NCBI GenBank assembly: GCA_028716365.1
Contig: JAQUPZ010000002.1
Span: 513,005 to 577,004 of the forward strand
Direction: 5' to 3'
Length of the DNA stretch: 64,000 nt
Source of the DNA: Kiritimatiellia bacterium
GTDB lineage: Bacteria > Verrucomicrobiota > Kiritimatiellia > UBA8416 > YA12-FULL-48-11
The translations under genes were made by a program, and so were the position numbers. Of this stretch, positions 1-64,000 are shown piece by piece. The notes beneath the pieces were generated by a model, which was not told where the DNA came from, searched no databases, and was given only the letters and a program-made list of their open reading frames with translations. Position 1 is the stretch's first letter. Each line of letters begins with the position of its first letter.

Positions 1-645
1 GAAGACATCATCTCCTATTGCCTTTTCCCTGAACAGGCGCTCGAGTATTTCAAATGGCGACTTCTTCCGCCTGATCAGCGTCCTCCTTCACCGGCAGATG
101 TTGAGAGGGAAAAGGAGAAAGCAGGCCAGGCAGAGATCGAAACAGGCAGTCCGCATCCTCAAAAACAGTTCATGAGTTCACCGGACTACAAAGAACTGCA
201 TGCTCTCATTGACAAAGTCAATGAATTGCATATCAACGAAATTATCATCAAACGTGATGATGTTAGTCTTAGCCTGAAATCATCCAAACCCGGCACCAAG
301 ATACAATCTGCAGTACAGACTAGACAATCCTCGCAGACTGGTTCTGTGTCGGCGACATCACAGTCTGCCGCTCAGGAAACTACGAAACAGACCTCGTCAT
401 CAGGCAACCCCACGATTAACGCCCCTCTTCATGGGACGTTTTATTCATCGTCGAGCCCGGGTAAACCGCCTTTTGTCAAGGAAGGTGACATGGTTAAAGC
501 CGGTGATCCTGTCTGTATTGTTGAAGCCATGAAACTTTTCAACCAGATCAATGCCCCTTCGAACTGCCAGATTGTTCGAGTTCTGGTCGAACACGCCAAA
601 CCCGTACAGAAGGGACAACCTCTGATCGAGATCAAGTTGAACTGA
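1..645 (+). CDS. Oxaloacetate decarboxylase/pyruvate carboxylase alpha-type C-terminus with biotinyl domain (5' truncated)
   Basis: The reading frame is open from base 1 to a stop at 643-645, so the start lies outside the window. The first ~25 residues (EDIISYCLFPEQALEYFKWR) match the C-terminal helix region of oxaloacetate decarboxylase alpha / pyruvate carboxylase B. A Ser/Thr/Gln-rich linker follows, then a biotin carboxyl-carrier fold with the EAMK motif; the acceptor Lys is codon 532-534. The segment from the ATG at 172 resembles an AccB N-terminus, but that ATG has no Shine-Dalgarno and the frame is continuous, so I read one fused polypeptide. It would carry carboxybiotin in a Na+-pumping decarboxylase or a carboxylase. 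A separate accB starting at 172 is the alternative. Confidence 0.75.
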   Translation, partial: EDIISYCLFPEQALEYFKWRLLPPDQRPPSPADVEREKEKAGQAEIETGSPHPQKQFMSSPDYKELHALIDKVNELHINEIIIKRDDVSLSLKSSKPGTKIQSAVQTRQSSQTGSVSATSQSAAQETTKQTSSSGNPTINAPLHGTFYSSSSPGKPPFVKEGDMVKAGDPVCIVEAMKLFNQINAPSNCQIVRVLVEHAKPVQKGQPLIEIKLN

Positions 646-742
646 TTGGAACAGGGCTTGGTAAATTAACGAAACTAAATACAGCAAGTCCTGTCCAAAT
701 TGTGTTGTTTGTCTTGACGGATAAGCAAACCGGAAAAGTTTA

Positions 743-1729
743 ATGAACACATGCCATATCCAAAAGTTTGATGCCAGGAACAACTTTTACAAAAAAGGAT
801 GCCTCTTTACTCGTCGTACCCTGTTAAAAATGTTCACTTTCACTGCCTTGGGACGTTATATCACCCCGGTATTTGCTGACGTGCAGGAAGCTGGCGCCTT
901 GTCCAAAATACGTTTTGGAATTGTAACTGATTCACACTATGCGGATACAGATAATCGGGGAAAACGTTGTTATCGCGAGTCCCTGGCGAAGATGGAGGAA
1001 TGTGTCGAGTTGATGAACGATCAAAAGGTTGATTTCCTGGTAGAACTCGGCGATTTCAAGGATCAGGACGCTGTCGCAACCGAGACTGGCACGATCAAAC
1101 ATCTTAAGGCCATTGAAAAAGTCTTCCGGAAATTCAAGGGCCCCCGTTATCATGTCATGGGCAATCATGATGCCGATAGTATATCAAAAAAACAGTTTTT
1201 AAAATGTATCGAGAATTCGGGAATTTCTGATGACTCGAAATACTATTCCTTTGATTCGAACGGATACCATTTTGTTGTCCTTGATGCCAACTATTCTTCC
1301 GACGGTACCGATTATGACCATGGCAAGTTTAACTGGATCGACACAATAATACCCCGGATGGAATTGGACTGGCTCGACAAGGATCTCTCAACCACAACCA
1401 GGCAGACAATCATATTTATCCACCAGCAACTTGACGATACAGGCAGCGAATGCGTCAAGAACGCGGGTGCTGTCCGCCAGGTTTTAGAGAAAAGCAAAAA
1501 GGTTCTTGCCGTGTTTCAGGGACACAAACATACCGGGGGTTACAATCATATCAATGGAATCCACTACTATACTTTGAAAGGGATGATCGAAGGTTCAGGT
1601 ACCGACAATAATTCTTACGCCATTGCAGAAATTCATAATGATCAGAGCATTACCATTACCGGTTACCGGAAAGCTTTAAGCAAAAATTTGTCTGCTCCCA
1701 ACAAGGCGGATAAAGATAACGTGAAATAG
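743..1729 (+). CDS. Tat-exported calcineurin-like metallophosphoesterase
   Basis: The 328-residue protein begins with a twin-arginine-like leader (TRRTLLKMF followed by a hydrophobic stretch near residues 24-45) and then shows the metallophosphoesterase motif series: DSHYAD (D-x-H), a GD within VELGDF, GNHDAD, and GHKHTGG near the C-terminus. These residues normally hold a two-metal centre that cleaves phosphate mono- or diesters. The substrate cannot be told from sequence. A GGAAAAG box lies 4 nt before the ATG at 743. Export suggests a periplasmic or surface role. The gene is followed after 38 nt by a small membrane-protein gene on the same strand. Confidence 0.8.
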   Translation: MNTCHIQKFDARNNFYKKGCLFTRRTLLKMFTFTALGRYITPVFADVQEAGALSKIRFGIVTDSHYADTDNRGKRCYRESLAKMEECVELMNDQKVDFLVELGDFKDQDAVATETGTIKHLKAIEKVFRKFKGPRYHVMGNHDADSISKKQFLKCIENSGISDDSKYYSFDSNGYHFVVLDANYSSDGTDYDHGKFNWIDTIIPRMELDWLDKDLSTTTRQTIIFIHQQLDDTGSECVKNAGAVRQVLEKSKKVLAVFQGHKHTGGYNHINGIHYYTLKGMIEGSGTDNNSYAIAEIHNDQSITITGYRKALSKNLSAPNKADKDNVK

Positions 1730-1767
1730 TATTCCTTATTCATCTCGTTTACGCTACAGGAATAATC

Positions 1768-2172
1768 ATGAAGCGGATATGGATACTCAGCAGGTTGTTT
1801 ATATGGTTTGGAATTGTAATGACCTCGGCCATTTTCTTTGTGTTCATCCCGAATAGCGGCATGATATGGATTGGCAAAACACTTGATCTTCCGCCTTTTG
1901 AAATAACCGCCATATTCGAATACATGGCGCGGGGAATGTCGTCTTTATGTTTTTTCTTCGGGATAATAATGCTGTATATCGGGTTCCATTTTCAGGAACA
2001 TTTAAAACTCGTCAGGTTCATGGGTTGGTTTGCTCTTTTATCCGTACCAATTATGATCTTTATTCACGCCCGGATTGATACCCCAATCTGGTGGAAAATC
2101 GGAGATCCCCTGGCCATGGTTATATTTACCATCTTGTGTTTCCTGTCTCCCCGGTCATTAACTTCCGAATAA
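1768..2172 (+). CDS. Small membrane protein, unknown function
   Basis: This 134-residue protein has four hydrophobic segments (about residues 8-28, 54-75, 84-101 and 108-126), which suggests a four-helix inner-membrane protein. I recognise no motif. A CAGGAA box precedes the ATG. It may be co-transcribed with the phosphoesterase 38 nt upstream. The + strand run ends here, and a convergent gene cluster on the - strand begins about 110 nt later. Confidence 0.65.
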   Translation: MKRIWILSRLFIWFGIVMTSAIFFVFIPNSGMIWIGKTLDLPPFEITAIFEYMARGMSSLCFFFGIIMLYIGFHFQEHLKLVRFMGWFALLSVPIMIFIHARIDTPIWWKIGDPLAMVIFTILCFLSPRSLTSE

Positions 2173-2283
2173 TTATCATTCCATAACAAACAATAAAGCG
2201 CTGCTGACTGAAGCCCGTAGTTTCCTGATGGAATTCGTCTTCATGATTTCCATGGTAAAACTACTTTTATCTGTTCTGTCGCA

Positions 2284-4827
2284 TTAATATTTCAACACCC
2301 GTGTCTCGCCCTGTTTGAACATCAGGGTCAGTTTTGGCCCTGAACCAACAGGCTGACCATCGAGCGCATCCACAATTTTCCCTTTTCTCCCGGTATCAAT
2401 GACCAATGGACCCTCTTCGTGAACCTGAAGAGACAGGTATTTATCCGTGGCCCAGACTGTCGCCTTGCCATCGGTAAACAGGTGAACCCCCGCCAGTTTA
2501 GCCAGCGCACGAACCAATTCCGGCGTAAGCCTTGGTACTCCGACAAAAACATCCAGTCCCTTATCTGAACGTCTTAACGCAACCGCAGGTGACCCATCAC
2601 AATACGTTGCCAGCGTATCATCCGGTGTAGCAGCCACGCTGAAGAGCGGCTGAATGGATTCCTTCGGGCCCCACGGTGTGACAAGGCCAAGTTTCCGTCC
2701 GAACCCGGTAGGCATGACTTCCGTTGTCGCAGGAGTCACCATCCTGGCTTCAAAACCAGTCACTTCCTTGATGCCGGCGACATCAGCTCGGTCAGGATAT
2801 AAATATCCCGGCGCATAACACCAGACACAAGTTGTATTGCGACTGCGTTTGGATATCAACGCAGCACGTTCATCAGGCGTAAGTGCCCAGGCAGAAAGAA
2901 AGACCTGCAGTCTGGCAGGAACTTTTCCGGCGATAACATCATCGAGAAGATACTGACCATATGGCGCACCTGAACGACCAAGTGCAGCGCGTCCTTCATA
3001 AATCAACGGACGGGCGAAGACAGCTGAACCACCGGGCAGATGGCACATACTGTCTTCGCCGATGATCGCTGCAATATCCGGCGTAAATGGCCGCCTGCGT
3101 TTCGCCATTGCGGCATCCACATCATGGAGGCGGATTATCTCCTCCCAGATATGCGCATCATTGAACCAACCCTGGGCCGGCAGATCCATCCACCACGTCC
3201 CAAAACCACGTAGCGCTGCCTGTGCAGTGTTACGCAACATCACCTGCTGGGTCTGTTCAAGGTTAACCAGCCCGCCCTCCTGCACATGTTCCTGTTTGCG
3301 CGGGTCAAGATATGTACGCGAATCATCCTCATTGAGCCACAGGATACCGGCCAAACGAACACTCTCGGCAGCGGTCATAGATGGCGCCGTACCAAGCCAT
3401 TCCCGGTCAGTATAGGAAATCGGCGAACAGAGAATGTCTATGTCCCTGCTTTTGAGGACCGATGAAAGCGCGTAGTGTCCGCTGATTGGCGCTCCGCACT
3501 GCAGAGGCGCAAACTCAAAAAGATAACCATAAAAGAAAACTACCAGTTTTTGACCATCTGTACCCTTGCGGCATGCAGCGGCCATGGCCATTACATGTTC
3601 AGCCATCTCCTGTTGCTGGAAACGGGCAAAATCAATCAGGCGCGCTTCTCGGGCCGGGTCGCGAAGAAGTCCGTTCGGGTGAGCACGTCGTTCGTCAGCA
3701 GTGGGCGGCTCGGCAGTATCAGCTTGAGAATCGCCTCTGGTTTTTAACCACTGCCTGAATGCATTTTTCGTGGCCGGATCGTAACCGCTGACAGGGCGCC
3801 TCCAGGAATCCTGGTAAAACCATTCACCTGTATTCTGTCCGCAGGGATGAATCCCCGCGAAATGGTCCGGAAAAGCTTCTGTGAGATGACGGCAGAGCCT
3901 TTCAAGGTGCGCGCAGACATCGATGCGGTATGTACGGTCCGAAACGCAGGAGTGGTTGACAACCTTGTTACCGTCGTAAACCATCCGCGATTCGGGATGT
4001 TGTTTTAACCACCAGTCCGGTGCATCGGCGCCAACTCGCGGTACCAGTAAGACCTTTGGATTGACCTCAATGATTTTTCTGCAAAGACTGTCCAGCGAAG
4101 TCCAGTCAATGGGTTTTTCGGGTGACGTCCAACAGTTCGGAGCGCTGAAAGAAACCAGGTTAACCCCGGCGTCACGGGCAAGAGCCACCTGGTTGAGAAA
4201 TGCTCCGGGCGGACCTCCGATAAAGTTCCAAGTTCCACCGGCAACGCTGTAGAGTGATACGCGCAAGTCCTGGACTGGTGTAGCTTTGGCGCGAAAACTG
4301 CAGCGGTAAGTTTGACCCGCTACAAACGAGAGAGCTGTATTACTGTGCAGATGGAAATCGGGCCATGCGCCATTGGCTGGTTTTTTGAGTGTCACATGGA
4401 CTGTACCACCGGTAACATCTACCTTACCCACTGTATTGGCATCACCGGTAGGCCACTGGCTCCAAGTCTTCTTAAAACCTTCGGCAGTAGCAAAACTGCC
4501 GGACGTCAGAATATCTTCACCTGTCTTTGTATCCTGGATACGTACGTCAGCCAGCCAGATATCTCCCGGTACCTGCGAAAAGCGAAAGTGCAGTGTACCG
4601 GTTCCTTTCACATCGCCGGGAAGGAATTCAAACGAATGTGTAGTCCATTCGGTCTTTGCACCAATATGTCCGCTGTTCATCGAACCCCAGAAAAACCGCG
4701 GCGGAATGGGTTTTCCGTCAACGTGGATCTGTGGACTGCCACGCCTTTCTTTGACGCGAACCGTGAGCGCAAATGATTGCAGTGAAATAAAAAGAGATAA
4801 CAGAAAGATCAAGCCAGTGCGGATCAT
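2284..4827 (-). CDS. Secreted GH42-like beta-galactosidase-type glycoside hydrolase with inserted carbohydrate-binding domain
   Basis: The 847-residue protein has a signal peptide (about 1-20). A short barrel start (FFWGSM, 45-50) is interrupted by a beta-sandwich resembling a carbohydrate-binding module (about 60-195). A TIM barrel follows from about 205 with GQNTGEWFY at 330-338, where Glu335 is the likely acid/base. The region near residues 610-680 resembles the trimerisation domain of GH42 enzymes. It probably acts on beta-galactosides or a related glycan in the periplasm; the substrate is not determined. GGAGG lies 5 nt before the ATG. It heads the - strand saccharolytic region and has a shared-type promoter at 4880-4920. 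Confidence 0.65.
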   Translation of the reverse strand: MIRTGLIFLLSLFISLQSFALTVRVKERRGSPQIHVDGKPIPPRFFWGSMNSGHIGAKTEWTTHSFEFLPGDVKGTGTLHFRFSQVPGDIWLADVRIQDTKTGEDILTSGSFATAEGFKKTWSQWPTGDANTVGKVDVTGGTVHVTLKKPANGAWPDFHLHSNTALSFVAGQTYRCSFRAKATPVQDLRVSLYSVAGGTWNFIGGPPGAFLNQVALARDAGVNLVSFSAPNCWTSPEKPIDWTSLDSLCRKIIEVNPKVLLVPRVGADAPDWWLKQHPESRMVYDGNKVVNHSCVSDRTYRIDVCAHLERLCRHLTEAFPDHFAGIHPCGQNTGEWFYQDSWRRPVSGYDPATKNAFRQWLKTRGDSQADTAEPPTADERRAHPNGLLRDPAREARLIDFARFQQQEMAEHVMAMAAACRKGTDGQKLVVFFYGYLFEFAPLQCGAPISGHYALSSVLKSRDIDILCSPISYTDREWLGTAPSMTAAESVRLAGILWLNEDDSRTYLDPRKQEHVQEGGLVNLEQTQQVMLRNTAQAALRGFGTWWMDLPAQGWFNDAHIWEEIIRLHDVDAAMAKRRRPFTPDIAAIIGEDSMCHLPGGSAVFARPLIYEGRAALGRSGAPYGQYLLDDVIAGKVPARLQVFLSAWALTPDERAALISKRSRNTTCVWCYAPGYLYPDRADVAGIKEVTGFEARMVTPATTEVMPTGFGRKLGLVTPWGPKESIQPLFSVAATPDDTLATYCDGSPAVALRRSDKGLDVFVGVPRLTPELVRALAKLAGVHLFTDGKATVWATDKYLSLQVHEEGPLVIDTGRKGKIVDALDGQPVGSGPKLTLMFKQGETRVLKY

Positions 4828-4879
4828 ATAAACCTCCAGAATCAGGGCATGAAATATTCAGAACTTACGGTCTTGCTGG

Positions 4880-4920
4880 AAAATAGTGACATCGCAGTAC
4901 ACCAAGTGTCAACGCCAAAG
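4880..4920 (-). promoter_or_regulatory. Shared promoter-like box upstream of the GH42-like gene
   Basis: Read on the - strand, CTTTGGCGTTGACA (4920-4907) is followed after exactly 21 nt by TATTTT (4885-4880). The same box and spacing occur before the GH29 gene and before the tandem beta-helix genes. The 21-nt gap is too long for ordinary sigma-70 spacing, so the upstream box may be an activator or alternative-sigma element. Confidence 0.45.
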
Positions 4921-4982
4921 GATACTTCCTGAAGGTAACCAAAGATTTGAGTATCCTCCTGGAGAGTGATAGATTGTATCCC

Positions 4983-5738
4983 ATGGAAACAAATAATCCA
5001 GGATCATGGCGCCAAAGACTAAAGTGGATATGGCTATTCAGCCATTCGGTAACATTCCCCCTCGCCATGATATATTTCGTGGACACTCCAGTCCCGGGAC
5101 TCGACCAGACACACCGGGCGGCCAGTATGTTTTACGTAATAATTAATTTCATTTGCATCAGCATTACGCCCGTCATCTGGATCATTGCAGAATCGGCACT
5201 GCTTATGTATCGGTTCCCATTCAACACTTCAAAAGCAACAGGACTGGTTGCCGGATTCTACCTGCAACTTGTGGTAATCTGTTTAACAGGAAATTCCCTG
5301 CCCTTTGCCATGTTCGTAGCGGTTTATACAACGCTCCTGGCAATCTTTGCATGCCTTTTACCGGCAATAGTCAAAGTATATCGCCGTTTCGATACCATCC
5401 AGGTACCAGTTCCACATTCCTGTGTTTTTCCCCTCTACCTCCTTGTCAGTTTTCTTGTTCTCGTTCCGCCAATATCCCTTTTCCCTATTCTGCGCGTGGA
5501 ATTCATAAAAATGAGCACTATTGAAATGATCGCCTCGTCACTTGTTATCCTCGCCAATACGATTTCCACAATACGATCATTGATGGATCTTTCTGTATTC
5601 GGCCGTCCGGACCCGGAAGAACAGAAATACAGTGCGGACTGGGAACGGTGGGCTGCACCCACTGTTATTCTGATGATTCTCTCCGTTGTAACCGGCATTG
5701 TCATCGCCGGCATCCGCAGATCGCAACTCTCCGTTTGA
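4983..5738 (+). CDS. Integral membrane protein, unknown function
   Basis: About 251 residues from the ATG at 4983; an in-frame TTG at 4947 is an alternative start, preceded by GAAGG. The protein has roughly six hydrophobic segments, including MIYFVDTPV, FICISITPVIWIIAESALL and VILMILSVVTGIVIAGI. No enzyme motif is visible. It is the only + strand gene inside the 2.3-27.4 kb block and is transcribed divergently from the GH42-like gene. Confidence 0.6.
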   Translation: METNNPGSWRQRLKWIWLFSHSVTFPLAMIYFVDTPVPGLDQTHRAASMFYVIINFICISITPVIWIIAESALLMYRFPFNTSKATGLVAGFYLQLVVICLTGNSLPFAMFVAVYTTLLAIFACLLPAIVKVYRRFDTIQVPVPHSCVFPLYLLVSFLVLVPPISLFPILRVEFIKMSTIEMIASSLVILANTISTIRSLMDLSVFGRPDPEEQKYSADWERWAAPTVILMILSVVTGIVIAGIRRSQLSV

Positions 5739-5792
5739 ATACCAGATTTTCAAGGTGGAAAACACTGACCCGCTTTATGGAAATCAGTCAGA

Positions 5793-7124
5793 CTAATTGG
5801 ATACCGCTGGATAAAGAATGACAACAACCATGTCCATTACATTGGTCATTGTTGGACCTGTAAAAACATGTCCACCGGCTTTTTTAAAAAAATAAAATGA
5901 ATTGAATTCGTCCAGATATTTCTGTGCATCAATTCCCGAACTTGCCGCTTTATTCCATGTATCGCAATCAACCACGGCACCGGCCATATCGGTTGGGCCA
6001 TCGGTCCCATCTGTTCCCCCGGCAAGAAAAGCAATGCCTTTCTGACCGCGAAGCAGTGAAGCGGCCTTCAAAGCCATGTGCTGGTTTCTTCCGCCCAAAC
6101 CATTGCCGGTAACCTTTAAGGTCGTTTCGCCGCCAAACAAAAGACAGAAAGGTTTTTCAACATCAGTCTGACTTTTGAACTCAACAGCCTCCTTAACAAT
6201 CATTGCGGTTATGTCACCGGTATTTCCTTCAAGACTGTCAGCAATAATTTTACCTGTTACACTCCTGGTTTCTGCAAACTGCAGACCGGCTTTCAATGCA
6301 AGCATGTTGTTCCCAATAACTAGGTTCGCAACATCTTTTAACAGGGGATCACCAGACTTGGGTGTTTCGGGAACTTTTCCATTGCAACCATCAACCAGTA
6401 ATTGAAGAAGAGTCCGGGGAATGATGTTATCCACTTTGTATTTCTTAAGCACTTTGATAGCATCGGAAAAGGTTGATGGGTCGGCAATTGTCGGACCGGA
6501 AGCAATCACATCAAGAGGATCACCAACCACATCAGAAAGCATCAAACTCACCATTTTTGCCGGATGAGTCAATCGGGCCAGTTGTCCGCCCTTTACCCGG
6601 CTCAGATGTTTCCGCACCGCATTGATCTCGTTGATGGTTGCGCCGGAATTCACGAGGATTTTCGACAACTGCATCATTTCTTCCAAACTGCTGTTTTCGG
6701 GATAATCTGCAAGGAGCGCCGATCCACCGCCGGATAACAGAAACAGTACCAGGTCGTTCTCTCCGGCGTTCCGGCAGATTTCGACAATCCTTCGCGTGGC
6801 CTCAATACCTGCTGCATCGGGATAAGGATGGCCGGCTTCCAGTATCTCAATCTTTTTGCACGGCGCTTTATGTCCGTACTTTACCACAACCGTTCCACCC
6901 GAAATATGGTCACCCAGAATTTCTTCGAGTGTCTGCGCCATTAAGCCGGATGCTTTACCTGCGCCAACCACATAAATACGATTGATCATCCTCAAATCAA
7001 ATGGCTGCCCTCCGACTGTCAATAAATTCTGCCGGACAGTTACATTATTCTTGATCAAGCGATCAGGTTTTACGCTTTCGATTCCAGCTTTAAAAATGTT
7101 GACGGCAAGTTCTGTGTAGTTCAT
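5793..7124 (-). CDS. Glycerate 2-kinase (MOFRL/GckA family)
   Basis: The protein shows hallmarks of the class II glycerate kinase family: GAGKASGLMAQ near the N-terminus, EAGHPYPDAAG, LLSGGGSALL, SDVVGDPLDVIASGPT, and a C-terminal MOFRL-type domain with GGTDGTDGPTDMAGA. The family phosphorylates D-glycerate with ATP to 2-phosphoglycerate, feeding sugar-acid breakdown into glycolysis. The ATG at 7124 is preferred over an in-frame TTG at 7139. About 444 residues is the usual family length. It is a cytosolic enzyme in a region of exported hydrolases. Confidence 0.9.
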   Translation of the reverse strand: MNYTELAVNIFKAGIESVKPDRLIKNNVTVRQNLLTVGGQPFDLRMINRIYVVGAGKASGLMAQTLEEILGDHISGGTVVVKYGHKAPCKKIEILEAGHPYPDAAGIEATRRIVEICRNAGENDLVLFLLSGGGSALLADYPENSSLEEMMQLSKILVNSGATINEINAVRKHLSRVKGGQLARLTHPAKMVSLMLSDVVGDPLDVIASGPTIADPSTFSDAIKVLKKYKVDNIIPRTLLQLLVDGCNGKVPETPKSGDPLLKDVANLVIGNNMLALKAGLQFAETRSVTGKIIADSLEGNTGDITAMIVKEAVEFKSQTDVEKPFCLLFGGETTLKVTGNGLGGRNQHMALKAASLLRGQKGIAFLAGGTDGTDGPTDMAGAVVDCDTWNKAASSGIDAQKYLDEFNSFYFFKKAGGHVFTGPTMTNVMDMVVVILYPAVSN

Positions 7125-7187
7125 GTCAGCTAAGAACAAACGATAACATTGGTTTAAAAGCTCATATCATGAAGTAATGGATGCTAC

Positions 7188-8081
7188 TTAGGCGTCTTTC
7201 GGAAATAAGGTGCGCAGGAATTTGCAGTTGGCAACATAACTGTCGAGCATTGGCGCACCTTTCGGGACTGCCCCTTCAATCTGCATCCAACCGGCATATC
7301 CGATATCATCGAGCGCTTCACGGACTTTTTTGAAATCCACAGGCCCCTTGCCAAGCAGACAACCGTTCTCCTTCATGTGCATTTCACAGATGTTCTTCTT
7401 GCCAAGCCAGCGAATTTCCTTGTAGATGTCATATCCCCTGTCGGTCGAATTGCAGACATCGTAATAAACCTGTACAGCAGGCGACCCGACACGCTGAATG
7501 ATATCCATGTGCTGTTCAGCGCTGAACCAGCTCTCTATCGCAAGTATCACATTGGCTTTTTCCGCTTTGGGCGCAACAGCCTTGAGGCGAGCAACAACCT
7601 CGTCGGTACCCGGCTTGTCATCCCGTAAATCACCTTTGCCAAAGAATGCCAGCAACACCACTTTGACACCCAGCGCCTTCAGCACATCAACCGAATCACT
7701 GACCCATTCGATCGTTCGCGGATCGCTTTTATATGGAATCGAGTTCATTTCACCTATCGCCAGCGAGGCAATCTCCATGCCTGTCTTGTTCACAGCATCC
7801 TTATACTGCTGTTGGACCTCGGCTTTTCGCATATGCATGTCATTCGCCACATTACCGAAACTCACCTGCACGCCATCCAATCCGATTCCCTTTGCCACCT
7901 CCATCGCGTCAGGTGAACACGCCTTGCCGATCGACCAGTCGCAGGCGCCAATTTTGAAACGGCGTTTTTCCGGTTCTGCAAACAACGGCGCGAGTGAAGA
8001 ACCAAGCGTCAAGCCTGCAACGGCTTGAGCGGTACGGGAAATCATTTGACGACGGGTAATTGCGCGGGAATCGACGTTCAT
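7188..8081 (-). CDS. Tat-exported xylose-isomerase-like TIM-barrel sugar isomerase/epimerase
   Basis: From the ATG at 8081 (GGAGG 6 nt upstream) the protein is about 297 residues. It starts with a twin-arginine leader (ITRRQMISRTAQ) and then an AP-endonuclease-2/xylose-isomerase-like barrel. Likely metal ligands appear in LAIESWFS, VYYDVCN, EMHMKEN and MQIEGAV. Family members epimerise or isomerise keto sugars, but exported copies in PVC bacteria are mostly uncharacterised. A second protein of this type is encoded at 22816-23781. An upstream ATG at 8108 is rejected because the strong ribosome site serves 8081. Confidence 0.75.
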   Translation of the reverse strand: MNVDSRAITRRQMISRTAQAVAGLTLGSSLAPLFAEPEKRRFKIGACDWSIGKACSPDAMEVAKGIGLDGVQVSFGNVANDMHMRKAEVQQQYKDAVNKTGMEIASLAIGEMNSIPYKSDPRTIEWVSDSVDVLKALGVKVVLLAFFGKGDLRDDKPGTDEVVARLKAVAPKAEKANVILAIESWFSAEQHMDIIQRVGSPAVQVYYDVCNSTDRGYDIYKEIRWLGKKNICEMHMKENGCLLGKGPVDFKKVREALDDIGYAGWMQIEGAVPKGAPMLDSYVANCKFLRTLFPKDA

Positions 8082-8087
8082 GTTATG

Positions 8088-8092
8088 CCTCC
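8088..8092 (-). promoter_or_regulatory. Ribosome binding site fixing the start at 8081
   Basis: GGAGG on the - strand, 6 nt before the ATG at 8081. It decides against the longer frame starting at 8108. Confidence 0.75.
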
Positions 8093-8131
8093 ACAGACTG
8101 TATTTCAAAGTTACAGATAAACGGTTTTTCA

Positions 8132-8173
8132 GCGTTGACCTATATCACACGGCAGGTGACAACGTCAAACAGA
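8132..8173 (-). promoter_or_regulatory. Inverted GTTGAC-type boxes upstream of the TIM-barrel gene
   Basis: The + strand holds GCGTTGACC (8132-8140). The - strand holds TTTGACGTTGTCACC with its end near 8154. The two boxes face each other as an imperfect inverted repeat. The second resembles the TTTGRCGTTGAC box found before three other genes of the region, but no TATNNN box follows at 21 nt. Confidence 0.3.
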
Positions 8174-9736
8174 TCAAAGTCCGGCCGCTGGATAACTTTC
8201 ATCTTTTGGAATCTGGTATTCAATCAGCCCGGTATCTTCGTAATTTTTGACAGGAATATCCCAGCCTATCTGCCGCATGTGCATATTAAAAATACAACGC
8301 AAATCGCCGCCGCCAGCCGCAACCGATCCCCAACCTGCACTTGCACCATTGACATATATGCCCAACAATCCGCTCCCTTGAAGACCATGCCATGTTGTGC
8401 AAAGTAATCCCATCATGTTCTCGTCTTTAACCAAACGTCCCTGGCTGGTAATGCCCGGTTTATTCAACCAGGGGCAAGCCAGGACAGGAAATCCCTTTTC
8501 ATTGAAGTAACGCATCGTCGGCCATTTTTCTTCTTTTTTAGGGGCCCCATACTGCCAATCACAGATAATAATGTCCTTGGGTAACTCATCCACCAGTTTG
8601 GGCAGATTATGCTCCATGCTCCCCAACGCGATATATCCGGACCAGCGGGAATCTTTTGAATCCAACAGCATGTCATGCCACATCATCAGCTTGCAATTCC
8701 GTTGACGGGTCAGCACGTCGTGAAAATGCATGATATGGTCCTTGAATAATTGATAATAATCGCTGCGACGGCAATCCCGGCAGGTGGCAAGAGTATACGC
8801 TTCATCACAACCAATATGGAAATATGGCGGTTGTTCAAAGAAATCGTACAATTCAATCACCGCATCCTCAAGAACCTTGCGCGTGGCAGGATTACTCAGG
8901 CACCATGTCCAGCCATCCGGTTCAAAAAGCGATTGAACCGAAGGATTGAAATCAAGCACCGCATGTTTTCCCGAAATATGCCTGGAAGCAGTTGCATGCC
9001 CGAAAATATTGAGTTGCGGAATGAATGTGACACCCAAATCCTGCCCGGTCTTAATCAGTTTTTTAAGGGTACGGCGTGAGACTTGGCTGTTTTTCCATGT
9101 CAATTCGGGATGTGATTTATAGGGAAAGATACCCCATGATTCCAAAACCACATAATTGAACTTATAGTAGGCCGCCAGGTGAAGCGCCTTTTCGATTGTT
9201 TTGGGATTGGATTCCGGAAACCAGCAAACGTGAACACCCCGGAAAGCAATTGCCGGCGCATCCTGAATTTCCACTTCCGGAATATAATAACTGTTCTGAC
9301 ATTCCACGCCGCGCTGGCTTTCAGCAATCTGACGAATCGTCCGCAGAGCATTCCTTACTCCATTAAAATCTGCTGACTTAATTGTGATCGTACCCTGCGA
9401 TGCATTTAATGTATATCCATCAGGTATCATACCAGCCAGTTGAGGATCCTTCTGCAGGGTTATCACGGGACAGCATTGCCAGAAAGTTTTGAAAAGACCG
9501 CCAATCCGTTTTGCATCTCCCGCCTGTTCCGCACTTACGGACACCGCGACTTTAAGATTACCATCAATAACCACTTCTGGTCCGGCCATAAACTTGACTG
9601 CTTGCGGTTGCGGTATCATGCGCGTCTTCAACACCACAGTATCTTTGGCAACATCAGCAGGTAATTCCGCTGACATAATCCACGTACAAGACAATAATAT
9701 AACCGTACTAATCACCGCGCTCATTTTATGTCGCAT
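8174..9736 (-). CDS. Secreted GH20 beta-N-acetylhexosaminidase
   Basis: The 520-residue protein has a hydrophobic leader (about 6-22), an N-terminal GH20b-like alpha/beta domain (about 40-150, ending in the typical NGVRNALRTIRQI helix) and a TIM barrel from about 160. FHIGCDEAY at 306-314 contains the catalytic Asp-Glu pair (D311/E312) used in substrate-assisted cleavage of terminal N-acetylhexosamine. A C replaces the second G of the usual HIGGDE. GGAGG precedes the ATG. With GH29 and GH31 neighbours it points to degradation of amino-sugar-containing glycans. Confidence 0.87.
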   Translation of the reverse strand: MRHKMSAVISTVILLSCTWIMSAELPADVAKDTVVLKTRMIPQPQAVKFMAGPEVVIDGNLKVAVSVSAEQAGDAKRIGGLFKTFWQCCPVITLQKDPQLAGMIPDGYTLNASQGTITIKSADFNGVRNALRTIRQIAESQRGVECQNSYYIPEVEIQDAPAIAFRGVHVCWFPESNPKTIEKALHLAAYYKFNYVVLESWGIFPYKSHPELTWKNSQVSRRTLKKLIKTGQDLGVTFIPQLNIFGHATASRHISGKHAVLDFNPSVQSLFEPDGWTWCLSNPATRKVLEDAVIELYDFFEQPPYFHIGCDEAYTLATCRDCRRSDYYQLFKDHIMHFHDVLTRQRNCKLMMWHDMLLDSKDSRWSGYIALGSMEHNLPKLVDELPKDIIICDWQYGAPKKEEKWPTMRYFNEKGFPVLACPWLNKPGITSQGRLVKDENMMGLLCTTWHGLQGSGLLGIYVNGASAGWGSVAAGGGDLRCIFNMHMRQIGWDIPVKNYEDTGLIEYQIPKDESYPAAGL

Positions 9737-9842
9737 TAGAATCCTCCGATGTTACACAACTGACTTACCAATAAATCCATATTCATTACCTTCAAAGAGC
9801 AAGACAGACAATAAAATATTTCGTATTTACTATCAGCTTGTC

Positions 9843-10020
9843 TCAAGCTTCATTGTCTAACAGATGTCGATTCGTTCGATTTCTTGCTACACGGCGATAT
9901 AACGCCGTGGCTACAAAAAGGGATGATTTCTGATGTAGCCGACTCGCTATGTCGAGGCGTTCTTTTATTTCATTAATGGTGCCGACGCTCAAGAGATCGG
10001 AACGTCCATAAACAAACAGG
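9843..10020. repeat. Probable dispersed intergenic repeat with short palindrome
   Basis: The 291-nt gap between the GH20 gene and the next gene contains ACGGCG-atataa-CGCCGT (9891-9908). It is flanked by GCTAC and GTAGCC words and by GCCGACTCGCTATGTCGAGGC. An apparent 62-residue - strand frame here has no leader or ribosome site. The word composition is typical of a dispersed non-coding repeat. Copy number elsewhere is unknown. Confidence 0.35.
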
Positions 10021-10027
10021 TTAAATC

Positions 10028-11245
10028 TCACTTCCAGATCCGGTCAGCAGTCGTATGCATTACAACGCGGGTTGGCGCCCCATGGCTGTCCTTGTGATTG
10101 TGGGCATCATTGACGCCTGTATAAAAAAAATGCCACTTGCCTCCGTGATGAACAAGGTTATGTGAGGCGTAAGCACCGTAACTGTCGGGCAAAACGCCCG
10201 GAGAACTTCTAGGCAGCCATGCCATACGCGCCGGTCGTTGCCATTTAATACCATCTTCCGAGAAACACCATTCCAAATCCATCGTTTGAGCCTGCAAACG
10301 GTAATGTCCCAGTATACCGATACGCCCCCGTTCTGTATACGTCACGGCAAGGTAGTAGAACTGTTGATCTATCGCATCACGTTCATCCGGTACGATGACC
10401 CTGCGCCGGTCAGTCCACTGCAAACCATCCTCGCTGGAAAACCTGTCAATCACCCGTACCCACCCGGGACAATTGTCGTGAGCAATGTAACGCGGATCGT
10501 CTTTGCCAACCTCCAGAAGCGAAGCTGTAAACAATTCAAAAGAACCATCGGCCAACTGGTAAACATTCGTTGCATCATTGGTAATCAAGGAAGCCGGGGC
10601 CAGAGGTTCGTTCGGTTCGGGTTTGGCTTCTTTCTTTGCCATGCGTCCCAAACCTGCACCCGCAGCAGCTGCGCCGGAAACCGTTCTGTCACCCGGGTGA
10701 TAAAGACACGGTCGCAATGGATCAAGTACGCGGTAACGTCTGCCATCGTCACTCTCTGCAGCAAGGTAACGAACCACACCTTTACCGTGCGCCCAGAAAT
10801 ACAAACGATTACGACCGTTCTTCAGAAGAAGATGTACGCCCTGTACCGGCCTCCAGCCATCAGGCAGGTTGCCGATAGAAAGCGGCGCATCGACAGGATC
10901 GCCGCTGGACAATTCAGCCATGTGAATTGTCATTTTCTCACCCGGTATACCCTCGGCAATACCAATATTAAAAGGCACTTTGCCTGACCTTGAAATCCAC
11001 AAGCGCCAACGATCATTAGATAAAGGTTCTGCCGCACTGGTAAAATTCTGTACCATACCGCCGCCGGGTAAATCTTCACTGCGAACTACAATGGTGCGCT
11101 TCGACCAATCTGCGGGATTTGATGGATGTACCGCTTCCGCACCAAAACTGAAACGTGGTAATGTAAATGCCGTCGTACCAATGCAAACTTGTAGAAAATT
11201 TCGCCTGTTAATCACTTGTAAAGGGCTTTGCAGAGGAGTATTCAT
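10028..11245 (-). CDS. Tat-exported beta-propeller protein, GH43-like
   Basis: The 405-residue protein starts with INRRNFLQVCIGTTAFTLP, a twin-arginine leader. It then has repeating Trp/Tyr-rich blades such as RWRLWISRSG, RLYFWAHGKG, FELFTASLLEVG, QFYYLAVTYTERG and HFFYTGVNDAHN, as expected of a five-bladed GH43/sialidase-like propeller. I cannot assign three catalytic acids confidently, so substrate and even activity are uncertain. It lies between the GH20 and GH29 genes on the same strand. Confidence 0.6.
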   Translation of the reverse strand: MNTPLQSPLQVINRRNFLQVCIGTTAFTLPRFSFGAEAVHPSNPADWSKRTIVVRSEDLPGGGMVQNFTSAAEPLSNDRWRLWISRSGKVPFNIGIAEGIPGEKMTIHMAELSSGDPVDAPLSIGNLPDGWRPVQGVHLLLKNGRNRLYFWAHGKGVVRYLAAESDDGRRYRVLDPLRPCLYHPGDRTVSGAAAAGAGLGRMAKKEAKPEPNEPLAPASLITNDATNVYQLADGSFELFTASLLEVGKDDPRYIAHDNCPGWVRVIDRFSSEDGLQWTDRRRVIVPDERDAIDQQFYYLAVTYTERGRIGILGHYRLQAQTMDLEWCFSEDGIKWQRPARMAWLPRSSPGVLPDSYGAYASHNLVHHGGKWHFFYTGVNDAHNHKDSHGAPTRVVMHTTADRIWK

Positions 11246-11320
11246 CTGTCGTCTCTATTTGCACATTATAGTTTCGCTGTGATCGCGCAATACCTGAAGC
11301 CGGAACAATAAATCAAATTA

Positions 11321-12841
11321 TTACTTCACGTTCGTCAGTTTCAAAACATAGGCATGTTCACAGGGCACTTCCTTTGCGAGTAACGCGGGAACAGTAACCT
11401 GCATGCCGTCTTTCACGTTTTTCCAGCGAAATTCCTTGTCCGTGCCCAGCAAACTGACGCGGGTCTTTTTCTGGGGAACAACATCCTTGATCAGTATTTT
11501 CCCCTCGGGCAATTTGGGCAGAATGGCGTACACGTCGTTGCCTTTTGCAGTAAAGAATATTTCTTTTACAGCCATACCGGGTTCCGGATCAATTGTCTGC
11601 TTCAGCACAAAATCACCGCCGACATAAGAAAGTTTTTTCAGTTTCTTATATGCCTTTCCGTCCAGCTGTTCACCTGCCGACCATTGGACCAGTGTCCGCC
11701 ACTTGTGCGTGCCGTAAATGGCTTCGCCGTTGACTTTCAGCCATTGGCCGATCTGTAGCAACCGCTCCTGCATGATCGGCGGGATCTTGCCGGTACCATC
11801 GGGCCCGATATCAAGCAGAAGGTTTCCACCATGACTTACAATATCAGCAAGCACAAGGATCAACACCTTGATCGAGTTGTAATCCTGAACATCTTCATTC
11901 CGGTTGTATCCAAATGAGAAACCAATACCGCGGCATTCTTCCCATGCTTTGTCGAATGTTGTCCCTGAATCGTATTCGGTTGTTGGACAACCACCATGTT
12001 TGAGCCGGCAGTTCTTGCCCCAGCGATCATTGACCATTATGGTATCTTTGCAGGGCGATTCGTTGTAAAGCCATGCGAGCAGTTCGGGGGTTTTCCAGGC
12101 AGTGTCTTCCATCATCCAGTCGCCATCACCCCAGAGAATTGCAGGCTGGTAACGGGTGACCAGTTCCTTGACCTGCGGCAGAAAATGTTCATCCACAAAA
12201 CGGCTGTGCTGTGCCGGATCTTTCCAGAGCGGATTGTACCACTCGTAAAGTGAATAATAGAGGCCGAACTTCACGGGAGTTTTTTCCACCGCCGCTTTCA
12301 GTTCACCGACCAGGTCGCGTTTCGCACCGGCATCCATGCTGTTCCACGGACGACCGAAAGCCTTGTTGGCATGCTGGTTCGGCCAGAGGCAGAAACCATC
12401 GTGGTGTTTGCTGGTCAGCACGATATATTTCGCACCGGACTGTACAAACAACTCGGCCCACGCGGCGGGATCAAAATCCTGGGCTTTAAACATGTCGCCG
12501 AATTCATAGTAACTGAAATCTTTTCCGTAATTCTTCTCATGGTACTCGGTAACGACCGTAGGTTTCGGGTGACTGTTCCCACCACAGGTTTTGTTCTGCA
12601 TCCAATACTGGTACCACTCCGAATAGGTGCCGACCGGCGCCCATGCCGGGACTGAATATGGTCCCCAATGAATGAATACGCCGAACTTTGCGTCGTTAAA
12701 CCACTGGGGCAAAGGCCGCTTGTCGAGCGATTCCCACGTTGGCTCATACGTACCGGCCGAGACACAGATCGCGAGACCTGCAAATAATGCCGGAATCAGG
12801 ATCGCACTATTCAAAGAAAACTGTCTTTTCAAACATTTCAT
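11321..12841 (-). CDS. Secreted GH29 alpha-L-fucosidase
   Basis: From the ATG at 12841 (GGAGG 7 nt upstream) the protein has about 506 residues with a signal peptide. Conserved GH29 motifs are WFNDAKFGVFIHWG, SEWYQYWM, KYIVLTSKHHDGFCLW (about 140-155) and LWGDGDW (about 236-242), whose first Asp is the likely nucleophile. LLLDIGPDGTG marks the end of the barrel, and a beta-sandwich C-terminal domain follows. It hydrolyses terminal alpha-L-fucose with retention. The promoter at 12871-12910 belongs to a type shared with two other operons here. Confidence 0.92.
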   Translation of the reverse strand: MKCLKRQFSLNSAILIPALFAGLAICVSAGTYEPTWESLDKRPLPQWFNDAKFGVFIHWGPYSVPAWAPVGTYSEWYQYWMQNKTCGGNSHPKPTVVTEYHEKNYGKDFSYYEFGDMFKAQDFDPAAWAELFVQSGAKYIVLTSKHHDGFCLWPNQHANKAFGRPWNSMDAGAKRDLVGELKAAVEKTPVKFGLYYSLYEWYNPLWKDPAQHSRFVDEHFLPQVKELVTRYQPAILWGDGDWMMEDTAWKTPELLAWLYNESPCKDTIMVNDRWGKNCRLKHGGCPTTEYDSGTTFDKAWEECRGIGFSFGYNRNEDVQDYNSIKVLILVLADIVSHGGNLLLDIGPDGTGKIPPIMQERLLQIGQWLKVNGEAIYGTHKWRTLVQWSAGEQLDGKAYKKLKKLSYVGGDFVLKQTIDPEPGMAVKEIFFTAKGNDVYAILPKLPEGKILIKDVVPQKKTRVSLLGTDKEFRWKNVKDGMQVTVPALLAKEVPCEHAYVLKLTNVK

Positions 12842-12848
12842 CACAGAC

Positions 12849-12853
12849 CTCCT
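12849..12853 (-). promoter_or_regulatory. Ribosome binding site fixing the GH29 start
   Basis: GGAGG lies 7 nt before the ATG at 12841. It excludes the 14-residue upstream extension from 12883. Confidence 0.75.
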
Positions 12854-12870
12854 TTTATAATATTGCAGAA

Positions 12871-12910
12871 CAAATACTGGCAATAGAGCAGATCATAAGT
12901 CAACGCCAAA
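12871..12910 (-). promoter_or_regulatory. Shared promoter-like box upstream of GH29
   Basis: On the - strand TTTGGCGTTGACT (12910-12898) is followed after 21 nt by TATTTG (12876-12871). CTATTGCCAG lies just before the second box. The layout is the same as at 4880-4920 and 17351-17390. Confidence 0.5.
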
Positions 12911-12945
12911 CACCGAACGAATTGCGCTGAAAATCTTTTTTACTT

Positions 12946-15129
12946 TCATTGTTTAGTTGAAGCATCACTTTTCTTCTCGTCAAAACCGGCAGAATAATTG
13001 TCGATCAGCTTGAATTTACCTGTAACAACAATGGCCTGTGTTGCGTTGGTTACGTAACCGCGTTCGATAATGTTGTCGCGGAAAAACGAAGTGTCACTGC
13101 CGTGTGAATCGAGTACGGCCGGATGCTGACAGCCGGTAATGATGTTATTGTGAATCGTCCAGTTTGCGCCACGAGAAGGATAAACCTGGAACCGGTCGCG
13201 TTCCTTCATGCCACAGGGATTGGTCAACTTGAAACGTAGTGTTTCGGGATCGAACGATTCGATGGTGGAGACCGACTTGGCCGCCGCACCGTTAAGCCAC
13301 TCGAGACTCCAGCCACGATACTGGTGCGAACGCCGCCGCTCGAAGGCGATCCCATGCGGCGCCACGGCACGCTCGAACGTCTGTGCATCAATGACCTTGT
13401 CCACGAGACCATCGCTGCAGGCCGTGACAATACCAGTACCGCAGTTACGGATGAGGTTATCGTGAACGTTCAGGTTCAGCGCCGGCTCCTTCAACTTGAT
13501 GGCAGTAACGAGCGGGTCAGCCTCGCCTCGCGTGTAAATCTGGTTGTCGCTTACAATCACATCGCTGGCGCTGACTTCAATCGCAGTGCGCTTGACTGCG
13601 TTGGTTGCAGCAGCGGTCATATCAATGATATTGCCGGTGATGGTGCCGATACCGGCGGGCAGATCGCGAACACCGGTGGCACAGGTCAACTCGATGGCCG
13701 AGGAACCGAAGTTGACAAAGAGATTATTCCTGATGATGACCTGTAACGCGCCCCCCGCGGCACGGATGGCACATCCGCCGTAGGGGATGAAACTCTCAAA
13801 AACGTTATCGGCTATTATATGCTGGCCCGATGGGAGAACTTCGAAGGCTTCACTGCGACTGCGGATGTTACCCATCGCAACCGTTCCGGCATTACGGACA
13901 TAGTTGCCGATGAACCGCACGAATCGCGAGGCGCCTTCCCAGGTGCAGCCACCTACATCTACGATGCGGCAGTAGAGAACGCTGGTGTTCTCAGCCATGT
14001 CGTTGTTGTTGAAAGCGTTTCGTGCGCAATCGATGACCGAGCAACGTTCGTATGTGATCGCCTTCGTGTAAGCCTTCGGTTCGTGGGTACCCGAACGGGC
14101 GCGGCCCGCCGAGTAGAAACACTCCGCCGACATCCGGCGCGCGTGGCAGTTCTCGACCAGCACGCGTTCGGTATTGCTGATGCCGACAGCATTGCAATGC
14201 TTGAAATAAAAACCCCATACAGCCGTGCCACCCAACGTACGCATAACACCTGCCTGATCACGCCCTTCGAAACCCATGTGACCGATCATCATGAAATTCC
14301 GCAACGTGACCTCCGTACCCTCCTTCAGACTGAAGCACGAACCACGCCCTTCGCTGATGTCGAGAACGGTGTCCACCGCGCTCTGACCTTCAATGACGAT
14401 CGCGCTGGCGTTGTTGACCTTGATTGGTCCCGACAGGCGGTAATTCCCGATAGGAACCATGACATTTTTCTTCTCCTTGATCGCACGGTCCACGGCAGCC
14501 TGCAATGCGACGGTATCATTATGTCGCACGACGGCGTCTTTGACCGACCTTGTCGCGGCGTCTTTCAGGGTCAGCACGTTACCCTCGATCTTTTCGATGG
14601 TGGTAATGAGTTGGTCGCGTGCAACAAAAGTGGCCGTGTAGCCGGCTTCCCAATCATGTTTGCCGAAATAAACCTCGATGCCGCCGCCAAGCGGCTGCCA
14701 GTCGCCGGTGATCGGAATCTTCTCGTGCCAGGTCCGGCCAAGATCATCCGTCCAGCGGAACACGTTCGACGAACCGGCAGGCACATCAAGCACATACACG
14801 ACCCAACTGCCAGCACTGCCATCGTAACCGCGCATCTTCACAAGGTCACCTGCGGGGTTTGACTTCGCGTAGTCCTTTCGCGGCCCCCACAACTGGCCTT
14901 CGGTAAAGCGCGGACTGGCCTTCGAGACCATGACCCCCTGCCCAACTTTTAAATCACCGGCATTTGCGACAGTGATCTGATTTGAACCATCGGTTGTCGC
15001 AGCAGTGGTTTCAAACTTCGAACCCGACGCGCCGAAATCACGGACATTGAGCCATTCTAATCCATTAGTCTGTGCAAGGCCGGAACCAACTGCAAGAAAG
15101 GCGGCAATAATGATTATTGATGATTTCAT
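12946..15129 (-). CDS. Secreted right-handed beta-helix protein (pectate-lyase-like), downstream tandem copy
   Basis: The 727-residue protein has a signal peptide (about 1-19), then WLNVRDFGASGSKF, the N-terminal signature of pectate-lyase-3-like beta-helix proteins. Many helix coils follow (VRFIGNYVRNAG, IIADNVFES, IIRNNLFVNFG, NLNVHDNLIRNCG). It is clearly paralogous to the next upstream gene, and its ATG overlaps that gene's TGA (ATGA), so translation is probably coupled. Such proteins bind or cleave acidic polysaccharides; the catalytic residues are not evident. The role is probably extracellular glycan processing. Confidence 0.75.
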   Translation of the reverse strand: MKSSIIIIAAFLAVGSGLAQTNGLEWLNVRDFGASGSKFETTAATTDGSNQITVANAGDLKVGQGVMVSKASPRFTEGQLWGPRKDYAKSNPAGDLVKMRGYDGSAGSWVVYVLDVPAGSSNVFRWTDDLGRTWHEKIPITGDWQPLGGGIEVYFGKHDWEAGYTATFVARDQLITTIEKIEGNVLTLKDAATRSVKDAVVRHNDTVALQAAVDRAIKEKKNVMVPIGNYRLSGPIKVNNASAIVIEGQSAVDTVLDISEGRGSCFSLKEGTEVTLRNFMMIGHMGFEGRDQAGVMRTLGGTAVWGFYFKHCNAVGISNTERVLVENCHARRMSAECFYSAGRARSGTHEPKAYTKAITYERCSVIDCARNAFNNNDMAENTSVLYCRIVDVGGCTWEGASRFVRFIGNYVRNAGTVAMGNIRSRSEAFEVLPSGQHIIADNVFESFIPYGGCAIRAAGGALQVIIRNNLFVNFGSSAIELTCATGVRDLPAGIGTITGNIIDMTAAATNAVKRTAIEVSASDVIVSDNQIYTRGEADPLVTAIKLKEPALNLNVHDNLIRNCGTGIVTACSDGLVDKVIDAQTFERAVAPHGIAFERRRSHQYRGWSLEWLNGAAAKSVSTIESFDPETLRFKLTNPCGMKERDRFQVYPSRGANWTIHNNIITGCQHPAVLDSHGSDTSFFRDNIIERGYVTNATQAIVVTGKFKLIDNYSAGFDEKKSDASTKQ

Positions 15130-17336
15130 GGTTTAGCCGGAGCGTCACCGTTTTTCCCGTCGAAACCGGCAGAATAGTTATCGATCAACTTGAATTTACC
15201 GGTTACGGCAACAGCCTGTGTTGCGCTGTTCTCATTACCGCGTTCGATAATGTTATCACGGAAAAATGAAGTGTCACTGCCATGGACGTTGAACGCAACC
15301 GGTTGACCACAGGCAGTTATACTGTTGTTGTGTACAAGCCAATTTGCAGAAGGCGCGAAAACTTCAAACCGATCGCCGACTTTCATCTCAGCGGGTTGTT
15401 TCAGCTTAAAGCGGAACGTTTCCGGATCAAATGATTCTATGACGGATAAGCCGGCTGATTTACTGCCACGGAACCACTCCAGGTTCCAGTCACGATAACA
15501 ATGCGACTTTCGTCGTTCCATCGGTACACTGCCACGACCGGCAACAAAAGTCGTCGCGTCGACAACTTCTTCGACAATTGAGTAGACAGTGTCCCCGACA
15601 ATACCCTTACCACAGTTACGCACAAGGTTGTCGTGAGTGATAAGATTTATAGCCGGCTCCGTGAGACGGATGGCCGTAACGTTTGCGTCGCACACACCAC
15701 GATTATAGACCTGGTTATCGCTGATAATAACATCGGAAGAGCCAACGTGAATGGCAGTGCGAGCACGCGATGGCTCGTCAACAGCAGTCATGTCCATGAT
15801 GTTTCCCCTGATTGTGCAGTTAGCGGTAGGAAGATGACGTTTATCGCCGCCGGGGATAATTTCGATGCCGCAGGAATTATAATTTACAAAGATATTATCA
15901 CGAACAATCACCTGCGTGGCACCGCATGTGGCGCGGACAATGTAGCCGCCGGGGCGGCCATTATAAAAAGTACGACCTTCAAACACATTATCGGCAACAA
16001 TATGCTGCCCGGAACCGAGTTCTTCAAGATGGTTGGTGCGACTGCCAATATTACCCATCGCAATAGTGCCGGAGTTGCGGACATAATTGCCGATGAACCG
16101 CACGAACCGCGAGGCACCTTCCCACGTACAACCGCCGACATCAACGATACGGCAGTAGAGAACGCTTGTATTTTCAGCAAGGTCATTGTTGTTGAAACCG
16201 TTGCCATCACTGTTGGTGACGGAACAACGCAGATATGTGAGCGATTTCGTATAAGCTCTTGGCTCGCGTGTACCGGCACGTGAATCACCTTGACAGTAAA
16301 ATGCCTCGCAATTCATCTTGCTTGCATGACAGTTTTCTATGAGCACGCGTTCGGTATTACGAATATGCATTGCTGCACACGGTTTCAAACCGACAGGCCA
16401 GCATGCTTTACCGCTGCTGGTCGGAAAACTGTGCCAACCAGGGCCTTCGCCAAGCCCGGAGTGACCGACCATCCGTATATTACGTACTGTTATATTCGTA
16501 CCGCCGGCAAGACTTATACAGGAGCCAACCCCCTCTGAAATATCCAACACAGTGTCAACACTGCTGGCACCCTCGAGGATGATACTATTGGCATTTGCCA
16601 CCGTTATGCCGGTCATCAGCCTATAGTGTCCAACTGGAAAGAAAACATTGCGTTTCTCTTCCAAAGCACGACGGACTGCAGCCTGCAAAGCCACACTGTC
16701 ACAATGACGTACTACAGCTTCTTTCACTGTCCGGGTGGCCTCATGTTCCAATGTGATTACATTGTCCTCGATCTTTTCGATCTTACTTACCAACTGGTCC
16801 CGCGCATTGAAGGTGATCATATGACCAAGTTGCCATTCCTGCTTTTTTAATTTGATCTCCACACCACCGCTGAGTGGTTGCCAGTCAAACGTGACGGGAA
16901 CCTTCGTCCCCTTCCATGTACGGGCCATGTCATCGCTCCAGCGGAAAGTGAGCGGATCAATACTGTTTATTTCGACGAGAAATATCAGCCAGCTTCCGCT
17001 GCTGCCGTCATAACCGCGAAGTTCTGCCGCATCACCCATCGGATTGGAACTGAAAGGATTTTCCGGCGGTTTCAGAATACATCTGGTATAAGATGGATTA
17101 CATTTCGATATTGTTACACCCTGTCCAACCTTGAAATCGCCAACCTTGTCCACGGTGAGTTGCTTCGAACCTGCAGTTGTACTTGCCGCCGTTTCAAACT
17201 TCGAGCCTGACGCCCCATAATCACAAACGTTCAACCAATTGTCCTGCCCGGAAGATTCGCCCGCCAGAATGAGGGCCAGTACAAGTATTGAATGAATGAT
17301 TTTATTCACAAGAATCTTTTTCCAGAAGGATTCCAT
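15126..17336 (-). CDS. Secreted right-handed beta-helix protein (pectate-lyase-like), upstream tandem copy
   Basis: The 736-residue protein shares the whole architecture and long identical stretches with the downstream gene, for example CRIVDVGGCTWEGASRF and the C-terminal FKLIDNYSAGFD. The signal peptide is IIHSILVLALILAGESSG. The ATG at 17336 lacks a good Shine-Dalgarno; an in-frame GTG at 17309 after GGAAAAAG is a possible start and gives a tidier signal peptide. The promoter box at 17351-17390 precedes it. The pair is a tandem duplication that has diverged mostly in surface coils. Confidence 0.75.
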   Translation of the reverse strand: MESFWKKILVNKIIHSILVLALILAGESSGQDNWLNVCDYGASGSKFETAASTTAGSKQLTVDKVGDFKVGQGVTISKCNPSYTRCILKPPENPFSSNPMGDAAELRGYDGSSGSWLIFLVEINSIDPLTFRWSDDMARTWKGTKVPVTFDWQPLSGGVEIKLKKQEWQLGHMITFNARDQLVSKIEKIEDNVITLEHEATRTVKEAVVRHCDSVALQAAVRRALEEKRNVFFPVGHYRLMTGITVANANSIILEGASSVDTVLDISEGVGSCISLAGGTNITVRNIRMVGHSGLGEGPGWHSFPTSSGKACWPVGLKPCAAMHIRNTERVLIENCHASKMNCEAFYCQGDSRAGTREPRAYTKSLTYLRCSVTNSDGNGFNNNDLAENTSVLYCRIVDVGGCTWEGASRFVRFIGNYVRNSGTIAMGNIGSRTNHLEELGSGQHIVADNVFEGRTFYNGRPGGYIVRATCGATQVIVRDNIFVNYNSCGIEIIPGGDKRHLPTANCTIRGNIMDMTAVDEPSRARTAIHVGSSDVIISDNQVYNRGVCDANVTAIRLTEPAINLITHDNLVRNCGKGIVGDTVYSIVEEVVDATTFVAGRGSVPMERRKSHCYRDWNLEWFRGSKSAGLSVIESFDPETFRFKLKQPAEMKVGDRFEVFAPSANWLVHNNSITACGQPVAFNVHGSDTSFFRDNIIERGNENSATQAVAVTGKFKLIDNYSAGFDGKNGDAPAKP

Positions 17337-17350
17337 TTACGACCTATAGA

Positions 17351-17390
17351 AGGATATTGGCAACAGCACAGGCGGCAAGTCAACGTCAAA
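17351..17390 (-). promoter_or_regulatory. Shared promoter-like box upstream of tandem beta-helix genes
   Basis: On the - strand TTTGACGTTGACT (17390-17378) is followed after 21 nt by TATCCT (17356-17351). CTGTTGCCAA lies just before it and matches CTATTGCCAG at the GH29 promoter. Confidence 0.5.
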
Positions 17391-17434
17391 GAAAGAATAC
17401 CTGGATCTAACCTCTGCAATGAAACCTCCACCGC

Positions 17435-19978
17435 TCATTTCATCTGCACAATATCTTTCCCTTTCGACTGGACATCCAGAATATTTTTACCGTCCACAAG
17501 CACCTGATAAGACACACCTGCTTTTGCTCTGATGACAGCCGTGTCACCGCGGATCGTGACTGGAAACGGCGCAACAACACGGCGTTTACCGTCCATGGCA
17601 ACGGCAAGAGAATCGAGTTCACCGTCCAGTACCAGCCGCAGGTTTACCAGCGCAGACGGATTTATGAATGGTCCATTGCGGCGTTGTTCCGCAATGGTAA
17701 ACGAGTCGGGCAGACAGCCTGCATATTCACCATCCGGCTGTTGCTGTTGTTCGGCCGAAATCTGGATGCCTTCGGCAACATGTTTCCAATCAATTGTCCC
17801 GTCATGATGTGCGAGCATCGTCAATGCATAGGCATACACATGGCCGCACCACTGGACCGGCAGACCTATCCAGTTTGGCGCCCGCCAGGCAGTAGCTCCA
17901 AGGACCGGCGTGGTTGCATAAACCATTACCGGGTAACGGTCCCATTGATAAACAAACGGCAGGCCGCTGATGGCCCAGCGGCGTGCACAATCTAGATATT
18001 CCCTGTTGCCGGTCAGTTCATAGCCGCGCACATAAGCATTAACGAGATACGCCGAGCCGAGAATATCAGGCGTATGAAGCGGACACTCCCAAGTCTGTGC
18101 GCCGCGTGGCGTATGGAAACGTTTCATGAATTCCAGTGCTTTCACACCGGCGGCAAGTGCTTCCGCATCGCCTGTGAAATGGACATATTCCAGAAGTGTC
18201 ATAGCAGGGCGGGCACAGTAACCGCTCGCCGTATCTTCAAAATGTCCGCGTTGATATTTGCCGTTATAACGGAAAGAACCATCGGGCTTCTGTTCAGTTA
18301 AAATCCGCTTCACTTCACCTGTTCGAAGATTGAGCCATTCTTCGGCGCGGCCGGTGACAAAATATATCGTGTCGTTCCGGATGTGTGCGCCACCCGGCAC
18401 TAACTTCGGAAATTGCGGCGCCTGGCCGGAAATCCGCCAGACCGTTGAGGCCATATCGGCAAACGGATGCCGTGTCCACTTCGGTTCGGCGCAATGTCCC
18501 CAGCCGGCATCGGTCTTAAGCGGCGGACTGCTCAGTGTTTTAAGGCACATTTCCATCTGTGCCTTGCGATCGCGCGGCGGTTTAGGCAAAGGTGGTAAAC
18601 CACGCTTCTTTACCACCCATAAAATTGCATCCTCGACACGCATCGGCTGCCGGACAAGAATCGTGGCCTCTATTTTCTTACCACGTAAAGCAGCACGGTG
18701 GCCTTCAGTTCCGTCGAGGAAGTTGGGCGTGGCATAAACCGGTTGGAGCAACATGTCATTCCACGTCATCGCCGCACAAACGCGGTCAGTAACAAACGCC
18801 ATCAACGGCATAGTTACTTTCAACGGATCGGGCATAAAACGGATATGCTCTTCCGTCTCAATGTCGAGTGTCGAAGACGATTTTTCGCCTTTACCAAGAT
18901 ACTCCACCCCGGCAAGAATACCCTGTTCCAGCGGGCCAAGAGCGCGCAGGACAGGCCCCTCACAGGGAACGTCACTCTCGATTGCCACAGTAATTTCATC
19001 GTTATGCAGCTTGACGACCGTCTTGATGCCGGTGCCCGTGAAACAAAGAGCGCTTCTCGTCTCCTTCAACTTAAGTCCGGGTACACTCCCATCGCGACTA
19101 ACCAGTGGCGCTATAAAAGCGACCAGCTTGCCGTTGAGTTCGACGCGCGCACCAGTACCGTCACGCGCCACATGAAGCGTAAGCTGGCCCGATTTCCTGG
19201 TGACCCATTCACCGCCAGCGGCCATGTCGGCAATGAAAACCTGGCGGCGAAGCGCGGGCAGATTCTCCGGCTGTACGACAATTTCGGCGGTCTCGAAAGG
19301 TACTTTACCCGCAGCCTGGAATAAGACCTTCTGTGCATTACTTGCCGCAACAGTGATCTTTTGACTGCCGACAGTCGCGTTGACCGGCTGGTTGGAATGA
19401 TTTTTCAACAGTAACTCTATGGAATGGCCGTCATTATGAACTGATCCAATTTCCAGTGGATGCAGGATTTCCTGAACCAGCTCCATCTTTTCGACCTCGA
19501 CGACACCAGGGGCTGAACCCGGGTCAAAACGCAAATCGACAAGCATTCCCGTTATATCCAGCGACACGATATAATCATGCCATTGGCAGTCGTGTATTAG
19601 CTTGAAATGCCGGCTTCTCTCCTCATCCATGTTCGGCGACTGGGTGGTCGTCCAGAAAAACTGGCCATCACCTCCAGATGTGCATCGCGCGCGCAGGCGG
19701 ATACTCAATGGTCCTTCCACGCGAAATTGCGGCATGACCAGATAAGGATCGTTGCCCGTGGATTGAATTTTCAGCACACCATTAACAGCCGTGACGGTAC
19801 AATCATTGAGCGCACGACAACCAGTCGTACCTGTTTGAAAAGTCCATTCATGAAGTTTTTTCGTTTCAAGTACTTGTCGCGGAACAGGATTGATGTCCTC
19901 CTGGGCTGAGGTCACGGTGCAAAAATATCCAATAATGCATAACGTGACAAAACATGCAACAGCTCTCAAACATTGCAT
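17435..19978 (-). CDS. Large secreted protein with alpha/alpha-toroid domain (GH127-like), unknown specificity
   Basis: The 847-residue protein has a signal peptide (about 1-25) and a beta-sandwich that looks carbohydrate-binding (about 60-170, with PLSIRLRARC and FFWTTTQSPN). Middle beta-rich domains follow. A helical toroid occupies about 490-760 (ARPAMTLLEYVHFTG, LLGSAYLVNAYVRGYELTG-like segments, EYLDCARRW), as in GH127/beta-L-arabinofuranosidase-like or lyase folds. I cannot identify catalytic residues. GGAAGGA precedes the ATG. It is the next gene upstream of the beta-helix pair on the same strand. Confidence 0.6.
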   Translation of the reverse strand: MQCLRAVACFVTLCIIGYFCTVTSAQEDINPVPRQVLETKKLHEWTFQTGTTGCRALNDCTVTAVNGVLKIQSTGNDPYLVMPQFRVEGPLSIRLRARCTSGGDGQFFWTTTQSPNMDEERSRHFKLIHDCQWHDYIVSLDITGMLVDLRFDPGSAPGVVEVEKMELVQEILHPLEIGSVHNDGHSIELLLKNHSNQPVNATVGSQKITVAASNAQKVLFQAAGKVPFETAEIVVQPENLPALRRQVFIADMAAGGEWVTRKSGQLTLHVARDGTGARVELNGKLVAFIAPLVSRDGSVPGLKLKETRSALCFTGTGIKTVVKLHNDEITVAIESDVPCEGPVLRALGPLEQGILAGVEYLGKGEKSSSTLDIETEEHIRFMPDPLKVTMPLMAFVTDRVCAAMTWNDMLLQPVYATPNFLDGTEGHRAALRGKKIEATILVRQPMRVEDAILWVVKKRGLPPLPKPPRDRKAQMEMCLKTLSSPPLKTDAGWGHCAEPKWTRHPFADMASTVWRISGQAPQFPKLVPGGAHIRNDTIYFVTGRAEEWLNLRTGEVKRILTEQKPDGSFRYNGKYQRGHFEDTASGYCARPAMTLLEYVHFTGDAEALAAGVKALEFMKRFHTPRGAQTWECPLHTPDILGSAYLVNAYVRGYELTGNREYLDCARRWAISGLPFVYQWDRYPVMVYATTPVLGATAWRAPNWIGLPVQWCGHVYAYALTMLAHHDGTIDWKHVAEGIQISAEQQQQPDGEYAGCLPDSFTIAEQRRNGPFINPSALVNLRLVLDGELDSLAVAMDGKRRVVAPFPVTIRGDTAVIRAKAGVSYQVLVDGKNILDVQSKGKDIVQMK

Positions 19979-20099
19979 ACTGCCGTCCTTCCTGTAATCA
20001 ACTGCAATAACCCGTATGTCATGGGTGCGTACCTTCAGGAACGATTCACCTTTTGATCAGATCTTCTGCTGAAACAACATACCGGGAGATTTTCTCAAC

Positions 20100-21572
20100 C
20101 TACTTCAACCGGCCCAGCATTTCCAGGAGTGCTTTGATGATCTTCGTCGAAGCATCAATTTCCAGACGATTTGTACCCAGCCACGTTTCATAGCCGCCGA
20201 CTTTATGCTGTTCCGGTGTTGGAAGATAGCCGAAGTAACCGTGGGCGAGTGAAACAACAAAAGTCGGCTTGAATGGACTGCACTTCTTCATTTCGAGACC
20301 GATCTCTACGAAAACTTCCGTGGGGATCGTTCCAATGCCAACATCACCGACACGCAACGCCTGCAATGATATCGGCCCTCTTTGCGGGTAGTTATTCATA
20401 TTCAGGGTACGTTCTGCATAAATTTCCTCCAGCGTGTTTGGTTTTGTGTCCGGTTTGAGTTTGGCAAGAACGCCTTTTGCGCGCTCTAATTGCTCCGGTG
20501 TGGGATGACGGAATCCGATATCAAGTTCCTGGAATTCAGCCCCCAGCGGAACCGAGTCGTGCCACTGGATTGTCTGGTATGCCTTGAACGTCGCAGCCGC
20601 CACATCGTTGGCCACTTCCCGCATTCTTTCGTACGGCGCCATTTTCTTCCCGGGCTGGGTGAAGTCAATATTGTTGATGTTGCCACTGGTGCCATTGCTC
20701 ATAATTGCCACAAACGGCGGATCAAACCGGTCGGCACAGAGCAACTGCTGCATCCGGTCACAGAACATGCCGTAATAATCCGCCGAGATGTCCGCACCAC
20801 GCACGCCGCCGACATAATGGAGCGAGTAATTGGCCAGCAGTGCGATCGGCTTGCCTTCCGGCGATTGTACCGCGATGAGACAGATTTCCGGATCGGTCGG
20901 ACCGGCAGGTCTGTCAAGGTCCTTGCTGCCTCGTGGCGGGTTCATCTTTACAAGGTCGTTGGTAACGCCAAAGGGCGTAACGGGAACTGTGCCTGGTTTC
21001 ATGAACCAACGGCGGTTGAATACATGGCGCGGTTCCTGGGCCGTCGTCCAGCCGATGCGGGCGGGGACGAGGTTATTGGTGGCACAACGGACAACATCGG
21101 CAATACGGCGTGCGACAAACCGCTGGTATTCGTCCAACTCCGGCGTGGTCGCGAAACGGTCACCGAGCGCGCTGGTTGCAGAGTGCGTATGCGTACCCGC
21201 AATCAACAGGTTGGCAGCAGGCAGACCTGTTTCCTCGTTGACCAGCCGGCGCGCCTCATCGCAGAGGTAACGTGATATCCCGATCAGGTCACATACAACA
21301 AACGCCAGCCGCGTCTCTCCGTTGTCCAGCACAAGACAGCGCGCATGTAACTCGTCATGGACGTTCTTTGACGGGAACGGATGGAACCCGCCGATGATTT
21401 TGCCGCCAAGGAACGGCGTGATGGTGCTTGTAGCGGCACCGGCACGGAATTGAGATGATTTTTTCTTTGCATCGGCGGCAAAGCTGGTATCGCCCGGCAA
21501 AGCGGCATTCAGGAATATAATCATACATGCGAGAAATCTGCAGAAACGAGATATAACAGACGACATATTCAT
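20100..21572 (-). CDS. Secreted neutral/alkaline ceramidase-like amidohydrolase
   Basis: From the ATG at 21572 (GGAGG 5 nt upstream) the protein is about 490 residues with a signal peptide. It contains FRAGAATSTITPF, HDELHARCLVLDNG, LIAGTHTHSAT (Zn-binding His pair), YSLHYVGG and MSNGTSGNINN, which correspond to the family motifs of neutral ceramidase, including the Ser-containing active-site loop. Many PVC genomes carry several such proteins near carbohydrate genes, and their real substrates are unknown, so amide hydrolysis is inferred from the family only. Confidence 0.75.
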   Translation of the reverse strand: MNMSSVISRFCRFLACMIIFLNAALPGDTSFAADAKKKSSQFRAGAATSTITPFLGGKIIGGFHPFPSKNVHDELHARCLVLDNGETRLAFVVCDLIGISRYLCDEARRLVNEETGLPAANLLIAGTHTHSATSALGDRFATTPELDEYQRFVARRIADVVRCATNNLVPARIGWTTAQEPRHVFNRRWFMKPGTVPVTPFGVTNDLVKMNPPRGSKDLDRPAGPTDPEICLIAVQSPEGKPIALLANYSLHYVGGVRGADISADYYGMFCDRMQQLLCADRFDPPFVAIMSNGTSGNINNIDFTQPGKKMAPYERMREVANDVAAATFKAYQTIQWHDSVPLGAEFQELDIGFRHPTPEQLERAKGVLAKLKPDTKPNTLEEIYAERTLNMNNYPQRGPISLQALRVGDVGIGTIPTEVFVEIGLEMKKCSPFKPTFVVSLAHGYFGYLPTPEQHKVGGYETWLGTNRLEIDASTKIIKALLEMLGRLK

Positions 21573-21577
21573 AGTTA

Positions 21578-21582
21578 CCTCC
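21578..21582 (-). promoter_or_regulatory. Ribosome binding site fixing the ceramidase-like start
   Basis: GGAGG lies 5 nt before the ATG at 21572. The frame starting at 21632 would add 20 residues without a ribosome site. Confidence 0.7.
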
Positions 21583-21659
21583 ATTTTAGTGATTCGATCC
21601 ATTTTTAAACAAATAACTGTCTTCCATGACAACTTGTTTTCAAGCTTTCACATTTCGAC

Positions 21660-22805
21660 CTATTGAATAACACACGGCGTGTTATCTTTCCAGCCAAGTT
21701 TGACCCACGAAATAAACCAGGTCCGGCCATGGTCGTTATTAGCCTGGAAAAACAGGTATATCTGGCCGTCGTCGTCCACGAAAATCCCCGGATGACCTGA
21801 CTCGCTTGCGTTCCACTCGCCCGGCCTGCCGTTGGCAAGCAGTGGCGCATCCACAAACAGGCGCTGAAAGTGGACACCGTCTTTACTGACAGCACAACCT
21901 ATCTGCTGCGGGTCATTGTTGTAGCCGCCACCGTAAAACAGGTACAGCGTATCACCGCACTTCAACACTGATGGCGCTTCGATACACTTGGTTTCCCATG
22001 GAAGTTCGGGTTTGAGGATCGGGCCGTCGGCCAGCGATTTCCATGAAGAACGGCCGAAATCAGATTTCCGGTCAGCGGCAATTGCGTGGAGCATCTGGAT
22101 TTTACCTGCAGGATCACGTGTGGCGTAATACTGAATCAGCTGGTCACCCCACTCCACCACATCCACATCAATGGCCCGGCCATTGTTCCAGTCACCGGTC
22201 GGATGCCAGACCGGGTTGGTTGGATTACGTATGAAATGAAAACCATCGGTGCTGATGGCATGACAAAGCACGTCGCCGGCGCCATTACCGTAAGTGTTGT
22301 AAAACAAGTGTAGCTTGCCATCGAGCAGGATGATCCTGCCATTGACGATACCGTTCTTCTCGCATTCCTGTTCGGGCAGAATTTCCCCGACTTTCCGCCA
22401 GTTGATCAGGTCCTTACTCTCGGCAATACCAATGGCCCAGCCTTTCGGTGCGTTCGGCGGCGCAATTTTCCTGTCATATGCGGCCATCGAATAATACATC
22501 AGATACCGGCCCTGGAACTTGATGACAGACGGGTCCTTGGCAAACGGCCGGCCAAGCCGCGCTGGATCGCCCCACTTCATCAACGGTTCTCCATGTAGTA
22601 CGGCCTGTCCGAAAGACATTACGAGCCAACCCATCAGGAAAACGACTTGAAAAATGAAGCTCTGCGGGCTGACGTGTCCACCATAACTCCCTGAGCGACG
22701 GCGGAAGCCCGCAGTTTCTTGGCGGAATCCGGCGTAGCAAAAGCCGCATTCATCCCTCGGACTCAAAGTCCGGGGTCTTCTGCGAAGACGGATAAATCTG
22801 GTCAT
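21660..22805 (-). CDS. GH43-like beta-propeller glycosidase, start uncertain
   Basis: The recognisable protein begins near HGEPLMKWGDPARLG, followed by FAKDPSVIKFQGRYLMYYS, AIGIAESKDLINW, GIVNGRIILLDGKLHLFYN, EAPSVLKCGDTLYLFYGG and SESGHPGIFVDDDGQIYLFF. This is a five-bladed propeller of GH43/GH130 type, in which Asp and Glu residues at blade starts act in catalysis. The ATG at 22805 is the first that avoids overlap with the upstream gene. However, residues between it and about 22640 come from repeat-like DNA, so translation may begin nearer the ATG at 22634. Function is exo- or endo-glycosidase by family. Confidence 0.6.
   Translation of the reverse strand: MTRFIRLRRRPRTLSPRDECGFCYAGFRQETAGFRRRSGSYGGHVSPQSFIFQVVFLMGWLVMSFGQAVLHGEPLMKWGDPARLGRPFAKDPSVIKFQGRYLMYYSMAAYDRKIAPPNAPKGWAIGIAESKDLINWRKVGEILPEQECEKNGIVNGRIILLDGKLHLFYNTYGNGAGDVLCHAISTDGFHFIRNPTNPVWHPTGDWNNGRAIDVDVVEWGDQLIQYYATRDPAGKIQMLHAIAADRKSDFGRSSWKSLADGPILKPELPWETKCIEAPSVLKCGDTLYLFYGGGYNNDPQQIGCAVSKDGVHFQRLFVDAPLLANGRPGEWNASESGHPGIFVDDDGQIYLFFQANNDHGRTWFISWVKLGWKDNTPCVIQ
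22655..22797. repeat. Repeat-like DNA with two adjacent perfect hairpins
   Basis: The stretch contains CGGACT-caa-AGTCCG (22758-22772) and GTCTTC-tgc-GAAGAC (22775-22789). Beside them is a GC-rich stretch with CCCTGAGCGACGGCGGAAG and GGCGGAATCCGGCGTAGC words. It reads as a dispersed intergenic element that has become the apparent 5' end of the GH43-like frame. Confidence 0.45.
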
Positions 22806-22815
22806 ATCTGACTGT

Positions 22816-23781
22816 CTATACTCCAAATACCCTGCGGATGAATTCACGACTGCGGCGATGGTTCTCGATGGCAGAACGGGTAATCTGTGTTTTGCCTTCG
22901 ATGGCCAGTTCAACGGTGAGCAATCGCGATAGATTATGCTCCTGCACATATTTGGCTATCGCGGTGTAATCAATATCACCCGTGTCGAGGTCTTCCCACC
23001 AGACGTTGTCGCGACTCTGCCTGATGTGCCAGGTGACGATACGGTTGCTGTATTCACGTAATGCATCAGCCGGCTGGACCCCGCCTTTCCATACCCAATG
23101 CACATCGTAACACAAACCCACAAGATCAGGCGGTGTATTGCGGAAATTGTAATGAAATTCATGCGCATTATTGGCCATCTCGGGAAGATGATGATGAATA
23201 CCGAGCTTCAACCCTGTTTCTTTCATGCCCTGTCCCAGGTCTTTGAGCGCCGAAACCTGGTTTTTCAATTCATCGTCCGTCTTCGCGCGTCCGATTGGAG
23301 CAACATTGCAACTGATGACCTGGAAACCGCATTCCTTGCAAACCTTCATCGCCGCCAACAACTGATTGACTGTGTCTTTCGCCTTGTCCGCTTCGTGCAG
23401 ACGCGGGCCGATATAGAGACTCACAGGAACAAGACCTTTCGATTTCATCTGGTCTGCCAGTTTTGTGATACTGTCGGGATGAGCGAAATCAAAACCAGTC
23501 TCAAGGTAGTCATATCCACAATCACGCAATGCCGACATCACTTCTCCAACATCAAACTGCTTCTTGTCGCGTTTTGCATACTGGGTCCAAACGAAACTGT
23601 TGCAACCAACCAGCGCCTTCTGTGTGCCGGAAGCTTTCTCCCCGGCTAGTGCCTGCCGGCCGGGGAACCCGGCGCTCGCCGCGAGCAGGCCAAGAAATGC
23701 CGCTGAACCGGCATGCCGGATGAATTCCCGCCGCGTCTGCGGCACTGCAGAAATATCGGATTGATTTTTCAGACGATTCAT
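22816..23781 (-). CDS. Tat-exported xylose-isomerase-like TIM-barrel protein
   Basis: The 321-residue protein has a twin-arginine leader (TRREFIRHAGSAAFLGLLA) and an AP-endonuclease-2/xylose-isomerase-like barrel. Candidate metal ligands are ETGFDFAHP, IHHHLPEM, LCYDVHWVW, TWHIRQS and TVELAI. AAGGAGG precedes the ATG. It is a paralogue in fold of the protein at 7188-8081 but differs strongly in sequence. It probably isomerises or epimerises a sugar released by the neighbouring hydrolases; the substrate is unknown. Confidence 0.75.
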   Translation of the reverse strand: MNRLKNQSDISAVPQTRREFIRHAGSAAFLGLLAASAGFPGRQALAGEKASGTQKALVGCNSFVWTQYAKRDKKQFDVGEVMSALRDCGYDYLETGFDFAHPDSITKLADQMKSKGLVPVSLYIGPRLHEADKAKDTVNQLLAAMKVCKECGFQVISCNVAPIGRAKTDDELKNQVSALKDLGQGMKETGLKLGIHHHLPEMANNAHEFHYNFRNTPPDLVGLCYDVHWVWKGGVQPADALREYSNRIVTWHIRQSRDNVWWEDLDTGDIDYTAIAKYVQEHNLSRLLTVELAIEGKTQITRSAIENHRRSREFIRRVFGV

Positions 23782-23797
23782 GATCGGGCCTCCTTTT

Positions 23798-24781
23798 TTA
23801 TTTTAAAACTGGTCCCAGCACACTGCTGATATCGTCGTTCAACACGGAACAATCAATATCATCAAGAATGATCACGCCATGAATAGAACCGGCAATCTGT
23901 GCATCATGCCATGCCCAGACCAGCTTACCTTCCGGATTGAACTCCACCAATTGCACACCCTTCTCACTGTCTTTCGGAGCATGACCAGACCAGTTGGACA
24001 CAACAATATTACCATTCTTCAACACCTGGAACCCGGAAAAGAAGTGGTAACCAAGGTCCCTGGCTTCTGGCGCACTCATTCCGCCAAAACGTTTCAACAC
24101 TTTTCCTTCGGCATCAAGTTCGACCAGGTCCGAACTGTATCCTGTCGCCACAAGCAGATGATCGTCAGGCCTGCGCAATGCCTGGTAAACATTTTTACAC
24201 CCTTCCACCTTCAAATCCTTCACGATCCTGCCATCCAGCGTTCCTTCCACCAAACGGTCTCCTGATCCAAACAACAATGTCCCCTGCGGGGTGAACCGCC
24301 CAAGCCGTATACTGCCGCATTTGAAATTTGCTTTTCGCAGGATCCTGTCCTGCGAATCAAGTTCCGTGATTTCAACACCGTCTTTCACATCGCCGCCTAT
24401 CACGGTAGTACCATTGTTCCTTCGCCGCGCAAACCTTGTTCCGGGAAACCCTTTTACTTCCTTCGTCATCTGCTTTGTATCCATACTGTATTCGCGATAA
24501 CCTTCGCCGGTGCTGAGAATGATTTTGTTCCCGCCTATGAGCTGGTAATCCCTGTAGCGCCCCGGGAATGTAATTGCCCAGGTCTTTGAAGGATCATTCT
24601 GGTCCACGTAAACAACCTGGAAACGCGACTCGTCTTCCAGGAGAAACCTGTGCTTTATTGATGATTGAGGAATCTTAATTGAAGGTTCAGCAGGTTCTTT
24701 TTCTGCAGATAAAACAGAAAAACATACCAAAAAAAAGATTACCCCAATCGCATGTACTTTCTGAAATAACAATATTTTCAT
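23798..24781 (-). CDS. Secreted beta-propeller protein, unknown function
   Basis: The 327-residue protein has a signal peptide (about 8-26) and repeated blade-like units (QLIGGNKIILSTGEGYREY, TEITELDSQDR-like, LLFGSGDRLVEGTLDG, HLLVATGYSSDLVELDAEGK, VQLVEFNPEGKLVWAW), as in NHL/PQQ-type propellers. No catalytic motif is visible. AAGGAGAAG precedes the ATG. It ends 17 nt before the TIM-barrel gene start, so the two are likely one transcript with the GH43-like gene. Confidence 0.65.
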   Translation of the reverse strand: MKILLFQKVHAIGVIFFLVCFSVLSAEKEPAEPSIKIPQSSIKHRFLLEDESRFQVVYVDQNDPSKTWAITFPGRYRDYQLIGGNKIILSTGEGYREYSMDTKQMTKEVKGFPGTRFARRRNNGTTVIGGDVKDGVEITELDSQDRILRKANFKCGSIRLGRFTPQGTLLFGSGDRLVEGTLDGRIVKDLKVEGCKNVYQALRRPDDHLLVATGYSSDLVELDAEGKVLKRFGGMSAPEARDLGYHFFSGFQVLKNGNIVVSNWSGHAPKDSEKGVQLVEFNPEGKLVWAWHDAQIAGSIHGVIILDDIDCSVLNDDISSVLGPVLK

Positions 24782-25010
24782 ATTTCCACTTCTCCTTCAT
24801 GCGCCATTTCTTAGACACAAACCGGATAATACGCTGATGACAGCGTACACTACAGAAGAAATTATGTTTGATTTAAATTTCTTTGTAATAAAGCAACGCC
24901 CCGACACCTGCCAGCCAACGGTGCTTGGGGCAGGCGGGCACAGCCGATTTTCCGGATTCGAATACCCGCCTCGTCACATTCCCAACAGGCGGGTTTGTCC
25001 GTAGTTCAAT
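24782..25010. other. Gap with GC-rich hairpin
   Basis: The 229-nt gap between the GH31 stop and the propeller gene holds CCCGCCT (24965-24971) pairing with AGGCGGG (24987-24993). A direct copy of CAGGCGGG lies at 24931-24938. It could act as a processing site or weak terminator in the - strand transcript, but no T run follows on that strand. Confidence 0.35.
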
Positions 25011-27383
25011 TTATTCGCACACCAATATTCTTGCTGTTTTTCCGCACGCTGGAATCTTGACCACTGCGGTACAGGTCGCGTCGTTCCACTGACTCTCTGA
25101 TACAGCCGCGCCATCAAGCGTGATGCTTTGCGGACGGGCGGACAAATGAATCGTAGCAGTAAAATCCCGTGTCTCAGGCATACCGGAATAAGCGCCCTCC
25201 CTGCCTCCGATGGTCAGCTTGACAGTTTTCCCGGTTGTTTCGCAGGTCAGACGTGTTTTTGCAAATTTGCCGTCACGATAGGCAAGACTCTGTCCGTCGT
25301 CTTCGTGAAGGATGAATGTACTGCTTGCCGCCGGGTAAACAAGCAATCCGACTTCAGGCGACCAGCCCTTCTCAACATGATCGTATACCGGCCACGTTGG
25401 AATAATGGCGCCGCTTTTTACCAGCAGTGCGCCGCCCTGTTTGGGTGTGATCTCCACAGGAAGCGTTGCCGGTCCCTTATTTGGTTTACCGCTCCAGAAG
25501 TCGATCCAGATACCTTCAGGAATACGGACTTCCTTGGAGAAAGCCGAGACCAGCAAAAAGTCGCCCAGCATGTACTGGCACATGGTTGTGTCCCAGGCCG
25601 GATCATCCGGATAAGCGAGCGACATCGCCCTCATCACCGGATAACCGGTAAATGCCGCTTCTGCCGCACTCGAGTAAAGATATGGCAGTAACTTGTAGCG
25701 GAGCTTGTCATATTCACGGAAAGCGGCAATCTGGGCTTCTTCCTGCAACCAGGGCTGATACCAGTAATCCCAGTTGTTCTGCTGGGCCCAGGTCTGCAGA
25801 AATCCGAAGTGAATACCCTTGGAGTTTGAAATATCCATATCGCACGAGTGGTTCGAATGACCCGAGAACCCGAGATTCAACATGGATGCCAGCGGCTTGG
25901 CGCCGCCACCGGTGTCGCCCGCCCAGGTCGCAACAAACCGCTGGACACCGGCATAACCGCCGGCGGAATAAATCATCGAGCGACGCTTTGTATGATCCTC
26001 AAACCCGCGCGCCATCTGTTTGGCATAAATTACAGGATAGAGGTTATGCATCTCCTCATCGGTCATGCCATTACCCCATTTGCGGGTTGGATGCTCGATG
26101 ACCTGCGAACTGCCATCGAGTTTGAAAGCCGATGCGCCCTGATCCACAAACCTTTTCAAATGCTCAAACCATGGCTCCAATATTTTCGGAGCATCTTTTT
26201 TTGCCTCGCCCTTTGTTTTTTTGCTGCCCGGTTTGATTAAACGTTCATCTTCAAAACCTTCATTGATATTAATGACCTTCCCTGCGGCGTTGGTTACGGC
26301 AGTCCAGGTGATGCCGGCAAGCAGTTGTTCCTCGTAAACACCAAGATCATAATCGCAACACAACCACAGGCTGAGCTTGAATCCTTTGCGTTTGAGCGCG
26401 CCGAGAAATGTGTGCGGCCCTTTCGGCGCCCAGTATGGAATCGGGAAACGCTGGGGATGCCACGCCTTGGCGGTGGTACCGTCGTAGTTCTTGGACATCC
26501 AGCCGGGTTCGAGACCAATGACATCGCAAGGCATGCCTTCACGGCGGAAGGTAAGCCCCTCATTAATCATATTGAACGCATCGATATTCTGGTTGCAGAC
26601 GTAAGTGAATGCATATCCCCAGATCGGCAACAATGCAGGGCGTCCGGTAAACGATGTGTACGTGTCAAGCAGGCTCCGGTAATCCGGCCCGCAGAACAGG
26701 TAATAATCAAGATCACTGCGGGGAGCAGCACAAATGATCTGGTCCGGATCTTTTTTCCCAACGTCAATCGTATTTCGCCAGGTGGTATTCATCAGCAGGC
26801 CCCATCCGCGACTGCTGAACAACACAGGAATGGGAATGTATGAATTCACATTTTTTACCCAGATCTCATAAGAACCGCCCCGGCGCATGACATTCTCGCG
26901 GCTGACATCACCCAATCCATAGAGACGTTCGTCCCTGGCCAGTGCAAAACGAACTTCATAACCGCCGTTGGTTTCATAGACAGGGGCTGAGTGCCTGGTA
27001 ACGGCCTTCCCGTCAGCAGTAACCAGCGTGACTGCCCCATCCTTGCGGCTGATGGTAAGTTTGGCATGTTTAGTAGTGAGCGTATAAATACCATTGGCCT
27101 CTGCCTGTTCAAAAGTCACCTCAGGAAAGACCGTGGGGAAAATACCATAACGGTTAAGTCCCGATTCAGTCCATTGTTTCGTTTTGCTGTAGCGGATGCG
27201 GAAGAGCCGTTCGCCGAGGACATCAACACGGACAGACGCATCTCCATCCAGCGCAAGAACGACATTTCGTTTGGTCAGCGGGGCCGAATCCGGCCACACT
27301 GGTGTTTTGCTTGTAACTTCAGATCTGCCCTCACTGGCAAACAACGCGCCTGCAAAAAACAAATAAATCAAAGTCCTTTTCAT
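25011..27383 (-). CDS. Secreted GH31 alpha-glycosidase
   Basis: The 790-residue protein has a signal peptide (about 1-21), an N-terminal beta-sandwich (LYGLGDVSRENVMRRGG, about 153-170) and a TIM barrel with PIWGYAFTYVCN, DVIGLEPGWM, SAFKLDGSS (nucleophile Asp423) and TWAGDTGGG (acid/base Asp490). A C-terminal beta domain carries WIDFWSGKPNKG and LHEDDGQSLAY. GH31 enzymes release terminal alpha-linked glucose, xylose or galactose; the specificity here is unknown. GAGG precedes the ATG. It is the first gene of the - strand region counted from its right border. Confidence 0.92.
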   Translation of the reverse strand: MKRTLIYLFFAGALFASEGRSEVTSKTPVWPDSAPLTKRNVVLALDGDASVRVDVLGERLFRIRYSKTKQWTESGLNRYGIFPTVFPEVTFEQAEANGIYTLTTKHAKLTISRKDGAVTLVTADGKAVTRHSAPVYETNGGYEVRFALARDERLYGLGDVSRENVMRRGGSYEIWVKNVNSYIPIPVLFSSRGWGLLMNTTWRNTIDVGKKDPDQIICAAPRSDLDYYLFCGPDYRSLLDTYTSFTGRPALLPIWGYAFTYVCNQNIDAFNMINEGLTFRREGMPCDVIGLEPGWMSKNYDGTTAKAWHPQRFPIPYWAPKGPHTFLGALKRKGFKLSLWLCCDYDLGVYEEQLLAGITWTAVTNAAGKVININEGFEDERLIKPGSKKTKGEAKKDAPKILEPWFEHLKRFVDQGASAFKLDGSSQVIEHPTRKWGNGMTDEEMHNLYPVIYAKQMARGFEDHTKRRSMIYSAGGYAGVQRFVATWAGDTGGGAKPLASMLNLGFSGHSNHSCDMDISNSKGIHFGFLQTWAQQNNWDYWYQPWLQEEAQIAAFREYDKLRYKLLPYLYSSAAEAAFTGYPVMRAMSLAYPDDPAWDTTMCQYMLGDFLLVSAFSKEVRIPEGIWIDFWSGKPNKGPATLPVEITPKQGGALLVKSGAIIPTWPVYDHVEKGWSPEVGLLVYPAASSTFILHEDDGQSLAYRDGKFAKTRLTCETTGKTVKLTIGGREGAYSGMPETRDFTATIHLSARPQSITLDGAAVSESQWNDATCTAVVKIPACGKTARILVCE

Positions 27384-27863
27384 AAGATATTACCTCTTTA
27401 ATCGCATTCTTCATCTTAATCCTAATCGTAATTTTCTATATATGACCGTTGGACAGGGATATTACCCATCGCAGTCTGACACCCGCAATCAAATAAAAAA
27501 CTTCTTCATAATCCGTGGTTAACATCTCTTTTCCTCTTTTCCCTCGCTTTCCCGTCTCTTATTTTGTATTTTCTCCAGAATGAGGTCGCGCATTGCTTGG
27601 CCGGAAGGAGCCAGGTTTTGTAATGCTCCCATCCCAAGTTACCCGGCATAATGCCACACCGTAGGCCTTGCGAAGGCGCATAATCCACGGGCACGGAGTG
27701 TTTTCAGGAATATAGTTACTAGAACATACACTTTTGCGAAAAGGCTGTGTTTTGTTGATGTTTTTAACAGGAATAATGAGTAATCTATAACTATTTAGGC
27801 GAATATGTCACCCTAATGATTTAGGCGAACGTTCGCCTAAATCATGTTCGGTGTGAGGAAGAC
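27384..27863. other. Border region between CAZyme block and cassette cluster
   Basis: These 480 nt carry no convincing gene. A 62-residue - strand frame (27506-27694) lacks a ribosome site and looks like repeat-derived sequence. The right end contains TTTAGGCGAA at 27794-27803 and the 30-bp palindrome 27816-27845. Transcription diverges from this region. Confidence 0.5.
27816..27845. promoter_or_regulatory. Perfect 30-bp palindrome with a third half-site
   Basis: ATGATTTAGGCGAAC is followed directly by its exact reverse complement, centred at 27830/27831. A direct half-site ATTTAGGCGAA lies at 27793-27803. It ends 18 nt before the ATG at 27864. It could be an operator. The centre GGCGAAC|GTTCGCC could also be two fused attC-type ends. 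Confidence 0.6.
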
Positions 27864-28187
27864 ATGACAGAAAATGCAATAGGGTTAATCATAATACTTA
27901 TCGCTGCAATCTCGGTTCTTGCCGTAGGAATCGCGCGTGTGTTCAAAAAGCAAAACAACAGTTGGAATTACTTACTAGCAGGACTCCTAGGCTGCATATG
28001 GTTGGTTCTCACAATCGCCCGAAATGAATGTTACAACAATCCAAACCCAAGGATACTTTCATTCCTTAATTATTTTAAGCATCTTATCACGGGAGCAGTA
28101 ATAGTTCTTGGCATCCAAGGAGTCATACAAGAAGTAAAGTTAAGAAAGAATAAGACACCGAACCATCCATCGGAGCGTACTCGGTGA
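27864..28187 (+). CDS. Small membrane protein in cassette 1, unknown
   Basis: The 107-residue protein has three hydrophobic segments (about 5-25, 35-53 and 70-88) and a basic C-terminal tail (RKNKTPNHPSERTR). AGGAA precedes the ATG. Its stop codon lies inside the first attC-like site (28157-28231), so the last ten residues are encoded by recombination-site DNA, as often seen in integron cassettes. I see no recognisable family. Confidence 0.55.
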   Translation: MTENAIGLIIILIAAISVLAVGIARVFKKQNNSWNYLLAGLLGCIWLVLTIARNECYNNPNPRILSFLNYFKHLITGAVIVLGIQGVIQEVKLRKNKTPNHPSERTR

Positions 28188-28231
28188 CCCGCGCGGCGCG
28201 GTCACCTCGACGCTCAATGGTTTCGTTGGCC
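28157..28231 (+). repeat. attC-like site 1
   Basis: Ends are ACCGAAC and GTTGGCC. The inner arms GAGCGTACTCGGTGACC and GGTCACCTCGACGCTC pair with a few unpaired bases. It spans the stop of the first gene and ends 7 nt before the next ATG. Confidence 0.6.
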
Positions 28232-28238
28232 GAAAAGA

Positions 28239-28970
28239 ATGAATACAGATCAAGTCTACAACGCCAGCCTGAACCTCCTTGCGTCTCTTCTTCAGGAATC
28301 CTGTTCCCATACACTTGATCAACACCCTCGCGAGCAATTTGTTTTTCGGAATGCCAGATCAATATTTAATATTGCACAGGATCTGATGTGCCTTGATAAA
28401 CATGACAGGATTGATTCAATGTTCGTATTGGTTCGTCCTTTGTTTGAAAGTCTTTTTAATTTGGCCGCGGCAGTTAATAATCCTCAGTTCGTGGCCGAAA
28501 AACATGTAGCTGAAATCGAATACTGCAGGACAAGGCTTGAGAAATGGACGGAGTTTGAGGGAAAAGAGAAAAATAATCCATTCGCAGATCAAATTCATGA
28601 CTTGTCAATATTAGCCGAGGAGCTGAGAGAGAAGTATTCGATAACAAGCCATAAGAAATGGAAAACGCTGGAGGTCGCAAAAGCAGCCAACTTGGAAGAT
28701 CATTACATAAGAGAATATTTCATGTTTAGCCAAAACACGCATGCTTCCATAGCGGGCTTAATTGCACAAGAAAATGAATGTGGCCGAAAACAAATAATCA
28801 GATGCGCAATTCATGTTCTCTTGGCAACGACTGGTCATGCAGCCCAAATCCTTCCAACCTTAGACCCACAACAATATATTGATAAAGCAACATCTCTCAT
28901 AAAAGAACTAACCCAAATGATGAGAGAAGGAGTTTTCAGAGAAGACGGCCAACCACCAAATGCAGAGTAA
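28239..28970 (+). CDS. DUF5677-like protein in cassette 2
   Basis: The 243-residue, mostly helical protein contains DSMFVLVRPLFESLFNLAAA and YFMFSQNTHASIAGL. This resembles the conserved Arg-x-x-x-Glu helix and later His of DUF5677-type proteins, whose function is unknown. The base composition is more AT-rich than the flanking chromosome. The TAA at 28968-28970 falls inside the second attC-like site. The ribosome site is weak (GAAAAG). It is likely cytosolic. Assignment to the family is by eye only. Confidence 0.6.
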   Translation: MNTDQVYNASLNLLASLLQESCSHTLDQHPREQFVFRNARSIFNIAQDLMCLDKHDRIDSMFVLVRPLFESLFNLAAAVNNPQFVAEKHVAEIEYCRTRLEKWTEFEGKEKNNPFADQIHDLSILAEELREKYSITSHKKWKTLEVAKAANLEDHYIREYFMFSQNTHASIAGLIAQENECGRKQIIRCAIHVLLATTGHAAQILPTLDPQQYIDKATSLIKELTQMMREGVFREDGQPPNAE

Positions 28971-29010
28971 GTCGCAGAAGCCGCGCCGCCCCTGATTTGA
29001 GGCGTTGATC
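28947..29010 (+). repeat. attC-like site 2
   Basis: Left GGCCAACCACCAAAT pairs with right ATTTGAGGCGTTGATC with two small bulges. The loop region contains GCCGCGCCGCCCC. It overlaps the stop of the DUF5677-like gene and ends 14 nt before the tspO ATG. Confidence 0.6.
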
Positions 29011-29024
29011 AGAATGCGAATGAC

Positions 29025-29408
29025 ATGAATGAGTGGTATTCAACATTGAACCGACCCACGTTCACTCCTCCAAACTGGATATTCGCACCCGTCTGGACGG
29101 TACTGTACATAACGATCGTAATTTCGATATTTCTTTACTACCGGTCATCTCCGAAATCACACGTTGTTTGGACATCGGCTGTACTCGCAGTTCATCTCGT
29201 GACTAATTTCATTTGGACATATCTCTTTTTTGAACTCCAGTCGCCTGCGATGGCGCTGATGGATATTGTTATTCTGGATGTCTCTCTCGCTGTACTCATT
29301 TGCTGGTTCTGGAAATCAAGCGTGCTCGCCGGAGCCCTTCTCCTTCCATATTTGGCTTGGGTTCTGTTTGCTACCTACTTGAATTACGGGTTCTACAGGC
29401 TAAACTGA
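29025..29408 (+). CDS. tspO: TspO/MBR family protein (short form)
   Basis: The 127-residue protein carries the family signature WYSTLNRPTFTPPNWIFAPVWTVLY at its very N-terminus and PYLAWVLFATYLNYGF at the C-terminus, with four hydrophobic segments. Usual TspO proteins are about 155-160 residues with five helices, so the first helix is missing here. Family members bind and degrade porphyrins or regulate tetrapyrrole handling in membranes. It sits between two attC-like sites as a single-gene cassette. Confidence 0.85.
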   Translation: MNEWYSTLNRPTFTPPNWIFAPVWTVLYITIVISIFLYYRSSPKSHVVWTSAVLAVHLVTNFIWTYLFFELQSPAMALMDIVILDVSLAVLICWFWKSSVLAGALLLPYLAWVLFATYLNYGFYRLN

Positions 29409-29410
29409 AG

Positions 29411-29472
29411 ATCGAACAAAGAGGTTTCCATGGTACGCGGCAAACCGCGCCCGTGAAATCAAATGTTAAGAT
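29411..29472 (+). repeat. attC-like site 3
   Basis: Left end ATCGAAC and right end GTTAAGAT pair. Inner TTTCCATGGTACGCGG pairs with CCGCGCCCGTGAAA allowing bulges. It starts 3 nt after the tspO stop. Confidence 0.6.
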
Positions 29473-29486
29473 AAGGAGGAAAAAAT

Positions 29487-30428
29487 ATGCGAATAATATA
29501 TTATGCATTATTTTTAATTGGAGTTGCTACTAGCCAAACAGCGTTCTCGGCCTCCATTTCATTGTCATTACCAGAATTGCCATGGTCACTGGAAATTGCA
29601 ACCCCTGGATTTACAGTTGAAAAGATGGATATTTCACCTGATGGAGCTGCTGCGAGGCTTCAGGCAAGAAACAAAGCAAGTAGTGTTATATTGTCTGTAT
29701 TTCTGGAACCGGCTGCCCAGAAGGGTGACTCAAAGGCATGTCGTGAATATTATTGGAATAGGGCAAAGCAGAGTCCCATCAAGAAAGAACAGATCAGTAT
29801 GCATGAGACCGGTTCGATAGCTGTTGTCGAATATATCGCTACTGAATATCTTGGTAGAAAAACAAACCAGAAGAACCTCAACGCATACCTTGCTGAAGGT
29901 GAATACTGGATAGATGTGCACCTCTCAAAGACCGATGACGAAGGTACTTTGCAGTCCATTCTGAAGAGCATCCGGATCAACCCCACATATATCCCGACCG
30001 CTTCTGATCGTTTCGATTTTGGAAACATTTACTTCAAACAGAAAAACTACAAAAAGGCCGTGACACAGTACGAGAATGCGTTCGTGCTTGAAAAGCAGAA
30101 ATCCTCTCTTCCGCGGAATACATGGATCGTCCTCGTTGATCAACTCGGGATGTCATATGGCATTTCAGGTGATTTGGCTAAATCGAAACAACTTCTCAAA
30201 TGGGCAATCTCCAAGGAACCGGAATACCCGATGTTCTATTACAACTTGGCGTGTACTTTTGCAGAGATGGACAACTTCGAGGAAGCGCTTCAAAATCTCC
30301 GACTGGCGTACAAATATAAACACAACTCATTACCTGGCGAGTCCGTTCCTAACCCCAGAACTGACTCGTCCTTCGCAAAGTATCTCTCCAATCCGGTATT
30401 CTCGACGGAACTCAACAAGATGAAATGA
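29487..30428 (+). CDS. Secreted TPR-repeat protein, unknown role
   Basis: The 313-residue protein has a signal peptide (about 1-21), a beta-rich N-terminal domain (about 25-165) and tetratricopeptide-like repeats from about 170 (FDFGNIYFKQKNYKKAVTQY, GMSYGISGDLAKSKQLLKWA, YNLACTFAEMDNFEEALQNL). TPR domains mediate protein contacts; no partner is visible. AAGGAGG lies 7 nt before the ATG, a stronger ribosome site than in most genes of this cluster. The final A of its TGA is the first base of attC-like site 4. Confidence 0.75.
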   Translation: MRIIYYALFLIGVATSQTAFSASISLSLPELPWSLEIATPGFTVEKMDISPDGAAARLQARNKASSVILSVFLEPAAQKGDSKACREYYWNRAKQSPIKKEQISMHETGSIAVVEYIATEYLGRKTNQKNLNAYLAEGEYWIDVHLSKTDDEGTLQSILKSIRINPTYIPTASDRFDFGNIYFKQKNYKKAVTQYENAFVLEKQKSSLPRNTWIVLVDQLGMSYGISGDLAKSKQLLKWAISKEPEYPMFYYNLACTFAEMDNFEEALQNLRLAYKYKHNSLPGESVPNPRTDSSFAKYLSNPVFSTELNKMK

Positions 30429-30493
30429 TCCAACGCTCGAAGCTTACTCGGTGACCGCGGCGGTTACCTCGTGGCTAAAGCTGGTCGTTGGGC
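30428..30493 (+). repeat. attC-like site 4 (exact consensus ends)
   Basis: The ends are ATCCAAC and GTTGGGC, both exact matches to RYYYAAC and GTTRRRY. The arms (CGCTCGAAGCTTACTCGGT / GGTTACC..AAAGCTGGTCG) pair with extra unpaired bases. Length is 66 bp. This is the best of the series. Confidence 0.75.
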
Positions 30494-30507
30494 TTGAGAA
30501 GAATAAA

Positions 30508-30912
30508 ATGAAAAAGCAAATACCATTCATTACTTTAGTGAGTATTGGCTTGATCGAAGTTTTCTATGGAATCCTCTGGGGGAAAATGAGGATTTACGCC
30601 CATGAAGCTCCTTTCTCCCATGAGATGAACTATACAAAATGGACAGATTCACAGGCCGTTGCCTACCGAAAATACATCGACATTTTCAAGGACCAATGGT
30701 CAATTGTTGCATGGTTCGGATTGCTAACAATTGTTGCGGCTATAATCTGGTTCCTGATTGACAGAAGAATAGAAGCAAAAGCGAAAGCCCAACCACCTTC
30801 TGCTGGCGACGCTGAAAACAGCGCGCCAGAGAAGTACCGTCAGGCGGGAAAAGATATAAAGACATACACACATGAAAGAATTGAAAATCAGCAAAGTCTT
30901 CATGTTGATTGA
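30508..30912 (+). CDS. Small membrane protein in cassette, unknown
   Basis: The 134-residue protein starts at the ATG at 30508; an upstream in-frame GTG lies inside the attC-like site. It has hydrophobic segments at about 6-24 and 67-86 and a charged tail. Its C-terminal PPSAGDAENSAPEK is encoded by attC-like site 5. A similar tail (PSSAGDTETSVHEK) ends the cassette protein at 57172-57540, because both sites share sequence. The frame runs on into the next cassette and overlaps the flavin reductase gene by 41 nt. Confidence 0.55.
   Translation: MKKQIPFITLVSIGLIEVFYGILWGKMRIYAHEAPFSHEMNYTKWTDSQAVAYRKYIDIFKDQWSIVAWFGLLTIVAAIIWFLIDRRIEAKAKAQPPSAGDAENSAPEKYRQAGKDIKTYTHERIENQQSLHVD
30787..30845 (+). 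repeat. attC-like site 5
   Basis: Left GCCCAAC matches RYYYAAC. The right end GTCAGGC differs from GTTRRRY by one base. CTTCTGCTGGCG pairs with CGCCAGAGAAG with one extra-helical G, a typical attC feature. It is closely related in sequence to the site at 57490-57548. Confidence 0.7.
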
Positions 30913-31414
30913 ACCGGGGCCCGTTGTCCTTGTTACAACGAATGATGGAAAGAAGGACAACATCATGACGATTTCATGGACAATGGTTTTGGATTTCACG
31001 CCGGTTTTTGCCATAACCACTGGAGAATGGAATTATTCTTTTGCGGCTCTTCGGAACACAAAGGAATGTGTTATTTCAATCCCCACGGTTGATATGCTTG
31101 ATAAAGTCGTTGGAATAGGAACATGCTCCGGTTCTGATACAGACAAATTTACCAAATTCAAGCTCACTCCCGTAAAAGGCAGAATAGTAAAAGCGCCTTT
31201 GATAAAAGAATGCCTCGCTAATATCGAGTGTAAAGTCGTCGACATCGTTAAAAAACACAACATTGTCGTTCTCGAAGCCGTTGCGGCATACTTTGACGCC
31301 TCGCGCAAAGAGAAACGAATTGTTCACGCCGTCGGTGACGGTACATTTATCGTAGATGGGCGCAAACTATCCCGGAAAAAAATGATGGCATCCAAAATTC
31401 CAAACGGCATTTAA
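30872..31414 (+). CDS. Flavin reductase-like FMN-binding protein
   Basis: The 180-residue protein resembles the flavin reductase-like domain family: EPGPVVLVTTNDGKKDNIMTISW, CVISIPTVDM and GTCSGSDTDKF are typical of the FMN-binding split barrel. Members reduce flavin with NAD(P)H or bind FMN in small oxidoreductases. The sequence is relatively AT-rich. The start overlaps the previous frame, which reads through attC-like site 5. Its stop overlaps ATTTAAC, a possible remnant of another site end. Confidence 0.85.
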   Translation: MKELKISKVFMLIEPGPVVLVTTNDGKKDNIMTISWTMVLDFTPVFAITTGEWNYSFAALRNTKECVISIPTVDMLDKVVGIGTCSGSDTDKFTKFKLTPVKGRIVKAPLIKECLANIECKVVDIVKKHNIVVLEAVAAYFDASRKEKRIVHAVGDGTFIVDGRKLSRKKMMASKIPNGI

Positions 31415-31442
31415 CGCTCGACTACATCGCTGGGGTGTCTTT

Positions 31443-32780
31443 ATGAAAACAATGAAAAGGCGAATGTTCCATGTGCTGGTGGTGGTGGCGTGCCTGGCGA
31501 GCGGTTCCGCAGCGGGAGAGTATACCCTCTACGATGATTTCACGTGGCCCAATACCACTCTTGACAGGACGAAATGGTGGAGAGGAGGCCTGGATGGCGT
31601 AGACGGCACCAACGCCATACTGAACGAGTCAGATCTTACAACTTCGATGATGTTCCTCGAAGGTGACTTTAAGTTTGTGATTGGCGGCCCCTCCTCCTCT
31701 TCGCAGGGGCTATTTGGTTTGGGTGATATTGATGACGGTGATCCGTTCCTCATTCTTTCCGACAAGGGGGCCGGCTGGCACTTTCATGTTCGAAGCGGCG
31801 CTAAAACTTATACCGGCCCGGTTATTGCATCCTCGCTGGCCAGGGGTGATGTGGTTGAGTTTCATTGGGACTCGACCGGTTCCAGTGTCTCAATAAACGG
31901 AGTGGTGAAGGATTCGCAGACCACCGTGCACCCGCCTCCCATGCCGCTGACCATACTGGAGTGGACTGGCACTGCGACCAAGCCGGATAAGGCTAGCGGC
32001 AAGATCGTCCTGGATTCCGTCAGTTATTCGGCTTCCACGGTTTCCAGCCCGAAATTGTCGGCGACGACGCTTGTAGCGTCAGCCCATGCGAAAGTAGTAT
32101 CTGCTACGCTGGTGGAAGACACTTTCGTCGACAGTTCAAACCCGTGCACGAATTTCAATGGAAGCACGCATCAGATTTACATTCGAAACTGCCGATATCA
32201 TCCCGACCTCACCGGGGCCGGGAAAACAGTCGACGCAGGTCAACTGGGATTGGTTCAGTTTGCCTTGCCACAACTGCCAGCCGGCTGGAAAGTGACCGGC
32301 GCAAAGCTTGCGGGTATGGTTGCCCAGAACCACAAGCTTTACGGCAGGCCCGGTTGGGCGCCGGGCAGGCCGATAGAGCTGGAGGTGCTTGGTCTCAGTG
32401 AAAATCCTGATCTTACCACGGTTACTTACAATGCTGTACATGATGCCAAGGGCCATGGCGTGATAACCGATTATACAGCTTCCGGCAGTGTCAATTTCAC
32501 TTTCGGCAGTCAGGTTCAGTCTCTGGAGGTTCTGCGATTCAGTACGTCCACGACGCCTGCAGGCAGTGTTCTGCAGTTCCCGGACCAACAGGGCGGGCTG
32601 TACGCATTCGTGCGAAGTAAGATCAGTCAGACGGAACCGAGGGTTATTACACTCGCCATTGGCCCGGGTCGTACGCAGGCTGTATCAGGGATGGAGTGCG
32701 ATTTTAAGTTGTACGCCAAGGAGAATACTGCCGGACGGGCCCCTATCTCGCTGACACTGGAACTAGAACAGGTGCCATAA
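31443..32780 (+). CDS. Secreted two-domain beta-sandwich protein
   Basis: The 445-residue protein has a signal peptide (about 8-25) and a lectin-like jelly-roll domain (YDDFTWPNTTLDRTKWW to about 205). The C-terminal domain resembles DNRLRE/CBM96-type modules (EDTFVDSSNP, LGLVQFALPQLPAGWKVTGAKLAG). It probably binds polysaccharide outside the cell. It is longer and more GC-rich than its cassette neighbours. No complete attC-like site separates it from the flavin reductase gene, so it could be an insertion or share one cassette with it. Confidence 0.6.
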   Translation: MKTMKRRMFHVLVVVACLASGSAAGEYTLYDDFTWPNTTLDRTKWWRGGLDGVDGTNAILNESDLTTSMMFLEGDFKFVIGGPSSSSQGLFGLGDIDDGDPFLILSDKGAGWHFHVRSGAKTYTGPVIASSLARGDVVEFHWDSTGSSVSINGVVKDSQTTVHPPPMPLTILEWTGTATKPDKASGKIVLDSVSYSASTVSSPKLSATTLVASAHAKVVSATLVEDTFVDSSNPCTNFNGSTHQIYIRNCRYHPDLTGAGKTVDAGQLGLVQFALPQLPAGWKVTGAKLAGMVAQNHKLYGRPGWAPGRPIELEVLGLSENPDLTTVTYNAVHDAKGHGVITDYTASGSVNFTFGSQVQSLEVLRFSTSTTPAGSVLQFPDQQGGLYAFVRSKISQTEPRVITLAIGPGRTQAVSGMECDFKLYAKENTAGRAPISLTLELEQVP

Positions 32781-32859
32781 CTGTCAACAGCTCTCCGCTC
32801 TCAGGGCAAAAGCGGAAAATCCGCGAGACTGCGCCATAAATTTCACTCCATATGATGAA

Positions 32860-32925
32860 CCCCAACCATCTGCCAGAAGTTATTCGCCCGAAGACGGGCG
32901 AATAACCTCAGCATAAATGTACGGA
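32860..32925 (+). repeat. attC-like site 6 with perfect inner hairpin
   Basis: The inner stem GTTATTCGCCCG-aaga-CGGGCGAATAAC (32879-32906) is a perfect 12-bp pair. Outer ends CCCCAAC and GTACGGA pair imperfectly. It ends 6 nt before the glycosylase ATG. The inner stem alone could also act as a transcription barrier. Confidence 0.5.
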
Positions 32926-32931
32926 ACGAAC

Positions 32932-33543
32932 ATGAAGAAGAGATGCACATGGTGCGGTAGCGACCCCCTCTATATCTCATACCACGATCAAGAATGGGGC
33001 GTGCCGGTTCATGATGACCGACACCTTTTTGAGTTCCTCGTGCTGGAAGGGGCACAGGCTGGTCTGAGCTGGCTTACGATACTGAAGAAGAGAGAGAACT
33101 ACCGAAAGGCCTTTCGCGCGTTCGACTTCGAACGCATCGCCAGATACGGCCGGCAAGACATTACCCGTCTTCTCAATGATCCAGGTATCGTGAGAAATCG
33201 CCTCAAAATAGAAGCGGCGATCAAGAATGCGCAGGGCGTCCTTGCCATCCGGCAGGAGTTCGGGTCCCTCGACGCGTTTCTATGGTGCTACGTTGATGGC
33301 ACACCCTTACAGAACACCTGGAAACATATGTCTGAACTTCCTGCGAAGACAAAGGAATCGGACCAGATGAGCAAAGATCTAAAGAAACGAGGGTTCAACT
33401 TCGCAGGTTCAACCATCTGTTATGCGTTCATGCAGGCGGTCGGCATGGTGAATGACCATCTCGTCGGTTGTTTCCGCCATGCTGAAGTTCAGAAGATGGC
33501 CCAACAAGACAAATCCGGCGTATGCGGTAGATCGCGCCGCTGA
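32932..33543 (+). CDS. tag: DNA-3-methyladenine glycosylase I
   Basis: About 203 residues from the ATG at 32932. Motifs are CTWCGSDPLYISYHDQEWG at the N-terminus, LFEFLVLEGAQAGLSW, and a C-terminal HLVGCFRH. Cys5, His18 and the C-terminal His and Cys correspond to the zinc ligands of Tag. The enzyme removes 3-methyladenine from alkylated DNA for base-excision repair in the cytosol. It follows attC-like site 6 by 6 nt. Repair genes are known cargo of cassette arrays, but this location is inferred from position only. Confidence 0.93.
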   Translation: MKKRCTWCGSDPLYISYHDQEWGVPVHDDRHLFEFLVLEGAQAGLSWLTILKKRENYRKAFRAFDFERIARYGRQDITRLLNDPGIVRNRLKIEAAIKNAQGVLAIRQEFGSLDAFLWCYVDGTPLQNTWKHMSELPAKTKESDQMSKDLKKRGFNFAGSTICYAFMQAVGMVNDHLVGCFRHAEVQKMAQQDKSGVCGRSRR

Positions 33544-33552
33544 TTTATATTG

Positions 33553-33614
33553 AATGAACCTTTTTTGTATGGGCGTATACTCGGCCAAACAATCTTTTAA
33601 TGGTACGGTTCGCA
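33553..33614 (+). repeat. Degenerate attC-like site 7
   Basis: AATGAACC at the left pairs with GGTTCGC at the right, 62 bp in all. The interior pairs poorly. It lies 10 nt after the tag stop and 30 nt before the next ATG. Confidence 0.35.
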
Positions 33615-33643
33615 AATCGGGATAAGTAATCAAGGAGGATAAA

Positions 33644-33985
33644 ATGGGAAAAATACAAATCTCCATGTGTGCAATCTTCGCCTGTGCCGTTATACTCCCG
33701 GGCTGTCTTACCTCTCCCCGGAGCGCAAACCTCATGCAGGCTCAATGCGTCATTGAGGCACAGGAACCTAATGAGATTGTCGAAGTAATGCTTGACGGCA
33801 AGCTGATCTACAGTGGCAAGACGAGCAATAGTGGTACAGCCGGCAATCTGCAAAGATGTGTATTTACAGCACGGCCCGGCAATCACCAGCTTGTCGTCAG
33901 CGCCAGCGGGTACGAGTTATGGGAAAAGAAGATCAGTCTCGTCGGCGGCAGTAACGAATTCTGGGCAAAGTTGAAGAAGAAATAG
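33644..33985 (+). CDS. PEGA-domain-like lipoprotein
   Basis: The 113-residue protein has a lipoprotein signal with lipobox ILPGC (Cys near residue 22). A small beta domain follows (VEVMLDGKLIYSGKTSN ... TARPGNHQLVVSASGYELWEKKI) that resembles PEGA surface domains. It should be anchored in the outer or inner membrane, facing the periplasm. AAGGAGG precedes the ATG. The partner is unknown. The following 75-nt gap contains GCCGAACCGTTGAGAC, which looks like a collapsed attC-type pair. Confidence 0.7.
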   Translation: MGKIQISMCAIFACAVILPGCLTSPRSANLMQAQCVIEAQEPNEIVEVMLDGKLIYSGKTSNSGTAGNLQRCVFTARPGNHQLVVSASGYELWEKKISLVGGSNEFWAKLKKK

Positions 33986-34060
33986 AAGCCGAACCGTTGA
34001 GACTGGGACAACAGCGCATTCTGATTCATAACATACTGCACGAGATGTAGTGAGGTACAT

Positions 34061-34837
34061 ATGAAACAAAAAGGTACCGGAACATTATTGAGAAGATACG
34101 TTTGCTTGCTCGCCGCCTGTTCTCTGGTTATCTGCACGGTTGTTGATGTCATGGCGCAAGCACCCGCAGGACCACCAAAAGGAGGCGGGTGCTATCGGCC
34201 CAGTGACTTGGTTGAGTTGGTCAGACTCGATCCGACAATCAAGCTCGATATCCGGTATGCTACGACCAACAACTTCACCGGCAAAGCAGTGTATTCCGAA
34301 CCGCGCGCTTTCCTGCAAAAACCTGCTGCCGGGGCGCTTGTGGCGGCTCACCGGTGGTTGAAGGAACAAGGCTATGGTCTGCTGATCTATGATGCCTATC
34401 GTCCCTGGACTGTAACAAAACTGTTCTGGGACATCACGCCGCCGAATAAGCGGGCGTTTGTGGCTGATCCATCGCTCGGCTCCAAACACAACCGGGGGTG
34501 CGCAGTTGACCTCAGCCTCTTCGACCTTAAGACCGGTCGCGAGGTGGAGATGCCGAGCGCATATGATGATATGACCGAACGTGCCTTCGTGACTCACGCA
34601 GGCGGAACGGCCGAGCAGCGGAAGCGGCGGGACCTGTTGCGAAAGGCCATGGAGCGCGAGGGTTACTTCTTCGTTTACCCCGAAGAATGGTGGCACTATG
34701 ACTTCAAGGATTTTAGAGATTTTGCAGTCCAAGACATCGCGTTCTCGGAAATCGCTTCGCCGGCAAAACCAAAGGAATCAACGTCGGTCCTAACTACTTC
34801 CCCCGGCACCGGACGCTCAAACAGCTCGCGCCGGTGA
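34061..34837 (+). CDS. D-alanyl-D-alanine dipeptidase, VanX/DdpX type, secreted
   Basis: The 258-residue protein has a signal peptide (about 12-32). The M15D peptidase motifs are YDAYRPWTVTKLFW, SKHNRGCAVDLSLFD (SxHxxGxAxD, Zn ligands) and PEEWWHYDFKD (catalytic Glu and third Zn ligand His). The family cleaves D-Ala-D-Ala for cell-wall recycling or, in VanX, for glycopeptide resistance. A signal peptide argues for a periplasmic recycling role. The last 17 residues are encoded by attC-like site 8. Confidence 0.9.
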   Translation: MKQKGTGTLLRRYVCLLAACSLVICTVVDVMAQAPAGPPKGGGCYRPSDLVELVRLDPTIKLDIRYATTNNFTGKAVYSEPRAFLQKPAAGALVAAHRWLKEQGYGLLIYDAYRPWTVTKLFWDITPPNKRAFVADPSLGSKHNRGCAVDLSLFDLKTGREVEMPSAYDDMTERAFVTHAGGTAEQRKRRDLLRKAMEREGYFFVYPEEWWHYDFKDFRDFAVQDIAFSEIASPAKPKESTSVLTTSPGTGRSNSSRR

Positions 34838-34853
34838 GTGGCAGTGTTGGAGC
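34787..34853 (+). repeat. attC-like site 8
   Basis: Left GTCCTAAC and right GTTGGAGC pair. Inner CACCGGACG pairs with CGCGCCGGTG. It overlaps the dipeptidase stop and contributes GGAG to the ribosome site of the next gene. Confidence 0.6.
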
Positions 34854-34861
34854 ACCATGAA

Positions 34862-36244
34862 ATGAAGAGCAAGACTCAAATCTGGTTGATCGCCGGGCGA
34901 GTAATCCTTGCCTTGTGCATTCTGTTTATTCATGTGACGCTGGCAGTCGAAACTCAGGATGTAAATAACTCGTATCCAGTAAAACCTGGTCAAACAGGGA
35001 AAGTTACCTGTAAGAATAATCCGGATATTAAATATGAAATATTCCTGCCAGGTTCTTATAGCGATAATCGTCTACTGCCTATCCTGTACACTTTCAGCCC
35101 GGTCGGCGGGGGGATGGTCGGTACTTTCAGGGAGCTTGCGGAAAAACGTGAAATTATAACCGTCGGCGTCTTGGGCTCCAAGAATAATCTCCCCACACAC
35201 AAGACGCATCCGGAAACATATGCGATTGTTGCTGATATTCATGCACGTGTTCGATTTGATCCCTCCCGGCAAATGGTCAGTGGCTTTTCTGGTGGCGCAT
35301 TAGTTTCCTTTAATATGGCACGAAGACATGGTTTTGATATTACTGCTGTGATTTCTATGGGCGGCTGGTTGGGGAGGCAATGGGGTGTCTGTGATTGGTA
35401 CGAACCCGGATTGTTGGTGGTAAGATTGACTGGAGATACTGACAAAGGAACCAATCATCACTTACAATGGGATCGTGACTTCCTTATGCGGCATCAAGTA
35501 TTACTCAAGGACATCTCTTACAAAGGCGGACATTCCGTCCCATCCAAGAATGTAATAGATGAAGCCTTGAATTGGATATTGGGCCAGCTTCCGCAAAGCT
35601 CCATTGAAGACATGCAAAAAGCGGAAGCTTGGATCAATAATGAAACCAATAGGGCAACAACTCCACAACTTAATACATTACTGTTCCAGCGTTGTCTGAC
35701 GGTTTTGGAGGAAAAACCGCGTTCATGCATGGCCTTTCAGGCCCAAAAAAAGATCTACGAATTCATGGACAATGGTTCAATGTTCTCCCAGGTTGATGTG
35801 GGTAGACTTAAAACAAGACACGACTTTTCTAATTATTTCGGATTCATGGCGTACGGCGCCACAATGGCAGGAAACGCGACCAGATTTAAAGCGGCATATT
35901 CCTGTCTGTATAGTTTAAACTGGAAACAACCTGACTGGTTCAAGGATATGATTCTGATAGAGCTCTTTTCTCCTAACAGCGACAAAGTTGATATTAAAGA
36001 TGCGTTAAATCGGATTAAGACAGCAGCCGGCAAGCATAAGGATGATGGTGTGCTGTCATTGTTATTAACAGCTGCTTTTTTCAAGGAAGGTGACAAGGTT
36101 TCTGCTAAAGCGCAATATTCCTTAATCGATAAAACTTCTATTCCTAAGAAGTTTTTGACTGCCTACGAAAATATCGGGAAGGCTATTAAGTCCGACGGTA
36201 CCCTTAATCATGAAGTATGGCTCAAATGTATTGCCGGCTTGTAA
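34862..36244 (+). CDS. Secreted alpha/beta-hydrolase-like protein with helical C-terminal domain
   Basis: About 460 residues from the ATG at 34862, with GGAG 9 nt upstream. A signal peptide (about 8-26) is followed by an esterase/depolymerase-like alpha/beta hydrolase domain. It has VSGFSGGALVSFNMARRHG (nucleophile Ser in GFSGG), GDTDKGTNHH and GGHSVPSKNVIDEALNWI (likely Asp and His). The C-terminal half (about 255-460) is helical and unrecognised. The substrate is unknown. A GTTGGCA box at 36275-36281 after the gene may be the right end of a decayed attC site. Confidence 0.7.
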   Translation: MKSKTQIWLIAGRVILALCILFIHVTLAVETQDVNNSYPVKPGQTGKVTCKNNPDIKYEIFLPGSYSDNRLLPILYTFSPVGGGMVGTFRELAEKREIITVGVLGSKNNLPTHKTHPETYAIVADIHARVRFDPSRQMVSGFSGGALVSFNMARRHGFDITAVISMGGWLGRQWGVCDWYEPGLLVVRLTGDTDKGTNHHLQWDRDFLMRHQVLLKDISYKGGHSVPSKNVIDEALNWILGQLPQSSIEDMQKAEAWINNETNRATTPQLNTLLFQRCLTVLEEKPRSCMAFQAQKKIYEFMDNGSMFSQVDVGRLKTRHDFSNYFGFMAYGATMAGNATRFKAAYSCLYSLNWKQPDWFKDMILIELFSPNSDKVDIKDALNRIKTAAGKHKDDGVLSLLLTAAFFKEGDKVSAKAQYSLIDKTSIPKKFLTAYENIGKAIKSDGTLNHEVWLKCIAGL

Positions 36245-36297
36245 GGCAAATGACAAGGTTTGAATGATCTAGTCGTTGGCAATAAAGGAGAAATGAA

Positions 36298-36579
36298 ATG
36301 AAGAACAAAGCAGTAGTGTCGGTTATTACATGTCTCGTCATTGGCGCAGTTGTCTGCGCATCGCTTGCCCTGGCCCAGGGCAGAATGCAACCCAGGCAGG
36401 ATTTCTCGAAACTCAAGGTCATAACTTACACTTCCGGATTGACTGGATTCTTTGACCCTGACACGGGCAAACTATATATTTATGACTTGAACACACAACA
36501 ATGTTTTGCAATACGACAACTCGTCACACTTGGCGAACCAATGGAAAAGGTAAAAAACAGGCAATCTATATCGTTATAA
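36298..36579 (+). CDS. Small exported protein, unknown
   Basis: The 93-residue protein has a signal peptide (about 5-27, ALAQ cleavage) followed by TSGLTGFFDPDTGKLYIYDLNTQQCFAIRQL, a short segment that looks like one propeller or beta-hairpin unit. AAAGGAG precedes the ATG. It sits at the right end of the cassette-type region. The family is not recognised. Confidence 0.6.
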   Translation: MKNKAVVSVITCLVIGAVVCASLALAQGRMQPRQDFSKLKVITYTSGLTGFFDPDTGKLYIYDLNTQQCFAIRQLVTLGEPMEKVKNRQSISL

Positions 36580-36584
36580 CTCAA

Positions 36585-37025
36585 ATGAATGACAAGGAAA
36601 CACTCCCTGAATCAACATGCGGCAACATACGACTTCAGCGGATAATACTTCGCATAGCCGCAATCGTGCAGTTCACCGCGCTCCCAGGAGTGATTTTGCC
36701 ACGTCAAGCCGTCGAAAAGCTCTCGTGGTTGATGGGCCTGGGTCAGCCACCTATGGGGCAATTACTGATCTATATGGCAGGCGGCTGTGCCTTTGTCTAC
36801 CTGGCGGAGGGAGTGCTGCTTTGGATGCTGTCCAATGATGTCGTGCGTTACCGCCCGCTCGTGATCGCCAGCGCGTGGATTTATTTGGCCGGTTGCCCGG
36901 CATTCCTGTGGATCGATTCCCAAGCCGGGCTGCCTAATTGGTGGACTGCAATGGACAGCCTGAGCTGCCTGATTTTTGGAGCCGCTCTCTTATGGGCCTG
37001 TTACCCGGGCAAGCGCCGGGCGTGA
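36585..37025 (+). CDS. Four-helix membrane protein, unknown
   Basis: About 146 residues from the ATG at 36585; the frame is open upstream to 36501 but overlaps the previous gene. Hydrophobic segments at about 19-35, 52-76, 83-102 and 121-138 suggest a polytopic inner-membrane protein. The start lies 6 nt after the previous stop. It is the last + strand gene before the convergent rhamnose-type operon. Confidence 0.55.
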   Translation: MNDKETLPESTCGNIRLQRIILRIAAIVQFTALPGVILPRQAVEKLSWLMGLGQPPMGQLLIYMAGGCAFVYLAEGVLLWMLSNDVVRYRPLVIASAWIYLAGCPAFLWIDSQAGLPNWWTAMDSLSCLIFGAALLWACYPGKRRA

Positions 37026-37055
37026 TGTGGTAACGGTAAAATTTCCAGAGTTTAA

Positions 37056-38726
37056 TCAGTACTTGAAGCAGCTTCCGCCGATATATTCGCGCAGAATCGA
37101 ATTTCGCGGCACAACACGGTCCGATGCCGCCAGGAAATTCACGAGAAATTCCGACAGTCTCCTGGACTCCGCATATTCGACATTTGACGGCTTGACCTCC
37201 ATGAGCAAAGGTTCAACAAGAGGTTTAAGCACGGCCAACTCATAATCCAGCGCGGAATTGAATGTCGCATCAGCTTCGCGCTGGAAAGGAAATATCCACG
37301 CCTTCTCCCCTCGCCTGACCGACGGCCATAACTGCAGGGTCTCAAGTGCCGAGTGTCCCCGGAACTTGTTGTCCCGGACCATCCTTCTCATCAGCCTGTT
37401 GTCCGTCGTGGATATTCTATTGTTGGAATCGAGATTCAACTGGGTAAGCGCGCTCACGTAAATCTTGAACTTGTTTTCCGCTGGAATCATGTGCGTCAAC
37501 CTGGGGTTCAGACCGTGTATGCCTTCAATAATGATGATCTGATCTTCTGCAATTTTCAGCTTTTCACCCCGGTATTCGCGGCGCTTTTCCTCAAAATTAA
37601 AGACAGGGAGTTCAATCTGCCTGCCTTCAACAAGCGCAAGCAGGTCCTTGTTGAACAGGTCAATGTCCACTGCTTCGATATGCTCGTAATCAAGCTTACC
37701 CTCCTCGTCCCGCGGGTTCTTGTCATGGCCGACAAAATATGAATCCACAGAAATGGTCACAGGACGAAGGCCATTCACTTTAAGATGCGTCGTGAGCCGC
37801 TTGGCAAAAGTTGTCTTACCGGAAGACGAAGGGCCGGCAATCAATACCAGTTTGATCTTCTTCGAGCCACCGGAAATCGTGTCGGCAATCTTTGAAACTT
37901 TCTTCTCATGAAGTCCCTCGGATGTCAGGATAAAATCTTCTATTTCGTTTCCTGCAATAATCTCGTTCAGACGGCCAACCGTGTTGACGCCAAGCGCCCG
38001 CCCCCATTGCTTATGTTCCTGGAAAATCTGAAAGAGGTGAGGCTGATCTTCGAAAGGAGGAATTTTCAGAGGATCGGAGCGGTCGAAAAGGTGCAGTACA
38101 AATCCTGGCTTATAGTGGATCAGCTTGAAAAGAGATAATACACCGGTTCTTGGCACAAGCGGCCCATGTGCCAGGTCGGAAAATCCTTCACAGCTGTGTA
38201 TGACTATCCGCGGAGGATTCCTGTATTTAAGAAGATTGAGACGGTCCTTCTGTCCTGCCTGTTCAAATTGCCTGACTGCATCCATGAAGGAAACCTTCTG
38301 ACGTTCAATTTCGACATCTTTTTCAACCAGATCACGCATTTTCTTTTCAATCTTTGAGAGCTGTTCCGCCGTAATTCCTTCGGGACTTTTTGCATTCTTA
38401 TGGAAACTGCAGTAGAGCCCCAATCCAAATGAGTGCTCAATGGAAAGAACCGCATCCGGATAAACGTCCCTTATGGCTTTTGCGAGAAGGAAACACAAAG
38501 ATTGTCTGTAAGTCCGCCAGCCATGAGGATCGGCAATTGCGAGGAATTTTACCGCGCTGTTGGCCGAAAGCGGATAGGACAGAGAAGACACCTCATTGTT
38601 TACCAGGGCCACGATATAAGGAAAATTTGATGGCGGAGCGTGTTGCTTGATCAGAGAACCTACGACCGTGCCGGCCGGATACTCAGCGCTGGTACCGTTC
38701 TCAAAAGTCACCGTAACTTTGTTCAT
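37056..38726 (-). CDS. TGS-domain nucleoside kinase (uridine-kinase-like)
   Basis: The 556-residue protein starts with a TGS/ubiquitin-like domain (about 1-65). A threonyl-tRNA-synthetase editing-like domain follows (LSIEHSFGLGLYCSF, IHSCEGFSDLAHGPLVPRTG). A phosphoribulokinase/uridine kinase domain has P-loop GPSSSGKTT at 298-306 and VDSYFVGHDKN. This architecture is found in a family annotated as nucleoside kinases in anaerobes. The ATG overlaps the URO-D stop (TAATG), so it is translationally coupled to the rhamnose-type operon, an unexpected partner. Confidence 0.85.
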   Translation of the reverse strand: MNKVTVTFENGTSAEYPAGTVVGSLIKQHAPPSNFPYIVALVNNEVSSLSYPLSANSAVKFLAIADPHGWRTYRQSLCFLLAKAIRDVYPDAVLSIEHSFGLGLYCSFHKNAKSPEGITAEQLSKIEKKMRDLVEKDVEIERQKVSFMDAVRQFEQAGQKDRLNLLKYRNPPRIVIHSCEGFSDLAHGPLVPRTGVLSLFKLIHYKPGFVLHLFDRSDPLKIPPFEDQPHLFQIFQEHKQWGRALGVNTVGRLNEIIAGNEIEDFILTSEGLHEKKVSKIADTISGGSKKIKLVLIAGPSSSGKTTFAKRLTTHLKVNGLRPVTISVDSYFVGHDKNPRDEEGKLDYEHIEAVDIDLFNKDLLALVEGRQIELPVFNFEEKRREYRGEKLKIAEDQIIIIEGIHGLNPRLTHMIPAENKFKIYVSALTQLNLDSNNRISTTDNRLMRRMVRDNKFRGHSALETLQLWPSVRRGEKAWIFPFQREADATFNSALDYELAVLKPLVEPLLMEVKPSNVEYAESRRLSEFLVNFLAASDRVVPRNSILREYIGGSCFKY

Positions 38727-39781
38727 TATTTCTGCCTTTTCCCGTAAACCCCGGATTCCTTTACCGTATCAAACATCGCCAGAACATTTTCAACCGGAGT
38801 TTCCTCCAGAATCGTATCATGACTGGCCCCGGCCACATAACCGCCGCCCGGCATCATTATTCCGAGCACTTTACGGGTCTGCTCGCGAACCGTCCCCGGA
38901 TTGCCATCTATCAGGACATGATGCGAATCTATCGCGCCGTTGAACAGTATTTTCTTGCCAAAATTCTTCTTAAGTTCTGAAAGTTCCATTCCACGACAGG
39001 AGGGCTGTACGGCATGTAACCCATCCAATCCTGCATCAATTAACTTTGGGATCAGCGGCGCAATCCCGCCACAACAATGCATCTGGACTTTGAGATTGTA
39101 GGAATGACCAAGGTCAATAAGTCGCTTAAAATGCGGCAGAAGAAATTGCCCGAAAAGCTCTGGACCCAGCAAGGGCCCTGTTTGACTGCCAAGATCATTT
39201 CCAATAAAAAATATGTCGATAGCACCGCCAGCCGCATCAAATATCCGCTGACTGACCGTGGCATAGTAATCAACCATGTACTTTATTACTGTATCAACAA
39301 GTTCCGGTTCGTCATACATTTTCATATACAGGTTTTCCATACCAAACATGTCGATAGCATCATGCCAGAATGGCGACCAGTCACCGCCAAGGATCGCATA
39401 TTGTCCGTTATAAGATTCTGCAGTGGCCTTGATTTTTGAAACATCCATCCATTTCGGATCCGGCCATGGATAATCATGGATTTCCTTGAGCGTTGCATTC
39501 GCCAAGGGATGATTAATCGGCTGGCCATAACCCAAGCCGTGCCGTTCAACACCAAAAATGGTCCGCGATGCCGCACCTTCAGAAAGAGGAAACTTCGGCC
39601 CGGCATACTCGGCAAATACGCGCCTGAAATCATCCATAAACCTGATTCTCAGCGCCTCATCATCAAGCTTTAATTCATGTTTTGCTTTTGCCCAGAATTC
39701 CTCGGAAGCACCGCACCACATAGGCACACGGTCCGGTTCATCGTGATTAAATGCCGCAAGAACTCGTTCCTTCGATGTCAT
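38726..39781 (-). CDS. URO-D-family protein (methyltransferase-like), copy 1
   Basis: About 351 residues from the ATG at 39781, which overlaps the rhaM TGA (ATGA). Motifs are MTSKERVLAAFNHDEPDRVP at the N-terminus, FFIGNDLGSQTGPLLGPELF and QMHCCGGIAPLIPKLIDAGLDG. URO-D-fold proteins with an H-x-C-G motif are related to the zinc-dependent corrinoid methyltransferases MtaA/CmuA rather than to heme synthesis. The later Cys seen in copy 2 is replaced here (FNGAID). The operon suggests a role with methylated or unusual deoxysugars, which is inference. Confidence 0.75.
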   Translation of the reverse strand: MTSKERVLAAFNHDEPDRVPMWCGASEEFWAKAKHELKLDDEALRIRFMDDFRRVFAEYAGPKFPLSEGAASRTIFGVERHGLGYGQPINHPLANATLKEIHDYPWPDPKWMDVSKIKATAESYNGQYAILGGDWSPFWHDAIDMFGMENLYMKMYDEPELVDTVIKYMVDYYATVSQRIFDAAGGAIDIFFIGNDLGSQTGPLLGPELFGQFLLPHFKRLIDLGHSYNLKVQMHCCGGIAPLIPKLIDAGLDGLHAVQPSCRGMELSELKKNFGKKILFNGAIDSHHVLIDGNPGTVREQTRKVLGIMMPGGGYVAGASHDTILEETPVENVLAMFDTVKESGVYGKRQK

Positions 39782-40116
39782 CTTGTGAAAAAAACCTCCT
39801 CCATCGTTGACCACCAGTCGCCTTTCCTGCGGTTTTTCAATGGTTTCTGACATGGCATGCAAAATGACCACCAGCGCCGGGTCTCAGGATCGGCGGCCAT
39901 TTTTGCCATATCAGCTTTGAAGTTACGTCCCACATATTCAAAGTAGCTGAAGAGATAATATTCATTCTTCCTGAACTTTTGCAGATATATTGAATAGTTG
40001 CGAATATTGCACTTCTTAATCATCCGTAGAACCGACGGCCAGACGGCCCTATGAAGCTTCTTGTATTCTTTCAACTTTCCGGCCCTGACCCCTATTACCA
40101 TTCCGTATCTTTTCAT
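39778..40116 (-). CDS. rhaM: L-rhamnose mutarotase
   Basis: The 112-residue protein is a full-length RhaM/DUF718 member: YGMVIGVRAGKLKEYKKLH, VWPSVLRMIKKCNIRNYSIYL, YYLFSYFEYVG, and RRWWSFCMPCQKPL near the C-terminus with the paired Trp. It interconverts alpha and beta L-rhamnopyranose, speeding supply to RhaA. AAGGAGG precedes the ATG. It lies between rhaT and a URO-D gene and is translationally coupled to the latter. No rhaA, rhaB or rhaD is in the window. Confidence 0.93.
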   Translation of the reverse strand: MKRYGMVIGVRAGKLKEYKKLHRAVWPSVLRMIKKCNIRNYSIYLQKFRKNEYYLFSYFEYVGRNFKADMAKMAADPETRRWWSFCMPCQKPLKNRRKGDWWSTMEEVFFTR

Positions 40117-40166
40117 TTTGAGTTTTCCTCCTTAGTTCCAGAAAAATAGTCCTTACCGCCGAAAGG

Positions 40167-41225
40167 TCAAGCCCTTTGACCACCGAGATAGTTGCCGTAG
40201 GTCAGCGCAAGAACTGCCAGCACAAGTACGGCGAGAGCAACACCAATCGTTGATTTCGTCGATCGCCTGCAGTCTTTCCACTCACGAAACAGTATGGCAA
40301 CCGCATTACTGAACAGCACCAGCATGATCATATGAATGGCCCAGCTGGTAAACTTGTATTCACCCATGCGGACATGACCAAGGTTATAGAAAAAGAACTG
40401 GCCATACCAGAGTACACCGGTGAGTGCGGCCATGCCGAAGTTCAGCGGCAAACTGGCTTTTTCCGGACCTGCGGGCAGTTCAATCAATTCGCCGAGCGTC
40501 TTGTGTTTTATGTGCAGGAACATGCAGTAGATGGCCGTGGTCACAAATGCTCCTGTATTCGCAAAAATATATACGATATTACCCCGCCAGACTCCGGCAC
40601 CGTGCGCAGATGCCACATCGGCAATCGGTTCTCCTGCTTCAAGGGCAAAACCATATACTGCCGAGAGCACACCTGCCAGCAGTGAAAGCATCAACCCTTT
40701 GAACATTGAGAATTCTGTCTTCTCATCTTTCGTCTGCAAATACATTTCCTTTAACCGTCCTGCAACACCGCACAGCGCAATGCCGACAATACCTATCACA
40801 ATTCCCGTCATGACCCATCCAGAACCTTCTTTGGAAAAACTCTGAACCAGAGTACCCCTGACCAATGGCGGAATAAGAGTTCCCAGTACACTTGAAAGAC
40901 CGACCGCAATCGCATAAGTCAGGGAGAAACCGATGTAACGGATTGAAATGTTGAAAGCCGTCCCGCCAATTCCATACGCCATGCCGAGCAGGTATGACGC
41001 AAGCATTGCCCCCCGCGGCGCTTCAGACAGTACTTCAATGATATTCGGGATCGTTAAAACCGCACCCAGGATTGGCAGCAGGAACCAGCAGAATGCCGCC
41101 TGTGTAATCCAGTAAGTCTGCCATGACCAGCGGTTGACCTTTTTTTGTGGCGCATAACAGGCTGAAGAAGATAAAGCCCCGATGGCATGCAGGAATGTTC
41201 CAAGCAGCGGATTGGCTGTTATCAT
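40167..41225 (-). CDS. rhaT: L-rhamnose-proton symporter
   Basis: The 352-residue, about ten-helix membrane protein shows the RhaT pattern: GTFLHAIGALSSSACYAPQKKV at the N-terminus and MLASYLLGMAYGIGGTAFNISIRYIGFSLTYAIAVG. A mid-protein loop contains an extracellular AHGAG-type turn. It matches the family length (344 in E. coli). It imports L-rhamnose or related 6-deoxysugars with H+. The gene lies 40 nt after the GH38-like stop and 50 nt before rhaM, consistent with one transcript. Confidence 0.9.
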   Translation of the reverse strand: MITANPLLGTFLHAIGALSSSACYAPQKKVNRWSWQTYWITQAAFCWFLLPILGAVLTIPNIIEVLSEAPRGAMLASYLLGMAYGIGGTAFNISIRYIGFSLTYAIAVGLSSVLGTLIPPLVRGTLVQSFSKEGSGWVMTGIVIGIVGIALCGVAGRLKEMYLQTKDEKTEFSMFKGLMLSLLAGVLSAVYGFALEAGEPIADVASAHGAGVWRGNIVYIFANTGAFVTTAIYCMFLHIKHKTLGELIELPAGPEKASLPLNFGMAALTGVLWYGQFFFYNLGHVRMGEYKFTSWAIHMIMLVLFSNAVAILFREWKDCRRSTKSTIGVALAVLVLAVLALTYGNYLGGQRA

Positions 41226-41265
41226 AAATTATTCCACCCTTTCTTATTTTAATCTTTCTCCAGTC

Positions 41266-43956
41266 TTACTTCCCGCGCGGTGGATGCCCCTTCACATCCG
41301 GCAAATACTGGTTAAGCGCCTCACGCTTCTGCCGCGGCACAAGTTTGTCCCATTTTGTCAGAGGTTTGATTTCAGGTACAGTCGATGCGGCCTTGAAGCG
41401 CATGGTCACAATCTGCTGGGGACGTACTGGAAATCTGTATGACTTGTTCCCGTCAAGTTTGACCGGAGATTTTCCGGCAAGATCAGTCAGTGAAGCTTGT
41501 TCATGCGGAAGATTCAAAGTAATTTCAGCCGTTCCAGCAAGACCAACACACTCTGCAAGTCTCAGTTCAATATCTCCGCCATCCCTGCGCATGCTTTCAA
41601 CAATGACATTGTCAGAAGTCTGGACAAAAGACTGACCAGCCAGGGCGGCGCAGCCGCTCACCAACGTTACAGGATTGTTGAATTCCCAGGCCATTTGAGG
41701 AATTTTTGCCGTTGTAAAATCACCCGCATGGGCCACCAGGGAATAACGCACAACATTCCTACCTGATCCGCTGAGCCATGAATTAGGATATCCGCCATAT
41801 TTATCAACAGCATTCAACAGGAATATGACCGGCATATTGCCATCTAATTCACGCCCGGAAAGCCCATTATCCAGTAATGCCATACCGGCACCTGCCATCT
41901 GGTAATGAGACCACCTGACAGCCGGCGTAATTCCCTGTGCAACGCCATAAAGTTTCGGATTGGGTTCACCCCATGCGGCATGCGAAAAACCATACGGAAT
42001 ACCGCGACGTACTTCACGGATGACAGAGGCAAGCGGGAATTCAGCCACGACAACCACCTGATTGGAAACATCGTTGAGTTCTGTTTCAAAATCAATACGG
42101 GGATAGTCGTTATAAAAGATCACTGTCCGGCACAACCTGGCCCCGCCGATAAACGCAGATTCAGTCTTAACCACTGTTGCAAGCGGGCCGCTACTGACTT
42201 TGAACTGTGGTTCGGACCGGTTCGAATCGGTGACACGTTCCCGCCCGGATCGTTCCGCCATGTGATCACCCGTACTGTGGCCCTTCTTAAGCTTCTCTGC
42301 GACGATCACATTGGCCGGACCACCAAGTATTTCGCGGCCTGATGGTTTGAGCTGAAGACTGGTCATTGCTCCAGTTTTGGTATCGAACCTGGCGCGATAA
42401 TTCTGTGTCTCGATAACCGGCGGCAATGCGATACTCTTCGATTCAGACGGCGTCTGCGAAGACAATTCAACACCCGTCACACTCACAGCCGGCAAATCAA
42501 GCCGGCAGATAAAATCCCGGCCTTCCGGCAATGCCTGGCTATCCCTGCCAATCGCCGTTTTCAATACCATGGGATCATTTCGCCGCCAGTTGAGAGGGTT
42601 AATAACTGCAATATCCTTACCCTTGCCAACCAGTGCCTTCACTGAACGTTCAATCGCGTCACGACTGATGCGCTCAACGGATTCAAAACGATCACGCGCA
42701 TCCCAGCTTTTTTCACTTTCAAACACCATGCCGCCCGCAGCACCCCAAAGCGTATTACGGTCCATGTTCAGCAGCATCTGCAGCCAGGCATGATAAAACG
42801 GCTGGACCGGGTATTTAAATTTTTTCCTGATGTTCGCGGCCGTCGAAAACATTTCCGCAGCCTGCAGTTGTTGTTCGCAATACCGATACCATGTCTTGAC
42901 CCGCGGATTCTGAATCCAGAATGCATTATATGTAAATGCCGTACCACTGCGCATTGTCGGCAGATTGATCGCGCCTGACTTGATGCCTGGAAGTACCGCA
43001 TCAAGATAACGACTCGGAGTCGAGAACTGCACTTCGAACTCCGGCGCCAGTTTCCTGAACTGTTCAAGGAAAAGCGACGGATATTCTTTGCATAACGGCG
43101 CAAGACTGTAATCACCACTGCCTCCAAAGATCAACACCGGTGCCCCTGCAGGTATACGACGCGGTACACTCCTCAGGTCACCGGCATCCGGTCTGAGTTT
43201 GTCCTTGTCAGGCGCTAACGGTTCAATACGGGCACGGACATCATCAGCCAGCTTCTGCAAATCCTTTTCCTCCAGCGGAACTTTTGCCCCGAACATCGGC
43301 CGCCATTCAAGGTAATGTCCAGGACTTAAGACAAGTATGCGAGTTCCGTCAGGTGACTCGAGCCAGTGTATCGTACTGCCTGTCGGGTTGAGCCGGCAGT
43401 AGACGAGAGCATCCAGGCCGAGCCCGGCAACTATCTGTGCCATCTGTTCATGGACTCCGGTAACATCAATCATCCAGCTGATCCGCGGACGCACACCCAT
43501 CACCTGTTCCTGCCAGCGCAGGCCTTCTATACCCATCCGTACCAGCGCCTCGCCTCCGGAAAGGTTGATTGTAGGTTCAAGAAAGAACGCATTGACCAAT
43601 TCAACACGTCCTTCACGAATGCGCTGTTTCAATTCTTCAACACGTTCCGGACGGAAATTCATGATCGCAATCATATTATTGCATTCTGACAGCGCAAAGT
43701 TGTAGTTGGAATCATCGCGCACACGGTCGAGATGGTCCAGGTATGAATTCGCACAGTAATTGCGTTCGACAGACCAGTTTGCCAGCCAGCCGCAACTGGC
43801 CGGATGGAAATTAGAAACAACAAAGACCTTCCTCTTCGCCTGTTCCTGTTTCGCGGACACAGATGAATTTTCTGCACCGGGCACACAGGTAACTGTAATA
43901 CCCGTTGCAAAACAAACGATAGCAAACAATCTCTTTGATATTTTCATGGATATCAT
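41266..43956 (-). CDS. GH38-like alpha-mannosidase-family protein with altered metal motif
   Basis: The 896-residue protein has a signal peptide (about 8-28) and a GH38-type N-terminal domain. WMIDVTGVHEQ (nucleophile Asp164) is present. Where classical members have HxHxDxGWL it reads FHPASCGWL (50-58), so by alignment at GWL the usual first His and Asp ligands are Phe50 and Ser54. The C-terminal beta domains are typical (PRIDFETELNDVSNQVVV, GISYGFSH-like). It may act on a substrate other than mannose, or without the usual zinc. It is located with rhamnose transport genes. Confidence 0.7.
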   Translation of the reverse strand: MISMKISKRLFAIVCFATGITVTCVPGAENSSVSAKQEQAKRKVFVVSNFHPASCGWLANWSVERNYCANSYLDHLDRVRDDSNYNFALSECNNMIAIMNFRPERVEELKQRIREGRVELVNAFFLEPTINLSGGEALVRMGIEGLRWQEQVMGVRPRISWMIDVTGVHEQMAQIVAGLGLDALVYCRLNPTGSTIHWLESPDGTRILVLSPGHYLEWRPMFGAKVPLEEKDLQKLADDVRARIEPLAPDKDKLRPDAGDLRSVPRRIPAGAPVLIFGGSGDYSLAPLCKEYPSLFLEQFRKLAPEFEVQFSTPSRYLDAVLPGIKSGAINLPTMRSGTAFTYNAFWIQNPRVKTWYRYCEQQLQAAEMFSTAANIRKKFKYPVQPFYHAWLQMLLNMDRNTLWGAAGGMVFESEKSWDARDRFESVERISRDAIERSVKALVGKGKDIAVINPLNWRRNDPMVLKTAIGRDSQALPEGRDFICRLDLPAVSVTGVELSSQTPSESKSIALPPVIETQNYRARFDTKTGAMTSLQLKPSGREILGGPANVIVAEKLKKGHSTGDHMAERSGRERVTDSNRSEPQFKVSSGPLATVVKTESAFIGGARLCRTVIFYNDYPRIDFETELNDVSNQVVVVAEFPLASVIREVRRGIPYGFSHAAWGEPNPKLYGVAQGITPAVRWSHYQMAGAGMALLDNGLSGRELDGNMPVIFLLNAVDKYGGYPNSWLSGSGRNVVRYSLVAHAGDFTTAKIPQMAWEFNNPVTLVSGCAALAGQSFVQTSDNVIVESMRRDGGDIELRLAECVGLAGTAEITLNLPHEQASLTDLAGKSPVKLDGNKSYRFPVRPQQIVTMRFKAASTVPEIKPLTKWDKLVPRQKREALNQYLPDVKGHPPRGK

Positions 43957-43959
43957 GCC

Positions 43960-45174
43960 CTACCTTTCAAGGTTTTCATCAAATTCTCCGAGTTTGATCG
44001 GATACTTGCCGTATTCCCGAACCAGCTTGATGATATAATCGTAAATATGACCGGAAACATCTCCTGCAACTGAATGATCAGACTGGAAAATATAACCCCC
44101 ACCCTTCGCGGCATTCAGCTTGCGAAGCACTTCTTTTTTTATTTTCTCCCTGTCACCCGTCTCCCAGACCTGGATATCACTTCCGCCACAGAACCCTATT
44201 TTCTGGCCGTACCTGCGGCGAAGATCGTTCACATCCATCCCTGCCTTCACTTCAAGCGGATTGTAGGCGTCTATGCCGATATCAATATAATCCCGAAATA
44301 TTTTATGAACATTTCCGCAACCGTGATAGATGACGGGCAGTCCGTTTTTGTGCGCATGCTCGGTTATTTTCGCAACCCATGGTTTGAAATTATCCCGCCA
44401 GTAGTCGGGCGAAAAAAAAGTTCCATTCTTGTACGCAACATCGCCCCAGACAACGAAACCATCAAGTAATCCTTTCCCAGCTTCCATTTCCGCCCTGGCA
44501 CATTCGAAATAGAAATTGCCAATTTGATTTATCACCGTTGCCATCTCGTCCGGATATAACCCCATCCACAGCATAGAGTTTTCCTGTCCAATAAGCCGCG
44601 TCAAACATTCCGAGCACTCGATCATGCTCCCGAAAACAGGAAAATCAGGCCTCAAGGATTTCACGGTATCAATCCAGGGTGGCGAGTTTCTCTGGAAACC
44701 ATCGCCGACACCTGCAATTTGATTGTCACCTCCATTGTAATAACGGCGCCGGTCACGGGGATCATCGAAAGTCGCCACTGCCTTCTGCAGTTTTTCAAAT
44801 TCGTCAATTTCCCATGCATAGTTTTCCGGCATGGGACACTCAAATTTTTTACGCATGAATGATCCAAATCCCGTTTTGACCACCACCTCATCCTGAGTTT
44901 CCCTTATGGTTTCAAACGGACGGATCCATGGATCCATATTCGGCACAGTAGCTATCCAGTCCAGATCGTAATAATAATATGGATTAGCATCTGCCGGCAG
45001 GTTCAAATCCTTTTTCCAACGCTGGGTGAAACTTCCCCAGAAGAAATCACTCACCGGCACCCGGTCCGGTTCCTGGTGACTCAATGCTGTATTCAGTCTT
45101 TCGAGTTTCTTAAATGTATTTTCCTTGCGATTATTATCTTTTGATGAAGAGCCTTTGGTATCGAACATTCCCAT
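43960..45174 (-). CDS. URO-D-family protein (methyltransferase-like), copy 2
   Basis: The 404-residue protein has LERLNTALSHQEPDRVPVSDFF, FVVWGDVAYKNGTFFSPDYW, LPVIYHGCGNVHKIFRDYIDIGIDAYNPLE and KIGFCGGSDIQVW. The His-x-Cys-Gly plus later Cys-Gly-Gly fits the zinc-binding methyltransferase subset of the URO-D superfamily. GGAGG lies 7 nt before the ATG. It is the first gene of the operon, divergent from the AraC gene, and ends 3 nt before the GH38-like start. The substrate is unknown. Confidence 0.78.
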   Translation of the reverse strand: MGMFDTKGSSSKDNNRKENTFKKLERLNTALSHQEPDRVPVSDFFWGSFTQRWKKDLNLPADANPYYYYDLDWIATVPNMDPWIRPFETIRETQDEVVVKTGFGSFMRKKFECPMPENYAWEIDEFEKLQKAVATFDDPRDRRRYYNGGDNQIAGVGDGFQRNSPPWIDTVKSLRPDFPVFGSMIECSECLTRLIGQENSMLWMGLYPDEMATVINQIGNFYFECARAEMEAGKGLLDGFVVWGDVAYKNGTFFSPDYWRDNFKPWVAKITEHAHKNGLPVIYHGCGNVHKIFRDYIDIGIDAYNPLEVKAGMDVNDLRRRYGQKIGFCGGSDIQVWETGDREKIKKEVLRKLNAAKGGGYIFQSDHSVAGDVSGHIYDYIIKLVREYGKYPIKLGEFDENLER

Positions 45175-45195
45175 GACAAACCTCCGATAATGAAG

Positions 45196-45234
45196 TTACA
45201 GATTATTTAGCCAGAGAAATATTATTTTCTGTAA
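45196..45234. promoter_or_regulatory. Operator-like inverted repeat between divergent araC-type gene and rhamnose-type operon
   Basis: TTACAGA (45196-45202) pairs with TCTGTAA (45228-45234), 32 nt centre to centre, about three helical turns. It lies in AT-rich DNA between the two divergent starts. This is a plausible binding site for the AraC-family regulator encoded at 45282. Confidence 0.45.
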
Positions 45235-45281
45235 TTCTATCTTATTGCTTTTAAACGTCTATGCCGTAAACTGCATATCTT

Positions 45282-46151
45282 ATGTCCAAATCGGCACTTC
45301 GCAAAAAGAACCGCGGGGCCTATACGAGCCCTTTCTCGGGTGTTGGCATGGAATTCTACCCGCTCGGTGTCAACCCCGACCTTTCGGGCCTTGTACTGCA
45401 CGAAACCGGTTATATCAGGCAGAATGACTGGTGGATTTTTCCCAACGTTCTAAGCCCCTTCTGGAGGCTCATGTACAACTTCAAAAAAGGGCACAAAGTC
45501 ATTTTTCATCATGGCGAATACCAGGTCACACCGGACCACATCATGTTGATCCCGGACCAACAGCTTTTCAACTGTTACGGCACAACATCAGTTCCCACAT
45601 TCTGGATGGCTTTTTCGATAAACCGCCGTCTTCATCCAAACCAGAAAATTCCGATTCTTCTTCGTCCAAGTACAACCGAAATTGAATTGATACGCCAGAT
45701 AACCGGTTTTTACAGTGCCCGGCCGGTAACCCGCAGCAGGAGCCGGATTTTTCACTACAGTCTCGCACTACTGAACATAGTCCTTAATCGACCTGAACTG
45801 CGGTGGCTTGAGCACCCCGTTCAAAACAATATTCTCTCCACTGTCCGCAACATTGAGGATAATGCTTCCAGGCAACTGACCATCCCGCAACTTGCCCGCA
45901 TGGCCGGTTTAAGTGTTCGCGGCTTCTCAAAAGCCTTCAAGCGCCACCAGGGTATAACAGCGGCAAAATTCATTGCGCGTGTCCGCGTCCGCGAGGCCGC
46001 ACAACTACTTGCCAACTCCCGGGAAACAGTCGATGCAATCGCAGAGAAAACCGGATTTCCAAACCGCGATTATTTCAGCCGGGTATTCAAGAAAATAACA
46101 GGGGAATCACCGGGTCTTTTCCGCCAGAAACACGGTATTCATTCGACTTAA
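45282..46151 (+). CDS. AraC-family transcriptional regulator
   Basis: The 289-residue protein has an N-terminal cupin-like sensing domain (about 20-165, with HHGEYQVTPDHIMLIPDQQ). The C-terminal double helix-turn-helix is clear: IPQLARMAGLSVRGFSKAFKRHQG, RVREAAQLLANS, VDAIAEKTGFPNRDYFSRVFKK. It is divergent from the URO-D/GH38/RhaT/RhaM operon and probably controls it in response to L-rhamnose or a derivative. Its stop overlaps the 3' end of the convergent lipoprotein rhaM gene by 4 nt. Confidence 0.9.
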   Translation: MSKSALRKKNRGAYTSPFSGVGMEFYPLGVNPDLSGLVLHETGYIRQNDWWIFPNVLSPFWRLMYNFKKGHKVIFHHGEYQVTPDHIMLIPDQQLFNCYGTTSVPTFWMAFSINRRLHPNQKIPILLRPSTTEIELIRQITGFYSARPVTRSRSRIFHYSLALLNIVLNRPELRWLEHPVQNNILSTVRNIEDNASRQLTIPQLARMAGLSVRGFSKAFKRHQGITAAKFIARVRVREAAQLLANSRETVDAIAEKTGFPNRDYFSRVFKKITGESPGLFRQKHGIHST

Positions 46152-46579
46152 TCCGTGTGGAAAACTTCCTCCATACCTGCCCACCAGTTGCCTTCTCCGC
46201 GGTCAGGGAGCGGTTCCTGGCACGGATCAGTAAAACTCCACCACTTTTTTGTCATCGGGTCGGCGGCCATCTTCTTCATATCTGCATCAAAATCTGTTCC
46301 AACGTATTCAAAATAACCAAAGAGATAACATTTCCCATTGTCCAGCTTGCGCAGATAAATGGAATAATTACGGATATTGCATTCGTGAATCTTCTTAAGT
46401 ATTTCCGGCCAGCAGGCGGCGTGCAGTTTTTTGTACTCATCCAGTTTTTCAGCTCTAAGTCCGATGACACTCCCATAACGTTGTACTTTTTCAGGACCGG
46501 GACATTTCATCGACGAACACGATGCACCCCATCCGACCAATAAAACCGCAATCAACATAGTCATTACAACTTGTTTCAT
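46148..46579 (-). CDS. L-rhamnose mutarotase-like lipoprotein (exported RhaM)
   Basis: The 143-residue protein is clearly RhaM-like (RYGSVIGLRAEKLDEYKKLH, CNIRNYSIYLRKLDNGKCYLFGYFEYVG, KKWWSFTDPCQEPLPDRGEGNWW). It carries an N-terminal lipoprotein signal with lipobox WGASC, Cys near residue 21. It should therefore sit in the cell envelope, whereas known RhaM is cytosolic. AAGGAG precedes the ATG. The long inverted repeat at 46639-46808 and the symporter gene lie upstream on the same strand. It may supply the right anomer to a transporter. Confidence 0.88.
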   Translation of the reverse strand: MKQVVMTMLIAVLLVGWGASCSSMKCPGPEKVQRYGSVIGLRAEKLDEYKKLHAACWPEILKKIHECNIRNYSIYLRKLDNGKCYLFGYFEYVGTDFDADMKKMAADPMTKKWWSFTDPCQEPLPDRGEGNWWAGMEEVFHTD

Positions 46580-46638
46580 ACACTTCTCCTTATGCTATTT
46601 ATCTCCTAACTGGCGCCTTGGGCGCCATGTACATCTGG

Positions 46639-46808
46639 TTACGCATTTTGATCTGCACAAATATTCCGCGTCAGATAGCCTTTAGGAGTCTCACAGAAAC
46701 TCCGTCCGGCAAGGCGTCGTAATCGGTACTGGATATGCATCCGTGCCGATTACGACAACACAGCCGGAAAGGCTATATCACGCGTAAGATTTGTGCCAAA
46801 ATGCGTAA
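46639..46808. repeat. Long imperfect inverted repeat (about 170 bp)
   Basis: GTTACGCATTTTG at the left (46639-46651) is the exact reverse complement of CAAAATGCGTAAC at the right (46796-46808). Further inside, GCACAAAT/ATTTGTGC, ATAGCCTTT/AAAGGCTAT, CCGGC/GCCGG and GTCGTAATCGGTAC/GTGCCGATTACGAC also pair, leaving a small terminal loop around 46730. It lies between the symporter stop and the lipoprotein rhaM start, both on the - strand. It could be a MITE-like element or a structured RNA. Confidence 0.7.
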
Positions 46809-46837
46809 CTACTCCTTAATTATAAGAATAGTAAGTT

Positions 46838-48532
46838 CTAATGGAATATTGCGTAAAGAATCAGGAAAACCACAAACACGACACCCGAAAGAATCCGGTA
46901 ATTGCCGAGGGCATGGCCATGGGCCTCACCGCGCAACGGCTCCCGCCAGTCCTTCCAGACCAGTGGCTCGGCTTCAGGCTTGAGTTTTTCGGGATATAAA
47001 TAAGAGAAAACGACCACTACGATTGAGCAGATCACCAACAGGTAGAACGACATCATCATGAAATTAACATTCCAGCCAGTAGTGTCTTTGAACCAGTCCA
47101 GGAAGAAAATCACAGCGCCAAGAATGCCACCAGTAATCATCGTAATATACGCAGCTGTACCTGAAGCCTTATGCCAGAAAACCCCGAAAAGAAACACGGT
47201 TGTAATCGGTGGCGCAACGTAACAAATCAAACGGGACAAGCCTTCAAAAATCGTATTGTAATGACCAAACATTGGTGAACTGATAATCGCAACGACCGTC
47301 CCTATAACCGTTGTAACCTTGCCGATCTTTACCAGCCTGTGGTCACTGGTCTCGGGCCTCCAGCGCTTGAACATGTCATACGCCACCAACGTTGCAGTGG
47401 AATTCAATGCGGCTGAACAGGTCTGCATCGCCGCCGCCAGCATCGCCGCAGTAACAAGTCCTTTCAGACCGATCGGCAGCATGTGCGTAATCATGAAAGT
47501 ATAACAATCCGCCGCCGCCTGGGGTGCCTGGCCGTTAAACATATTCTTCTGAACCAGGGCAACACATATCACACCGGGCAGAACAAAAAAGAATACCGGC
47601 AGTATTTTGATAAACGAGCAGAACAGCGGGCCAATTCGTGCATGTCTTTCGTCTTTTGCGGCCAATACTCGCTGGACTATTGTCTGATCACAGCACCAGT
47701 ACCAGATTCCTATGACCGGATACCCAAGGAGAATCGCATACCACGGCAAACCAGACGGATCATCTGCATTCCGGAGTATGCTGAGGAAATTTGCACAACC
47801 CCAGTCAACTTTACTCCCGGCCACGGCGGTCAGTGGATGAGGATTGGAGGCAAGAGTATGCGCAAGTTCGGACCAGCCTCCGATCTTTATATAGCCAACG
47901 GCAGTTATGCAGACGGCCCCAATCAGGAGCAATACCGCCTGGACACTTTCCGTCCAAACAACAGCCAGGAGTCCACCTATCATTGTATAAATACCCGTAA
48001 GGACTCCGACCACGATGATAAAGAACATCAGGGCATCTATGCCCATTATCGTTGCATGTGGATCGATCCCCAGGATACCTCTCAACACCCACGCAGCGGT
48101 GTACAAAGCCACACCTATATGAATAACCAGCGCCGAGAACACTGACACGACAGCAAGAACATCACGACACTTGCGATTGAAGCGGCGCTCAAGGAAATCA
48201 GGCAGTGTCGGCACCCTCGACCGGAGATAAAGCGGAGCGAAGAAAAGGGATAACAGAATAAGTGTAAAGCCGGCCATCCACTCGAAATTACCGTACGCCA
48301 GGCCATACTTGTAAGCAGCCTCGGAAAGACTCACCAGGTGCACGGTTGAAATATTGGCGGCGAACATTGCGAGGCCTATCACGGGCCACGTCAGTGTGTT
48401 ATCCGCGAGAAAATAGTGACTTCCCTCCCCGCCGCTGCGCCGCTTCATACCGGCGAAACAACCGAGCGCCACCACACCCACAAGGTAGGCAACCACTATC
48501 CCGAGATCCAGACCGGTAATCATCAGATTCAT
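46838..48532 (-). CDS. Sodium:solute symporter (SSS family)
   Basis: The 564-residue, about 14-helix protein has SSS motifs: GSHYFLADNTLTWPVIGLAMFAANIST, GFTLILLSLFFAPLYLRSRVPTLPDFLERRF, MIGGLLAVVWTESVQAVLLLIG and a mid-protein GLVTAAMLAAAMQTCSAALNSTATL segment. These correspond to the substrate and Na+ sites. It probably imports a sugar with Na+, as in SGLT-type carriers beside carbohydrate genes. GGAGG precedes the ATG. It may be in one transcript with the lipoprotein rhaM gene through the long inverted repeat. Confidence 0.88.
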   Translation of the reverse strand: MNLMITGLDLGIVVAYLVGVVALGCFAGMKRRSGGEGSHYFLADNTLTWPVIGLAMFAANISTVHLVSLSEAAYKYGLAYGNFEWMAGFTLILLSLFFAPLYLRSRVPTLPDFLERRFNRKCRDVLAVVSVFSALVIHIGVALYTAAWVLRGILGIDPHATIMGIDALMFFIIVVGVLTGIYTMIGGLLAVVWTESVQAVLLLIGAVCITAVGYIKIGGWSELAHTLASNPHPLTAVAGSKVDWGCANFLSILRNADDPSGLPWYAILLGYPVIGIWYWCCDQTIVQRVLAAKDERHARIGPLFCSFIKILPVFFFVLPGVICVALVQKNMFNGQAPQAAADCYTFMITHMLPIGLKGLVTAAMLAAAMQTCSAALNSTATLVAYDMFKRWRPETSDHRLVKIGKVTTVIGTVVAIISSPMFGHYNTIFEGLSRLICYVAPPITTVFLFGVFWHKASGTAAYITMITGGILGAVIFFLDWFKDTTGWNVNFMMMSFYLLVICSIVVVVFSYLYPEKLKPEAEPLVWKDWREPLRGEAHGHALGNYRILSGVVFVVFLILYAIFH

Positions 48533-48840
48533 GATCGAGTTTTCCTCCCTGCACCAATCAAGAGGTCAGGTGGCTGTTCTTCTGCCATATACAATTGCCG
48601 GTTTTCCGACTCCGGCATGAAAATTACAATAATATTTCAACCGACAGCCGGCCATACACGATTTCATCTTAAACATGCACAATCTTAACTCAACACGCCG
48701 GTATCAGTAAACAGGAGAAGAGATTAACATGATTACAGTTTTCCATCTATGCGGATAACCAATTATTTAAATCTTTTTCATCTGAGAAAAAACACAGAGG
48801 GAATATGTGACACGCAGATCAGGTAATACAGATACAGGTT
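48533..48840. other. Intergenic gap without recognised feature
   Basis: These 308 nt lie upstream of the symporter and downstream of the C2H2 protein gene. I see AT-rich promoter-like sequence but no repeat, hairpin or small gene that I can support. Confidence 0.4.
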
Positions 48841-50262
48841 TTACACAGCAGCTTTGGGAGCCTGCTGTTCCTGTACCGGTTCTGCTGGTTTTACCGCACT
48901 CTTTTTACCTGCCGGTTTGGGCTGGGGTTTACCGCCAATAACTGCGAGCGTACCGTCGAAGAACTCAATTATATGTCCACGCTCAATCAGCCATGTCAGC
49001 GGCGAGAGAATTTCAGTAGCTTCTTTTGAATCAATTGCTGAACCGGGCCGCAGGGCTTCAACCAGATGTTGTCTCGTGCAACCGGGATGATCCTTAAGAT
49101 AAAGCAGAACATCCCTGATTGATGGAATGGCCACTTCGGGCTTAAGTGGGCTCGGGTCAATATCAGAAACGAATACCGCGCCTTTGCCGGCCTTGAAAAG
49201 CTGAAGGTCCTTGTTATGGAATGCGCCGCGAAGGGCACCGACCAAAGACGACGGGAAACGACTCTCCTTCTGCCAGGCGTCTCGAATCGCCATGGCAAGA
49301 CCACGGTCCTGGATGTCCCTGGCAACCGCCCCGGAAAGTGAAACACGCCTGGCCTTGATCAGCTGTGCAGGAGCTATTTTGTTTTTGAAATAAATTTCAG
49401 CAGCCGCCCAGTCCATGGGAGCGTCACCTTCGGCAGCGGTTTTAAGTTTATAAATTACACTTTTCTTCATCTGCTCTTTCCACTGCTCAATTTTTTCCGG
49501 TTCATGAAAAGTTTTGAGATGTGACTTGTAATCAGCTTCGCTCATATGCGGATACTGCGCTGTACGGATTTCCCTTATTCTTTCTGCCGTTCTATGATGG
49601 TTCGGAGGCCCTATTAAAACACCGCTTAAACCACATTGCAGGACACATGTGAACTTGCCTTCAGGTGCCGGGTTTTCTTTCTCCTCCTTGACAAAAAAGT
49701 CTTCCAGGTGCTTCTGCATCATGTGCCGCGAGATGGAATCTTCATGGATCGCAATCATTCCGCAAATCCGGCACTGGAAGAGATGCATGTCTTTTACATC
49801 ATGATCAACTTCGACCCTCACCTCGCATGAACCGGGATTGGAGATGAAAAGGCCGGCAACCTGCATCAGTGGATGAGCCCTCCGGCTCAACCTTATCCGG
49901 CGGATAACCTCGGATAAATATTTATGTTGGGGCAGGAACCTGACATTAACCGGCGGTATTTCGACCCACTCACGCCGTTCGCGCGGAATATGGCGCCTTG
50001 GTGTCGCCCGTTCATCACCGCGACGGCCGGGTCCGGCATCCCGCCTCCTGTCCCTTGCGTCCGGTCTTCGGTCCCTTGAATCCTGCCGCCTTTGTGAATG
50101 ATCCCGTCGCTTTCCAGATCTTTCGGGGTACCCACCGGAATCGCGATCAAAAAAATTGGTTTCCGGCGGTTTGCGCGCCCAGTCAGGAACAAAATTGAGT
50201 TCCAAAATCAGGTCTTTGCTTACAGAGACAGCTTCTTCAGTTGTGGTATTCTCATTCTCCAT
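48841..50262 (-). CDS. C2H2 zinc-finger protein with Arg/Asp-rich linker, unknown function
   Basis: The 473-residue protein has a low-complexity Arg/Asp-rich segment (about 45-98). A classical C2H2 finger follows (C164-x2-C167-x12-H180-x4-H185), then a second looser set (C206-x3-C210 ... H248-x4-H253). The C-terminal region looks like a winged helix (IPSIRDVLLYLKDHPGCTRQHLVEAL), and the tail is Pro/Lys-rich. No signal peptide is present. It is probably a cytosolic nucleic-acid-binding protein. The ribosome site is weak. Confidence 0.6.
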   Translation of the reverse strand: MENENTTTEEAVSVSKDLILELNFVPDWARKPPETNFFDRDSGGYPERSGKRRDHSQRRQDSRDRRPDARDRRRDAGPGRRGDERATPRRHIPRERREWVEIPPVNVRFLPQHKYLSEVIRRIRLSRRAHPLMQVAGLFISNPGSCEVRVEVDHDVKDMHLFQCRICGMIAIHEDSISRHMMQKHLEDFFVKEEKENPAPEGKFTCVLQCGLSGVLIGPPNHHRTAERIREIRTAQYPHMSEADYKSHLKTFHEPEKIEQWKEQMKKSVIYKLKTAAEGDAPMDWAAAEIYFKNKIAPAQLIKARRVSLSGAVARDIQDRGLAMAIRDAWQKESRFPSSLVGALRGAFHNKDLQLFKAGKGAVFVSDIDPSPLKPEVAIPSIRDVLLYLKDHPGCTRQHLVEALRPGSAIDSKEATEILSPLTWLIERGHIIEFFDGTLAVIGGKPQPKPAGKKSAVKPAEPVQEQQAPKAAV

Positions 50263-50368
50263 AAAAATTCATCAGGCAGGAATTACGACAGGGTTCTTCT
50301 GCCAAAAAACGGACACATACTAGACTTTTTTACTCGATACTCAAGCCTGACTTACAAGATTCTTTTAT

Positions 50369-51517
50369 TCAGTCTGACATAAGCTCCACGGCAACGTGAT
50401 CAGCCAATGCCCTGCCTTTTGCCGTCAGTTTCCAGCGTCCATCCATGAATTCCGTCAGATTGTCACCTGCCAGTTTCTTCAATATTTTCCAGTATTTTTC
50501 CATCATATCAACATTAACAGCATACTTATTGCAGAAAGAGGAAAGATCAACTCCTTCTTTCAAGCGGAAAGCAAAAACAAACCTTTCATTCGCATCGGCT
50601 TCAGATGGCAGGGCCTCTTCTTCATGTGGAGGTTTAATGCCCGAGAACAGTGCAGACATGTATTGATCAATGTTCGCTTTATTTGTCCGGCGCAGGGTGC
50701 CGTCTCTCGATGAAGCTGACGCACCGAACCCGATATAATCTTCGCCCCGCCAGAATGAAAGATTATGCAGACATTCACAACCCTTCCTGGCGTAATTTGA
50801 AATTTCATAGCGCCGGTAACCTTTTCGATCAAGCAAGGTCTCGGCAATATCCAGCATGTTAAGCGTCTCATCATCACCGGCGATGGAAAGTCCCCCTTCC
50901 CCGACAAGCCTGCCGAGCTTTGCACCATCCTCCACGGAAAGCGCATAAACGGAAAGATGATCAGGCTCCAGTTTCAACGCCTCTTCAATTGTCCTTCGCC
51001 ACATCGGCTCATCCACTTCCGGAAGACAGGCAATGAGATCAAATCCGATATTTGTGATTCCTGATTCACGCACGACATTTGCCGTTTCGACAACATCAGA
51101 AGCGCAATGGCGTCTCCCCATGTTTTTCAGAATCCTGTCGTCAAAAGACTGGACACCAAGGCTGATTCTGTTCACACCGGCACTCTTCAGGATCTTCAGC
51201 TTCGTACTCGAAAGAGTACCGGGATTGGCCTCTACGGTCCATTCCTCCAGGCATTCAAGGGACACTTTTTCCGAAATCAGCCTGCACAGCCGTTCCAGCT
51301 CCTTTTCCGAAAGTATCGACGGGGTCCCACCCCCGAAATAGATTGTCCGTGGAACCGGTACGACATCTTCAAAATACAGTTCAAGTTCTTTACCAATGGC
51401 CTTAATATACTCAACAGCAACCGGGGATTTATAGAGTTCGGAATAGAAACCGCAATACACGCATTTACCGTCACAGAACGGAACATGGAAATAAAGATGT
51501 TCTCCTGCTCTTTTCAA
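50369..51517 (-). CDS. hemW: HemW-like radical SAM protein (coproporphyrinogen-oxidase-like heme chaperone)
   Basis: The 382-residue protein begins with a TTG start at 51517, since a stop lies upstream in frame and no ATG precedes the motif. HVPFCDGKCVYCGFYS contains C15, C19 and C22 for the 4Fe-4S cluster, plus the extra aromatic/Cys context of HemW. IYFGGGTPSIL and NPGTLSSTKLKILKSAGVNRISLGVQSF match the family. A C-terminal HemN-type domain is present. HemW binds heme and inserts it into target proteins. Confidence 0.9.
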   Translation of the reverse strand: MKRAGEHLYFHVPFCDGKCVYCGFYSELYKSPVAVEYIKAIGKELELYFEDVVPVPRTIYFGGGTPSILSEKELERLCRLISEKVSLECLEEWTVEANPGTLSSTKLKILKSAGVNRISLGVQSFDDRILKNMGRRHCASDVVETANVVRESGITNIGFDLIACLPEVDEPMWRRTIEEALKLEPDHLSVYALSVEDGAKLGRLVGEGGLSIAGDDETLNMLDIAETLLDRKGYRRYEISNYARKGCECLHNLSFWRGEDYIGFGASASSRDGTLRRTNKANIDQYMSALFSGIKPPHEEEALPSEADANERFVFAFRLKEGVDLSSFCNKYAVNVDMMEKYWKILKKLAGDNLTEFMDGRWKLTAKGRALADHVAVELMSD

Positions 51518-51578
51518 GGATATAACTCAAATATTGCCTGACAATCCGGCTTTTGCTATTTTTTGCAACCCTGATGAT

Positions 51579-52448
51579 ATGAATATCAAGTACATATTGA
51601 AATGTTATTCTGGAATTCTGGCGCTGGTGATAAGCCCGGTCATTTCATCTGTCTATGCACAGGAAAAAACCGATGCTGTCACAAATGATACAGCGAGGTT
51701 CGGTTTTCCTGTTGGCGAAGAACTTATTTACCGGATTTACTGGGGATATATCCCCGTTGGACTCACCACAGTAAAAACGGAATGGATAGAAGAAGACGGT
51801 AAAAAGCTCATTGCCATCCGCTACAGAACGCATACCAACAGAATATTCGACACGATTTATCCTGTGGATGACAGGGCAGAAAGTATCATCAATCCTGATA
51901 AATTTTTACCCGTCAGGTTTTACCTGTGCCTGACCCGTCGTCGAAGCAAGACTGAAAAATCTGTAATCTTTGATCACAGCCGTTTGAAAGCAGCGATGGT
52001 CACAACAAGCACAGGTCAGACCAATGAAATAGATATTGTATCCGACACGAGAGATATAATCACTCTTCTCTATAGTCATCGCTTAAAGGGAGTATCAACC
52101 AACCAGGAATGGAACTGTCGTCCAATGATAGATACTGGTTTGCTGAACATGAAGCTGAAGACCTACGATTACGAGGACATCAAATTGAGTCATTTAGGCA
52201 AGGTATCTGGTCTTAAACTTGAACCTATAGCCAAACTTGACAGCCTGCTTGTTGAAGATGGAAAAGTTATGAGCTGGGTAGCCAAGGAAAGATGTCTCGC
52301 TACAAAGATGACCATTAAGGCCCCTCTTGCCAATGTAAGTATTGAACTTCATGAAGTTCTCGGTCCGGGAAATGATCTCTGGTCCGAAGCCATGCAGAAG
52401 GCCTTTCCCGACAAGGAAAAAACAGAAAAAGAGCCAGACCAAAAATAA
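51579..52448 (+). CDS. DUF3108-type periplasmic protein
   Basis: About 289 residues from the ATG at 51579; an upstream TTG at 51534 is rejected. The signal peptide (about 8-28) ends at VYAQ. The beta-rich body has FPVGEELIYRIYWGYIPVGLTTV, RAESIINPDKFLPVRFYL and TRDIITLLYSHR, which fit DUF3108 proteins of Gram-negative bacteria. Function is unknown, possibly envelope-associated lipid or polysaccharide binding. It is divergent from hemW and 61 nt upstream of a probable outer-membrane protein gene on the same strand. Confidence 0.75.
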   Translation: MNIKYILKCYSGILALVISPVISSVYAQEKTDAVTNDTARFGFPVGEELIYRIYWGYIPVGLTTVKTEWIEEDGKKLIAIRYRTHTNRIFDTIYPVDDRAESIINPDKFLPVRFYLCLTRRRSKTEKSVIFDHSRLKAAMVTTSTGQTNEIDIVSDTRDIITLLYSHRLKGVSTNQEWNCRPMIDTGLLNMKLKTYDYEDIKLSHLGKVSGLKLEPIAKLDSLLVEDGKVMSWVAKERCLATKMTIKAPLANVSIELHEVLGPGNDLWSEAMQKAFPDKEKTEKEPDQK

Positions 52449-52509
52449 AGTGGCAAAACCCTCATACATTCGCCAAACGCTGAAATAGAATTAAGAGAGA
52501 ACAGGTAAA

Positions 52510-53643
52510 ATGCAGGGACCCGTCAAATACCATAAATTGCCAACAAGGCCAGTGCTTGCATCACTGATTTTACTGTTTTATTTCTCCTGTTTACCATTGT
52601 TATTTTGTGCCGATCCAGGCCAATTGATATCTCGCGAACGGCAAATTTCCGATTTCGAGGCAAAACTAATCCCGGCAGGGGTACCCTCATATTCAGACAT
52701 AACACCTGGAGAAATACTCAAACATCCGACCGTCATGGTGAACGAATCTTACTGGAAAGAAAATGGCCATGGAAACCTTGACCGAATCACCCGGAACAGA
52801 AACGACTTCGGCATTGAATTACATTTCCCTGCGCAGACAGAGGTGGAAATTACAGGGAACCTGTGGCAGGAAAAGACGCCTCTGGAAAAACAGACGTACA
52901 GGGCTGATGGCATGACCATATCCGGCAATACAATTTTCAATAAATACTTAAGCGCCTCTGCCGGCTTCACCACAAAACGATACGATGACAGGAATTTCCA
53001 TGACACAGATTCGGGTTATGCAAACCTGAGGGCAAATTTGCGCGATTACGCCATTCTTGATCTCGAATTTGAACGATCGGATGAAGTACACAATAAATTT
53101 GGAATGATCCAGGGTATACAGGCTGATCAATGGAAAGCTTTCGTTTCGTCCGACATCACCCGTTCTCTGGAAGTGAAAGGCGCCGCAGATTACCTTGATT
53201 ATAACGATGACAATAAAGGCATATATCTGCTTGGTTCTGTCGGTTATGCATTCACCGACTTTCCCCGGGTATTCAAGATCGTATTGTCCGAAGAATACAG
53301 GGATACCAGAAACAACGCCCTTTCGCTTTATTTCGATGATTTCACTTACCTTGCTACCATTATTCACCCATATTGGTGCCCGCAGAATTATTCCGCCCAA
53401 ACAGTTACATTCGAGTGGTTCCATGATATATCGAACCGCCGGACAAGCGACGCCCAGCGGCGTTATTACGACATCAGGGTCTCATTCGGAACTGATTCGG
53501 AAAATGATCCGTCTGTCCGGCTCGAAGCCGAATGGCGCTGTGAATTCCTGAAACACCTGTCGGCAGGATTCAGGGGCATGATTCATAGATCCGGGGAATG
53601 GGATGCTGACAGTATTTTTACAGATCTTAGCTATCGTTTTTGA
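52510..53643 (+). CDS. Probable outer-membrane beta-barrel protein
   Basis: The 377-residue protein has a signal peptide (about 15-34). It contains alternating polar/aromatic strands (EVEITGNLW, SASAGFTTKRYDD, AILDLEFERSDEV, VFKIVLSEEYRDT, VRLEAEWRCEFLKHLSAGFRG). It ends in SYRF, whose final Phe is the usual recognition signal for barrel assembly. No ligand can be inferred. AGGTAAA precedes the ATG. Together with the DUF3108 gene upstream it may form an envelope operon. Confidence 0.65.
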   Translation: MQGPVKYHKLPTRPVLASLILLFYFSCLPLLFCADPGQLISRERQISDFEAKLIPAGVPSYSDITPGEILKHPTVMVNESYWKENGHGNLDRITRNRNDFGIELHFPAQTEVEITGNLWQEKTPLEKQTYRADGMTISGNTIFNKYLSASAGFTTKRYDDRNFHDTDSGYANLRANLRDYAILDLEFERSDEVHNKFGMIQGIQADQWKAFVSSDITRSLEVKGAADYLDYNDDNKGIYLLGSVGYAFTDFPRVFKIVLSEEYRDTRNNALSLYFDDFTYLATIIHPYWCPQNYSAQTVTFEWFHDISNRRTSDAQRRYYDIRVSFGTDSENDPSVRLEAEWRCEFLKHLSAGFRGMIHRSGEWDADSIFTDLSYRF

Positions 53644-53819
53644 AAGCAAGAGGAGTGTAATTCTTTCTGTATCCCGACATTCTTCTTCGTCGGTACGACA
53701 AAAGAACAAAAGCATAGTCATTATCGGCAAGTAAGAAAAAAAGATTGCCCAACCAATCGCTGGAGGGTATTTTCCAACCTTGCGTGTTGAAAAAAGCTCA
53801 GAGTGATCGTTCCCTACAA

Positions 53820-53825
53820 AAGGAG
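53820..53825 (+). promoter_or_regulatory. Ribosome binding site fixing the asnA start
   Basis: AAGGAG with 4 nt to the ATG at 53830. It rules out the GTG at 53803. Confidence 0.7.
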
Positions 53826-53829
53826 ATAT

Positions 53830-54963
53830 ATGACGGCAGATAAGAAAGCGGATTTGGCAGGACCTGGCATCAGCACTTATGAACAGGTTGATAAAATCCT
53901 TCCCAACAATTACGAGGCGTTGTTGGGGCCCAAGGACAGGATGAAGGCAGTATATAAGATAAAAAATTTCATCGAAGAGAATCTGTGCAAGGAACTCAAC
54001 CTTTTCATGGTTCAGGTACCGCTCATCGTAACCAAGGACAGCGGCATCAATGATTACCTTGACCGGGATGGTTCACGCACACCCGTTGATTTTTCCTGTG
54101 GGCTCGGCCTTGAAAAAAGAATCGAGACTCAGGTGGTCCAGGCGGCCACAAAATGGAAACGGATGGCCTTGAAACAGTTCAACTGTGAAGTGAGCGAAGG
54201 CATCTGTACCGATATGAGGGCAGTTAGAAAGGACTACTTTCTGGACCATGACCATAGCGCCTATGTTGATCAATGGGATTGGGAACGGGTCATCACCAAG
54301 GATATGCGGAATCTGGATTTTCTGAAGGATGTCGTTGAGAAAATCTGGTCGGTCATCTACGAGTCGGGTCAGATGGTCAAGAAAGACTTCCCCGGACTCA
54401 ATACCGATAAATATCCGGACATACCAAAGAAGTTGAAATTCTTTCATGCGGAGGAAGTCCTGGAACGCTACCCGGACTTTACCCGCAAACAGCGGGAGAC
54501 AAAAATGGTCCAGGAGGTACATCCGGCGATCTTTATCATCGGCGTCGGCTATGTCCTGGAAGACGGTTATCCGCATGAGATGCGGGCAGCGGACTATGAC
54601 GACTGGATCACGCCGACGATTAAAAAAAACGGAAAGCAGTTCCATGGGCTCAACGGCGATATCCTGGTCTGGAATCCGGTGACGAAGCGTCGTCATGAAC
54701 TGACATCCATGGGTATCCGCGTGACTAAAGAGACCATGGTGAAGCAGCTCAAAGAGTCCGGACAGGAACATTTTCTACAGTTGCCTTACCACCAGGCGAT
54801 CCTTAATGATAAGATACCATTAAGTATTGGAGGCGGGATCGGCCAGTCACGCACATTTATGTACCTATTAAGAACTGCTCACATCGGCGAGGTAAGCACC
54901 ACGGTCTGGCCTGATGCCCTGAAGTCGATTTGTAGAAAGAAAAATATCCACGTATTGGAATAA
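53830..54963 (+). CDS. asnA: Aspartate-ammonia ligase
   Basis: About 377 residues. It contains typical AsnA features: FIEENLCKELNLFMVQVPL, DSGINDYLDRDGSRTPVDF, LEKRIETQVVQAATKWKRMAL, RAVRKDYFLDHDHSAYVDQWDWE and the C-terminal GGGIGQSRTFMYLLRTAHIGEV. The enzyme makes asparagine from aspartate, ammonia and ATP and is related to class II tRNA synthetases. The length matches bacterial AsnA plus a short N-terminal extension. It precedes a PurC-like gene by about 140 nt. Confidence 0.95.
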   Translation: MTADKKADLAGPGISTYEQVDKILPNNYEALLGPKDRMKAVYKIKNFIEENLCKELNLFMVQVPLIVTKDSGINDYLDRDGSRTPVDFSCGLGLEKRIETQVVQAATKWKRMALKQFNCEVSEGICTDMRAVRKDYFLDHDHSAYVDQWDWERVITKDMRNLDFLKDVVEKIWSVIYESGQMVKKDFPGLNTDKYPDIPKKLKFFHAEEVLERYPDFTRKQRETKMVQEVHPAIFIIGVGYVLEDGYPHEMRAADYDDWITPTIKKNGKQFHGLNGDILVWNPVTKRRHELTSMGIRVTKETMVKQLKESGQEHFLQLPYHQAILNDKIPLSIGGGIGQSRTFMYLLRTAHIGEVSTTVWPDALKSICRKKNIHVLE

Positions 54964-55101
54964 TCAGGGATTATTATGAAATGTCAGAACAAGAAGCAAT
55001 AGTCAGAGTTGAAATGATTCTGCATTGAGAGTAAAACACTTTGTAATGAAATAGTGAATTAACAAATATAACATATAATCACTTCAGAGGAGGAATCACT
55101 T

Positions 55102-55935
55102 ATGGCAGAGCAAAACCTTGTCTACCGCGGAAAGTCGAAAGACGTTTTCAATATTACAGAAGGACCTTATGCTGGTAAGTATCGATTTGTTTTTACAGAT
55201 AGAGGAACAGGCTACAAGGAAAACGGAAAAATCGTTTTTGATCCTGGATACGATACTGTCGTCGGCGAGATTCCCGGCAAAGGTGCTATCGCCTGCAGGT
55301 TTGCCACACATTTCTTTAAACTGTTGAAATCGAAGGGCATTCCTTCGCATTATATTGATACAATCAAAGAGAATGAAATGATTGTGGAACCCGCCATACC
55401 ACTATGCATGCCGGTGGAATCACCGGAATTTCCAGGATCAGCGCCGTTATTGAATCTTGAATTCACCTGGAGAAATAACGCAACCGGGAGTTTCTGGAGA
55501 AGGTACCCATTTGTGAAACCCTGTAAGAACCTTCGCAAAGTAGTTGAGGTATGGACAAAGGGGGATAGTGACGTTCTTATTACAATGGAAGCATTAAAAG
55601 CAACAGGAGCGATGAAGAAAGGTGAGATCGCCAAGAGCGTTGAGCTAGTGGAGAATATTGCTGAAATCGTTTCTCAAGAATTCACATTGCATAATCTCCA
55701 TGTCATCGATGGTAAGTTCGAACTAGGCAGATTGAAATTCGGGGACGGAAATATTGTGATAATTGACGAAATATCTCCCGATGTATTACGTGTATGCAAG
55801 GGATATTCTCCCGATAAGAGCGGTAACTGCAAAGAATATAAACAATGTACGACAACGACCTATTCTGACGGCAAGAGGATAATAAAAAACAGGAACCAGG
55901 TCTCTGCTGCTGATTTTATAAATATATTTCTATAA
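55102..55935 (+). CDS. SAICAR synthase-like (PurC family) enzyme
   Basis: The 277-residue protein starts with the PurC signature LVYRGKSKDVFNI. It also has an ATP-grasp-like core (PLLNLEFTWRNN, NLHVIDGKFELGRLKFGDGNIVIIDEISPDVLRV). Family members join aspartate to CAIR in purine synthesis. It is longer than typical PurC (~240) with an insert around DRGTGYKENGKIVF. GAGGAGG precedes the ATG. The sequence is more AT-rich than its surroundings. No other purine gene is near, so the exact role is inferred from family only. Confidence 0.8.
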   Translation: MAEQNLVYRGKSKDVFNITEGPYAGKYRFVFTDRGTGYKENGKIVFDPGYDTVVGEIPGKGAIACRFATHFFKLLKSKGIPSHYIDTIKENEMIVEPAIPLCMPVESPEFPGSAPLLNLEFTWRNNATGSFWRRYPFVKPCKNLRKVVEVWTKGDSDVLITMEALKATGAMKKGEIAKSVELVENIAEIVSQEFTLHNLHVIDGKFELGRLKFGDGNIVIIDEISPDVLRVCKGYSPDKSGNCKEYKQCTTTTYSDGKRIIKNRNQVSAADFINIFL

Positions 55936-56168
55936 TAATCGAATCTAAACCAACCCGTTCTCTCGAAAAAAAATACTTCTTGTATTCATAATTTCATGAA
56001 TTAGTGCTATTCTTCCTGCCAAACGGGTTACAACCGATATGGCAATTGGGAGTGAAAAAAACTGCTGTTTTCCGGTTTGGTGGCTTTCGGGCTGGCAATC
56101 AGCTCTTTTCTGCGGAGTGCCACGCAGCCAAACCCTGTGTTCAAAGAATAAACAAAAGGAGACAGATC

Positions 56169-56654
56169 ATGAAAAAACTTATCGCCATTATCGCATGTGG
56201 AGTATTTGTCGGGTGTGATTATACCGTTCCGCTTGTAAAGACGCCGGAGAAGGGAATCGATTCAAAGATCGTTGGATTGTGGCAGAGGCCGGAAGAGAAC
56301 GGACAAAGCCTGTTGGTGTTGCCCCTGAACAAACAGGAATATATGGTCTCCTTTCCAGCCGGTTCAAAGGATGCGATGTTTGCCCGTGCGTGCCTTTGCC
56401 GCAGTGGTGACAAGACGCTCGTGCAATTGGAGTGGTTTGGAACCGCTCAAGCCAAACTGCCTGATGATAACCGGGTCTTTCAGTTCGCAGCATACACGGT
56501 TGACGGAAACACATTGACCATTCGCATGTTGAATCCCGATGTTGTGAAGAAGGATGTGAAATCAACAGACGAACTGGCAAGGGCCATCACAGACAACAAG
56601 GACAAGCCGGACCTTTTCAAGGAAAAGATGGTCTTCACGAAGGTTAAGAATTGA
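56169..56654 (+). CDS. Small lipoprotein, unknown
   Basis: About 161 residues from the ATG at 56169 (AGGAGA upstream). The lipobox FVGC gives Cys near residue 16. The mature part is beta-rich (GLWQRPEENGQSLLVLPLNKQEYMV, VQLEWFGTAQAKLP, FAAYTVDGNTLTIRML). No family is recognised. Its stop lies next to the first attC-like site of the second cluster. Confidence 0.65.
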   Translation: MKKLIAIIACGVFVGCDYTVPLVKTPEKGIDSKIVGLWQRPEENGQSLLVLPLNKQEYMVSFPAGSKDAMFARACLCRSGDKTLVQLEWFGTAQAKLPDDNRVFQFAAYTVDGNTLTIRMLNPDVVKKDVKSTDELARAITDNKDKPDLFKEKMVFTKVKN

Positions 56655-56719
56655 TCCCAAACCATATCCCAAAACCTATCTTCGCTGGCCGTGCCGAAGA
56701 CTCAGTGTGATTGTTCGGC
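56655..56719 (+). repeat. attC-like site, second cluster, 1
   Basis: Left TCCCAAAC pairs with right GTTCGGC. Inner TCTTCG pairs with CGAAGA around the loop CTGGCCGTGC. It starts just after the lipoprotein stop and ends 28 nt before the next ATG. The right box differs from GTTRRRY at one base. Confidence 0.5.
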
Positions 56720-56747
56720 TTGATTAATTAAACGCTGGGACAAAATA

Positions 56748-57107
56748 ATGGGCGATGCGATCTTCAACATCATCTGGGGTGCGTTGGTGGGCTGGACCTG
56801 TCTGAAACCGGATGGATACGGGCCATATGTCCTTCTGGGATTCAATGGCGGTGATTTTCTTATAACGCTGCTCTGCGGGCTTGGCGACGGGTACTTGAAG
56901 GAGGAAGGTGATTTAAACCTGGGAAGTTTTCTCATGACCACCATGGTATTCGCCTTGCTCGGTGGTTTCTATGTGGGGGATCTCTCCTTCCAGCCGGGCA
57001 GTGATGCCTATAACAATGCCCTTTACCTCATCTTCGTCAGCTTCTGGCTCGCTTTCGGTTATCGTTATCTTCAGTATGGTGTGATTCATGTGTTAAGAAA
57101 GTTTTAG
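56748..57107 (+). CDS. Small membrane protein in cassette, unknown
   Basis: The 119-residue protein has three or four hydrophobic segments (about 3-18, 27-43, 60-76 and 87-104) and ends in a basic helix (HVLRKF). No motif is recognised. The start lies 28 nt after an attC-like site and lacks a clear Shine-Dalgarno (GGGA at 56737-56740 is the best candidate). Its stop abuts the next site. Confidence 0.55.
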   Translation: MGDAIFNIIWGALVGWTCLKPDGYGPYVLLGFNGGDFLITLLCGLGDGYLKEEGDLNLGSFLMTTMVFALLGGFYVGDLSFQPGSDAYNNALYLIFVSFWLAFGYRYLQYGVIHVLRKF

Positions 57108-57163
57108 CCTGAACCATGGGCCTGTATGCTATCGGCGCAAAGCCATACCTCAGCGTTGGCAGG
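57107..57163 (+). repeat. attC-like site, second cluster, 2
   Basis: GCCTGAACCATGGGCCTGTATGC at its left half (ends within 20 of the loop) and GCCATACC...GCGTTGGCAGG at its right half pair with bulges. The right box GTTGGCA differs from GTTRRRY in its last two bases. Its end supplies AGG of the next gene's ribosome site. Confidence 0.5.
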
Positions 57164-57171
57164 TAAGATTT

Positions 57172-57540
57172 ATGAAATGTCCAAATTGCCAGGCAGATTT
57201 CGAATATACCTGGACCATTTATTTCAAGAACCCATTGGGCCGGATCAAATGCCCCTTGTGCCTCCGGCGTTTTCGACTCAAATCTTCGGCGAAATACTGG
57301 AGTATGCTTATTTTGTCGTTAATTATTTTCTCAGGATTTCCCATTATTGGAATGCTTGCCCTCGGTGTAAATGATGGCGTTACCTGGCTCACATACATTG
57401 GGCTCGGGATCTTAATCGTTCTACCAATCGATAAACTCCTGGATCAGAGAACGAGAAAGACGGAAACAATGGAAATGGAAGATAAAGAAGACCGGCCATC
57501 TTCAGCAGGTGACACTGAAACCAGTGTGCACGAGAAGTAA
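57172..57540 (+). CDS. Zinc-ribbon membrane protein in cassette
   Basis: The 122-residue protein starts with a two-CxxC zinc ribbon (MKCPNCQADF ... RIKCPLCLRRF), followed by two hydrophobic segments (about 45-63 and 70-86) and a charged tail. The tail PSSAGDTETSVHEK is encoded by the attC-like site and resembles the tail of the cassette protein at 30508-30912. The ribosome site AGGTAAG overlaps the previous site end. Function is unknown. Confidence 0.65.
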   Translation: MKCPNCQADFEYTWTIYFKNPLGRIKCPLCLRRFRLKSSAKYWSMLILSLIIFSGFPIIGMLALGVNDGVTWLTYIGLGILIVLPIDKLLDQRTRKTETMEMEDKEDRPSSAGDTETSVHEK

Positions 57541-57548
57541 CATTCGCT
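57490..57548 (+). repeat. attC-like site, second cluster, 3
   Basis: It shares CATCTTC/CACCTTC, GACACTGAAACCAG/GACGCTGAAAACAG and GAGAAGTA words in the same order with site 30787-30845. The arms GACACTG and CAGTGTG pair. The outer ends are decayed relative to consensus. Confidence 0.55.
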
Positions 57549-57640
57549 GAACACCAACGTATCCTGTCACGACAGAGCCAAGGAATGACCAATTTCGAAC
57601 GGAATATAAAATTGACGGCCTCGTTTACCCGTACAAAAAG

Positions 57641-57675
57641 AAAGGGCAACTGGTATTATCCAATTGCCCTTTTTC
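57641..57675. terminator. Bidirectional rho-independent terminator
   Basis: AAAGGGCAACTGG (57641-57653) pairs with CCAATTGCCCTTT (57660-57672) with one mismatch around TATTAT. A runs and T runs flank it on both sides. It ends the + strand cassette transcript and the - strand acidic protein gene. Confidence 0.85.
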
Positions 57676-57690
57676 GATCAGCGAAACAAT

Positions 57691-58047
57691 TTATTTATTG
57701 TTGTCGTCCGCAGGTTGCTCCGCAGGAGCTTCTGCAGGCTTCTCCGCGGGAACAGGTGCCGCATCTCCGTCGTCTGCTTTCACGTTATCGTCCGAGGCTT
57801 CGGGCATCTGTCCTTGCCCGTCCGTGACCTCGTCGCCTTCTTTTCCATCCTTGCATCCTTCTTCTGTCCCTTCCGTGCCCATACCCGCATCTGCCGGCTG
57901 GTCAGGAATTTCCGTAACCGCAGCCGGTGGCTGAGCGGCCGGAGCCTGTTGTTCTTCCGCCTCATCTGCGGCCCTTGCAGAGACCAGCATCAGCGATATG
58001 GAAACTACAACTGCAACCAGACTAACCAGACTTACACCTAACTTCAT
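57691..58047 (-). CDS. Small secreted acidic low-complexity protein
   Basis: The 118-residue protein has a signal peptide (about 1-26, cleaved at ARAA). The mature part is almost entirely Ala, Pro, Glu, Asp, Gln and Gly (EEQQAPAAQPPAAV, EKPAEAPAEQPADDNNK), with a single Cys. It is predicted to be disordered and highly negative. GGAGAAGG precedes the ATG, and a strong terminator follows. Function is unknown; calcium or polymer binding is possible. Confidence 0.65.
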   Translation of the reverse strand: MKLGVSLVSLVAVVVSISLMLVSARAADEAEEQQAPAAQPPAAVTEIPDQPADAGMGTEGTEEGCKDGKEGDEVTDGQGQMPEASDDNVKADDGDAAPVPAEKPAEAPAEQPADDNNK

Positions 58048-58629
58048 CTGCTACCTTCTCCAAACCTCCGCACTTTTGTTTGACCGTATAACGCGGCGGA
58101 ATTAACGCCATACGGCCTGTACCTGATGGGGCACGGCTGATACTTTCAGCACCAGGCCCTAACCTTCTATTAGAGCTGCCCTTTTATCTGATATTCGGTG
58201 ATGAAGATTCGCAAGAAACATGCCAGGGAATAACATTATTCAAAAAGGCACAAATACACGTTCAATTAATCTTACAGAATAACTAACGTTTCCAATTTCG
58301 CCTTAGAAATGTGACACCTTTTCGCGACAACGCGACAAAATGTCAAATATTCCATGTACATTAAGCGACTAATCCCATCACAAGTCCGTATACTGCCAAC
58401 TTTTTTTGAATCTGTATATCAGGGGAAACCCTACACATGATGTAGGGGTTTACCCTTAAGGGTGGAATCGTACTGCTATCGGGAGTAAATCATATTGGTG
58501 GATACGAGAAGAAGCAGGTTCACCATAAGTCATCTGACATTGACCCTCACCTTTTTCCTCTCCCCTTCGAGGGAGAGGACACAGGAGAGGGGGATCTCTG
58601 ACCAAAGACTTATTTCGCTTGTACTATAT
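58048..58629. other. Non-coding region rich in short inverted repeats
   Basis: These 582 nt hold no gene. They contain TGACACCTTTTCGCG-acaa-CGCGACAAAATGTCA (58312-58345, imperfect), AAACCCTACA-catga-TGTAGGGGTTT (58426-58451), the palindrome ACCCTTAAGGGT (58452-58463) and CCTCTCCC-cttcga-GGGAGAGG (58557-58578). Confidence 0.6.
58541..58600. repeat. CCTCTCCC-type dispersed hairpin element
   Basis: GACCCTCACC is followed by CCTCTCCC-CTTCGA-GGGAGAGG (58557-58578) and GGAGAGGGGGATC. This word pattern resembles a dispersed intergenic repeat seen in many bacterial genomes. It could also weakly terminate the upstream-reading - strand transcript of the beta-helix gene, whose stop is at 58630. Confidence 0.5.
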
Positions 58630-61383
58630 TCAACGTAACCGCTTTATGACCACATTATCCAAATAAAAAACAGTATCGGCAGAAGCGATACTGCAGAATC
58701 CAAGCCAGTGTAATTCGTGGAAATCCTGTCCGGAAATCACGAGATCTGTATATGTCTGTGGAACCCCGCCTGCCGGGGTAAGAGTAATCTTGAAACTACG
58801 CGGTACGTTTTTGCCCAAAGCCATCTCAATTTCCACATGCAACCAGTTGCCAGGTGGAATTGTGGTCAACACCTTGCCTGCCACAGTTATATTTCCATTA
58901 CCATTGAAAAGTACACTTGGGCCAATGCTCTTCGAGTAAGCCCCGGAATCACGCCATTCGGTAGCAAACTGGGCATTGGTACAAATCCATGCGTCAAAGC
59001 TCTGACAAACCACGCCAGTGACAAGATGAGGTTCATAGTAGAAATGCGGCTGCCAGGACGGCTGAGTATTCTTTGAATCAGTGACTTTAAGACTGCGTTT
59101 TCCGCCTGAGGCACGTTCTTCGCTCACGCGAATCGAGGCGCCCTTCTCTTCGCCGCTGACCTGTGTATTAGCGGGGACCATTCCTGCCGCTGTTTTCTCA
59201 AAGTCATCATTAATTTCAACAGGCTTAGGCGGCTGCGGTGGAAGAGGCAGAGCAATCTTCGGACATTTCCTGTGCCTTACTTCGTTGGCCCAATCAGAAT
59301 CACCATAGAGCCCCACCCTGCTGATATCGATAGGCTGGAAACCAAGATTCAAAGCAGGCGAAGATTTTTTAAGTCGAAAATCATGTTTCACCGGGCTGAC
59401 GAATTCAGGATCTGCCACAACTGAATGCTGATCCAGTCCCAGTGCCTTCCATTCTGCAAAACTGCGCCTGTAGAATCGAATCTGATCTGCTCCGCCGGTA
59501 TGCCAGTACACATTATTGTCCCAGTCACCAGGCGGCTCTTTTGCGGCAATACGTTCATTGAGTGAATGTTCGCCATGCGGAGTCAAAAGAATGCCCTGTG
59601 TAAGATAAACAATATTATCGCGGAATGTACTTGGCCTCTTTTCCGAGTAAGGCCAGAGCGCCTCGTTTGCTGACAGCGCAAAAATATTGTTCCGGATGAT
59701 ATGCGCATGCCCGCCATTATTAAACATGAGTCCGCCGCTCAACGTGTTATAAACCAGATTGCTCTCAATCAGATAGCTTCCTGTCTTGCCATCAAGATAG
59801 ATGCCCCACCCAAGAGAAGGTTTCGTGTATGGCCACATGTCATGAAAAACATTGTTGCGGATTACACTACCGGGCGAGATACCAAGCGTGTAGATCAGGC
59901 CACAATCGCTTAATGCTCCATGCCCGAGGTTATGCACGTGATTGAACTCGATGACATTGTGATGGGTACGGTTCGGTTCAAGGCCCCAGTTCCATCCGAT
60001 ACTCATCCCTGAATAGTACATGTCATGAATATCATTATGCGAAATCCTGTTATAACTGCTCTGTGCAACCCATATTCCTATCGCCCCGGCATAAACATGT
60101 CCGCCGTCAAAAATATGGTTATTATCAATCAGGTTTCTGCTTGATTCTGCAACATCCGTCTGCGCCATTTTATCTTCACCGATACGGACACCACCGGCGC
60201 CAAAGTCAAAAATACGGTTCTGCTGGATGCGGCAATCTTTACAACCGCGTTTAAACCAGACCCCATAGGTCCCGATGTGCGCCACTTCGCATTTTTCAAA
60301 CGAACAATGGAGTGCGCCGTCGGCTGTCACAACTGCAAGTACTTCAACCGCAGCCTGCGTACTGCTGTTGCCTTTCGGATTGAGTACCCAATCGGCATGA
60401 TGGAAAGTAAGCCCCCTGAATGTGACGTGCTGAACAAAACGTCCTTCATCGGCGTTACCGGTAATACGCACCAGTTCCGTTAGAACCGGCGCAATCACTT
60501 CGGCCTTGTTTAACCGCTCACCCGGCATCGGCCAATAACTCAATACACCTGTTTCACGGTTCAGATACCATTCACCCGGCTGATCAAGAAGTTCCAAGGC
60601 GTTTTCCACATAGTACCGCTGATTCTTCTCCCAGTAACCGATACACCACCATTCCTTCATCAATGCGGCAAACTCGACAACATTTGAAACTGTATTGATA
60701 GATTTCAAAGGATGAATTGATGTTTCCCACGAATGCATCAGGACAAGATTGACGTCAGTAATCCGCGCCCAGGAAGCAAGATCGCCAGCCTTGAAAACAA
60801 ACTTGTCACGCGCAATCTCCTTGCCCTGGGCATCTTTTGGTCCGGGCATAAGCGACTCGATGCGGAAGTAACCTTCATTGGGACCACGGGCCCGCTGACG
60901 TCGCTGACCGTCAACAAATAATTGCCGGAAATACCATTTTCCAGTTTTCACTTCTGGAATATCTGTTTCCCATAAGGACCCATTCTTGCGAAATCCCGTA
61001 ATACAACGTCCGCCACTGAATACGGGTTTTTCTTTTTTGTACGCCTGAAATATTATTGGCGTTTCCTCTGAACCGGAATCCTGTGATTCAAGTACAAAAG
61101 GCGAATTCATACGATAAATTCCACCGCGAACATTTACTTTTACGGGTTCAGTCAACTTACCGGTCGACCTTAATTTGCGGATCGCATCCCGCGTACCGTT
61201 CAACGACGCCAGCGGCCCGTCGGTTTTACCGGAGTTTGGTTTTACAAACTGTCCGGACCAACTGTCGTTACCGTCGACAGCAACATAGAGATCAATTCCA
61301 GAGACAATCGGAACAGAAACAAAACAGCTGACCACACAAAACAACATCATCATAAAAGGGACATTGACACGTATAGTTTTCAT
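58630..61383 (-). CDS. Secreted right-handed beta-helix glycosidase, GH141-like, with C-terminal sandwich domain
   Basis: The 917-residue protein has a signal peptide (about 8-29) and LYVAVDGNDSWSGQ...GPLASLNGTRDAIRKLR, the start typical of GH141-type beta-helix enzymes. VNVRGGIYRMNSPFVL and PIIFQAYKKEKPVFSGG follow. Many beta-helix coils with His/Asn (LIDNNHIFDGG, NRISHNDIHDMYYSG, HHNVIEFNHVHNLGHGALSDCG) fill 330-600. A lectin-like domain is at about 720-917. GH141 members act on fucosylated or xylose-containing pectic glycans; activity here is inferred. Confidence 0.75.
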   Translation of the reverse strand: MKTIRVNVPFMMMLFCVVSCFVSVPIVSGIDLYVAVDGNDSWSGQFVKPNSGKTDGPLASLNGTRDAIRKLRSTGKLTEPVKVNVRGGIYRMNSPFVLESQDSGSEETPIIFQAYKKEKPVFSGGRCITGFRKNGSLWETDIPEVKTGKWYFRQLFVDGQRRQRARGPNEGYFRIESLMPGPKDAQGKEIARDKFVFKAGDLASWARITDVNLVLMHSWETSIHPLKSINTVSNVVEFAALMKEWWCIGYWEKNQRYYVENALELLDQPGEWYLNRETGVLSYWPMPGERLNKAEVIAPVLTELVRITGNADEGRFVQHVTFRGLTFHHADWVLNPKGNSSTQAAVEVLAVVTADGALHCSFEKCEVAHIGTYGVWFKRGCKDCRIQQNRIFDFGAGGVRIGEDKMAQTDVAESSRNLIDNNHIFDGGHVYAGAIGIWVAQSSYNRISHNDIHDMYYSGMSIGWNWGLEPNRTHHNVIEFNHVHNLGHGALSDCGLIYTLGISPGSVIRNNVFHDMWPYTKPSLGWGIYLDGKTGSYLIESNLVYNTLSGGLMFNNGGHAHIIRNNIFALSANEALWPYSEKRPSTFRDNIVYLTQGILLTPHGEHSLNERIAAKEPPGDWDNNVYWHTGGADQIRFYRRSFAEWKALGLDQHSVVADPEFVSPVKHDFRLKKSSPALNLGFQPIDISRVGLYGDSDWANEVRHRKCPKIALPLPPQPPKPVEINDDFEKTAAGMVPANTQVSGEEKGASIRVSEERASGGKRSLKVTDSKNTQPSWQPHFYYEPHLVTGVVCQSFDAWICTNAQFATEWRDSGAYSKSIGPSVLFNGNGNITVAGKVLTTIPPGNWLHVEIEMALGKNVPRSFKITLTPAGGVPQTYTDLVISGQDFHELHWLGFCSIASADTVFYLDNVVIKRLR

Positions 61384-61417
61384 AAAACACCTCTTTCAAA
61401 ACAAACCTGTGAATTTA

Positions 61418-62839
61418 TTACCGTTCCGCGGCAGCCATTGAAACACAAATCAATTCGTGGTTGTTACGGGCATATATACAACGGTTAGCGAAAGCAGGAT
61501 GGGACCAGATGACTTTGCGACCACTGTTGGAGGCAGGCATGTCGGGATCGAGTAAATGAGTACGGTCCAACTCCTCGTAGCCAGCTGGCGATAACCTGGC
61601 AATGATCAAATTCCCTTTCTCGTTAAATAAGAAAACGCGACCGCCATGCATGACCATAAACGCTGAACTCCAACGATCCTTGGACTGTGTTCCACCGCTT
61701 GTCGGCTGTAGCGTCATCCAGACGCGTTCACCAGTGTCACCCTTCAGGCAACACATCTCGCCGTACAAAGAAATACCATAAACATGGTTACCGAATAACA
61801 GTAGTGGACTTATCGTAGTGTTAAATCCTGCTTTCCGCGGAGTTTTTTCCGGCATGTCAGAAGGTCGGATATTCCAAACCACTGTCGGCACTGCAGTCCC
61901 GGCCTTGAATTCAAACATAATTGATCCACTATATTGACCCGATATTACCAGGCGATTACCTTCAACGGCAGGAGTTGCGATGGCCATTCCCACTCTGTTC
62001 GGTACCGGGATCGTCCAAAGTTCCCGACCCGATTCCGGCTCTATGCCGGAGAGTCCGTCCGCATGCCAGACGACCAACTGACGCTGGCCTGCAAGCGTGA
62101 AGATCATCGGTGGACAAAAACCGGGTTCCGATGCAGTCACCGACTTCCATATTTCCTTTCCAGTCCGCCGGTCGAATGCCATGACTGTTTGACCCTTACC
62201 CCCAACCAAGGTGATCAGCTTGTCACCTTCAACCAGGGACTGACCTACGAATCCATAGAGAGGAACTTCGGCACCGAGATCCTTTACAAACTGTTTTTGC
62301 CACACCACGCGGCCCGTTATAGCATCCAGACAGTAGAAATCACCCATTGCCCCAAGAGTATAAACGCGGCCATCCTGCACGGTCGGCGTGCTTCGAGGAC
62401 CAATTCCGTACGCACAGGAATAATCACAGGGATAGACATGTGTCCAGAGGACCTTACCCGTTGTTTCCTCCAAGCAGATCACACGTTCCTGATCGGTCGA
62501 TTTGTTTCGCATATTCCACGCGACTTTAATCTCGGTGTTCGGATCAGAGGGAACACGATCAAGGATAAAAACACGGCCACCCGCGACTGCCGGGCCTGAA
62601 TACCCCGGTCCGATCGGTGCACGCCAACGGACGGGCGGACCACCAGCCGGAAATCGGTCAATGATCCCCTGTTCGCGCCAGATACCATCCCGCATTGGCC
62701 CACGCCACTGCGGCCAATCATCTGCATACACGGAACTACCTATGCCGGTCAGAAAGAAGAACGCCATCACCAGGTTTACCACTAATGTCATAAAGATTTC
62801 GGGGGACTTTCGTTCAATGGCGTTGTTTCTCTTTTTCAT
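61418..62839 (-). CDS. Secreted PQQ-like beta-propeller protein
   Basis: About 473 residues from the ATG at 62839; a GTG at 62851 is an alternative. The hydrophobic leader (about 17-38) is followed by DDWPQWRGPMRDGIW, which is typical of PVC-type quinoprotein-like propellers. Repeats follow, such as GKVLWTHVYP, GRVVWQKQFV, GKEIWKSV and GRELWTIPV, one per blade. No PQQ-binding dehydrogenase domain is present, so it is probably a binding or scaffold protein. A GTTGACTTTGAC promoter-like box lies upstream at 62895-62932. Confidence 0.75.
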   Translation of the reverse strand: MKKRNNAIERKSPEIFMTLVVNLVMAFFFLTGIGSSVYADDWPQWRGPMRDGIWREQGIIDRFPAGGPPVRWRAPIGPGYSGPAVAGGRVFILDRVPSDPNTEIKVAWNMRNKSTDQERVICLEETTGKVLWTHVYPCDYSCAYGIGPRSTPTVQDGRVYTLGAMGDFYCLDAITGRVVWQKQFVKDLGAEVPLYGFVGQSLVEGDKLITLVGGKGQTVMAFDRRTGKEIWKSVTASEPGFCPPMIFTLAGQRQLVVWHADGLSGIEPESGRELWTIPVPNRVGMAIATPAVEGNRLVISGQYSGSIMFEFKAGTAVPTVVWNIRPSDMPEKTPRKAGFNTTISPLLLFGNHVYGISLYGEMCCLKGDTGERVWMTLQPTSGGTQSKDRWSSAFMVMHGGRVFLFNEKGNLIIARLSPAGYEELDRTHLLDPDMPASNSGRKVIWSHPAFANRCIYARNNHELICVSMAAAER

Positions 62840-63021
62840 TATAAATTCCACTATTTGCTCCAGGAAAGAAACCGGTAATTTAAATTACAAAGGAATAATG
62901 GTGCAAAAAATGAGCAGTCAAAGTCAACACTGTAGACACGTTGATGATATTGTCATCATTCACCGTCCGGCTGTTTCCGAATTTGGTTGCCGTTGGCTTA
63001 TCTACGGGTATGATAATAAGC

Positions 63022-63366
63022 ATGTCGGGTAAAAAAGATTTCGTTATTATCAGCACAACCATTGACAATGCAGCCAATGCCGGAAGACTGGCTGAAAAGA
63101 TTGTGCAAAGCAGGCTTGCGGCATGTGTTCAATACATGCCGATACAAAGCATTTACCGCTGGAAAGGTAATGTAGAAAAGGCTAAGGAATATCTGTTACT
63201 GTCCAAGACAAAGGCATCGGTTTCTGATAAGTTGACGGCGTTCATAAGAAAAAACCATTCATATGAATTACCGGAAATTATCATTTCCCCGGTAACCGGC
63301 GGACTTGAAAAATACCTTTCGTGGATAGCAACTGAAACAAAATCAGGAAAATTAAAAAGCAAATGA
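63022..63366 (+). CDS. cutA: Divalent-cation tolerance protein CutA
   Basis: About 114 residues from the ATG at 63022; other in-frame starts at 63010 and upstream are possible. The sequence shows the CutA1 pattern: FVIISTTIDNAANAGRLAEKIVQSRLAACVQYMP, SIYRWKGNVEKAKEYLLLSKT and HSYELPEIIISPVTGGLEKYLSWI. The trimeric family is linked to copper tolerance and metal binding in the cytosol. Its TGA overlaps the ATG of metX (ATGA), indicating translational coupling. Confidence 0.93.
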   Translation: MSGKKDFVIISTTIDNAANAGRLAEKIVQSRLAACVQYMPIQSIYRWKGNVEKAKEYLLLSKTKASVSDKLTAFIRKNHSYELPEIIISPVTGGLEKYLSWIATETKSGKLKSK

Positions 63367-64000
63367 GCGATACGAACACAGAAAAAAGCGTTGGGCTCGT
63401 AACAACACAGCTGATGAAGATCCAATTGCCCGCCGGTGGATTAAAACTGGAGAATGGCGGTATTCTGCCCGAGCTCAATGTGGCCTACGAAACGTACGGG
63501 GCTCTCTCATCCACCAAGGACAATGTTATCTTCATCTGTCACGCCCTGTCAGGTGATGCCCATGTCGCAGGTTATCACGACTCGTCAAAAAAAAATGTTG
63601 CCGGCTGGTGGGATGAAATGGTTGGTCCCGGCAAAGGAATAGACACCAATCATTACCTCGTGATCTGCGCAAATATTCTGGGCGGCTGTAAGGGAACAAC
63701 CGGACCATCATCAATCAATCCAAAGACCGGCAAACCATACGGCTCAGCTTTTCCAAAAATTACGATCAGTGACATGGTGGATGTTCACAGGCTGCTTGTG
63801 AAACAACTTGGTATTGATCACCTGGCCGCGGTCATTGGCGGTTCCCTAGGCGGCATGCAGGCACTTGACTGGACCATCCGGCACCCCGAAATGATAGACC
63901 GCTGTATATGCATCGCCTCGGCAACCAGCCTTTCGGCGCAGGCACTTGCTTTTGATATTGTTGGACGTGATTCAATCACCTCGGACCCGGACTGGCAGGG
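63363..64000 (+). CDS. metX: Homoserine O-acetyltransferase (3' truncated)
   Basis: The frame starts at the ATG at 63363, overlapping the cutA stop, and runs off the window after 212 codons. It shows GGILPELNVAYETYG, FICHALSGDAHVAG, GWWDEMVGPGKGIDTNHYLVICANILGGCKGTTGPSS and VIGGSLGGMQALDW, which holds the nucleophile Ser of the alpha/beta-hydrolase fold. The enzyme acetylates homoserine for methionine synthesis. The catalytic Asp and His lie beyond the window. Sister serine transferases are similar, but the GSLGG context favours MetX. Confidence 0.92.
   Translation, partial: MSDTNTEKSVGLVTTQLMKIQLPAGGLKLENGGILPELNVAYETYGALSSTKDNVIFICHALSGDAHVAGYHDSSKKNVAGWWDEMVGPGKGIDTNHYLVICANILGGCKGTTGPSSINPKTGKPYGSAFPKITISDMVDVHRLLVKQLGIDHLAAVIGGSLGGMQALDWTIRHPEMIDRCICIASATSLSAQALAFDIVGRDSITSDPDWQ

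Follow-up and report, generated by a model that had tools for sequence, protein, structure and literature searches.

We consider it very probable that the window (the whole 64,000-nt stretch of Kiritimatiellia DNA analysed here) holds two clusters of integron gene cassettes without an integrase, marked by attC sites at 30787-30845 (site 1) and 57490-57548 (site 2), in a genome with two complete integrons; these cassettes most likely entered through the action of an integron integrase (IntI) in trans.

Two related attC sites in the window

30787-30845, + strand: site 1, 59-nt attC with an intact fold, R'' GCCCAAC and R' core GTC (GTCAGGC)
57490-57548, + strand: site 2, degenerate 59-nt attC, encoding the C-terminus ...RPSSAGDTETSVHEK* of the ORF at 57172-57540

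An earlier note on this DNA had claimed that these sites, 26.7 kb apart, can be aligned. They match without gaps over 59 nt, with 40 of 59 positions identical, which is above chance: when site 1 was slid along both strands of the window (127,884 placements), the runner-up reached 31/59. A weight matrix derived from six attCs outside the window scored 43.6 at site 1 and 25.5 at site 2, ranking them first and second in the window. The third-best place scored -3.0, and the maxima were 7.1 for 60 dinucleotide shuffles and 13.4 for 154 kb of other DNA from the genome. A covariance model trained without either site gave rough E-values of 6.8e-12 (site 1) and 3.5e-4 (site 2) when the window was searched, and of 6e-10 and 0.03, respectively, genome-wide.

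When the bottom strand is folded, site 1 gives a complete attC hairpin that includes extrahelical bases (z = -5.2 relative to shuffles), and site 2 folds no better than shuffled DNA (z = -0.4). Both cores of site 2 are mutated (R'' AAC to GGC, R' GTT to ATT). Sibling sites conform to the RYYYAAC...GTTRRRY boxes; site 1 does so in R'' only (R' GTC), and site 2 in neither core. Sites 1 and 2 are weathered attC sites of captured gene cassettes. Because their cores are mutated and site 2 also lacks the fold, both would now be poor recombination substrates, judging from what is generally known about the GTT core.

The attC family and the integrases of the genome

Integron integrases above the curated cut-off are encoded twice in the genome, on contigs C4 (462.6 bits) and C5 (422.2 bits); the C5 IntI has a match to 2a3v, an integron integrase of solved structure (E = 3e-77). 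A genome search with the DNA of site 1 returned matches on C22 and on C4, the latter immediately beside the integron integrase. The 59-nt attC subfamily of sites 1 and 2 occurs in the intI-adjacent arrays of C4 and C5 and in a third array, on C22. In the arrays that were read, cassettes follow one another head to tail, and the ORF borders carry hairpin sites built as (R)YYYAAC ... GTT(R)RRY, in the orientation opposite to intI. The genome carries two complete integrons, with IntI, attI and long attC arrays, on C4 and C5.

Alignment of 29 attCs yielded a consensus in which helices are formed by R''/R' and by L''/L', with unequal unpaired bases; compensatory changes that keep the pairing were found at 10 of the 15 consensus pairs. 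Two covariance models, built without the window sites, detected about 90 attCs genome-wide, in arrays on C4, C5, C14, C20, and C22 and at more than 12 scattered places. The further copies that the earlier note had proposed to look for are hence present, as a structure-conserved family at many cassette (ORF) borders. The R' box matched GTT[GC]G in 64 of 74 array attCs vs 16 of 28 dispersed ones (p = 0.003), and the lower match in the latter fits either hybrid boxes or decay.

Among 38 comparison genomes, which are relatives at the level of order or class and none of the same genus or family, 21 encode an integron integrase above the cut-off and 31 have matches to the attC model; integrons look common in the class. 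Within the window, no Rfam family matched. A scan with the strict RYYYAAC/GTTRRRY pattern was too rigid and missed most real attCs, and a looser fold scan gave many chance matches. The attC tip pattern was absent from the viral contigs searched; in genome contigs it occurred in one true relative (L043) and in a Sphingobium match, which was set aside since it is not an attC array as far as seen. The right flanks of terminal attCs shared nothing above shuffles.

Two peculiar forms of attC were noted: (i) in the C5 array (L030 7729-7878 and 13440-13490), nested inverted repeats (GTTAAGCCGCGCGGCGCGGCTTAACGGCGAGCTG...) lie within the R' boxes of attCs, as though attCs were targets of small palindromic elements; and (ii) in the C1:1150170 region (L096 4671-4704, - strand), a 34-nt attC without the central hairpin (GACCAACCAGTTTTTGCTCAGCCAGACGTTCGAC) lies between two cassettes.

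Cluster 1 has an attI-like head

27764-27791, + strand: candidate Pc, promoter-like TTAACA-N16-TATAAC, at the head of cluster 1
27786-27850, + strand: attI-like site with two palindromic segments and core ATGTTCG, similar to the C5 attI beside intI
27864-30912, + strand: cassette ORFs of 107 aa, 243 aa (DUF5677), 127 aa (TspO/MBR), 313 aa (TPR) and 134 aa (through site 1)
28157-28231, + strand: attC (52.4 bits)
28947-29010, + strand: attC (21.8 bits)
29411-29472, + strand: weak attC candidate (14.1 bits)
30428-30493, + strand: attC, R' GTTGGGC (33.0 bits)
34788-34852, + strand: attC-like site over the 3' end of the ORF at 34061-34837 (18.6 bits)

Cluster 1 spans 27.76-30.85 kb. Its attI-like site lies between the promoter and the first cassette and resembles the site adjacent to intI on C5 with a score of 32 (shuffle maximum 20; random-piece maximum 26), so that 27786-27850 is, by sequence likeness, a predicted cassette-accepting site. 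A cluster of attC sites lacking an integron-integrase is termed a CALIN; with four to five attCs (at least two being required) and no adjacent intI, cluster 1 is one. The window contains no intI, and a tblastn search found no fragment of it; the window clusters are not complete integrons. Given the attC-like site at 34788-34852, cluster 1 may once have extended further. The ORF at 34061-34837 is D-Ala-D-Ala dipeptidase-like. We also noted that the ~108 nt 5' of the attI-like site (27678-27786) are nearly identical to a stretch at C3:189.6 kb (L051 upstream flank), and that the 5' part of this flank (GCATAATCCACGGGCACGGAGTGT) recurs on C22.

Cluster 2 consists of cassettes with eroded attCs

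53747-53815, + strand: attC with the unusual R' GTTCCCT (40.6 bits), directly 5' of an asnA-like gene
56169-56654, + strand: lipoprotein-like ORF, upstream of the 56713 edge
56656-56719, + strand: attC remnant 5' of the 119-aa cassette (3.8 bits, unrecognised by the models)
56713-56719, + strand: cassette 5' edge, R' core GTTCGGC, start of similarity to the C1 paralog cassette
56748-57107, + strand: cassette ORF, 119-aa membrane protein, 68% paralog at C1:1149797-1150141 (- strand)
57172-57540, + strand: cassette ORF, 122 aa, with CxxC motifs, hydrophobic segments and a tail from site 2

Judged from its sequence, cluster 2 (about 56.1-57.55 kb) is cassette DNA with at least two cassettes, eroded attCs and no attI. 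The DNA alignment of the 119-aa cassette with its C1 paralog, the second cassette behind an attI-like site, starts exactly at 56713, the G of GTTCGGC. Upstream of this position the two loci are unrelated (score 9 vs a maximum of 14 for shuffled DNA). Of the GTT-bounded unit recurring elsewhere that is expected of a cassette, the 56713 edge is common to cluster 2 and C1:1150 kb; the 3' boundary is not shared, and no common attC was found at the two 3' ends. Of the inner borders within cluster 2, that at 56.66-56.72 kb is borne out by the paralog edge, though it scores 3.8 bits in the models; that at 57.11-57.17 kb found no support.

The lipoprotein-like ORF at 56169-56654 is probably the preceding cassette. 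A relative of the same class (G175) has a protein related to the 119-aa ORF with no recognisable attC around it, and the latter ORF was therefore probably captured. The 122-aa ORF has no Pfam family above the cut-off and no paralog in the genome. No attI-like site was found near cluster 2 by similarity and sequence-model searches. Measured by the two attCs of a CALIN, cluster 2 offers one model-supported attC, plus that at 53747, 3.7 kb away. The window clusters thus differ: cluster 1 has an attI-like site and a promoter, whereas cluster 2 lacks both and its attCs are decayed. The attC at 53747-53815 has no obvious cassette ORF of its own and abuts the ribosome-binding site of the asnA-like gene. 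At 55102-55935, the window encodes a SAICAR-synthetase-like protein that has no more than very weak matches in the 38 relatives (best E = 1.5e-4).

Protein tails encoded by attC

The similar, artificial-looking C-termini pointed out in the earlier note are attC read as protein: the ORFs at sites 1 and 2 share the peptide PxAGDxExSxxE(K). Site 2 retains the stop of this tail, at 57540. Site 1 has lost it, and its ORF does not end in ...APEK, as had been stated, but continues to 30912 (...YRQAGKDIKTYTHERIENQQSLHVD). In another bacterium, LaPlata_bin-2000 (L043), an intact attC encodes the same tail (...QPTPAGDAETSAPEE*; ...KSQPTPAGDAETSAPEE*), with the stop just 5' of GTT; C20:16635 encodes ...EQTPAGDVLKAAPEE*, and C5:174518 encodes ...QQSSGGDV...SASQK*. 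The R'' box of the 59-nt subfamily contains no stop codon, so that an ORF can cross the attC hairpin and stop before the GTT core, and this read-through accounts for the recurring PxAGDxExSxxE tail. In the arrays on C4, C5, C14, C20, and C22, many upstream ORFs enter the attC in different frames, and the tails QPTNPPYSSPAGSKR and NKGMNGTR recur. In a partial collection of papers, we found nothing on point concerning attC-encoded protein tails, which provide a sequence-level marker of former cassettes.

attI-like sites across the genome

An attI-like model was built from ten aligned copies found through attCs at scattered attC clusters. This sequence model detected 16 attI-like sites genome-wide and gave no match in the 38 relatives of the same order or class. 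One site separates intI from the first cassette on C5. Another is found at the left end of C14, a contig that begins with bases matching the start of the intI region on C5; the integrase of this site is therefore probably beyond the contig end. Near the other 14, no intI fragment was found (tblastn E < 1; positive control strong).

A same-strand attC follows within 1.3 kb downstream of 14 of the 16 sites (chance 0.6% per site), a co-occurrence that is partly ascertained, because 10 of the 16 served as training copies and owed their discovery to attCs. The sites at C6:331947, C9:47642, and C11:148184 are outside the training set and have attCs downstream; that on C6 was not found through an attC. 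Upstream promoter matches of 10 or 11 of 12 bases accompany 11 of 16 attI-like sites vs 8 of 500 random pieces. A GTT-type core ends all of the sites but one (C5:372044 has GTTTAAA). Upstream genes end 63-549 nt from the integrase-less sites. Upstream similarity among the copies spans only ~60-110 nt, so that the shared unit is promoter and attI only. The 14 integrase-less sites, which fall into several sequence types, are probably landing platforms, which IntI serves in trans or which lost integrases left behind.

Origin of the integrase-less clusters

The attC family with its structure, the connection of this family to intI, the 56713 cassette edge and the attI-like sites that lack integrases can all be read directly from the DNA; we infer the action of IntI in trans and the order of events. 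Cluster 1 is made up of about five cassettes behind a promoter and an attI-like site; these cassettes most likely entered at the attI-like platform with IntI (from C5) acting in trans. The cassettes of cluster 2 most likely also entered via IntI in trans, at a secondary site or at a since-lost platform. The fold of site 2, no better than shuffles, its genome-wide E of only 0.03 and the lack of an attI near cluster 2 speak against the overall explanation, as does the failure to find a common attC at the 3' ends of the 119-aa cassette and its paralog. The earlier suggestion that cassettes of one pool were inserted at two places holds for the cassettes, the attC family and the link to intI; the single pool would be an extrapolation. 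Extended to the whole genome, the explanation leads to a distributed integron, in which at least 14 platforms without an integrase, each made only of a promoter and an attI-like site and loaded with a few cassettes of its own, are dispersed along the chromosome and served by two integrase genes; we propose this tentatively, giving it somewhat less than even chances.

Alternatively, and as the main rival, the clusters may be remnants of complete integrons that lost intI, with nothing acting in trans, a reading with an appreciable but minority chance of being right. An attI with a promoter is the expected leftover of such a loss, and core damage is seen at site 2 and at other dispersed sites (the 16/28 vs 64/74 difference, p = 0.003). 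However, none of the tested loci retains an intI fragment under a tblastn search whose positive control was strong, and several dispersed clusters have attCs with intact cores. With upstream genes only 63-549 nt away, intI would need to have disappeared cleanly 14 times. Both the missing intI traces and the nearness of the upstream genes weigh against 14 separate losses, which may nonetheless have occurred.

For cluster 2, cassette insertion at non-classical chromosomal sites (attG) is possible, if clearly below an even chance. Loot et al. 2024 (cited in PMC12901181) documented such integration by IntI, cluster 2 has no attI, and the R' GTTCCCT of the attC at 53747 is as expected if the target supplies the part right of G|TT. 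The left-over cores of site 2 (GGC, ATT), however, resemble decay rather than a simple hybrid.

That the attI-like palindromes are operators of a regulon that coincidentally lie 5' of cassettes is improbable. They are palindromic and located just downstream of good promoters, but the C5 copy separates intI from the first cassette, an attC follows 14 of the 16, all but one have a GTT-type core, and the C6, C9, and C11 sites outside the training set also have downstream attCs. An ordinary dispersed repeat unrelated to integrons, named in the earlier note as a refuting outcome, has a negligible chance, since the copies, many and hairpin-forming as those of a repeat would be, carry RYYYAAC...GTTRRRY boxes and extrahelical bases, are located at the 3' borders of ORFs and form head-to-tail arrays beside intI, in which all of them are oriented opposite to intI.

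Relation to known systems

Integrons are usually viewed as one platform beside the integrase, and integrase-less clusters as debris. CALINs are well known and are regarded as degraded integrons (PMC9024848). In Xanthomonas, dispersed CALINs occupy seven distinct loci across species; as in the present genome, cassettes with attC lie at several loci away from intI and are thought to be mobilisable in trans, but the passages available to us describe no attI, whereas most dispersed clusters here have a promoter and an attI-like head (PMC12444791). The Shewanella prophage M16-3 has a CALIN with its own attI, the same as that of the complete integron of the same element (PMC9892861), and in being an integrase-less cassette cluster headed by attI it resembles the arrangement found here. 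It is a single prophage case, compared with 14 integrase-less attI-like sites in one genome. Insertion of cassettes at attG (Loot et al. 2024, cited in PMC12901181) would yield attI-free cassettes like those of cluster 2, whereas an attI-like head is present in cluster 1 and in most dispersed clusters. The C4 and C5 loci are like sedentary chromosomal integrons in having IntI, attI and long attC arrays; the window clusters differ in lacking intI.

In a partial literature collection, the Shewanella prophage was the one earlier report of an attI-headed CALIN that we found, and we found none of many attI-headed integrase-less loci in one genome. The parts are known; the number and dispersal of such loci are unusual. 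Sites of the attI type outside class 1 are poorly described and not sought by the standard tool (PMC9024848), so that the promoter-attI arrangement would be easy to miss. If the genome does have many intI-less promoter-attI platforms, captured genes could be expressed from many places at once, and such a multi-platform chromosome would make cassette insertion in trans directly testable.
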